From assembly GCA_949291675.1 (NCBI GenBank), contig CASEWR010000200.1, forward strand, positions 1 through 38,447: a DNA stretch of 38,447 bases, in the 5' to 3' direction. Below the pieces are notes generated by a model. That model did no database searches and had not been told where the DNA came from. It saw only the letters and a list, made by a program, of their open reading frames with translations. The translations under genes and the position numbers were made by a program. Shown here piece by piece: positions 1 through 38,447 of this stretch. The stretch is from an uncultured Desulfovibrio sp. GTDB taxonomy: Bacteria > Desulfobacterota > Desulfovibrionia > Desulfovibrionales > Desulfovibrionaceae. Within the stretch, counting starts at the first letter, position 1. Each line of letters begins with the position of its first letter.

Positions 1-641
1 TACAGGCCGATGAGCTCCAGAATGGTGATCCAGGCAGCCATGACATAGTCTATGCTGTCATTGAGCATGAAGATGATGCTCCCTGAGACACCGGCCACGA
101 GCTGCATGGGCTGGGCCACCGCAATGGACACAATGGGTGCATAGCCCATGGCAATCATGAAGGGCACGGAAATGACAGGCCCGCCAATGCCTGTCAGGCC
201 TGCCATGAAGCCTACCAGCATGCCCAGGGCAAGCAGGGAGCCGTACTGCACTGCAGGCCGTGCGGCAGTGACATCATACAGGGGCTTTGCACCGGGACGC
301 AGGGTGCTGAGGCCGGCAAAGAGCACCAGCACAGCCAGCACCATGTTCAGCATGTCTGCGGAAAAGAGGGCATTGACCCTGGCGCCGATGAAGCCGCAGA
401 GCAGGGCACCTGCGCAGAGCATGCAGGCCTCACGCCAGCGTATGGTCTTCTTGCGGGAGTGCATGAAGGTCCCGAGTACGGCCATGATGGCAAAGGAAAA
501 GAGTGCCGTTGCCATGGCTTCGTGAATGCCAAGGGTAGAGAAGACTACAATGCCCGGGATGAGCAGGATACCGCCAATACTGGTGCATCCGCAGAAGAAG
601 CCCACAATGAGGGAGATGGCTCCCAGCAGCACTGTCTCCAT
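1..641 (-). CDS. TSUP (TauE/SafE) family membrane carrier, partial at window edge
   Basis: The minus-strand frame from the ATG at 641-639 stays open for 213 codons to the window edge, so the C-terminus is missing. It encodes a very hydrophobic protein with several membrane segments. The first begins METVLLGAISLIVGFFCGCT, followed by SIGGILLIPG; a second half-repeat carries AGLTGIGGPVISVPF. Glycine-rich GxGG loops in two halves are typical of the TSUP family, which moves small anions such as sulfite, sulfate or sulfoacetate across the inner membrane. A GGTGG ribosome-binding site lies about 8 nt before the ATG. The substrate cannot be read from the sequence. A second TSUP gene lies at 30093. 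Family confidence is high; the specific role is unknown. Confidence 0.85.
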   Translation of the reverse strand, partial: METVLLGAISLIVGFFCGCTSIGGILLIPGIVVFSTLGIHEAMATALFSFAIMAVLGTFMHSRKKTIRWREACMLCAGALLCGFIGARVNALFSADMLNMVLAVLVLFAGLSTLRPGAKPLYDVTAARPAVQYGSLLALGMLVGFMAGLTGIGGPVISVPFMIAMGYAPIVSIAVAQPMQLVAGVSGSIIFMLNDSIDYVMAAWITILELIGL

Positions 642-929
642 AGTATTCCACCTGTCTGCTGTGTCGGATCCGGCGCTGCAGGTCGCTTCCGAATCAGGCT
701 TGGGGCAAGGCCCTGCGCCCGAAGAGTTTCTGTCCCACCCGGAACATGCCCCCTTTCTTCTCTACCACAGGGCCTGCAGCCCCTCAAGCAGACGACTGGC
801 GACAGGCGACGACGGACACTTTGCACGCTGGATGACACACAAGCCAAACACCTTATGTGCAAAAACATGATAACCTATTGAAATACCAGATTTTCCTATG
901 TCTGCCACACGGCTCTGCGACCACCCGCA
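642..929. other. Intergenic region between the TSUP gene and the ATPase gene
   Basis: No convincing gene is visible. The part near 840-895 is AT-rich and probably holds the promoter of the minus-strand TSUP gene. It contains TTATGTGCAAAAA (853-865), the same 13-mer found in the origin region at 7943-7955. Confidence 0.4.
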
Positions 930-2321
930 TCAGCCCTTGGGCAGGAACGCCGACAGTCCGGAGAAATCGGTATCAACGATGCACGACTCAGGCTGCGGGG
1001 CCTGCAGGAACATGGCCATATACCACGGAAGGTACGTTAACTTTCCGTTTGTGGACACATTGTCCCCGCAGAAGACGAGGGCCTCGTGCAGATGCCAGTC
1101 TTGCACCTTCAGGATATTGGTCAGCGCCGCGTGCTGTCTGTATCTTTTGCCTGCTTTGACCACGATGGGAAGGCATGTCGCGCCGAGCTGCAGGACAAAG
1201 TCGATGTCGCCGTACCTGTGGCTGTTGAAATACCAGAGCTTGAAACCATTGGCTGCGAAGATCTGGGCAAAGACGTTTTCAAGGAAACTCCCCTTGTTGA
1301 TGGCAAGATCGCCCTGCAGGATGGCAAACTGCACGTTTTCCTCTGCAGTCGCTCCTGCAGCACAGAGCAGGCCTGTATCCGCCATGAACAGCTTGAACAG
1401 CGCCCGCTGCTCCTGCAGGAGCAGGGGAGGCACAGGGGCTGCAACATTGTAACAGGGGAGAGCTGCGCCTGCGTCGCGAAGCCAGACGAAGCTGTCCTCA
1501 TAGCGGGCATAGCGCGCGGACGTACTGAGGGAGGCAAGCATGAAACGGCGGTTTGTGCCGCACAGTTGTGCAGGAATGCGGTCGAAAATTTCCTGCACCT
1601 GTTTTTTCCTGCGCCCTGCGCAGCTGGCAATGTCGAGACGGTACAGGGCAAGGATGTCCCTCTGCAGCCTGACAACCTTGTGTATGTCGCGACTGGACAC
1701 AAGTTCCCGGACAACAGCAGGCATGCCCCCGGTGAGCACATAGAGCCTGAACAGACGGAGCATGGCATCATGGACTGCCAAAGGAACCGGCTCCCTCTTT
1801 GCAAAGCATGTGCGGATGCAGGCAAGGACCTCGTCGCTTATTCCATGGGCCCAGGCAAATTCCTCAAGATCCATGGGGTACATCCTGTGGATCTCTTCGA
1901 ATCCCACAGGGCAGGAGTGGGCCTCTGCGCTGTTCACGCCCGGCAGGGAGTCGGCTTCGATGTAGTCAAAGCGACCATCCTCCACCAGGAACTTGATGGC
2001 TGTCCTGGCATCCGGGCATGCCTGAATCTCGTCAAAGAAGATCAGTGTTTTTCCAGGCACAGGCGAGGTCCCGAGAAGCGCCGTCATACCCATGATGAAG
2101 GTTTTGACATCACGGCCTGCCTGGAAAATTTCCCTTGCCTTCGGGTTCTCAAGGAAGTTCAGCTCAACAAAGTGCTCGTACTGCTCAGTGCCAAAGCGCC
2201 GAATCAGCGTAGTTTTGCCGACCTGGCGGGCACCAGTGACAAGCATTGCCTTCTTGTGTGCCTGCTCCTTCCACTTCAGAAGCGTGGTGTACAAACGACG
2301 TGTGAGCATCTGTGTCTCCAT
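930..2321 (-). CDS. AAA ATPase with C-terminal DUF4143-type nuclease-like domain
   Basis: 463 residues. The Walker A motif GARQVGKTT is at about residues 30-38 and Walker B LIFFDEIQ at about 93-100, both within an N-terminal AAA domain. The C-terminal third has GDIDFVLQ followed by IVVKAGK, which resembles the PD-(D/E)xK-like fold of the DUF4143 family. These proteins are common in gut bacteria and archaea, often near repeats, and their role is poorly known; a link to defence, toxin-antitoxin or DNA metabolism is only a guess. The ATG at 2321 or an in-frame ATG at 2306 (MLTRR) could be the start. The upstream DNA is a 33-bp tandem repeat array, which makes the promoter unusual. It is co-directional with its neighbours but well separated from them. 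Confidence 0.8.
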   Translation of the reverse strand: METQMLTRRLYTTLLKWKEQAHKKAMLVTGARQVGKTTLIRRFGTEQYEHFVELNFLENPKAREIFQAGRDVKTFIMGMTALLGTSPVPGKTLIFFDEIQACPDARTAIKFLVEDGRFDYIEADSLPGVNSAEAHSCPVGFEEIHRMYPMDLEEFAWAHGISDEVLACIRTCFAKREPVPLAVHDAMLRLFRLYVLTGGMPAVVRELVSSRDIHKVVRLQRDILALYRLDIASCAGRRKKQVQEIFDRIPAQLCGTNRRFMLASLSTSARYARYEDSFVWLRDAGAALPCYNVAAPVPPLLLQEQRALFKLFMADTGLLCAAGATAEENVQFAILQGDLAINKGSFLENVFAQIFAANGFKLWYFNSHRYGDIDFVLQLGATCLPIVVKAGKRYRQHAALTNILKVQDWHLHEALVFCGDNVSTNGKLTYLPWYMAMFLQAPQPESCIVDTDFSGLSAFLPKG

Positions 2322-2480
2322 GCTGTGTCACGTTTTTCAAGCTTCGATATGCTGGTTGTGCAACGTTTTTCAAACCTTGAAACGCTGGTTTTGTCGCGTT
2401 TTTCAAACTTCGCTACGCTGGTTGTGCAACGTTTTGCAAAGGGAGGCAAGCGTGTTTTGTCACGTTTTTCGCAAAAGCAT
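2322..2480. repeat. 33-bp tandem repeat, five copies
   Basis: The core CGTTTTTC or CGTTTTGC recurs at 2331, 2364, 2397, 2430 and 2463, exactly 33 bp apart each time. Copies 2 and 4 share GTTGTGCAACGTTTT, while 1, 3 and 5 carry a TTGTCRCGTTTTTC version, so the array looks like a 66-bp alternation. It sits immediately upstream of the ATPase start codon. The unit is 11 codons long, so all frames show an 11-residue repeat, but no credible protein spans it. Confidence 0.85.
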
Positions 2481-2581
2481 GGGCCAGCATGGCAAGCTGT
2501 GCGTACAGGATCTCAGATGGGCACAACGTTCATATCCATGCTATGTACCTGTACTCAGACGTTTTTTATCTGTACACAAGT

Positions 2582-2612
2582 AAAAAGGCGGCATGGTTTG
2601 CACCACACCGCC
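2582..2612 (-). terminator. Intrinsic terminator of glmS
   Basis: Read on the minus strand, an 11-bp stem (arms 2602-2612 and 2587-2597, two G-T wobbles, loop of four) is followed by five T residues. It begins 30 nt after the glmS stop codon. Confidence 0.8.
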
Positions 2613-2641
2613 AGTCCGTTTTTTTCAGGTACGTCTGTTTG

Positions 2642-4468
2642 CTATTCCACAGTCACGCTCTTGGCAAGATTACGCGGCTGATCCACGTCCTTGCCCAGAT
2701 AGTCGGCCATTTCATAGCTGAACAGCTGCAGGGCAGGCAGAATGACAAAGCCTGCCATCAGAGAGTTTACCTTCGGCACAACCCACACATCCTCTGCAGG
2801 AAGGTCAACACCGGGGTTGGTAAGGGCAATGACCTTGCCCTGGCGGGCCTGCACTTCGACAATATTTGACTTCACCTTGGGCAGCAGGGCGTCATCAGGG
2901 CAGATGGCAAAGGCCGGGAAGACACTGTCCACAAGGGCAATGGGGCCGTGCTTCATTTCGCCGGCAGCATAGCCCTCGGCATGGATGTAGGAGAGCTCCT
3001 TCAGCTTGAGAGCGCCTTCCAGGGCCAGGGGATAGCAGTGCCCGCGGCCGAGATAGAAGAAGTTCTTTGCCTGGGAGTACTTTCTGGAGAGCATTTTGGC
3101 CTTTTCATGCATGCCGGGCAGCTCTTTGTGCAGCATCTCGGGCAGGGAGAGGATGTCCTGCACAACGGCAGCGATTTCTCCGCCGCTCACAGTGCCCTTT
3201 CTGGCGCCCCAGTACAGGGCCATGAGGGTGAGCACCAGCATCTGGCTGCACATGGCCTTGGTGGAGGCCACACTGATTTCGGGACCTGCCTGGGTGTAGA
3301 GCACCCTGTCTGCCTCACGGGCAATGGAGGAGCCGACAACGTTGCACAGGCCAATCACCGCAGCTCCGCACTCTCTGGCTCTGCGCAGGGCTGCCAGGGT
3401 GTCTGCGGTCTCGCCGCTCTGGCTGATGACAAGCACCATCTCATCCTTGCTGAAGAGAAGACGCTCCTTGTAGCGGTACTCTGAGGCGATTTCCACCTGC
3501 ACAGGCACCCGGGCCATGGACTCAAGGATGTGTCTGCCCCACATACCTGCATGAGAGCTGGTGCCGCAGGCCACAATGGTCAGTCTGGCAGGCACAGGGA
3601 AGTCATCAAGCTCGTGCAGCCGGACGCTGTCCCTGCTTGCCGAAACACGGCCGGTCATGCTGTCCCTGAGAATGTCAGGCTGCTCGAAGATTTCCTTGAG
3701 CATGAAGTGCCTGTAGCCGCCCTTCTGGGCAGACTGCACGTCCCACTCAATGGTCTCGATGCTGTGCTCGACAGGGCTCAGATCCGCAATCCTGCAGACA
3801 CGAAAGGAGCTCTTGTCCACGCGTGCCATCTCACCGTTTTCCAGGAAGACGACCCTGCGGGTATAGGGCAGGAAGGCCGGGATGTCAGAGGCGACAAAGT
3901 TTTCACCTGTGCCCACGCCCAGGATGAGCGGCGCAGACATGCGGGCTGCATAGAAGACATCGGGCTCCTCAATGCTCATCAGGCAGATGGCATAGGCACC
4001 ATGGGCCTTGCACAGGGCCATGGAAAAGGCCTTCATGAGGTCGGGCTCGCTCTTGTGGCAGTCTTCGATAAGGTTCACCAGAACTTCGGTGTCCGTCTCG
4101 GAATGAAAGACATAGCCCTTTGCGGTGAGCTCATTCTTGATTTCAAGGTAGTTTTCAATGATGCCGTTGTGCACCAGAGCAAGTTTTGCGGAATTACTGA
4201 GGTGCGGGTGGGCATTGCGCTCGCAGGGGGCTCCATGGGTTGCCCAGCGGGTATGGCCCATACCTGTGGTTGCCGTTGCCGGCGGCTCGGTACTCAGCTT
4301 CATTTCCAGAGCATTGAGCTTGCCCTCGGCCTTCACGACACGGAATGCACCCTGCTGGACGCAGGCAACGCCTGCAGAATCATAGCCTCTGTATTCCAGT
4401 CTGTGCAGTTCTTCGACAACCAATGGCACTGCCGGTCTGTGTCCCGCATAGCCAACTATTCCACACAT
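2642..4468 (-). CDS. glmS: Glutamine-fructose-6-phosphate aminotransferase (isomerizing)
   Basis: 608 residues, close to the usual 609. The enzyme makes glucosamine-6-phosphate from fructose-6-phosphate and glutamine, the first step towards UDP-GlcNAc for peptidoglycan and LPS. The N-terminus MCGIVGYAG gives Cys as the mature nucleophile of the class II glutaminase domain (about 1-220). HTRWATHG and two SIS sugar-isomerase domains follow (VACGTSSHAG, VLVISQSGETADT, then a second around GRGHCYPLALEGALKLKE). The C-terminus ends in DQPRNLAKSVTVE, the family signature. The start at 4468 is chosen because it exposes Cys at position 2 and has AGGAG 8 nt upstream; a longer frame reaching 4639 is ignored. 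Confidence 0.97.
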   Translation of the reverse strand: MCGIVGYAGHRPAVPLVVEELHRLEYRGYDSAGVACVQQGAFRVVKAEGKLNALEMKLSTEPPATATTGMGHTRWATHGAPCERNAHPHLSNSAKLALVHNGIIENYLEIKNELTAKGYVFHSETDTEVLVNLIEDCHKSEPDLMKAFSMALCKAHGAYAICLMSIEEPDVFYAARMSAPLILGVGTGENFVASDIPAFLPYTRRVVFLENGEMARVDKSSFRVCRIADLSPVEHSIETIEWDVQSAQKGGYRHFMLKEIFEQPDILRDSMTGRVSASRDSVRLHELDDFPVPARLTIVACGTSSHAGMWGRHILESMARVPVQVEIASEYRYKERLLFSKDEMVLVISQSGETADTLAALRRARECGAAVIGLCNVVGSSIAREADRVLYTQAGPEISVASTKAMCSQMLVLTLMALYWGARKGTVSGGEIAAVVQDILSLPEMLHKELPGMHEKAKMLSRKYSQAKNFFYLGRGHCYPLALEGALKLKELSYIHAEGYAAGEMKHGPIALVDSVFPAFAICPDDALLPKVKSNIVEVQARQGKVIALTNPGVDLPAEDVWVVPKVNSLMAGFVILPALQLFSYEMADYLGKDVDQPRNLAKSVTVE

Positions 4469-4903
4469 TTCTAAGTCTCCTTGAATTTCCAGAGGACGTA
4501 CCACTGAAAACCCGGCATCGACATATTGCGCAGCATGCACATCCTGCACAAAGAGGACGAACATCCACTCACAGGGGAAGAGCGGACGTTCTGCCCTGCC
4601 TGCCAGTACCATGATTCTGACAGGCAAAAGCATGTGCACATCATTTCCAAGTCAGCAGAATACTTTACGTATCTCGCCCGACAGGACACGCAGTTCTTCT
4701 CTTCTGCACTTTCATGGGTACGACTGCAGAGAGCAGGAAAAGAGCCTGCCCCTGCCCGTGTGCCGGCTCCTTGTTCCAATGTTCTGCAAATCTTTGATAC
4801 TACTTATGATACTTGTACTTGTCTCTGCTACCCAGACAGAGTCTTCTGACATGCCCTCCGGGACAGCCAAAGCATCCCGGAAGGCTGTCAGTATCTTTGG
4901 CAA
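4469..4903. other. Intergenic region between ppiD and glmS
   Basis: 435 bp without a convincing gene. Apart from a stem-loop near the ppiD end, it shows only a short direct repeat of TGATACT in the AT-rich stretch 4795-4825. The glmS promoter must lie here, but no strong -35/-10 pair stands out. No glmS ribozyme is recognisable. Confidence 0.4.
4853..4885 (-). terminator. Stem-loop downstream of ppiD, possible terminator
   Basis: Inverted repeat with arms GCCCTCCGGGA (4853-4863) and TCCCGGAAGGC (4875-4885), with one wobble, 18 nt after the ppiD stop. There is no T-run on the minus strand, so it may be a weak or Rho-assisted terminator, or an mRNA-stabilising end. Confidence 0.4.
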
Positions 4904-6811
4904 CTACATGTTTTTGCGGTCAATAATGTCCTGGTTGCGGACTTCAATCTTGCTCTTGTTAGCCAGGTCTTCCATGAAGGCCTGGTAAATGCCGTCCTGG
5001 CGCTCACGCTGCGTCAGGTTCAGCATAATGGGCTCGAACTGCTGCCATTCCTGGGCAGAGGGGTCTTCAATCTTTGCCACCTTTGCGATGAGTGCACCGC
5101 GTTCCTCGTCGCGCTGGACAGCATAGACGCCGGGCAGCCAGGAACCGGGAGTAGTGTTGAACATGGCCTCATCAAGCTCAGGCTGAGCGGAGAAGGGCGC
5201 AAGAGCGCTGCCCCTGTCCACAGCAGCAGAGATGACAACCTTGTTCTTCCAGGCTGCATCAAGGCCCTTGTCAGCAGTCTTGAGCACAGCTTCCAGCTCC
5301 TTCATGGCAACGCTCAGGGCATTGGCGGAGCGAATCTTGTTCACAACGTCGGCCTTCACCTCATCAAGAGGTTTGAAGGACGCAGGAGCAGCCTCAAGCA
5401 CGCGCACGATGAGGTACTTGTCACCGGCAGCAAGCGGAATGTCCACAGGCTGATTGGCACCGCGGGCCATGATGGCGCCAGCGTCCTCGGCAGTGATACC
5501 AAGGTTGTGCTGCAGCTCTTCCTTACTCATGAGGCCGCTGGTCTTGACGGGCAGCTTGTTGGCCTCTGCAGTCTGCTTCAGGTCCTGACCCAGGATGTTG
5601 GCTTCGGCAATGGCGTCAAGCACGTCGCTGAGCTTGTCCTTGCTGGCTTCAGCAGCAAGGGTCTTCTGGATGTCAGCCTTCACGCTCTCGTAGCTCTTGA
5701 CGGACTCGGCCTTGCGGTCTGTCACCAGGATGAGGTGATAGCCGAATTCACTGCGCACAGGAGCAGTCACAACGTTCTTCTCAGCGGAGAAGGCAGCCTG
5801 GTCAAAGGCAGGCACTGTCATGCCGCGGGTGATCCAGCCAACACGACCGCCCTTGTCAGCGGCATTGGGGGGATTGTGGGCGTCAGCCACCTCAGCAAAG
5901 GGCTTGCCTGATGCCAGCTCCTTCTGGATGGCGGCAATCTGTTCCTCGGCCTTCTTCACATCCTCTGCAGGAGCGTCCTTGTCGAGGCGCACGAGGATGT
6001 GAGACGCTTCCACACTTTCAGGTTCCAGAAAGCGGCTCTGGTTCTTTTCATACCAGGCCTTTGCTGCTTCGTCCGTGATGGTTTCAGGAGCTACCAGGGA
6101 CAGAGGATTCACTTCGACATACTGCACATCCGCCTTCTGGGGAATGGCATAGTCCAGCTTGTGTTCGTCGTAATAGGCAGAGACCTGCTCGTCGCTGACA
6201 GCATCACTGTCCTTTGCTGTGGCAGGAAGATAGATGTACTCGATGACGCGCTTCTGACGCAGGAAGTTGAAGCGGGCTCTGGCCTCAAGGGTGTCACTCC
6301 AGCTGCCCTGGGAGACAAAGGCAACCATCTTCTCAATGAGCAGACGTCGTGTCACATCCTCTTCAAACTGGCCAGGTGTCTGACGGGATGCAGCCAGCAC
6401 ATTCTTGTAGCGCTCGGGATCGAACTTCCCCTGGGCATCCTGGAAATCCTTAATCTCTCCGACATAGAGACGCAGCTCATAGGGAGAGACGTCAATATTG
6501 TTCCGTCTGGCTTCCTGAACAATAAGGCGCTCAACCACCAGCTGCTGAAAGACCTGTCTGCCAAGCTGGGTCTTCTCTTCTGCAGTCCAGCTCTTGCGCT
6601 GGTTCTGCTGGTTTATGGCCTCTTCGGCCCTGCGGTAGGAGGTCTCGAACTGCTGATAGGTGATGGGCTCATCATTGACGGTACCGACAATGTTCACATT
6701 GCCTGTGTCTGTAAAGCTGCCGACGCCCCAGAACACAAAGACAAGAATGATAACGCCGAAGGCGATTTTGACCCAGAAAGACTGGGAATTGGAACGGATG
6801 ATATCAAGCAT
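4904..6811 (-). CDS. ppiD: PpiD-like peptidyl-prolyl isomerase / periplasmic folding factor (SurA_N + parvulin)
   Basis: 635 residues, close to E. coli PpiD (623). A short cytoplasmic N-terminus is followed by one membrane anchor at about 12-31 (IAFGVIILVFVFWGVGSF). A SurA-like chaperone segment comes next, then a parvulin domain at about 267-360 that starts EASHILVRL and contains GGRVGWI and FGYHLILV. The C-terminal part resembles the PpiD chaperone half. The protein should be anchored in the inner membrane and face the periplasm, assisting folding of exported proteins as they leave SecYEG. AGGGA lies 8 nt before the ATG. It is the first gene left of the putative origin and is transcribed away from it. 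Confidence 0.92.
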   Translation of the reverse strand: MLDIIRSNSQSFWVKIAFGVIILVFVFWGVGSFTDTGNVNIVGTVNDEPITYQQFETSYRRAEEAINQQNQRKSWTAEEKTQLGRQVFQQLVVERLIVQEARRNNIDVSPYELRLYVGEIKDFQDAQGKFDPERYKNVLAASRQTPGQFEEDVTRRLLIEKMVAFVSQGSWSDTLEARARFNFLRQKRVIEYIYLPATAKDSDAVSDEQVSAYYDEHKLDYAIPQKADVQYVEVNPLSLVAPETITDEAAKAWYEKNQSRFLEPESVEASHILVRLDKDAPAEDVKKAEEQIAAIQKELASGKPFAEVADAHNPPNAADKGGRVGWITRGMTVPAFDQAAFSAEKNVVTAPVRSEFGYHLILVTDRKAESVKSYESVKADIQKTLAAEASKDKLSDVLDAIAEANILGQDLKQTAEANKLPVKTSGLMSKEELQHNLGITAEDAGAIMARGANQPVDIPLAAGDKYLIVRVLEAAPASFKPLDEVKADVVNKIRSANALSVAMKELEAVLKTADKGLDAAWKNKVVISAAVDRGSALAPFSAQPELDEAMFNTTPGSWLPGVYAVQRDEERGALIAKVAKIEDPSAQEWQQFEPIMLNLTQRERQDGIYQAFMEDLANKSKIEVRNQDIIDRKNM

Positions 6812-7100
6812 TGGAGTCCCTTGAAATGACGTATTGGCAAAGAGGGCTTTTTATAGCTGTCTTGGGCCTGAACTTCAAGAACCAGCAACCGGGGGACAGC
6901 TGCCAGGATACTGCAGATCACCAGGGCGCTGTACGGAACACCATGAGCACCTCGGGGATGCAGCAGCCAGGAATAGCAAAAAGCTTAATAATACCAATAC
7001 ATTACATGACACATCCCCAAAAGTGATGCATAAAAACAAAACAATTTCACTAACTTAAAGGCTTTAGTGACAATAGTGCCAGGCAGGCACCAGCCAGATG

Positions 7101-7138
7101 TGCCCGATTTCGACCCTTCCCGGGGACGGAATCGGGCA
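7101..7138. repeat. Inverted repeat in origin region
   Basis: Arms TGCCCGATT and AATCGGGCA enclose about 20 nt containing CCCGGGG. There is no T-run on either side, so it is not a standard terminator. It could be a structural element or the end of a ppiD-side leader. Confidence 0.45.
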
Positions 7139-7482
7139 CTTTCATGCTATAAAAAGCAAGAATTACAAAATCTTATATGCGAAACGAACACTGTGCCGCA
7201 CACACCTGGCTCACCACCCCGGCAAACGACATGCACATTTCAAGGGTAAGTTTTTGATTTTCAAGGAAAATTCATGGCGTCTACCAAGGGTTTCAGGGCT
7301 GTCAGTGTCAAAAAAAGTATGTATTTCCACAAACTTATGCAAAGTGTTCCCAAACGATGATGGTATAAATATCAACAATTCAAAGATGTTACACACGTTA
7401 GTGATATTTTGCCAGATATTCAGGGTGTGTTCATGGCATAAATCTCTATAATGCCAAGAAGTTACACGTGTTTTGAATAAAT

Positions 7483-7492
7483 TTGTGCACAA
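7483..7492. promoter_or_regulatory. DnaA-box-like palindrome
   Basis: TTGTGCACAA matches the DnaA consensus TTATNCACA at 8 of 9 positions on each strand. No perfect box was found in this region. Confidence 0.35.
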
Positions 7493-7600
7493 AACAGAAA
7501 ATGCTATAACCATCAATATTCCCAAAGACTTACATGACTTACGAACAAACCAGAGACAACACAGGTATACTTTGCATGTATTTTCAAAAACTTAGTCTGT

Positions 7601-7609
7601 TTTTGCACA
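7601..7609 (+). promoter_or_regulatory. DnaA-box-like site
   Basis: TTTTGCACA differs from TTATNCACA at one position. The same 9-mer occurs inverted at 7946-7954. Confidence 0.35.
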
Positions 7610-7668
7610 AATTCGCAGCCAAGGACCCAGCCACGGTTTGCCAGCCCGCCCCGGGGGATGTTCTGAAC

Positions 7669-7684
7669 CCCGGGCCTGCCCGGG
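7669..7684. repeat. GC-rich palindrome inside AT-rich origin region
   Basis: CCCGGGC-CT-GCCCGGG is a perfect 7-bp stem with a 2-nt spacer. It lies in a short GC island (about 7625-7690) that also has CCCCGGGG upstream, and it stands out sharply against the AT-rich flanks. Confidence 0.6.
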
Positions 7685-7777
7685 ACAGAAATGTTGCAGA
7701 TTTGCATCAAATCCAGCGCGTTTTGGGCATTTTTGAGGCTATTTTCTCAATATATCTCAGAGTGTTAGGTGGGAAAG

Positions 7778-7916
7778 GAACACGTTAGGAACATTTTCCT
7801 GAGTTACGAACATTCAGCGAACATTAAGAACATTTTACGAACATTTTTGAGGCCCCTGAAAACAAACAATGTTCGTAACTTGTTCCTAACTCGAAAAACT
7901 GTTCCAAAAGACGAAC
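7778..7916. repeat. Ordered array of GAAC/GTTC half-sites (iteron-like) in oriC
   Basis: GAAC starts at 7778, 7789, 7808, 7819, 7828 and 7839. GTTC (its complement) starts at 7871, 7882 and 7901, and a further GAAC at 7913. Four pairs are exactly 11 bp apart (GAAC-N7-GAAC three times, GTTC-N7-GTTC once). The fuller unit is GTTACGAACATT or GTTAGGAACATT. GTTAGGAAC (7784) and GTTACGAAC (7803) on the left are mirrored in order by GTTCGTAAC (7871) and GTTCCTAAC (7882) on the right. Another TTACGAAC is at 7539. This looks like a binding array for an initiator or origin regulator; which protein is unknown. Confidence 0.7.
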
Positions 7917-7922
7917 AGCGAA

Positions 7923-7932
7923 TTTCACGTGA
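7923..7932. promoter_or_regulatory. Degenerate parS-like core
   Basis: TTTCACGTGA is the central 10 bp of parS, but the outer bases do not match (10 of 16 overall). It may be a weak ParB site or chance. Confidence 0.2.
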
Positions 7933-7945
7933 TTTTCAGGACTTA

Positions 7946-7954
7946 TGTGCAAAA
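7946..7954 (-). promoter_or_regulatory. DnaA-box-like site
   Basis: On the minus strand this reads TTTTGCACA, one mismatch from TTATNCACA, and it lies just to the right of the half-site array. Confidence 0.35.
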
Positions 7955-8179
7955 ATCACATAGGAACAGAGACCTGATCATCTTCATCCCTTTTTCTATG
8001 TTTAAAAGAAAAGAAAGGGGGAGGAGCACCACAGGGCGTTGCAGAAAGCCTATGGCATGTGCACACGCCGCCTGACGGCTTTTCCCGGGAAGGGGAGTGT
8101 GTGTGGACAGACAGACGCTCAGGCAGGACTGTCAGGAGCTGCTTTGGGACTGCGAGGCCAGAAGGCAGAGAAGGCGACA

Positions 8180-8213
8180 AGCACAGGCTGGCAGCACAGG
8201 CTGGCAGCACAGG
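8180..8213. repeat. Short tandem repeat, 13 bp
   Basis: CTGGCAGCACAGG occurs twice in tandem (8188-8200, 8201-8213), preceded by a partial copy. It lies inside the purine-rich stretch between the origin and dnaN. Confidence 0.7.
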
Positions 8214-8776
8214 GAGGAGAGAGCTCGGCAGAGAAGGACAGGACAGGTGGGGAGAACAGACTGTGCAGGTGCAGCACACAACGCTGTCAGCGCCGGCATG
8301 AGGCAGGGCACAGAGAGACAGACAGAGAGCCCTGAAAGCACTGAGCAGGACAGCAAGGGAGACGGGTCTGGCAAAGGCTGGAGCGTGCGACTGGCCAGGG
8401 AAAGGAATGCGTGCCCTGGCGTCTGCCTGACGTGGGGGAGAACACAGACTGCCAGGGATGCCAGAGCTGGAAGGGCTGAGCTGGACGGGCCGGACATGGA
8501 GCTCCAGAGGCCCTGCTCACTGATGCAGCACACCTTGCCTTTCCGGGGATGTCATGGCATGGAGACACACGGCCCTGAGACAGAGAGGAGGGTGTGCGTT
8601 CTTCAGGCCACATGGCAGTATGGCCCCCGGGGCTCGTATGGTGTTGTGCCTGCAGTGTGTGTTGTCTGCAGGACAGACTGGCAGCAGACGGAAAAGTCCG
8701 GCTTTTGAGAGAAGCGGCAGCTTGTGCAGACATGCCGGAACACACCCGTGTTGCCCTTAGTAACACACTGTTTTTA

Positions 8777-8804
8777 CAAGCGTTTATGATGCCCCAAACG
8801 CTTG
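8777..8804. repeat. Inverted repeat upstream of dnaN
   Basis: CAAGCGTTT (8777-8785) and AAACGCTTG (8796-8804) form a 9-bp stem with a 10-nt loop. There is no proper T-run after it. It may be a stem in a leader RNA or a protein-binding palindrome. Confidence 0.45.
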
Positions 8805-8950
8805 ATTTTCAGCCTTTCTTCTGCTACTTTTTCATGTCCGGGAAATTTTCTCCCAGGCCGCCTGGCTTCCTGACTTCACAGTGCAGAAACCTGGCCTGGC
8901 ACTGCAGTTTTCCGGGCTTTCGCTCCGCACACTTCCCTTTTGTCCTGCGA

Positions 8951-8974
8951 CTCCCCTGATTCTCTCAGGGGGAG
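8951..8974. repeat. GC-rich hairpin upstream of dnaN
   Basis: CTCCCCTGA and TCAGGGGGAG can pair over about 9 bp with a 5-nt loop. A long T-run occurs about 27 nt later (about 9001-9010), too distant for a classic intrinsic terminator. Confidence 0.4.
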
Positions 8975-9068
8975 GCCATGGACAGAGGGCTTGTCACGTC
9001 TTTTTTTTTTCGGGGACCCTGGCTGATGCATGGCTCTGGCTCTCTGAGTACGGCTCCCTGTGTCTTTG

Positions 9069-9093
9069 AAGAACGGGACGTGTTCTTTTTTTT
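9069..9093 (+). terminator. Possible short intrinsic terminator before dnaN
   Basis: AAGAAC and GTTCTT form a 6-bp stem with a 7-nt loop, followed directly by six T residues. It could stop transcription coming from the origin region, or act as an attenuator if the dnaN promoter is upstream. The short stem keeps confidence moderate. Confidence 0.4.
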
Positions 9094-9194
9094 AGGCTGT
9101 GCGGGATGTGGCCTTCGGGCCTGAATGTTCATTTTTTTGCTATGGAGGCAGCGCTCCCTCCCCTGGACCAGCGGGGGTGTCTGCGCTGAATTTT

Positions 9195-12754
<3,560 letters not shown>

Positions 12755-12801
12755 CCCGCTGTTGTTACAGTCGATATGCAGAGTCTCCCAAAGAGGATAC
12801 A

Positions 12802-15267
12802 GTGAATAGTACACTTGCAGAGAATCAGATTGATATTGAAAAGGAACTTCGCAGATCGTATCTGGAATACTCCCTTTCTGTCATCATAGGCCGCGCCATT
12901 CCTGATGCCAGGGACGGCCTCAAACCGGTGCACAGGCGCATTTTGTACGCCATGTCCGAGCTCGGCAACGTCTACAACAGGGCGCACAAGAAGTCCGCCC
13001 GCGTTGTCGGTGACGTCATCGGTAAGTATCACCCCCATGGTGACAGCGCCGTGTACGATGCCCTGGTGCGTCTTGCCCAGGACTTCAGCATGCGCGATCC
13101 CCTGGTCGATGGTCAGGGTAACTTCGGCTCCATTGACGGTGACTCCCCTGCAGCCATGCGATACACGGAAGTGCGCATGTCCCGCCTGGCAGGGGAATTT
13201 CTTGGCGATATCGACAAGAATACCGTTGATTTCCGTCCCAACTACGACGGGTCGCTGGATGAGCCGGCCATTTTGCCCACCAGGGTACCCAACCTGCTGC
13301 TCAACGGCTCCTCGGGCATTGCCGTGGGCATGGCGACCAATATTCCCACCCACAACCTGGGCGAGCTGTGCGACGCACTGATTGTCCTGCTCGACAACCC
13401 CGATGCCGGCGTGGACGAGCTTATGGACTACGTCAAGGGGCCTGACTTCCCCACAAAGGGCTTTGTCTACACAGGCAAGGGCCTTGCCGATGCCTACCGC
13501 ACCGGCCGCGGCACAGTGAAGATTCGCGGCAAGGTGGAAGTGGAGGAGCGCGGCAAGAACGCACACTCCATTGTCATCCGCGAGATCCCCTACGGGGTCA
13601 ACAAGTCCATGCTGGTGAAGAAGATCTCCTCCCTGGTCAACGAGAGGAAGATCGACGGCGTGGTGGGTCTGCGCGACGAGTCCGACCGCAAGGGCATACG
13701 CATTGTTCTGGACCTGCGCAGGGGCGTCATTCCGGACATCATCACCAATTATCTCTACAAATACACAGCACTTGAGACCAGCTTCGGCATCAACATGCTG
13801 GCTGTGGTGGACAACAGGCCTGTGCTGCTCAACTTGAAGACAGCCCTTGCCTGCTTCCTTGATTTCCGCAAGGAAGTTGTCATCCGCAGAACCCGCTTTG
13901 ATCTCGAGAAGTCCGAGGCCAGGGCCCACATTCTGCGCGGCCTGCGCATTGCCATCGACAATATTGACGAAGTCGTGCGCCTCATTCGTGCCTCGCAAAG
14001 CCCCGAGGAAGCCAGAAACGGCCTCATGACCCGCTTCGGCCTTGATGAAGTGCAGGCAAAGGCCATTCTTGACATGCGTCTGCAGCGCCTCACAGGTTTG
14101 CAGCGCGAGGAAATCGAGAGCGAATACAATCTCCTGCTCAAGAACATTGAGTACTTCAAGTCCATTCTTGCAGACGCGGAAGTCCTGCGCGGCGTCATTC
14201 GTGACGAAGTGACAGCCATAAAGGAGGCCTATGCCACCCCGAGACGCAGCGTCATTGTGGCCGACGAGGCTGCTGACATTGATCTTGAAGACCTCATTGC
14301 AGACGATGATGTGGTGATCACCCTCTCGCACAGGGGCTATATCAAGCGCACCAGCCTGGAGAACTATCAGCAGCAGCATCGCGGCGGCAAGGGGATCTCC
14401 GGTGCATACACCAGCGAAGATGACTTTGTGCAGGACTTCCTCACGACCACCAATCATCAGTACCTGTGCCTGTTCACCAACAAGGGGCGCATGTACCAGC
14501 TCAAGGCGCTTCGCGTTCCCGAGGGCAGCCGGACTGCCAAGGGCATGCACATCAACAACCTCATCCCGCTCGGAGAAGGGGAGAATGTCACCAATGTGCT
14601 TGCCACACGCCACTTCCCGGAGGACAAGTTCTTCTTCTTTGTGACCAGGACAGGCATGGTGAAGCGCTCTCAGGCCTCGCTCTATGCCCGTCACAACAGA
14701 AACGGCATCATTGCCCTGTCCCTGCGTGATGGCGACAGCCTCGTGCTGGTGCGTCCCCTGCGCCAGGACGATCACACCGTGCTCATCACCAAACTCGGCT
14801 ATGCCATCCGCTTTGCCTGCTCCGATGTGCGCGCCATGGGCCGCAATGCCGTGGGCGTCAAGGGCATCAGCCTGAAGAAGAACGACGAGGTCGTGGCTGC
14901 TGTCATTCTCAAGGGTTCGGACATGACCACAACGATTATGTCCCTCTCGGAATGGGGCTATGGCAAGCGTTCCTCCGCTGACCTCTACCGCCTGCAGTCC
15001 CGCGGCGGCAGCGGCATCATCAATTTCAAACTGACCAACAAGACAGGCAACGTGGTTGCGGCCATGCCCGTTACGGACAAGGACGGTCTTGTGGTGCTGA
15101 CATCGACCAACAAGATCATCCGCATCAGCGTTGGCGATGTTGTGTCGAGAAGCAGGGCTACCATGGGCGTCAAGATCGTCAATCTTGATCCCGGTGCCCA
15201 TGTGGTTGCATGCGATCGCATTGACGATGGCGCTGCAGTCACGGAGAAAACGGAATCCTGGGAGTAG
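12802..15267 (+). CDS. gyrA: DNA gyrase subunit A
   Basis: 821 residues. This is the DNA-breaking and rejoining half of gyrase. GTG 12802 is the start, with AGAGGATAC before it. The catalytic tyrosine is Tyr121 in [10 protein letters not shown]. The quinolone-determining region [10 protein letters not shown] has Ser82 and Asp86, the residues of quinolone-sensitive enzymes. The C-terminal beta-pinwheel carries repeated blades ([41 protein letters not shown]). It follows gyrB after 47 nt. Confidence 0.98.
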
Positions 15268-15313
15268 GGCGCCGTCTGAGGCTGCTCCATTCTGCAGATT
15301 TTTCGGGGAGCTT

Positions 15314-16708
15314 ATGATTCATCACAGCTGTGGTCTTTTTGCCGTCTACGGCCATCCTGACGCTTCGCGTCTGACCTACTTCGGCCTCTATGCCCAGCAG
15401 CACAGAGGCCAGGAAAGCGCAGGCATTGTCAGTCTTGATGAAAAGGGGCACTGCCATCTGCACAAGGCTCTGGGCCTTGTGCCTGACGTCTTTTCAGAGG
15501 AACATCTGCAGAAGCTTGCAGGTCCCATTGCCCTTGGCCACGTGCGCTATTCAACCACCGGTCGCCCGTCTGTTGCCAATGCCCAGCCTCTGCTGATCCA
15601 TTACAAGGACAAGAACATTGCCATTGCCCACAACGGCAACCTGGTCAATGCCCTGGAGCTGCGCCGCGAACTTGAAAACGATGGCGCCATCTTCATGGCA
15701 ACCAGCGACACCGAAGTCATCATGCATGTCTTTGTGCGCGAGCTGGCAAAGCAGCCTGACCTTGTTGAGGCCGTCAAGGCCACCTGTCAGCGCCTCAAGG
15801 GGGCCTACTGTCTGCTCTTTTTAATTGACGACACCCTCATTGCCGTGCGCGATCCCTTCGGCTTCCATCCCCTGTCCCTGGGGCGTCTGGACGGTGCCCC
15901 GGTCATTGCCTCGGAAACCTGTGCCTTTGACCTCATGGACGCCGAGTACGAGCACTGCTTCAAGCCCGGTGAGGTCTATGTCATCTCCCCTGAAGGCGAG
16001 ATGAGCTGCATGCTCAGCGATCATCTGCCCGAAAAGCCCAGGCAGTGCATCTTTGAGCTGGTCTACTTTGCCAGGCCAGACTCCTATGTCTTCGGCGAGC
16101 AGGTCTATCAGTGTCGCAAGCAGATGGGCTGGCAGCTGGCACATGAGTCCACCCCTGATGTGGACTTCATCATGCCCTTCCCGGATTCCGGCGTGTACCC
16201 TGCGGTGGGCTTTGCCCAGAGTGCGGAAATCCCCTATGAGCACGCCATGATCCGTAACCACTACGTGGGCAGGACCTTCATTCAGCCCTCCCAGAGCATG
16301 CGCAGCTTTGGTGTGCGGGTGAAGATTAATCCGGTCAGGGCCATGATCGACGGCAAGCGCATCTGTATTGTGGATGACAGCATTGTCCGCGGCACCACCA
16401 TGATCACCCGCGTCAGGAAGCTGCGTGAACTCGGCGCGAAGGAAGTGCACATCCGCATCTCCTGTCCGCCCGTGAAGTTCCCCTGTTACTACGGCATTGA
16501 CTTTGCCGAACCAAAGGAACTGGTGGCCTGTGGCAAAACCATTGAGCAGATCAGGCAGAAGCTCGATGTGGACAGCCTGCACTATTTGAGCAAGGAAGGC
16601 CTGCTGCGCTCGGTCATGCATGAGGACCACTACTGCACGGCCTGTTTTGACGGCGACTACCCTGTGCCGCCCTGTTCCCTGGCCGGCAAGTTCGGCCTTG
16701 AAAGTTAA
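15314..16708 (+). CDS. purF: Amidophosphoribosyltransferase, Fe-S type with short propeptide
   Basis: 464 residues. It makes 5-phosphoribosylamine from PRPP and glutamine, the committed step of purine synthesis. The N-terminus MIHHSCGLFAVYGHPDASRL places the catalytic Cys at position 6, so a five-residue propeptide must be removed, as in the Bacillus-type enzyme. The glutaminase part has GHVRYSTTG and AHNGNLVNA. The PRTase loop is CIVDDSIVRGTTM. Cys in RQCIFELVYFARPDS, SCPPVKFPCYYGIDF and CTAC near the C-terminus are placed like the [4Fe-4S] ligands of that subgroup. GGGGAG precedes ATG 15314. Longer frames are rejected because they run into gyrA. Confidence 0.95.
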   Translation: MIHHSCGLFAVYGHPDASRLTYFGLYAQQHRGQESAGIVSLDEKGHCHLHKALGLVPDVFSEEHLQKLAGPIALGHVRYSTTGRPSVANAQPLLIHYKDKNIAIAHNGNLVNALELRRELENDGAIFMATSDTEVIMHVFVRELAKQPDLVEAVKATCQRLKGAYCLLFLIDDTLIAVRDPFGFHPLSLGRLDGAPVIASETCAFDLMDAEYEHCFKPGEVYVISPEGEMSCMLSDHLPEKPRQCIFELVYFARPDSYVFGEQVYQCRKQMGWQLAHESTPDVDFIMPFPDSGVYPAVGFAQSAEIPYEHAMIRNHYVGRTFIQPSQSMRSFGVRVKINPVRAMIDGKRICIVDDSIVRGTTMITRVRKLRELGAKEVHIRISCPPVKFPCYYGIDFAEPKELVACGKTIEQIRQKLDVDSLHYLSKEGLLRSVMHEDHYCTACFDGDYPVPPCSLAGKFGLES

Positions 16709-16773
16709 GACGGCAGGGCGTCAGCTGGCAGCATCAGGGGCACCAGTGTGCCCTGCAGCCGACAAGCTTTTGT

Positions 16774-16803
16774 TTGACAAAAAGACAGCGCCCTAGCATC
16801 ATA
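16774..16803 (+). promoter_or_regulatory. Candidate sigma-70 promoter upstream of hisS
   Basis: A perfect TTGACA at 16774-16779 is followed at 17-18 bp by CATCAT/ATCATA, a weak -10. Transcription from here would begin just before the 16816 hairpin and give a leader of about 180 nt in front of hisS. Confidence 0.4.
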
Positions 16804-16815
16804 CCACGCCCGCGA

Positions 16816-16840
16816 GGCCCTGCACTGCTGCAGGGCCTTT
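16816..16840 (+). terminator. Hairpin between purF and hisS: purF terminator or hisS attenuator
   Basis: GGCCCTGCA-CTGC-TGCAGGGCC is a perfect 9-bp stem with a 4-nt loop, followed by TTTCGGG, so the T-run is only three. It lies 107 nt after the purF stop and downstream of the candidate hisS promoter. Confidence 0.5.
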
Positions 16841-16990
16841 CGGGTTCAATTCACGCAGATCCGAAGCAGATGCCTGCGGATCCGGATCCCATTCAATCAG
16901 ACTATCTTCCTGTTTTTTCTGCACCTTGCAGGGGAAAGCCCAAACGCTTTTGAAGCGCATCTGCGGGCCCCCTGAGCCCGAGCCTGAGTC

Positions 16991-18229
16991 ATGAGCATCA
17001 AGAGAATCAATGGTTTCGCGGACATGTTCGCCAGGGACAGCCGCGTGTTCGAATTCATGGAGAGCACCTGCAGACGGGTCTTTTCCGCCTACGGCTTCCA
17101 GGAAGTGCGTGTGCCCGTCATGGAGTACACCCAGCTTTTCGCCCGCTCCATCGGCACCGAGACAGATGTGGTCCAGAAGGAAATGTACACCTTTCCTGAT
17201 GCCCACGGCGTGAACCAGTCTCTGCGCCCCGAGGCCACTGCCGGCATCATGCGTGCTTACATCAATGCCAGCCTGCATGCCAAGGAAAGCGTCTCCAAGC
17301 TCTTCACCTATGGCCCCATGTTCCGCTGCGAGCGCCCGCAAAAGGGCCGCATGCGCCAGTTCCATCAGGTGGACTGCGAGCTTCTCGGCACCCATGCCCC
17401 TGCTGCAGATGCAGAAATCATTTCTCTGCTGCTTCACTACGTGACAGAGCTTGGTCTGACGGACCTTTCCCTGCATATGAACAATCTCGGCTGTCCCACC
17501 TGCCGTCCCAAATACAGACAGGCTCTTGTGGAATACCTGACCCGCCACGAGGAACATCTGTGTGATGACTGCAAGCGTCGTCTGCACACCAATCCTCTGC
17601 GCGTCCTGGACTGCAAGAAGGACCATGACCTGGCCTTCATGCAGGAAGTGCCCGTCTTCCTCGACTATGTCTGTGACGACTGCAAACAGCACTACGAGAC
17701 TGTGACCGCACTGCTGCAGGAAAACAACATTGCCTTTGTCCAGGACCACTGCCTTGTGCGCGGCCTGGACTATTACTGCCGCACCACCTTCGAGCTGCAG
17801 TCCAGTGCCATCGGTGCCCAGACAGCTGTTGCCGGCGGCGGCCGCTACGACGGCCTCATCCGCAACCTGGGCGGCCCCGACATCCCCGGTATAGGCTTTG
17901 CCTGCGGCATGGAGCGCCTGGCCCTGCTGCTCGGCGAGCGTGAGGCACAGCGCAAGGACTTCTACATGGTCTGCCTGGACGATACTGCCCTGCACACCGG
18001 CTTCAAGATCGTGCGCGACCTGCGCCTTGCAGGCCTGAGCGGCGAGATGGGCTACACAGCTGCGGGCATGAAGAGCTCCATGCGCCAGGCCGGCAAGTCC
18101 GGTGCCCGCTACACTCTCATTCTCGGCAGCGACGAGATGGCCAGACAGACAGTGGCAGTCAAGGACATGGACAAGGGCGAACAGAAGGAAGTGTCCCTTG
18201 ACCAGCTTGTCCAGGTAATATCTCAGTAA
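16991..18229 (+). CDS. hisS: Histidyl-tRNA synthetase
   Basis: 412 residues, class II aminoacyl-tRNA synthetase, which charges tRNA-His. Class II motif 2 appears as FRCERPQKGRMRQFHQ. The histidine-specific signatures are LVRGLDYYCRTTFEL and GGGRYDGL. Motif 3 is GIGFACGMERLALLLG. The C-terminal anticodon-binding domain is short but complete. The ATG at 16991 has only a weak GAG upstream, but the N-terminus MSIKRINGFADMF fits the family. It is 12 nt upstream of aspS, so the two form an operon. Confidence 0.96.
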   Translation: MSIKRINGFADMFARDSRVFEFMESTCRRVFSAYGFQEVRVPVMEYTQLFARSIGTETDVVQKEMYTFPDAHGVNQSLRPEATAGIMRAYINASLHAKESVSKLFTYGPMFRCERPQKGRMRQFHQVDCELLGTHAPAADAEIISLLLHYVTELGLTDLSLHMNNLGCPTCRPKYRQALVEYLTRHEEHLCDDCKRRLHTNPLRVLDCKKDHDLAFMQEVPVFLDYVCDDCKQHYETVTALLQENNIAFVQDHCLVRGLDYYCRTTFELQSSAIGAQTAVAGGGRYDGLIRNLGGPDIPGIGFACGMERLALLLGEREAQRKDFYMVCLDDTALHTGFKIVRDLRLAGLSGEMGYTAAGMKSSMRQAGKSGARYTLILGSDEMARQTVAVKDMDKGEQKEVSLDQLVQVISQ

Positions 18230-18241
18230 GGAACAAACGAC

Positions 18242-20098
18242 ATGAGCGAACAGATTCAGGATCTCCAGCTGGAGCATTCCAAATACATCACCGATCTTGG
18301 TGACTGGACCAGAACATGCAGCTGCAGCCACCTCACTGCCGAAGATGTGGGCCGTGACGTCTGCCTCATGGGCTGGGTGCAGTTCCGTCGTGACCACGGC
18401 GGCCTGATCTTTGTTGATCTGCGCGATCGCGAAGGCCTGACCCAGGTTGTCTTCTCCCCTGACGTGGCTCCCGAAGCCCACGAACAGGCCGGTATTCTGC
18501 GCCTTGAGTACGTCATTGCCATCAAGGGCAGGGTGCGCACCCGTCCCGAAGGCATGGCCAATCCCAACCTGAAGACTGGCGAAATCGAAGTGGTGGTCCA
18601 CGACTGGAAGCTTCTGAACACCTCCAAGACTCCGCCCTTTGCCATTGAGGACAGATGCGATGCCGGCGAGAACCTGCGTCTTGCCTGGCGTTTCCTGGAC
18701 CTGCGCAGACCCTGCATGCAGAAGAATCTCATTCTGCGCCACAGGGCCATGCAGGCCATTCGCCGCTTCCTGGACGAAGACGGCTTCCTGGAAGTGGAGA
18801 CGCCTTTCCTCACCAAGTCCACGCCCGAAGGCGCCCGCGACTTCCTGGTGCCCAGCCGCCTCAACCAGGGCTCCTTCTACGCGCTGCCCCAGTCTCCCCA
18901 GCTCTTCAAGCAGCTGCTCATGTGCTCCGGCTTTGAGAAGTACTTCCAGATTGTGCGCTGTTTCCGTGACGAAGACCTTCGTGCCGACCGTCAGCCCGAG
19001 TTCACCCAGGTGGATATGGAGCTGAGCTTCGTGAACGAGGAAGACGTCATGAGCATGGCTGAGCGCCTCATGCAGCGCGTCTTCAAGGACGTGTTGGGCA
19101 GGGAGCTGCAGCTGCCCTTCCCGCGCATGACCTGGGACGAGGCCATGCGTGACTACGGCGTGGACAAGCCTGACACCCGCTTCGGCATGAAGCTGGTGGA
19201 GCTCACTGACGCTGTGCGCAACTCCGGCTTCAAGCTCTTTGCCCAGGCCCCCATGGTCAAGGCCATCAAGGTGGAAGGCGGCGAGAGCCTGACCCGCAAG
19301 GAAATTGACGCCTATACCGAGTTTGTGCGCATCTACGGCGCCCAGGGCCTTGCCTGGATCAAGATCAAGTCCGACACGGAATGGCAGTCTCCCATTGCCA
19401 AGTTCCTCTCCGAGGAAGAGCGCGAGACCATCCGCACCCGTCTGGAAGCAAAGACCGGCGACATCCTCTTCTTCCAGGCCGGCGATCCGGAAATGGTCAA
19501 TGCAGCCCTCGGCAATCTGCGCGTGCATATTGCCCAGAAGCTCAACCTCATTCCTGCCGACAGCTTCAACTTCCTCTGGGTCACAGAGTTCCCGCTCTTT
19601 GAATACGACAAGGAAGAGCACCGCTATGTGGCCTGCCATCACCCCTTCACCTCGCCCATGGAAGGGCACATGGAGCTCATGACCAGCGATCCTGCTCATG
19701 CCAAGGCCCGTGCCTACGACATGGTGCTCAATGGCAACGAAGTGGGCGGCGGCTCTATCCGTATCCATTCTGCAGCCACCCAGATGCGCATGTTTGAAGC
19801 CCTGGGCTTCAGCGACGAGCGCGCAGAGGAGCAGTTCGGCTTCCTCTTCCATGCCCTGGAGTTCGGTGCTCCGCCGCACGGCGGCATTGCCTTTGGTCTC
19901 GACCGCCTCATCATGCTGCTTGCAGGCTGCCAGAGCATCCGCGACGTCATTGCCTTCCCCAAGACCCAGAAGGCCACCTGCCTTTTGACCAGTGCACCTT
20001 CTCAGGTCTCTCAGGCACAGCTGCGTGAACTGGGCATCCGTCTGCGCGAAGCCCCCGAAAAGAAGGCTGAAGCCAGGGCTGACAAGCCCCAGGCCTAG
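18242..20098 (+). CDS. aspS: Aspartyl-tRNA synthetase, probably non-discriminating (Asp/Asn)
   Basis: 618 residues, bacterial-type class II synthetase. An N-terminal OB-fold anticodon domain (WVQFRRDHGGLIFVDLRDRE) is followed by the catalytic core with FRDEDLRADRQPEFTQVDME (motif 2), an inserted GAD domain, and motif 3 around GIAFGLDRLIMLLAG. The residue matching E. coli Leu30 is His52 here and the Lys around 81-82 is replaced by Gly104. That His/Gly pair is the published signature of enzymes that charge both tRNA-Asp and tRNA-Asn. If so, the cell makes Asn-tRNA through GatCAB. AAGGAAC precedes ATG 18242; the first about 20 residues are variable, so the exact start is less certain. Confidence 0.95.
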   Translation: MSEQIQDLQLEHSKYITDLGDWTRTCSCSHLTAEDVGRDVCLMGWVQFRRDHGGLIFVDLRDREGLTQVVFSPDVAPEAHEQAGILRLEYVIAIKGRVRTRPEGMANPNLKTGEIEVVVHDWKLLNTSKTPPFAIEDRCDAGENLRLAWRFLDLRRPCMQKNLILRHRAMQAIRRFLDEDGFLEVETPFLTKSTPEGARDFLVPSRLNQGSFYALPQSPQLFKQLLMCSGFEKYFQIVRCFRDEDLRADRQPEFTQVDMELSFVNEEDVMSMAERLMQRVFKDVLGRELQLPFPRMTWDEAMRDYGVDKPDTRFGMKLVELTDAVRNSGFKLFAQAPMVKAIKVEGGESLTRKEIDAYTEFVRIYGAQGLAWIKIKSDTEWQSPIAKFLSEEERETIRTRLEAKTGDILFFQAGDPEMVNAALGNLRVHIAQKLNLIPADSFNFLWVTEFPLFEYDKEEHRYVACHHPFTSPMEGHMELMTSDPAHAKARAYDMVLNGNEVGGGSIRIHSAATQMRMFEALGFSDERAEEQFGFLFHALEFGAPPHGGIAFGLDRLIMLLAGCQSIRDVIAFPKTQKATCLLTSAPSQVSQAQLRELGIRLREAPEKKAEARADKPQA

Positions 20099-20129
20099 AG
20101 ACTGGACAATATTTGGAAACTTGTGACAG

Positions 20130-20165
20130 AACCGGAAAGGCATCAGTCTTTTCCGGTTTTGTTTT
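20130..20165 (+). terminator. Intrinsic terminator after hisS-aspS
   Basis: AACCGGAAA (20130-20138) and TTTCCGGTT (20150-20158) form a 9-bp stem with an 11-nt loop, followed by TTGTTTT. It lies 31 nt after the aspS stop and only about 20 nt before the def start, so any def promoter overlaps it or lies within aspS. Confidence 0.85.
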
Positions 20166-20185
20166 CCCCGTGTATGGAGGCACAT

Positions 20186-20710
20186 ATGGCTGTACGCAAG
20201 ATTGTTCTCTACCCGGATCCCCTGCTTGCCAGGGTCAGTGAGCCGGTAGAGGTCATCACAGACGAGATACGCGAGCTGTGCAGCGACATGCTTGAGACCA
20301 TGTACGCTGCTCCCGGCGTGGGCCTGGCTGCACCGCAGGTGGGTGTGCTCAAACAGATTGTTGTCTATGATCCCTCCGGCAAGGAAGACGAGCGTCATCC
20401 CGTGGTGCTCATCAACCCGGAAGTCACCCTCACCGGCGAGACGGTGGTGAGCGAGCAGGAAGGCTGCCTGTCCGTGCCCCTCAACTACAGGGCGGATGTG
20501 AAGCGCTCAAGCGCCATTCACCTCAGGTACATGGACCTCGACGGCGTTGTGCACGAGCGTGACATTGATGACTTCGAGGCCATCATTGTGCAGCACGAGA
20601 CAGATCACCTCAAAGGGGTGCTCTTCATTGACAAGATCGGACATCTGCGTCGTTCTCTCTATGATACCAAGGTGAAGAAGTGGCTGAAGAGAAAAAAGGA
20701 AGACGCATAG
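20186..20710 (+). CDS. def: Peptide deformylase
   Basis: 174 residues. It removes the formyl group from the N-terminal methionine of new proteins and is a metal enzyme. All three motifs are present: GVGLAAPQ, EGCLS (metal-ligand Cys) and HETDHL (two His ligands and the catalytic Glu). GGAGG lies 6 nt before ATG 20186. The fmt start overlaps the def tail by 31 nt, so the two enzymes that add and remove the formyl group are translated together. Confidence 0.97.
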   Translation: MAVRKIVLYPDPLLARVSEPVEVITDEIRELCSDMLETMYAAPGVGLAAPQVGVLKQIVVYDPSGKEDERHPVVLINPEVTLTGETVVSEQEGCLSVPLNYRADVKRSSAIHLRYMDLDGVVHERDIDDFEAIIVQHETDHLKGVLFIDKIGHLRRSLYDTKVKKWLKRKKEDA

Positions 20711-21666
20711 TCTTCATGGGAACACCGGCCTTTGCCAGGGACATTCTGGCAGGGCTTGCCGACAGTGGCGACATTGAGATAGCTGCCGTCTACACCCAGC
20801 CTGACAGGCCTGCCGGCAGGGGCAAAAAGCTTGTGCCCTCACCGGTGAAGGAGCTTGCCCTGACACTCGGCCTTGAGGTGCGTCAGCCCCTCTCCCTGCG
20901 CCGTGACGAGGCTGAGCAGGACTATCTTGCCTCCCTTGCGCCTGACTTTCTCATTGTGGCTGCCTACGGCATGATTCTGCCCCAGCGGGTGCTGGACATC
21001 CCTTCCCGCGCGCCCATCAATGTGCATACCTCGCTGCTGCCTGCCTACAGGGGCAGTGCGCCTGTGCAGCGCGCCCTCATGAATGGTGAGGAAAAGACAG
21101 GCTTTTCCATCATGCGCATTGAGCTGGAGCTCGATGCAGGGCCTGTGTACTGCACAAGAGAGCTTGCCACGGAAGGCGAGACTGCCGGAAGCCTGCTTGC
21201 AAAGATGGCGCCCATGTCCGTGCCCCTGCTGCTTCATGTCATGCAGGGCATAGAGCAGGGGACATGCGAGGCCAGGCCGCAGGAAGGCGAGCCCACCTAT
21301 GCAGCCAAGATTCTCAAAAGTGACGGCATCATTGACTTTGCCCGTCCTGCCCGCCTTGTGGATGCCTGGATACGCGGTGTCACCCCGGACCCTGGTGCCC
21401 ATGCCGAGCTGCAGCTTGGTGAGACCGTGACAGGCATTGTCCTTGAAGAGGTGCGCGTTGCCGAAGCCTGGTCCGGTGCACCAGGCATTGTGCTGGCAAA
21501 GAAGGGCAGACTGTGCATTTCCTGCCAGGATGCCCTGCTGGACGTGCTGCGCGTCAAGCCCGTGGGCAAGAAGAGCATGGATGCTGCGTCCTTTGTGAAC
21601 GGCCAGCGCCTGGCTGCAAAGGACCTTGTGGAAGTGGGCAGGGTGCGTGCCGGAGACCAGGCATGA
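20680..21666 (+). CDS. fmt: Methionyl-tRNA formyltransferase
   Basis: 328 residues. It formylates initiator Met-tRNA with 10-formyl-THF. RRIVFMGTPAFARDIL near the N-terminus and SLLPAYRGSAPVQRALMNGE in the catalytic core are the family signatures; a C-terminal tRNA-binding domain follows. The start is taken as GTG 20680 because the conserved RIVFMGTP block lies upstream of the next ATG (20716). An AAGG-type site precedes the GTG. The stop overlaps the next start (ATGA, 21663-21666). Confidence 0.96.
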   Translation: MAEEKKGRRIVFMGTPAFARDILAGLADSGDIEIAAVYTQPDRPAGRGKKLVPSPVKELALTLGLEVRQPLSLRRDEAEQDYLASLAPDFLIVAAYGMILPQRVLDIPSRAPINVHTSLLPAYRGSAPVQRALMNGEEKTGFSIMRIELELDAGPVYCTRELATEGETAGSLLAKMAPMSVPLLLHVMQGIEQGTCEARPQEGEPTYAAKILKSDGIIDFARPARLVDAWIRGVTPDPGAHAELQLGETVTGIVLEEVRVAEAWSGAPGIVLAKKGRLCISCQDALLDVLRVKPVGKKSMDAASFVNGQRLAAKDLVEVGRVRAGDQA

Positions 21667-23192
21667 CAGCCCTGGGCAACGCCGGCAGAAGGGACAAGGC
21701 TGCCAGAACAGGCGGACAGGCAGGCAGGAAACAAGGCGGACAAAAGGCCAGCTGCGCTGCTCGCACTGCCCGGCCTGGCAGGACTGACGGGACAAGCGCA
21801 GCGCACACACCATCAAAGGTTGCCAGATCTGCCAGATCTGCCGGCTTGGCAGCTGCACTGAAGCTGACGAATTCCGCCCGCAAGGTCTACCTTATGGTGC
21901 GTGATGCCCTGGATCGGGCTGTGCCGCTGCAGGCAGCCCTCTCCGAGGTGCTGGCAGGCATGGCGCTGCCGCCTGATGTGCGCAGACAGGCCACGGACCT
22001 GGTCTATACAGCTGTGCGCAGCGAGGAGCGCTGTCTTTTTGTCCTGCGCACCCTGTATCCGAAGTTCGGGCACTTCTCAAAGCCCGTGCAGCGCCTTCTG
22101 ACAGCTGCCTGTGCAGCCCTGCTGTTTCAGGACAAGGCGCCTGCCTATGCCATTGTCAGCGAGACGGTCTCAGATGCCACCCGACTGGGCGGCAAGGGCA
22201 CAGGCGCTGCCGTTAACTGGGGCCTGCGCTCTCTCCTGCGCCTTGGCACAGCCCCCCATGAAGAAGCCTTCTACAGGCAGAAGCAGGATAAGGACGACTA
22301 TGCCGCCTTTTTGCGCATGGTCAGTGTCCCGGAAGCCACAGGCAGGCTGCTGGCAGGGGACCTTGGCGAAGAGGAAGCCAGGGCTGTGCTTGCCAAAAGC
22401 TTTGCCAGACCCCTGGCAAGTCTGCGTCTCAATGCGTTGCAGCCTGACTGTGCCGGGCTGTACAGCGAACTTATCACACAGGGCTGGGAGCCTCTGCCTG
22501 GCAGGGCAGGCAAACACGGCCTCTTTGCCCCTGCTTCCCATGGTGTCCGTGAGCACCAGGGGGCTTCGGGTGCGCAGACAGCACAGCAGACTGATGTGCA
22601 CGCGCTTGTGCGTGCAGGCAGGGCAAGCCTGCAGTCTGCAGGCTCACAGCTGGCGCTGGCCTTCCCGGACTTTGAGGCGGACATCCCGCTCTGGGACATG
22701 TGTGCCGGCTTTGGTGGCAAGACCTGTGCTCTGCTGGAAGCAGGATATGAGGTCAGCATGGCCTCTGACACGAGTTTTCGGCGTCTGCACGGCCTGCCCG
22801 GGGAATGCACGCGCCTTGGCCTGACAGCGCCGCTCATTGTGCAGGCTGACGGCACACGTCCGCCCCTGTCTGCCTGGCAGGGAGACATAGTGCTGGATGT
22901 GCCCTGCACAGGCCTTGGTGTGCTTGCCAGACGCCCGGACATCAAGCTGCGCCCTGTGGATGTGGCCGGCCACACCCAGATCCAGACACAGCTTCTGCAA
23001 CAGGCCCTTGCCCTCATTCCGGTGGGCAGAAAGGTCATCTACATGACCTGCACTGTGACACGGCAGGAGAATGAGAACCTTGTGCGTGCGTGTGCCAAAG
23101 GTAACGGGGCAGAGCTGGAAGGCGAGTGGAAGCCCCCTCTGGACAGCCCCTGGGAAGGCATGTACGTGGCTGTCCTGCGCAAAAAGGCCTGA
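21663..23192 (+). CDS. RsmB/Sun-like 16S rRNA m5C methyltransferase with NusB-like domain
   Basis: 509 residues. The first about 65 residues are low-complexity and rich in Gly, Ala, Arg and Thr. A helical NusB-like RNA-binding domain (about 68-210) and a SAM-dependent methyltransferase domain follow. SAM motif I is LWDMCAGFGGKT. The two catalytic cysteines are Cys415 in VPCTGLG and Cys463 in YMTCTVT, as expected for RNA m5C enzymes. The likely target is C967 of 16S rRNA, by family analogy. The ATG overlaps the fmt stop as ATGA. The def-fmt-rsmB order is widespread. RsmF-like specificity is a less likely alternative because of the NusB domain. Confidence 0.85.
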   Translation: MTALGNAGRRDKAARTGGQAGRKQGGQKASCAARTARPGRTDGTSAAHTPSKVARSARSAGLAAALKLTNSARKVYLMVRDALDRAVPLQAALSEVLAGMALPPDVRRQATDLVYTAVRSEERCLFVLRTLYPKFGHFSKPVQRLLTAACAALLFQDKAPAYAIVSETVSDATRLGGKGTGAAVNWGLRSLLRLGTAPHEEAFYRQKQDKDDYAAFLRMVSVPEATGRLLAGDLGEEEARAVLAKSFARPLASLRLNALQPDCAGLYSELITQGWEPLPGRAGKHGLFAPASHGVREHQGASGAQTAQQTDVHALVRAGRASLQSAGSQLALAFPDFEADIPLWDMCAGFGGKTCALLEAGYEVSMASDTSFRRLHGLPGECTRLGLTAPLIVQADGTRPPLSAWQGDIVLDVPCTGLGVLARRPDIKLRPVDVAGHTQIQTQLLQQALALIPVGRKVIYMTCTVTRQENENLVRACAKGNGAELEGEWKPPLDSPWEGMYVAVLRKKA

Positions 23193-23220
23193 GCCCGTAC
23201 CTGCCGCAGGGGAGAAGAGT

Positions 23221-23691
23221 ATGGTGCAGGACAGAAAGATTAACGAGACAGATCGCCAGATCGTTGAATGTCTGCATGGAAATGCGCGCATGAGCCTGAA
23301 GGAGATAGGCAGCAGAGTCTTTCTCTCAGGCCAGGCTGTACGCAACAGGATTGAGCGTCTTGAAGATCTCGGTGTCCTGCAGCGCTATACCGTCAATGTC
23401 AACTGTCCTGTCTTCGGCTACAGCGTCCATGCCCTCATCCGGGGCAGGTTCTCCCCAAACGACATCACCTTCTTCCTGGGCCTGTGTCCCATACAGCGCT
23501 GCCGCATCCTGCACTGCTATACCCTGACCGGGGAGCAGAGCACGCTCTTTGACCTCTATGTCCTAAACCAGGAAGTTTTGCGCGACATGCTGGAGCGTCT
23601 GAGAGAACGGCACATCCAGGTGCAGGTGGACATGGTGTTAGACGAACACCCTGACCTCCCTGCCCAGGGTGGGTACGAGCAGAAAGTCTGA
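23221..23691 (+). CDS. Lrp/AsnC-family transcriptional regulator
   Basis: 156 residues. An N-terminal winged helix-turn-helix (about 8-60: INETDRQIVECLHGNARMSL, then KEIGSRVFLSGQAVRNRIER) is followed by a C-terminal segment like the RAM ligand-sensing domain. Such proteins form octamers or hexadecamers and respond to amino acids. GGGGAGAAGAGT precedes ATG 23221. It is 28 nt after the methyltransferase gene, so it may be the last gene of the def operon, and it is convergent with the hydrolase gene. Targets are unknown. Confidence 0.85.
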   Translation: MVQDRKINETDRQIVECLHGNARMSLKEIGSRVFLSGQAVRNRIERLEDLGVLQRYTVNVNCPVFGYSVHALIRGRFSPNDITFFLGLCPIQRCRILHCYTLTGEQSTLFDLYVLNQEVLRDMLERLRERHIQVQVDMVLDEHPDLPAQGGYEQKV

Positions 23692-23792
23692 GCCCCAGGA
23701 GCTGCGTCGCGCAGGATCTGAGCCAGCCGGCACACAGGCGGGCAGCTGGTGTCTGGCGGTGCTGAACGGGAAGGAGAGCCGGGAAGGCCGGT

Positions 23793-24581
23793 TCAGAAGG
23801 TCAGGCTCTCACCGTCTGCGGGGATGAGCACGCTGTCCAGGATGCCCAGAGCAGCAAGTTTCTCGCGCATGCTTGTCCGGGTCAGCGAGGCATGGGCAAC
23901 CGTATCCATGTGGCTGATGATGACAACACTCTCGGGTGCCGCAGCACGGACCTTTGCCACATCCTTGTCGTCCATGATCAGGCGGCCGTTTTCCGCAAGC
24001 TCTGCAGCACAGGCATTGAGGAGAATGACCTCGGGCTTTAGGGTTTTCAGGACGCGCTCCACGTCCTCATACCAGATGGTATCGCCTGCCACATAGAGGC
24101 TCTTTTCTTCAGGGTGGCGGAAGAGGACTCCGCAGGAGGGGCCGCAGGGAATTTTTGTGCCGTGGCAGCCGGCAGTCTTTTCCAGCGTCACGCCGCCAAA
24201 GGAGGTGCTCTCACCGAGTACACGGACGTCCTTAAAGCCGGACGCTTGCAAGGTTTCGCCATCTTCTCTGCTCTGGGCAAAGATGGGCATGGTGCGCGGC
24301 AGAGGGCCGCCCACAAGGCCGTCCGGGGTCATGTCGATGTGGTCTGGATGCACATGGGTGCAGATGCAGGCGTCTGCGCCTGCCAGCACGTCTGCAGGAG
24401 AGCAGGGCAGGTCGCACAGCGGCATGCGCAGCAGGCGCTGCTCAGGGTGGCAGACGGTGAAGAGCGGCATATCGGCAAAGCAGCCTGTCTCGCCCTTGCC
24501 GGCAAGCCAGGGGTCTATGAGAAAGGTTGTGCCTGCATATGTAATTTTGACGGTGGCATTGCGGATTTGCATGATGCGCAT
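23793..24581 (-). CDS. MBL-fold metallo-hydrolase (UlaG-like)
   Basis: 262 residues. The metallo-beta-lactamase signature HVHPDH gives His76, His78, Asp80 and His81. His140 (AGCHG), Asp167 (VAGDTIWY) and a later SHMD complete a two-metal site. The compact form beginning KITYAGTTFLIDPWL is that of the UlaG-like or YycJ/UPF0173-type hydrolases. The substrate is unknown. GGAGGA lies about 10 nt before ATG 24581; an in-frame ATG at 24572 is an alternative. Confidence 0.85.
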   Translation of the reverse strand: MRIMQIRNATVKITYAGTTFLIDPWLAGKGETGCFADMPLFTVCHPEQRLLRMPLCDLPCSPADVLAGADACICTHVHPDHIDMTPDGLVGGPLPRTMPIFAQSREDGETLQASGFKDVRVLGESTSFGGVTLEKTAGCHGTKIPCGPSCGVLFRHPEEKSLYVAGDTIWYEDVERVLKTLKPEVILLNACAAELAENGRLIMDDKDVAKVRAAAPESVVIISHMDTVAHASLTRTSMREKLAALGILDSVLIPADGESLTF

Positions 24582-24664
24582 GAACGTTGTCCTCCATGTT
24601 GTCCCTGGGCTGCAGGTCTTCGGTACGACGGGAGCGTGCCTCCCGGTCTGTGTGTGTACGCAAG

Positions 24665-24687
24665 CCTGACAGCTTCAGGCTGTCAGG
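24665..24687. repeat. Perfect inverted repeat, 9-bp arms
   Basis: CCTGACAGC-TTCAG-GCTGTCAGG. There is no T-run on either side. It shares CTGTCAGG with the neighbouring palindrome at 24736. It is upstream of the MBL gene on its strand and could be an operator. Confidence 0.5.
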
Positions 24688-24735
24688 GCCAGAAGCCGGG
24701 CAACAAAATGGCGGCCTTTTTCTTTGAAAAACCAA

Positions 24736-24757
24736 GTCCTGTCAGGAATGACAGGAC
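24736..24757. repeat. Perfect inverted repeat, 9-bp arms
   Basis: GTCCTGTCA-GGAA-TGACAGGAC. It shares the CTGTCAGG core with the 24665 palindrome, centred 71 bp away. It may be an operator or a stem in RNA. Confidence 0.5.
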
Positions 24758-24822
24758 GTTAGCCAGGAAAGGTACACGGCTTTTGGTACGGAGACGTCCT
24801 CTATCCGGCAGATGCAGGGCAC

Positions 24823-24862
24823 AAAAAAAGAGCCGGGTACCACCGCACCTTGTACCCGACTC
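24823..24862 (-). terminator. Intrinsic terminator of parB
   Basis: On the minus strand GAGTCGGGTAC (24862-24852) pairs with GTACCCGGCTC (24840-24830), with one wobble, followed by seven T residues (24829-24823). It begins 64 nt after the parB stop. Confidence 0.88.
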
Positions 24863-24926
24863 TCAAAACAGCAGGAAAAAACTCCTGCTCACTTTCTGTG
24901 TTTACACCATAGTCCAATCAGCCAGG

Positions 24927-25913
24927 CTATGCAAGCTCTTTTTCCGGGGAATCTGTACTTTCTGCCTGGACAGCGTTTGCCTCAATGGCTGCCTCCAGAG
25001 CTTCCGTCATACCAAGGGCAGAAAGAAGTGCCTGCAATTCTTCTTCATTTTTGTAATGGAGTGTGACCTTGCCCTTTTCATTGCTGCCGCTGATCTTTGC
25101 CTTGCAGTGCAGGGCGCTGGCCAGATCCTTCTCCAGCTGCTTGAAGACAGGGCTCTTGGGCATGCGTGTTCTGGGCTTTGCCAGGGGGATGGGCACAGCG
25201 TTTTCATCCTGCCAGGGGAAGGGCTGGCCTGCCTTTGCAGCGGCAATGAGGTCCTCGCAGTCACGCACAGAGAGATTGCCTGCCAGGATGTAGTCCAGAA
25301 AGGCCAGCAGGGTGTCTTCCTGTGCGGTGAAGGACAGCAGGCAGCGGGCGTGGCCTGCGCTGATGCGTCCTTCCTGCAGGGCCTGCATGGCAGGGGCGGG
25401 CAGCTGCAGCAGGCGCAGGGAGTTGGCAATGGAAGGTCTGCTCTTGCCGAGGCGCCTGGCAAGCTCCTCCTGGGTGATGCCGAGCCTGTCTTTCAGGTCC
25501 TGCAGGGCAGAGGCCTCTTCTGCGGGATTGAGGTCTTCGCGCTGCAGATTCTCGATCAGGGCAACGAGCATCACGTCTTCGTCGCTGAGATCCTTGAGGT
25601 AGACAGGGATCTCGCTGAGATGGGCCATCTGGGCAGCGCGCCAGCGGCGCTCGCCGGCAATGATCTGATACTTGCCTTTTTCCCTGCTTCGGCGCACAAG
25701 CAGGGGCTGGATGACACCCTGAAGCTCAATGGATTTGGCGAGCTCCTCAAGGCCCTGGTCTGTCATGCTCTTGCGTGGCTGATCGGCATTGGGAACCAGA
25801 GCGTCAATGGCAACGTTGAGTATCTGATTTGTGCGTATGTCGGAGTCAATGCCGGCAGACTGCAGATCTGCCGGGAACAGGGCGTCGAGCCCGCGACCAA
25901 GTCCTTTTGACAC
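24927..25913 (-). CDS. parB: Chromosome-partitioning protein ParB (Spo0J)
   Basis: 328 residues from GTG 25913. The start SKGLGRGLDALF is the conserved ParB N-terminus, and AAGGAGC lies just upstream; a longer frame to 26066 would overlap the divergent gene and is rejected. The CTP-binding motif GERRWRA is at about 87-93, ALIENLQREDLNPAEEA at about 118-134 and the helix-turn-helix at about 147-170. The C-terminal dimer domain is present. ParB binds parS, loads as a CTP-dependent sliding clamp and recruits SMC. Six perfect parS sites lie in this window. Unusually, parB is separated from parA by a gene on the other strand. Confidence 0.96.
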   Translation of the reverse strand: MSKGLGRGLDALFPADLQSAGIDSDIRTNQILNVAIDALVPNADQPRKSMTDQGLEELAKSIELQGVIQPLLVRRSREKGKYQIIAGERRWRAAQMAHLSEIPVYLKDLSDEDVMLVALIENLQREDLNPAEEASALQDLKDRLGITQEELARRLGKSRPSIANSLRLLQLPAPAMQALQEGRISAGHARCLLSFTAQEDTLLAFLDYILAGNLSVRDCEDLIAAAKAGQPFPWQDENAVPIPLAKPRTRMPKSPVFKQLEKDLASALHCKAKISGSNEKGKVTLHYKNEEELQALLSALGMTEALEAAIEANAVQAESTDSPEKELA

Positions 25914-25998
25914 TGTCTGCTCCTTGTTCTCACTTCCCTCTTGTCCTGTGCAGGGCTTTCGCGACAAGCAAGCTGACGTAAGAGAAATGGAGGTTACT

Positions 25999-26535
25999 AT
26001 GTTTGATCTGGAAACGCATATCGTCCACATGAAGGACGTCAGGAATCCGAAGGAATGCTTCTTCATCTCTGCCGAACTGGGTCAGCGTTGTGCCGATGCG
26101 CTGCAGGGCTGTCTGCCGCTGCTTGGTCCGGCAAGCGAACTGCCGGCACATATCTGCCCCTGTCACGGACCTGATGGCAGGGCTTTTGCCTATGTCCTCA
26201 GTCGCGAGCTGTGGAATGCAGTGAAGTACGATCTGCGCTCTGCCGAGCGCGAGCTCTTCTACAAGCACGGCGGCGTTGTGTCAGAGGATCTGGAGGACTT
26301 CAAAAAATTCCTCATGCACTGGGACAATGACTATGAGTACAGCGGACAGGTGCACTGCCCCAACTGCAGCACGTCCACAGAGGACTGGCGTACGGACCCG
26401 GCCCATCCCTTTTCCTTAAGCAACGCCAATACAGGCGGGCTGCTGGTCTTTCAGTGCGCACAGTGCGGTGCAACCATACGTCTCAAGCACTTTAAGGATG
26501 AGGTGGTCTGCGAGCACACCATGCCGCACAGATAG
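25999..26535 (+). CDS. Hypothetical protein with zinc-ribbon-like cysteines, between parB and parA
   Basis: 178 residues, not recognised. Cys53-Pro-Cys55-His, Cys120-x-x-Cys123 and Cys153-x-x-Cys156 look like metal-binding knuckles; the last two pairs could form one zinc ribbon. The middle (about 70-118) is charged and probably helical. GGAGG at 25989-25993 with a 5-nt spacer fixes the start at ATG 25999. It is divergent from parB (85 nt between starts) and convergent with parA, so it shares a promoter region with parB. Codon use is like its neighbours. A role in segregation is only suggested by position. Confidence 0.8.
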   Translation: MFDLETHIVHMKDVRNPKECFFISAELGQRCADALQGCLPLLGPASELPAHICPCHGPDGRAFAYVLSRELWNAVKYDLRSAERELFYKHGGVVSEDLEDFKKFLMHWDNDYEYSGQVHCPNCSTSTEDWRTDPAHPFSLSNANTGGLLVFQCAQCGATIRLKHFKDEVVCEHTMPHR

Positions 26536-26628
26536 GGCTGGCTTAGGGCAGGGAAGCTCGGAGTGCGCTGCACCAGGCACTGTGGCAGGCTGCAGCACCT
26601 TCCCCACCTTCCTTAATGAAGAAGCGCA

Positions 26629-27402
26629 TCAGGCAATGGCCTTGCGATGCATGATTTCCTGGGCAAGGCCTATGTAGGCAATGGCGCCCTTGGACTTGAT
26701 GTCATAGTGGATGATGGACTTGCCGTGGCTCGGGGCCTCGGACAGGCGCACGTTACGGGGGATGTTGGTGCGCAGCACATAGCGCGGCATCTTGCTGGTG
26801 ATTTCCTCCATGACGTCGCGGGACAGTCTGTTACGCGTGTCGAACATGGTGAGCAGCACACCGAGGATGCCGAGTTTGGGATTGATCTTGCGTACCTTGG
26901 AATAGGTTGCCATGAGCTTGGCAATGCCTTCCAGGGCAAAGTATTCGCACTGCAGGGGAATGAGCAGCTCGGTTGCAGCGCACAGGCCGTTCAGGGTGAG
27001 CAGGCCTAAGGAAGGCGGGCAGTCGATGATGATGTATTCATAGTCATCGGCAACCTGGGCAATCACATTCTGCAGATAGAACTCTCTGGCAATCTCGCCG
27101 ACCAGCTCCACTTCCACGGCCACCAGGTTGATGGAGCCGGGCAGCACACTCAGATAAGGCGAGCGCACGCTGACAATGGCGGAGCGCACAGCCTCTGGCG
27201 TGGGCGTGTAAAAGACGGAATACAGGTCTCCGGGCAGTCCTGATGTGGGAATGCCGAAGCCGCTGGTGGCATTGGCCTGCGGGTCGCAGTCAATGAGCAG
27301 TGTCTTGCGCTCAAGGACGGAAAGCGAGGCAGCAAGGTTGATGGCAGTTGTGGTCTTGCCCACACCGCCTTTCTGATTGGCAACACAGATGACTCTGGTC
27401 AT
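26629..27402 (-). CDS. parA: Chromosome-partitioning ATPase ParA (Soj)
   Basis: 257 residues, the usual size of chromosomal ParA without an N-terminal HTH. The deviant Walker A motif KGGVGKTT is at about residues 11-18 after MTRVICVANQ. DCDPQANAT and DCPPSLGLLTLNGL are the A' and B motifs. It forms ATP-dependent DNA-bound gradients that pull ParB-parS complexes apart and can also modulate DnaA. GGGGAGAG precedes ATG 27402; a longer frame to 27474 is rejected. A parS site lies 114 nt upstream of the start. The order on the minus strand is parA, zinc-ribbon gene (opposite strand), parB. Confidence 0.97.
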   Translation of the reverse strand: MTRVICVANQKGGVGKTTTAINLAASLSVLERKTLLIDCDPQANATSGFGIPTSGLPGDLYSVFYTPTPEAVRSAIVSVRSPYLSVLPGSINLVAVEVELVGEIAREFYLQNVIAQVADDYEYIIIDCPPSLGLLTLNGLCAATELLIPLQCEYFALEGIAKLMATYSKVRKINPKLGILGVLLTMFDTRNRLSRDVMEEITSKMPRYVLRTNIPRNVRLSEAPSHGKSIIHYDIKSKGAIAYIGLAQEIMHRKAIA

Positions 27403-27515
27403 GCTCTCTCCCCTGCTGGTTTCTGAATATCGTGCAAACTTATGCTCCGTTTTTCTGACGTTGTCCCGGCGCAAGGCAGGGACCTGGGAAAAGACTGAAG
27501 CCCCTTGTCCGTGTA

Positions 27516-27531
27516 TGTTTCACGTGAAACA
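27516..27531. promoter_or_regulatory. parS site upstream of parA
   Basis: TGTTTCACGTGAAACA, 16/16 match to the bacterial parS consensus. Here the palindrome extends to 22 bp (27513-27534). It may both nucleate ParB and let ParB repress parA. Confidence 0.95.
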
Positions 27532-27658
27532 TACAGCGCCCCCCTTTCTCGCAGAAGACAGTACATGCTTCCCGGGCGGTTGAGAAAGGCAGGTTCCTTT
27601 TCTGCTTCAGCCACTTTGGTTTGTACATTTTTCCCTGCGATTTTCAAGTTTTTGACGC

Positions 27659-27700
27659 AAAAAAAGCACATTTTTCAGAGTTGGCTCCAAAAAATGTGCT
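27659..27700 (-). terminator. Intrinsic terminator of the efflux-pump gene
   Basis: On the minus strand AGCACATTTTT (27700-27690) pairs perfectly with AAAAATGTGCT (27675-27665), followed by a run of T (27665-27659). It lies 25 nt after the stop. Confidence 0.9.
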
Positions 27701-27725
27701 AAAATGACGAGAATGGCCGACGCTG

Positions 27726-29078
27726 TCAGTCACGCACCATGATGCTGCGCAACAGGGTGAGAGCTATGCCAATGCCGCCTGCTGCAGCTGCACAGACAAA
27801 GGGAAGGTCATAGCTGCCGGGATTCCACAGCAGGCAGCCTGCCGTGAGCATGGAGCCAAGGGTCTGTCCGAAGGTCCTGGTAAAGGAGACCAGGGAGCTG
27901 GTTCTGGCTCTGTCGTGTTCATGGGCATACATGAGGGTGGCTGTCTCATTGGGGGCCTGGAAAAGGCCGTAGCCAAGGCCGCAGAGCGCGACAATGAGGG
28001 CCATGCGCACAAGGGACGGGGCTGGCACAAGGGCCAGCAGCATGATGCCCAGGCTGCACAGAGCAATACCCAGGGGCACGAGAATGCGCCGGCTGAGCAC
28101 ACGGCTCAGTCTGCCTGAGCCCAAGGAGGCAATGCTGTGCAGGGCAGGCCAGGCAATGAGCAAAAGGCTTGTCTCGGCTATGCCAAAGCCCAGGCCCTCC
28201 ATAAAGAGAAAGGGCATGGCAAGCACAGTGGCTGACTGGGCAATGAAGCAGAAGAGGGTGCAGGCCAGGGAAAGCAGGAAGGGCCGGTTGCCGAGCACGT
28301 GAGCAGGCAAAAGGCGCAGCCTGCCTGTTCGCTGCTGGCGAACGAGCAGCCAGAAGGAGAGCAGGCCCAGGAAGAGGAAATTATTGAGGCTTTCCAGGGG
28401 AAGGCCCCAGGAAAAGACACCCAGGGCACCGAAAAAGCCTGCAAAGAGCAGGATGGAGATGCCGAGCAGCGAGAGGGTCGAGCGCACATCACGGCCGGTG
28501 ATGGCAGGGACTGTTTCTCCGGGAACACAGCGTGCCGCAACAGCAAAGGCCGCAAGGCCCAGAGGAAGATTGACAACAAAGAGCCAGGGCCAGGAGGCGT
28601 GCAGGAGAATGAAGCCTGCCAGGGCAGGACCTGCAATGATGGCCAGGGAGATGGTGGCCGTATTGTAGCCTATGCCTGTGGCAAGCGCGGAGCCTTTGAA
28701 GACGCGCTCAATCAGGGCAATGTTGACGCTTAAGATCCCGGCACCGCCGATGGCCTGCAGCACCCTGAAAACACACAACCACATTGCTGTGGGCGAGACA
28801 GCACAGCCTGCGGAAGCCAGCACAAAGATGGCTGTGCCCCAGAGAAAGAGCCGCTTGCTGCCCAGCAGGGAGGAGAGGGCAATGGCCGGGAAGAGCAGGG
28901 TGAGCACAGCTATCTGATAGCAGAGCACAAACCAGGTGGCTGCAGCATCACTGACTGCAAGATCCTGGGCCATGACGGGCAGGGCCACATTGACAATGGT
29001 GGAATCCAGGATCACCAGACCCACGCCCAGGAAGATGGCCATGCCGGGGAGAAGAGCAGGAGTGGTCTGTGTCTGCAT
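27726..29078 (-). CDS. DHA2-family (EmrB/QacA-type) MFS efflux transporter
   Basis: 450 residues, very hydrophobic, with about 14 predicted membrane segments as in the DHA2 drug:H+ antiporter family. GVGLVILDSTIVNVALPVM in the first segment is the hallmark LDxTIVNVALP motif, and RVLQAIGGAG is the next conserved loop. GGAGGG lies just upstream of ATG 29078 (MQTQTTPALLPG); the longer frame to 29294 is rejected because the extra part is not hydrophobic or conserved-looking. The substrate is unknown. No partner EmrA or outer-membrane gene is nearby. Confidence 0.88.
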   Translation of the reverse strand: MQTQTTPALLPGMAIFLGVGLVILDSTIVNVALPVMAQDLAVSDAAATWFVLCYQIAVLTLLFPAIALSSLLGSKRLFLWGTAIFVLASAGCAVSPTAMWLCVFRVLQAIGGAGILSVNIALIERVFKGSALATGIGYNTATISLAIIAGPALAGFILLHASWPWLFVVNLPLGLAAFAVAARCVPGETVPAITGRDVRSTLSLLGISILLFAGFFGALGVFSWGLPLESLNNFLFLGLLSFWLLVRQQRTGRLRLLPAHVLGNRPFLLSLACTLFCFIAQSATVLAMPFLFMEGLGFGIAETSLLLIAWPALHSIASLGSGRLSRVLSRRILVPLGIALCSLGIMLLALVPAPSLVRMALIVALCGLGYGLFQAPNETATLMYAHEHDRARTSSLVSFTRTFGQTLGSMLTAGCLLWNPGSYDLPFVCAAAAGGIGIALTLLRSIMVRD

Positions 29079-29500
29079 GGAGTGTCCCTCCGCGAATGTG
29101 CAGTGTGTGCGACAGCGTTCCTGTGCGCGTCGTGTGCCCTGGTCATGCGCTCGCATCATGATGCGCAGCCCCTCTTGCCAGACAAAGGCGCGCACAGCGG
29201 GGGACAGGGGCGTACAGCCCCTGGAGTGCTGTCCGGCAATATTGCCCTGGCGGGCTGGCAAACGTGCTGCACAAATGCAGTACTTTTGCCGCAAAAATAC
29301 GCAATATGACAGGAAACAGGCGCTGCCAAAACACGCAGAATGTCAAACTACCCGGAAAGCTAGCCGGAAAAGAGCCTCTTCTCAAGCCCTGGGCAGTGAT
29401 GAGAAGAGCTGGGAAGAGCTGCAGGTGCACAAGTGACACAAGAGCCTTGAGCCGGCCCTGCATGGGCGTGTACGGCAGGCAATAGATGAGTAAGGTAATC

Positions 29501-29522
29501 ATATTTCATGCCTATTGTGAAA
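29501..29522. repeat. Imperfect inverted repeat in AT-rich promoter region
   Basis: ATTTCA and TGAAAT are separated by 9 nt (TGCCTATTG), just upstream of the CRP/FNR-type site. It may be a second, weaker operator. Confidence 0.35.
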
Positions 29523-29539
29523 TGTTTCTCTATGATAGG

Positions 29540-29555
29540 TGTGAAAACATTCACA
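29540..29555. promoter_or_regulatory. CRP/FNR-family operator
   Basis: TGTGAAAACATTCACA is a perfect TGTGA-N6-TCACA palindrome. It resembles both the CRP consensus and the HcpR consensus of Desulfovibrio (TTGTGA-N6-TCACAA). It is about 460 bp from the efflux gene and 540 bp from the TSUP gene, so the promoter it controls is not clear. Confidence 0.55.
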
Positions 29556-29835
29556 AGTTTCGCTGAGAAAAAGCATACTTGCTTGATATTCCATACTATG
29601 CTTTGCCATGGCCGGGAAGGGCTGTGCCAGCGCGAAAAGGCTGTGTCACAGATAGTGGTCAAAAAAGATACAAATTTGCAAAAAGTTTTTTCCAGAGAGC
29701 AGACGACAGCACGTGTAAGGGTTACATCTTGAAATTATTCTCTTTTTGCAGGGGCACTCTGAAGTGGAAACAGCCTGAAGACAGCCTGGGAAGCGGCCTT
29801 TTGGCTCACAAGGGGCTTCACAGAAAAAAGTTCAC

Positions 29836-30096
29836 ATGGTAGGGAAAGGTGTTTCTTATCGTTCCTGTGAATTTTCGCGCATGTGGAGATGCGCGGGATG
29901 TGACGCTGTGGACATGCTGCGGGCATGCATGTGGAGATGCACGTTGCGCAGTTTTTCACAGACAGGGCAAGGCACTGATCGCATGTGGAGATGCGTTCAC
30001 CATACAAGAAACCATTTGGTGTGCATGTGGAGATGCGCACCAGGTGCGCATCTGATGCCCTTCGGCTGCGCATCAATTGCAAGGGGGTTTTCATGA
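29836..30096 (+). CDS. Possible small Cys-rich ORF upstream of the TSUP gene
   Basis: 86 codons, starting at ATG 29836 and ending in a TGA that overlaps the TSUP ATG (ATGA, 30093-30096). It contains four Met-Trp-Arg-Cys (MWRC) blocks, one for each copy of the 14-bp DNA repeat, because repeat spacings of 48, 54 and 42 bp all keep frame. It has about ten cysteines overall. There is no strong ribosome-binding site. It could be a leader peptide coupled to TSUP translation, or an accident of an operator array. No homologue is recognised. Confidence 0.3.
   Translation: MVGKGVSYRSCEFSRMWRCAGCDAVDMLRACMWRCTLRSFSQTGQGTDRMWRCVHHTRNHLVCMWRCAPGAHLMPFGCASIARGFS
29879..30036. repeat. Four direct copies of GCATGTGGAGATGC
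   Basis: Perfect 14-mers lie at 29879-29892, 29927-29940, 29981-29994 and 30023-30036. Spacings of 48, 54 and 42 bp are all multiples of six. The ends GCAT/ATGC are palindromic, and several copies extend to CGCATGTGGAGATGCG. They are 57-214 bp upstream of the TSUP start, where operators or a leader would act. Confidence 0.8.
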
Positions 30097-31373
30097 GCAT
30101 AGGCAGACAGTTGTACGAGTTTCTGCTGGCTGGTTCCCAGGCGTACGCCCGCTGGGACCTTGAAGCGTCAACTTCCATTCTGAAAAACCGAAAAAAACTG
30201 TTGTTCTGTCTGGCTCTGGCAGTGCCGATTCTGGCTGTGTGCTGTGCAGAAGCCTACTATGAACACGAGATGCTGGGCGGCAAGACAGCCTATGCGCCGT
30301 CCTTCTACACGACCACGATTTTCCTCACCTCCATTGCCGTGGGTGTGGCTGCTGGTCTTATCACAGGCTGTATAGGCGCCGGCGGCGGCTTCATTATCAC
30401 CCCGGCCCTCATGGCTGTGGGCGTCAAGGGCATCCTTGCCGTGGGCACGGATTTGTTCCACATCTTTGCCAAGGCCATCATGGGCACGACCATCCACAAG
30501 AAACTGGGAAATGTGTCCGTCAAACTGGCCATGGCCTTCCTGGCAGGCTCCATTTTCGGCACCTTTGTCGGCGGTGCCATCAACAAGGGGCTCTACAACT
30601 TCAGCCCCATCCTCTCCGACGTCTTCATCACCGTCATTTATGCCCTTCTGCTCGGCTTCCTGGGCTTCTACGCTCTCTATGACTACCTGCGTCTGACCAA
30701 CAGAATCGTAGGCAAAAAAAAGGTCGAAAGCAGCGAATCCCAGAATCCCGCCACTGCCAACAGAACTGCCATTTCTCTCAAGCTGCAGTCTCTGCATATT
30801 CCCCCCACCATTACCTTTGACGAACAGGCTGTTCCCGGCGGCCGTCACATCTCTGCCTGGATCATCGCCCTTGGCGGTGTCTTCGTGGGCATGCTCGCTG
30901 CCATCATGGGCGTGGGCGGCGGCTTCGTGACCTTCCCCATGTTCGTCTATGTCTTCGGTGTGTCCGCCATGACCACCGTGGGCACGGATATCTTCCAGAT
31001 CATCTTCACAGCCGGCTTTGCTGCTGTGGGTCAGTACGCCATCTACGGCTACGTGTTCTACACCCTGGCTGTGGGCATGCTGCTCGGCTCCCTGCTCGGC
31101 ATCCAGATCGGCGCACTCACCACCAAGGTGGTCAAGGGCGCTCAGATCCGCGGCTTCTACGCCATGTCCATCCTGGCTGGCTTTGTGAACCGCGTTGCCA
31201 CCCTGCCCAAGAAGCTGGTCGAAATGGAAGTGATTTCCCTGCCTGCCTACCTGGTCAACGGCATCGAGTTCGTGGGCAATATCGTTTTCTGGGCTGTTGT
31301 TGCCTTCTTCGGCTTCTGGGTCATCAGCAAATTCATTCTGAACATCAGAAAGCTCAGAGAGGAGGGCAGTTAA
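30093..31373 (+). CDS. TSUP (TauE/SafE) family anion transporter
   Basis: 426 residues. After a polar N-terminus of about 33 residues come about eight or more membrane segments in two halves. Each half has a glycine-rich signature: GCIGAGGGFIITPAL (about 93-107) and MGVGGGFVTFPMF (about 275). The halves are joined by a polar loop at about 208-250. The family exports or imports sulfite, sulfate, sulfoacetate or similar anions; in sulfite-reducing bacteria a sulfur-anion role is plausible. GGGGG lies before ATG 30093; a longer frame from 29985 is rejected. TAA abuts the next ATG (TAAATG), so it is in an operon with the following membrane protein. Confidence 0.9.
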   Translation: MSIGRQLYEFLLAGSQAYARWDLEASTSILKNRKKLLFCLALAVPILAVCCAEAYYEHEMLGGKTAYAPSFYTTTIFLTSIAVGVAAGLITGCIGAGGGFIITPALMAVGVKGILAVGTDLFHIFAKAIMGTTIHKKLGNVSVKLAMAFLAGSIFGTFVGGAINKGLYNFSPILSDVFITVIYALLLGFLGFYALYDYLRLTNRIVGKKKVESSESQNPATANRTAISLKLQSLHIPPTITFDEQAVPGGRHISAWIIALGGVFVGMLAAIMGVGGGFVTFPMFVYVFGVSAMTTVGTDIFQIIFTAGFAAVGQYAIYGYVFYTLAVGMLLGSLLGIQIGALTTKVVKGAQIRGFYAMSILAGFVNRVATLPKKLVEMEVISLPAYLVNGIEFVGNIVFWAVVAFFGFWVISKFILNIRKLREEGS

Positions 31374-32078
31374 ATGTTGATCCGCAGCAGAAAGCACTTT
31401 GTGGCCGGCATTGTCATGGTCGGCTCCTTCTTCGCAGTCTGTATCTATCTGCTCTTCCCCATGCTGCATGACAACTACGGGAACAGACTGACAGGTCTGC
31501 AGTTTGCTGACTCCGTCTTCAACTCCCTGGCCAAGGGCTCGTCCTACTTCGTGCCTGAAGTGCGCAAGGACATTGAAGCCGTCAACGGCAAGATCGTGGA
31601 AGTCAGTGTTCCTCTGGAAACCAGGTACAGCTACGGCGTCATCCGCGTCATGGAAACAGTGGGTGCCGAAGCAAGCTATGACAAAGAGGGCCGCCTGCAC
31701 TTCAAGGGCGACCTCGGCGCCATCCTCAATGCCGCAACCGATGTGGGCAATACCCTCTATTTCAACGAGCACAAGCCCATTGAAGAAAAGTACAGAATGC
31801 CTGCATTGCAGGTGGCCAAGTGCTGGTGGTCTGTACTGCATCCTGCCGTTCAGGAACTGCAGCGACAGGGCCAGGTCGGCTATGCCAAGATTGTGGACGT
31901 GACCCTGAAGAAGGCACTTGAGCCCGGCAATAACTTCTACATGATCGAAATCACCAAGGTGAAGGAACACATCCCCCTCGTGGTGGGCATGCTGGTCTTC
32001 TATATCCTCTACACCCTGTGGTACGGTTTCGGCATTTTCCAGCTCTTTGAGGGTGTTGGCCTGTCCATGCACAAGTAA
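31374..32078 (+). CDS. Membrane protein partner of the TSUP transporter, function unknown
   Basis: 234 residues. A membrane segment at about 8-31 (FVAGIVMVGSFFAVCIYLLF) and another near the C-terminus (about 200-225, IPLVVGMLVFYILYTLWYGF) flank a soluble, probably periplasmic domain of about 165 residues. It begins directly after the TSUP stop, with GAGGAGGG before ATG 31374. The tight coupling suggests it is a subunit or regulator of the transporter. I do not recognise a named family. Confidence 0.85.
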   Translation: MLIRSRKHFVAGIVMVGSFFAVCIYLLFPMLHDNYGNRLTGLQFADSVFNSLAKGSSYFVPEVRKDIEAVNGKIVEVSVPLETRYSYGVIRVMETVGAEASYDKEGRLHFKGDLGAILNAATDVGNTLYFNEHKPIEEKYRMPALQVAKCWWSVLHPAVQELQRQGQVGYAKIVDVTLKKALEPGNNFYMIEITKVKEHIPLVVGMLVFYILYTLWYGFGIFQLFEGVGLSMHK

Positions 32079-32589
32079 GAGTGCACAACGACCAGGCTTC
32101 CCCGCAAAGGTGAGCCAGAGCGAACTCCTCACAACCTGCAGGCGCTTCCGGTTTGTCCGGGGGCGCCCTGCCTTTTTTTGGCAGGGTGCAAGACAGCGCC
32201 CTGCAGGCGGGGCAGGGTGTAAAAATCCTTTTATCCCGGATGCTTGGAAGCGCTTACAGCAGCTTCTTTCGTTGACAGCCCATGCGCCAGCACGTATGCT
32301 CCCGCATCCGCTGTGCAGGGACGAGGCCGTTTTGCTGCCATACGCTGCCATGGGCCGTCATGAGCTGCCATACGCTGCCTTGGACTGCCGTTGCAGCCAG
32401 GCTGCCTGCCATGAGCCCGCAGTGCTTTCTTGCGCCAGATGGCTGCCCCCGGGTCTGCGCCCCTTCCTCTGTGCACACGGCAGACGTACACACGTGCCCC
32501 CATCCCGGCTTGCCAGGCGTCCTGTCTCATCCTGCCTCATCCTGCCTGCCAGGTGATCAGCTTGCCGGTTGACCATATGGAGAGTCCCC
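32079..32589. other. Intergenic region between TSUP operon and DsbA-like gene
   Basis: 511 bp. It holds the terminator at 32141-32179, more GC-rich palindromic sequence to about 32215, and a 16-bp direct repeat (GCTGCCATACGCTGCC at 32334-32349 and 32364-32379, 30 bp apart). No gene is convincing. Confidence 0.5.
32141..32179 (+). terminator. Intrinsic terminator of the TSUP operon
   Basis: GGCGCTTCCGG (32141-32151) and CCGGGGGCGCC (32157-32167) form an 11-bp stem with two G-U pairs and a 5-nt loop. CTGCC and seven T residues follow. Confidence 0.8.
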
Positions 32590-33381
32590 ATGAAAGGCAG
32601 TTCCTTCCTTTCCTTTGCCCTTGCCCTGTCTTGTGCCCTGCCTTGTGCCCTGCCAGCCAGGGCTGCAGCAGCAGACATCAGTGCCAGGGAGCTGCGCCCG
32701 GCCCTCGAAGAGCTGCTGCGTGAGCATCCTGAAGTGCTGCTGGATTTTTTACGTGAGCACTGCGAGACAGTGCTGGACATTGCCCAGATGGGCTCGGACA
32801 GCAAGAGGCTGGCCAACCTGGAGAGGCAGTGGGAGCAGGATGCCAAAGTGCACAAGGAAGTGCGCACGGCAAACCGTCCCAGAGTGGGCAGAAAGGATGC
32901 CAGGGTGCAGATTGTGGCCTTCTCTGACTTTACCTGCACCTACTGCCGCAGGGCAGAGAAGACAGTGGAGCAGATTCTCCAGGAGTATGCCGGCAAGGTC
33001 TCCTTTGTCTTCAAGAACATGCCCCTGGATCCCGAGGGGATTGCCGGCCTGGCTTCCCAGTACTTTGTCGCCATCTCTCAGCAGAGCGAGGACAAGGCCT
33101 GGAAGTTCTACCGTCTGCTCTTTGATAATTATGACAATCTTATTGGCAGGGGCGAGGAATATCTGCGCGAGGCAGCCATGGAGATCGGCGTGGACATGAA
33201 GAAGATGGACAGCGCCCGCAGGCAGAAGCTGGTGGCCACACTCCTCAAGGAAGACCTGGATGATGCGGACAAGCTCGGCATCGAGGGCACACCCTGCTTC
33301 CTGGTCAACAATCTGGTCATCCGCGGTGCAGTGCCCATCACCATGTTCCGCAGGGCCATTGACATTGAACTGAGCCGCTAG
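32590..33381 (+). CDS. DsbA-family thiol-disulfide oxidoreductase, exported
   Basis: 263 residues. A signal peptide at about 1-28 (MKGSSFLSFALALSCALPCA, then LPARAAA) is followed by a helical segment and a thioredoxin-fold domain. The active site is Cys116-Thr-Tyr-Cys119 in AFSDFTCTYCRRAE. The cis-Pro loop is GTPCFLVNN, with an unusual Cys after the Pro. The layout resembles the Com1/BdbD-type DsbA proteins, which oxidise or isomerise cysteines of periplasmic proteins. GGAGAG lies 8 nt before ATG 32590; the longer frame to 32569 is rejected because it spoils the signal peptide. Confidence 0.9.
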   Translation: MKGSSFLSFALALSCALPCALPARAAAADISARELRPALEELLREHPEVLLDFLREHCETVLDIAQMGSDSKRLANLERQWEQDAKVHKEVRTANRPRVGRKDARVQIVAFSDFTCTYCRRAEKTVEQILQEYAGKVSFVFKNMPLDPEGIAGLASQYFVAISQQSEDKAWKFYRLLFDNYDNLIGRGEEYLREAAMEIGVDMKKMDSARRQKLVATLLKEDLDDADKLGIEGTPCFLVNNLVIRGAVPITMFRRAIDIELSR

Positions 33382-33474
33382 GGCAGCGTATGCGCGCTGC
33401 TGCAGGAAAGACAGCTGCAGGAATGACAGCGCAGAAACGCACAGCTGCGAAACAGCAACATTTGAGGAAGAATC

Positions 33475-35646
33475 TTGATACGACCTGATTTGCCCATCCC
33501 CACCCCGGACAAACCGGAAATCCTTGCCCCTGCAGGGGACACTGCCTGCTTTCTGGCTGCCCTGGCTGCCGGAGCAGACAATATCTACCTTGGCCTCAAG
33601 CAGTTTTCGGCCCGCATGCAGGCAGAGAACTTCAGCCTGACCGAGCTTTCCAGGCTCACGGACCTGGCCCATGAAAACGGCACCAGGGTCACTGTGGCCA
33701 TGAATACGCTGATCAAGGACAATGAAGTGGATGCTGCTGCCCGCCTTTTGCGTCGTCTTGAGACCCAGGTGGGCTGCGATGCCATCATTGTGCAGGATCT
33801 TGCCATGCTTAAAGTGGCCAGGGATGCAGGCTTCACCGGCTCCATCACCCTGTCCACTCTTGCCAATATCACCCATCCAGCAGGCCTTGAGCTTGCCGCA
33901 CACCTTGGTGCTGACAGGGTGGTGCTGCCCCGCGAGCTCAATATCGACGAGATCCGCTTCATGGGCGAGAACTGCCCCGAAGATCTCGAACTCGAATGCT
34001 TTGTGCACGGCGCGCTCTGTTACTGTGTTTCCGGGCGCTGCTACTGGTCCAGCTACATGGGCGGCAAGAGCGGTCTGCGCGGCCGCTGTGTGCAGCCCTG
34101 TCGCAGAGTCTATGCCCAGGGGCCGGAAATGCTGGCTGCCCAGGCAAAGCTCATGGAACGGCGTCCTGAAGAGAATGGCGGCAAACGCCCTGACCGTTCT
34201 GATCGCTCTGACCGTCACGATCGTCATGACCGCACTGACCGTCAGCAGGGCGGAAGGCGGCAGGGGCCCAGGGTGGGCAAGAATCAGTCCGGCCGCTACT
34301 TCTCCTGTGAGGACCTTTCGGTTGACGTGCTCACCAAGACCCTCATCGGTGTTCCCCATCTGATCTCCTGGAAGATCGAAGGCCGCAAGAAGGGCCCGCA
34401 CTACGTCTACCATACTGTGACTGCCTACCGCATTCTCAGGGACAATCCCACGGACAGCAAGGCCAGAAAGATGGCAGTTGGCATCCTGGAAATGGCCCTT
34501 GGCCGTCCCACCACCCATGCCCGCTTCCTGCCCGGCAGACAGATTGTGCCTGTGAATCCCGCAGGGCAGACCAGCTCTGGTCTGCTGATAGGCAAGGTTG
34601 CCATTGCTCCCAACGGCATGCCCTGTATCAAGCCCTTCCAGGACCTGCAGGTGCATGACTATCTGCGCATTGGCGTGGAAGACGAGCGCTGGCATTCCAC
34701 CCTGCCTGTCACCCGCAAAACACCCAAGGCAGGCACCTTCTTCCTGCGTGTGCCAAAGCACAAGACACCCAGGGCTGGCGTGCCTGTCTACCTCATTGAC
34801 CGCAGGGAAGTGGAGCTCGAGCGCATCCTTGCCGAGTGGAATGCACGCCTTGAGAGCCTGCCTGAACGCAGGACTGCCAGCGTGGACGTGAAGCTGCCAG
34901 AGCTTGTGCCCTGTACAAGGGTGCATATGCCCTCCATGACCGTGCATGCCTCGCTGCCCCAGGGCAAGGAAACCAGGGGTGCCAGAAGCTTCCTCTCCTG
35001 TCTGTGGCTGACGCCGCGCTCTGCAGAGCTCTCCAGGACAGCTGTGCGCCGCTTTGGCTGGTGGCTGCCCCCTGTGCTCTGGGCAGAGGAGGAAAAGGAC
35101 TATCAGCGCCTGGTACTGCGCCTGTGGCGTGAGGGCGCCAGAAGCTTCGTGCTCAATGCTCCCTGGCAGCTCGGCCTCTTTGACGAGAAGATGCGCGCAG
35201 CTGAGGACGCCTTCCTGGTGGCAGGACCGTTCTGCAATATTGCCAATGATCGCGTGCTGCAGCTCTATAAAGAGCTGGGCTTTGCCGCAGCCATTGTCTC
35301 CCCCGAGCTCAACAGGGAACTGCTGTTGAGCCTGCCCAAAGCCAGTGCCCTGCCGCTTGGCTATGTGCTCAAGGGCTGCTGGCCTGTGGGTATCAGCCGC
35401 TTCGGCGCCCTGGGCGTGCGCCTCAACGAGCCCTTTGCCTCGCCCAAGGGTGAGCTCTTCTGGGCCAGGCAGTACGGCCAGAATGTCTGGCTCTATCCCG
35501 GCTGGCAGATGGATCTGACGGACAAGCGCCAGGAACTGGAAAAGGCAGGCTATGCCTTCTCAGTGACCCTGCAGGAAAAGCTGCCGCTGAGCCTGCCTCA
35601 GCAGACAAGACCCGGCCTTTTCAACTGGGAAAACCCGCTGCTGTAG
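33475..35646 (+). CDS. U32 family peptidase-like protein (RlhA/YdcP-like) with basic low-complexity insertion
   Basis: 723 residues from TTG 33475, with GAGGAAG before it. The N-terminal U32 domain starts KPEILAPAGDTACFLAALAA and has the family cluster FVHGALCYCVSGRC with further Cys in RGRCVQPCRR (about 173-211), likely an Fe-S site. Bacterial U32 proteins of this size in E. coli (RlhA) hydroxylate 23S rRNA C2501; others hydroxylate tRNA, so peptidase activity is doubtful. Residues about 226-272 are an unusual insertion with repeats of Arg-Ser-Asp-Arg and Arg-His-Asp-Arg. The C-terminal part fits the DUF3656-type extension. Confidence 0.88.
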   Translation: MIRPDLPIPTPDKPEILAPAGDTACFLAALAAGADNIYLGLKQFSARMQAENFSLTELSRLTDLAHENGTRVTVAMNTLIKDNEVDAAARLLRRLETQVGCDAIIVQDLAMLKVARDAGFTGSITLSTLANITHPAGLELAAHLGADRVVLPRELNIDEIRFMGENCPEDLELECFVHGALCYCVSGRCYWSSYMGGKSGLRGRCVQPCRRVYAQGPEMLAAQAKLMERRPEENGGKRPDRSDRSDRHDRHDRTDRQQGGRRQGPRVGKNQSGRYFSCEDLSVDVLTKTLIGVPHLISWKIEGRKKGPHYVYHTVTAYRILRDNPTDSKARKMAVGILEMALGRPTTHARFLPGRQIVPVNPAGQTSSGLLIGKVAIAPNGMPCIKPFQDLQVHDYLRIGVEDERWHSTLPVTRKTPKAGTFFLRVPKHKTPRAGVPVYLIDRREVELERILAEWNARLESLPERRTASVDVKLPELVPCTRVHMPSMTVHASLPQGKETRGARSFLSCLWLTPRSAELSRTAVRRFGWWLPPVLWAEEEKDYQRLVLRLWREGARSFVLNAPWQLGLFDEKMRAAEDAFLVAGPFCNIANDRVLQLYKELGFAAAIVSPELNRELLLSLPKASALPLGYVLKGCWPVGISRFGALGVRLNEPFASPKGELFWARQYGQNVWLYPGWQMDLTDKRQELEKAGYAFSVTLQEKLPLSLPQQTRPGLFNWENPLL

Positions 35647-35706
35647 CCAGGAATACGAATCCCGGAACAGCAGCAGAACTCAACAGCACTCAAGACGCTT
35701 TGCACC

Positions 35707-36510
35707 ATGCCCGGCTTTCCCTCAGGTCTCAGACAGCCAGAAGGCTCCATGCGCTTTGCTGCAGATGCCCTGCTGCTGCCCTGTTTCGTGAGGGAATGCC
35801 TGAGTCTGCATCCAGCAAAACCAGCAAATCCCCTGCGTGACCAGGCCATTGTGCCCGGCTGCAGGGGATTTTTAGCTGCAGCAGATCTTGGCTGCGGCTG
35901 CGGTGCCTCGTCGCTGGCCCTGGGTTTGCGTCTGCCCATGCTGAAGGTGCTGGGAGTGGATAAGGAGCCTGAGCATATTGCCTGTGCCAGAGAAAATGCC
36001 CAGTCCCTGCAGCTTGCCACACGCACTGTCTTTACCTGCCTGGACCTGAAGGACCTGGCAACGGCCCAGGGCCTTGAAGCCGCTTTTGGCAGCCCAAGGC
36101 CGTTTTGCGACATGGTGCAGATGAACCCTCCCTACTGGGAAGAGGGCAGGGGACGCGTCTCTGCCAAAAGCCTCAATGAAACAGCCAGGCGCGGCAGCAA
36201 GGTGCTCCCCGTCTTCCTGAAGGCTGCACGCAGCCTGCTTGTGCATCATGGCCGCCTCTTTGTCATCTGGCCTGCCAGTGACCTGTCAGCCCTTGTCTGT
36301 GCCCTGGCAGCCACTGGTTTTGGGTTGCGCACAGTGTGCCTGGTGCGCCCCTTTGCCGCACGTCCGGCAACACGCGTGCTGTGTGAGGCATACAAGGGCG
36401 CTGCAGCAGAGAGTGTGCTGCTTCCGGACATAGTGCTCTATGAAGGGGATGGCACGGGAACGCGTGTTGTCACTGCCAGGGCACACGCTTTCTGTCCCTG
36501 GCTGAACTGA
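35707..36510 (+). CDS. TrmN6/YfiC-like tRNA (or RNA) N6-adenine methyltransferase
   Basis: 267 residues. The SAM site is AAADLGCGCGASSLALGL (about 57-74), and the N6-adenine motif NPPY is in MVQMNPPYWEEGRGRVS (about 140). The N-terminus FPSGLRQPEGSMRFAADALL fits the family, so ATG 35707 is chosen although no ribosome-binding site is clear; ATG 35749 with AAGG upstream is an alternative. It probably modifies A37 of tRNA-Val, by family. Its last roughly 300 bp, together with the adjacent parS, are the source of the downstream tandem repeats. Confidence 0.85.
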   Translation: MPGFPSGLRQPEGSMRFAADALLLPCFVRECLSLHPAKPANPLRDQAIVPGCRGFLAAADLGCGCGASSLALGLRLPMLKVLGVDKEPEHIACARENAQSLQLATRTVFTCLDLKDLATAQGLEAAFGSPRPFCDMVQMNPPYWEEGRGRVSAKSLNETARRGSKVLPVFLKAARSLLVHHGRLFVIWPASDLSALVCALAATGFGLRTVCLVRPFAARPATRVLCEAYKGAAAESVLLPDIVLYEGDGTGTRVVTARAHAFCPWLN

Positions 36511-36528
36511 GTCTGTGTGCACAGACGC

Positions 36529-36544
36529 TGTTTCACGTGAAACA
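36529..36544. promoter_or_regulatory. parS site 1 of the array
   Basis: TGTTTCACGTGAAACA, perfect, 19 nt after the methyltransferase stop codon. It is probably the ancestral site that was amplified. Confidence 0.95.
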
Positions 36545-36646
36545 CTCCATCCCCTGCCTTAGCAGAATTTCAGCTTTGGACAGTGGGACAGGAAGCACGC
36601 TCTCGGCCATACAGACAGGGCAGCATAGCATAGCACAGGACTCCTC

Positions 36647-36955
36647 GTCTTCCTGAAAGCTTCCTGAAAGCTGCCTGAAGGCTGCAGTGGCCTGCATGTG
36701 CAGCACACTCTTTGTCCTCTGGCCTGCCTGTGACCTGGAAACCTTTGTCTGTACCCTGGCAGCCACTGGCTTTGAGGTGCGCGCTGTATGTCTGCTGCGC
36801 CTCTGTGTCGCACGCCCGGCAGTATGTCCTGCGTGAGGCAGGCACAGGCGCTGCCGCCCCAGGAGTGTGCTGCTCCAGTGTTCTGTGAAGGTGAGAGAAC
36901 GGGAACGCGTGTTGTCACTGCCAGGGCACACGCATTCTGTCTCTGACTGAACTGA
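36647..36955 (+). pseudogene. Decayed copy of methyltransferase 3' end (unit 1)
   Basis: It aligns to the gene from GTCTTCCTGAA to the stop. It is a diverged type with several small indels; the block around 36830-36890 reads TCCTGCGTGAGGCAGGC in place of the gene's CTGTGTGAGGCATAC. The frame is broken. Confidence 0.85.
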
Positions 36956-36970
36956 GCGTGTGCCAGGCGC

Positions 36971-36986
36971 TGTTTCACGTGAAACA
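36971..36986. promoter_or_regulatory. parS site 2 of the array
   Basis: TGTTTCACGTGAAACA, perfect, 442 bp after site 1. Confidence 0.95.
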
Positions 36987-37082
36987 CTCCATCCCTGCTG
37001 CAGCAGAACTTCAACTTCGAGCTGTGGGACAGGGATCACACTCTCGTATATTCAGGCAGGGCAGTACGGCACAGGACTCCTC

Positions 37083-37398
37083 GTCTTCCTGAAAGCTGCC
37101 CGAAAGATGCCTGAAGGCTGCACGCGGCCTGCATGTGCAGCACAATCTTTGTCCTCTGTCCTGCCATTGACCTGAAAATCTTTGTCTGTACCCGGCAGCC
37201 ACTGGCTTGTGGTGCGCACTGTGTGTCTGATGCATCTCTGTGTCGCGTGCCCGGCAACACGCGTGCTGTGTGAGGCATACAAGGGCGCTGCAGCAGAGCG
37301 TGTGGCAGCTCCCGGACATAGTGCTCTATGAAGAAGATGGCACGGGAACGCGTGTTGTCACTGCCGGGGCACACGCATTCTGTCCCTGGCTGAACTGA
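37083..37398 (+). pseudogene. Decayed copy of methyltransferase 3' end (unit 2)
   Basis: The last about 140 bp, from CAACACGCGTGCTGTGTGAG onward, are nearly identical to the gene. The upstream part carries indels that break the frame. It ends at the same TGA as the gene. Confidence 0.88.
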
Positions 37399-37414
37399 GA
37401 GTGTGCACAGGCGC

Positions 37415-37430
37415 TGTTTCACGTGAAACA
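37415..37430. promoter_or_regulatory. parS site 3 of the array
   Basis: TGTTTCACGTGAAACA, perfect, 444 bp after site 2. Confidence 0.95.
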
Positions 37431-37500
37431 CGCCATCCCCTGCCGCAGCAGAATTTCAGCTTTGAACTGTGGGGCAGGGAGCACAGCACAGGGCTCCCCG

Positions 37501-37790
37501 ACTTTCTGAAAGCTTCCTGAAAGCCGCACGAGGCCTGTTTGTGCAGCACAATCTTTGTCCTCTGTCCTGCCAGTGACCTGGAAAACTTTGTCTGTACTCT
37601 GGCAGCCACTGGCTTTGAGGTGCGCGCTGTGTGTCTGATGTGCCTCTGTGTCGCATGCCCGGCAAGTCGTCCTGCGTGAGGCAGGCACAGGCGCTGCCGC
37701 CCTGAGCGCGCTGTTCCAAGGATCTGTGAAGGGGAGGGAACAGGAACGCACGTCCTCACTGAGTGTACGCATGCTGACCCTGGCTGAACA
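37501..37790 (+). pseudogene. Decayed copy of methyltransferase 3' end (unit 3)
   Basis: Same diverged type as unit 1 (TCCTGCGTGAGGCAGGC present), slightly shorter. The gene-end block is altered and the stop is lost (CTGAACAGG). Confidence 0.83.
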
Positions 37791-37809
37791 GGCCTGTATC
37801 CACCGGCGC

Positions 37810-37825
37810 TGTTTCACGTGAAACA
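37810..37825. promoter_or_regulatory. parS site 4 of the array
   Basis: TGTTTCACGTGAAACA, perfect, 395 bp after site 3. Confidence 0.95.
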
Positions 37826-37927
37826 CTCCACCCCCTGCCGCAGCAGGACTTCAGCTTTGAGCTGTGGGACAGGAAGCATACTCTCGGCCATACAGACAAG
37901 ACAGCACAGCACAGCACAGGGCTCCCC

Positions 37928-38242
37928 GTCTTTCTGAGAGCTGCCAGAAAGCTGCCGGAAGGCTGCAGTGACCTGCGTGTGCAGCACACTCTTTGTCCTC
38001 TGGTCTGCCAGTGACCTGTAAACCCTTGTCTGTGCTCTGGCAGCCACTAGCTTTGGGTTGCGCACAGTGTGCCTGGTGCGCCCCTTTGCCGCACGCCCGG
38101 CAACACGCGTGTGTGTGAAGCATACAAGGGCGCTGCAGCAGAGAGTGTGCTGCTCCCGGAAATAGTGCTCTATGAATGGGATGGCACGGGAACGCGTGTT
38201 GTTACTGCCAGGGCACACGCATTCTGTCCCTGGCTGAACTGA
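37928..38242 (+). pseudogene. Decayed copy of methyltransferase 3' end (unit 4)
   Basis: Gene-like type; from about 38040 to the TGA it is close to the gene, with a 1-bp loss in CGCGTGTGTGTGAAGC. Its spacer after parS is nearly identical to that after site 2. Confidence 0.88.
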
Positions 38243-38257
38243 GCGTGTGCCAGGCGC

Positions 38258-38273
38258 TGTTTCACGTGAAACA
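38258..38273. promoter_or_regulatory. parS site 5 of the array
   Basis: TGTTTCACGTGAAACA, perfect, 448 bp after site 4. Confidence 0.95.
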
Positions 38274-38368
38274 CTCCATCCCTGCTGCAGCAGAACTTCA
38301 ACTTCGAGCTGTGGGACAGGGATCACACTCTCGTATACTCATACTGGGCAGCACGGCACAGGCTCTCC

Positions 38369-38447
38369 GCCTTCCTGAAAGCTGTGCGGGATCTGCATGT
38401 GCAGCACGAATCTTTGTCCTCTGTCCTGCCAGTGAGCTGGAACCCCT
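38369..38447 (+). pseudogene. Start of a further decayed copy (unit 5), cut by window end
   Basis: CTTCCTGAAAGCTGTGCGGG followed by CTGCATGTGCAGCACGAATC matches the start of units 1 and 2. A sixth array parS would be expected about 270 bp beyond the window. Confidence 0.8.

Follow-up and report, generated by a model that had tools for sequence, protein, structure and literature searches.

A tandem array of perfect parS sites and decayed methyltransferase gene tails near the replication origin of an uncultured Desulfovibrio

The window analysed here, a 38,447 bp stretch from an uncultured Desulfovibrio that makes up the entire contig C200, ends inside a series of closely spaced parS sites. The question raised by this locus is whether these sites constitute a chromosomal centromere in which parS itself has been retained by selection, or whether they are passengers in a repeat that expanded for other reasons. 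A preliminary description of the window had reported five perfect 16 bp TGTTTCACGTGAAACA sites near its end, and all five are present (Table 1). Chance is excluded as the source of the perfect matches, as this genome contains 24 of them and none to the reversed pattern; when up to two mismatches are allowed, there are 27 real sites and 3 for the reversed pattern. The array is very probably a centromere near the replication origin, in which parS was amplified together with the tail of a neighboring gene and was then kept, giving a zone of ParB loading.

Genes for ParA and ParB lie in the array's own genome and on its own contig, and dnaN, gyrB, and gyrA lie 21–27 kb from it on C200; the array thus belongs to the origin-proximal partition region. 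A scan for DnaA boxes found four matches where 1.67 are expected, which is not above chance (12 of 100 shuffles reach four). Given this parAB and origin setting and the parS sites themselves, the array is a predicted ParB-loading region. A role in loading SMC cannot be assumed, because a search for canonical SMC gave no TIGR02168 match over the cut-off in this 98.6% complete assembly, the best match being a JetC (Wadjet) protein. A plasmid centromere of the sopC type was considered and rejected, since the contig bears dnaN, gyrB, gyrA, and tRNA synthetase genes and is thus chromosomal.

Table 1. Features of the array and of its surroundings; positions are those of the window (contig C200) unless L005 (contig C40) is given
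Feature	Position	Strand	Remark
dnaN, gyrB, gyrA	9099..15267	+	Mark the replication-origin neighborhood
ParB (ParB_N, HTH_ParB, ParB_C)	24927..26066	-	Sole ParB_N match at E <= 0.001 in the genome
ParA-type partition ATPase	26629..27474	-	Start codon not certain
Single perfect parS, within a 24 bp palindrome	27516..27531	.	Upstream of parA, 41 bp before its ORF-list start
Small class-I methyltransferase gene (MTS-type domain, NPPY motif)	35707..36510	+	Repeat derives from its 3′ end (from about 36204)
Recurring gene tail, unit 1	36204..36510	+	Reading frame still open
parS 1, 16/16	36529..36544	.	Pattern match
Repeat unit 2 (442 bp)	36545..36986	+	Intergenic DNA, decayed gene tail, parS 2 (36971–36986)
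Repeat unit 3 (444 bp)	36987..37430	+	parS 3 (37415–37430)
Repeat unit 4 (395 bp)	37431..37825	+	parS 4 (37810–37825)
Repeat unit 5 (448 bp)	37826..38273	+	Mosaic; parS 5 (38258–38273)
Repeat unit 6, first part only	38274..38447	+	C200 ends here
Convergent PAS-GGDEF gene	L005 4964–6865		Beyond the last parS of C40

The array continues past the end of the window. The last 141 bases of C200 are exactly identical to the start of the reverse complement of contig C40 (8,956 bp, locus L005; L005 8956–8816), and de Bruijn assembly can produce exact overlaps of this kind at the ends of adjoining contigs. C40 carries five further perfect parS sites (L005 8582, 8165, 7647, 7144, and 6931). When the two contigs are joined, on the basis of this overlap and of gene order in relatives rather than of reads, ten perfect parS sites lie 213–518 bp apart (successive steps of 442, 444, 395, and 448 bp between the five sites of the window, then 408, 417, 518, 503, and 213 bp) within an interval of 3,887 bp (3.9 kb) between the small methyltransferase gene and the convergent PAS-GGDEF gene, about twice the array length visible in C200. 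The join is supported because gene order in a related genome, G006, agrees with it (methyltransferase, parS, GGDEF gene), and the break at a shared 141-mer would allow for more than ten units.

Misassembled reads, or the DNA of another strain binned with this genome, could in principle give the appearance of such an array, and the assembly is indeed fragmented (3.07 Mb in 245 contigs, 98.6% complete, 2.64% contamination), with C200 and C40 both breaking inside the array. Such an artefact is nevertheless very unlikely: units 1–9 differ from one another by 12–28%, far above sequencing error, the gene neighbors on both sides of the array match those in the relatives G006, G013, and G073, and parS tandem arrays of unrelated sequence were also assembled independently for G036 and G132. 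A mobile repeat was also ruled out, since the array DNA has six matches in the genome, all of them on C200 or C40 (40 of the 64 first-look candidates were scored).

The repeat had been described as duplicating the 3′-terminal part of the neighboring methyltransferase gene. Each parS of the window does follow such a copy, which is about 300 bp long, but the unit is not the gene tail alone, as it also takes in parS and roughly 100 bp or more of intergenic sequence. The related proposal that a unit of gene tail plus parS was amplified in tandem agrees well with the alignment, in which homologous units follow one another head-to-tail. Units 1–9 are 72–88% identical to each other in pairwise comparisons; unit 10 displays only partial homology (63–76% identity) and is without the gene tail. 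The nearest neighbor of a unit can shift along its length: the early part of unit 5 is for the most part closest to unit 2 and its later part to the methyltransferase gene itself, units 3 and 6 have identical starts, and units 7 and 8 have a common middle (stretches that are 95–100% alike). Mosaic nearest neighbors of this sort are what repeated unequal exchange leaves, and they thus point to unequal exchange between units; the array is satellite-like in this respect as well as in its head-to-tail organization. We infer that RecA would be the agent of this exchange. The parS site on the GGDEF side may be an old separate site instead of an array copy, since unit 10 lacks the gene tail and G013 and G073 have a site there too.

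Decay of the copied gene tails, also claimed earlier, is evident. A search with the methyltransferase protein gave 12 matches besides the gene itself, several per unit and all on C200 or C40; internal stops are present in ten of the 12, and all eight tail copies tested contain indels of a length not divisible by three. Copies 2–9 differ from one another to a similar extent at the three codon positions (0.221, 0.201, and 0.220, with 50, 46, and 46 variable columns out of 91 each), whereas comparison of the gene with the copies shows an excess of differences at the third position (0.247 versus 0.193 and 0.176, p = 0.0009), as is expected if the gene alone is coding. A conserved peptide encoded by the tail copies was ruled out by the stops, the frameshifts, and the absent codon bias.

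The parS sites within these units are unchanged, and all ten in the array are perfect TGTTTCACGTGAAACA. In units 1–9, 16 of 16 parS columns are invariant compared with 131 of 288 ungapped flank columns, and the longest invariant run, 17 columns, lies at parS (the next longest is 6). An invariant run of 16 was reached in 20 of 20,000 column shuffles, a P value that, like the one for codon positions above, serves as a guide, as the array columns are not independent and the units exchange sequence. When substitution in parS and in its flanks was compared across the units on a unit tree, the flanks needed 256 changes in 282 columns (0.91 per column), and parS, in which 14.5 changes would be expected, had none; the suggestion that selection acts on parS above the repeat flanks is thereby upheld. 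These invariance counts are nearly unchanged with three further aligner settings. Unit 10 was excluded from the nine-unit comparisons because its homology to the other units is partial; when all ten units were aligned, 16 of 16 parS columns and 10 of 34 flank columns were invariant. The flanks are partly well conserved too, with some 16-column segments down to 7.6% mean difference. The perfection of the sites does not come from having picked perfect sites, since the protein search, which is independent of parS, finds nine tail copies including the gene, each followed after 19–35 bp by a perfect parS, and a scan with up to three mismatches found no decayed parS in the arrays of C200 or C40.

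A neutral tandem repeat that expanded by unequal recombination, and in which parS is uniform through recency or gene conversion, would explain the mosaic units and their nearly identical stretches, which reflect real exchange. It would also be compatible with the hemW, G036, and G132 arrays discussed below, whose flanks at parS are little diverged (0.03–0.23 mean difference), so that those arrays say little on this point. In the methyltransferase array, however, the 20-nt flanks of parS differ in 57% (before) and 48% (after) of ungapped comparisons (values that indels inflate), and changes per flank column remain high when gaps are allowed, while parS differs by 0%. Gene conversion would have homogenized the flanks as well, and a second array on contig C122 has a like contrast (flanks 0.54 and 0.40, parS 0.025, at sites found by the parS pattern itself), so a neutral origin of the uniformity is unlikely. 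It is even harder to credit that another element of the unit is under selection, for example a transcription terminator or RNA serving the two convergent genes, with parS carried along. Two convergent genes do meet at the array, and the parS on the GGDEF side lies within a 36 bp perfect palindrome (L005 6921–6956) that could act as a terminator, but the palindrome extension is absent at the other nine array sites, and the sole long invariant run in the units is that of parS (16–17 columns).

The same locus in relatives suggests how a parS array retained by selection could have begun. In G006, whose methyltransferase is the closest (63% identity), a single parS (AGTTTCACGTGAAACA on that strand) lies between this gene and the GGDEF orthologue (68%). 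The equivalent gene pair of G013 and G073 encloses two parS sites about 650 bp apart, the first with one mismatch, and in both genomes a 63–64 nt stretch of gene tail plus parS occurs twice (78% identity), a small version of the tail and parS amplification. The number of parS sites between the methyltransferase and GGDEF genes is thus one, two, or ten, depending on the species (one genome per species). By comparison with these relatives, an ancestral parS would have lain just downstream of the methyltransferase gene and would have been duplicated in tandem along with the gene tail and part of the intergenic sequence. Up to nine further sites and the mosaic units would then have arisen by recurrent unequal exchange among the units; the extra gene tails, free of coding constraint, would have decayed, and selection would have kept every array parS perfect, as the comparison of units indicates. 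From what is known of ParABS biology, the array would most likely load ParB, whose gene lies 10 kb away, at high density, and such loading should make the partition complex larger or more robust when ParA segregates the origin.

It had been stated that chromosomal parS sites are usually scattered single copies, but this view goes too far, as clusters are common in published accounts and Myxococcus xanthus has 22 parS sites in 3 kb (PMC3899335, PMC8357415), located 4 kb upstream of parA (PMC3899335, PMC3778016). The M. xanthus cluster resembles the present array in that many chromosomal sites are crowded into a few kb close to parAB and the origin; it differs in that its sites vary in sequence and orientation, and gene-derived tandem units are not mentioned for the cluster as described there. 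Corynebacterium glutamicum has ten sites in a 35 kb cluster and Bacillus subtilis has eight over about 0.75 Mb (PMC7083940, PMC8357415). These are likewise redundant ori-proximal sites, and such redundancy has been proposed to give more robust segregation (PMC7083940, PMC7022226), but the two accounts of their distribution (PMC7083940, PMC8357415) make no mention of tandem units. The sopC centromere of the F plasmid, in which twelve 43 bp tandem repeats contain ten 16 bp inverted repeats (PMC6238139), is similar in having tandem units and a 16 bp inverted repeat that is bound by a ParB protein (binding is predicted here). It is, as described, a plasmid locus with short regular units, whereas the present array is chromosomal and has 213–518 bp units of largely decayed coding sequence and the universal chromosomal parS. 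Dense chromosomal parS clusters are thus already known, but the origin of this one from tandem gene tails appears to be new; amplification of parS with a neighboring gene's tail, or its recurrence from unrelated DNA, was not found in the accounts available in the open-licence literature searched.

The genome contains 24 perfect and three one-mismatch parS sites in all, and contig C122 (locus L006) has 11 perfect sites and one with one mismatch within 8 kb. Three of the C122 sites lie in 221–222 bp tandem copies of the tail of hemW (with 83% and 62% of positions matching the first copy in ungapped alignment); five others form the second array mentioned above, which has steps of 541–762 bp, one mismatch in one of the five sites, and open frames of up to 245 codons running through it. 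C122 plausibly also lies in the origin half of the chromosome, because hemW is about 70 to 310 kb from parB in six single-contig genomes of the genus (G078 left out, G003 taken as circular). A parS immediately after hemW is present as well in G006 (two sites, one with one mismatch) and G070 (five sites), with no tandem units there among the best 14–15 self-comparison matches per locus.

In the genus as a whole, the exact GTTNCACGTGNAAC sequence is absent from 49 of 79 genomes, and a match to the ParB of C200 is present in 73 of the 79, a few of these being weak. A group within the genus that is without parS was ruled out, since the parB stretches of five single-contig genomes hold variants with one or two changes, and the family was therefore recounted with one mismatch allowed. 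By this count the 27 sites found here are the most among the 288 family genomes searched, followed by G132 with 12, G036 and G070 with 10 each, and G006, G013, and G073 with 9 each; the other 281 genomes have seven or fewer, and 38 have none (the reversed pattern gives at most one site per genome).

Tandem organization was compared in 17 genomes with at least two sites, a non-random set chosen by site number or kinship that does not include several genomes with at least three sites, such as G035, G039, and G012. Arrays of at least three tandem units are present in three of the 17 (the source genome G000, G036, and G132), and short duplications of 63–91 nt with parS in both copies in three others (G013, G073, and G282); in the remaining 11, the best 14–15 matches per locus include no duplicated stretch of at least 50 nt with parS in both copies. 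G132, which belongs to another genus, has tandem parS units of 217–218 bp, and G036, of the same genus, has units 1.4–1.7 kb apart; each of these genomes has on one contig a parA homologue (59–61% identity) with the array upstream of it. The arrays of this genome, G036, and G132 have nothing in common beyond 18–30 nt at parS, the two G132 contigs alone sharing array sequence with each other, and so arose from different DNA. The parS difference is 0 in four of the five other arrays or sub-arrays and 0.025 in the fifth, although these are weak tests of selection, their sites having been found by the parS pattern, mostly in three copies and with small flank divergence. Two genomes are counter-cases: G273 has a 191-nt direct duplication (68%) with parS in only one copy, which speaks against invariable survival of parS, and G070 has ten sites with no tandem units among the best 14–15 matches listed per locus.

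The balance is about even as to whether centromeres of the Desulfovibrionaceae in general evolve like satellite DNA, parS-flanking DNA (methyltransferase tail, hemW tail, or DNA upstream of parA) being repeatedly amplified, the passenger sequence decaying, parS surviving, and a fast-changing copy number setting centromere strength, separately at two or more loci here and in two or more other species. Eukaryotic satellite centromeres likewise undergo unequal exchange, have mosaic units, and keep a short protein-binding box in diverging monomers (compare the CENP-B box); they differ in having thousands of units rather than the ten found here, and in being specified epigenetically rather than by sequence as here. 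The present array suggests a parallel with these repeat-based centromeres. It also makes visible a way in which a bacterial chromosome could gain centromere sites, through copying of parS with its neighbor and retention of only 16 bp, and it makes directly testable the question of why parS number spans one to more than twenty. The G132 and G036 contigs, too, end in or near their arrays; short-read assemblies can break at such arrays, and parS numbers may be undercounted.

The window's array, in which a methyltransferase gene tail is combined with parS, has a counterpart of the same make-up at a second locus of this genome, the hemW-tail array of contig C122. There the tail of hemW is present in three tandem copies of 221-222 bp, each carrying a perfect parS. 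Adjoining this array is an IS200-like transposase gene, which is flanked by two parS sites. The same contig contains a further parS repeat array with one parS per 541-762 bp and inner repeats of 126-127 bp; one of its five parS sites has a single mismatch.

On contig C40, which overlaps the window end, the GGDEF-proximal parS is enclosed in a perfect 36-bp palindrome, and this palindrome might also serve as a terminator. The parS at window position 27516 also lies within an extended palindrome, as do parS sites in G036 (another species of the genus) and G132 (another genus).

Tandem parS units are also found upstream of parA in G036 and G132, and their unit sequences are unrelated. Contigs of both genomes terminate inside or near these arrays, and the two G132 contigs match each other at 195 positions over their final 200 bases. 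In the family genome G273, a direct duplication of 191 nt (68%; L099 961-1361) has parS in one copy only.

Several genomes of the genus that lack the canonical parS carry variants with an altered centre (e.g., TGTTTCACATGAAACA and TGTTTCACGGGAAACA), lying at most a few kb from parB; judged by these sites, parS itself drifts in sequence within the genus. Canonical SMC gave no match over the cut-off in the window's assembly, and a JetC-type Wadjet SMC-like protein is encoded on its contig C147.

Positions of parS-associated and other features by locus
Feature	Locus	Position	Strand	Remark
hemW-tail tandem copies	L006 (C122)	10301-10965		
IS200-like transposase gene	L006 (C122)	11025-11441	-	Y1_Tnp match, E = 1.4e-36
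Further parS repeat array	L006 (C122)	15343-18071		
36-bp palindrome	L005 (C40)	6921-6956		
Tandem parS units, G036	L050	6090-9272		
Tandem parS units, G132	L095	3803-4239		
Tandem parS units, G132	L096	4649-6223		
Centre-changed parS	L115	3573		
Centre-changed parS	L116	3119		
Centre-changed parS	L117	3608, 3632		
Centre-changed parS	L118	3589, 3613		
Centre-changed parS	L119	5422		
JetC-type protein	L120 (C147)	556-4155
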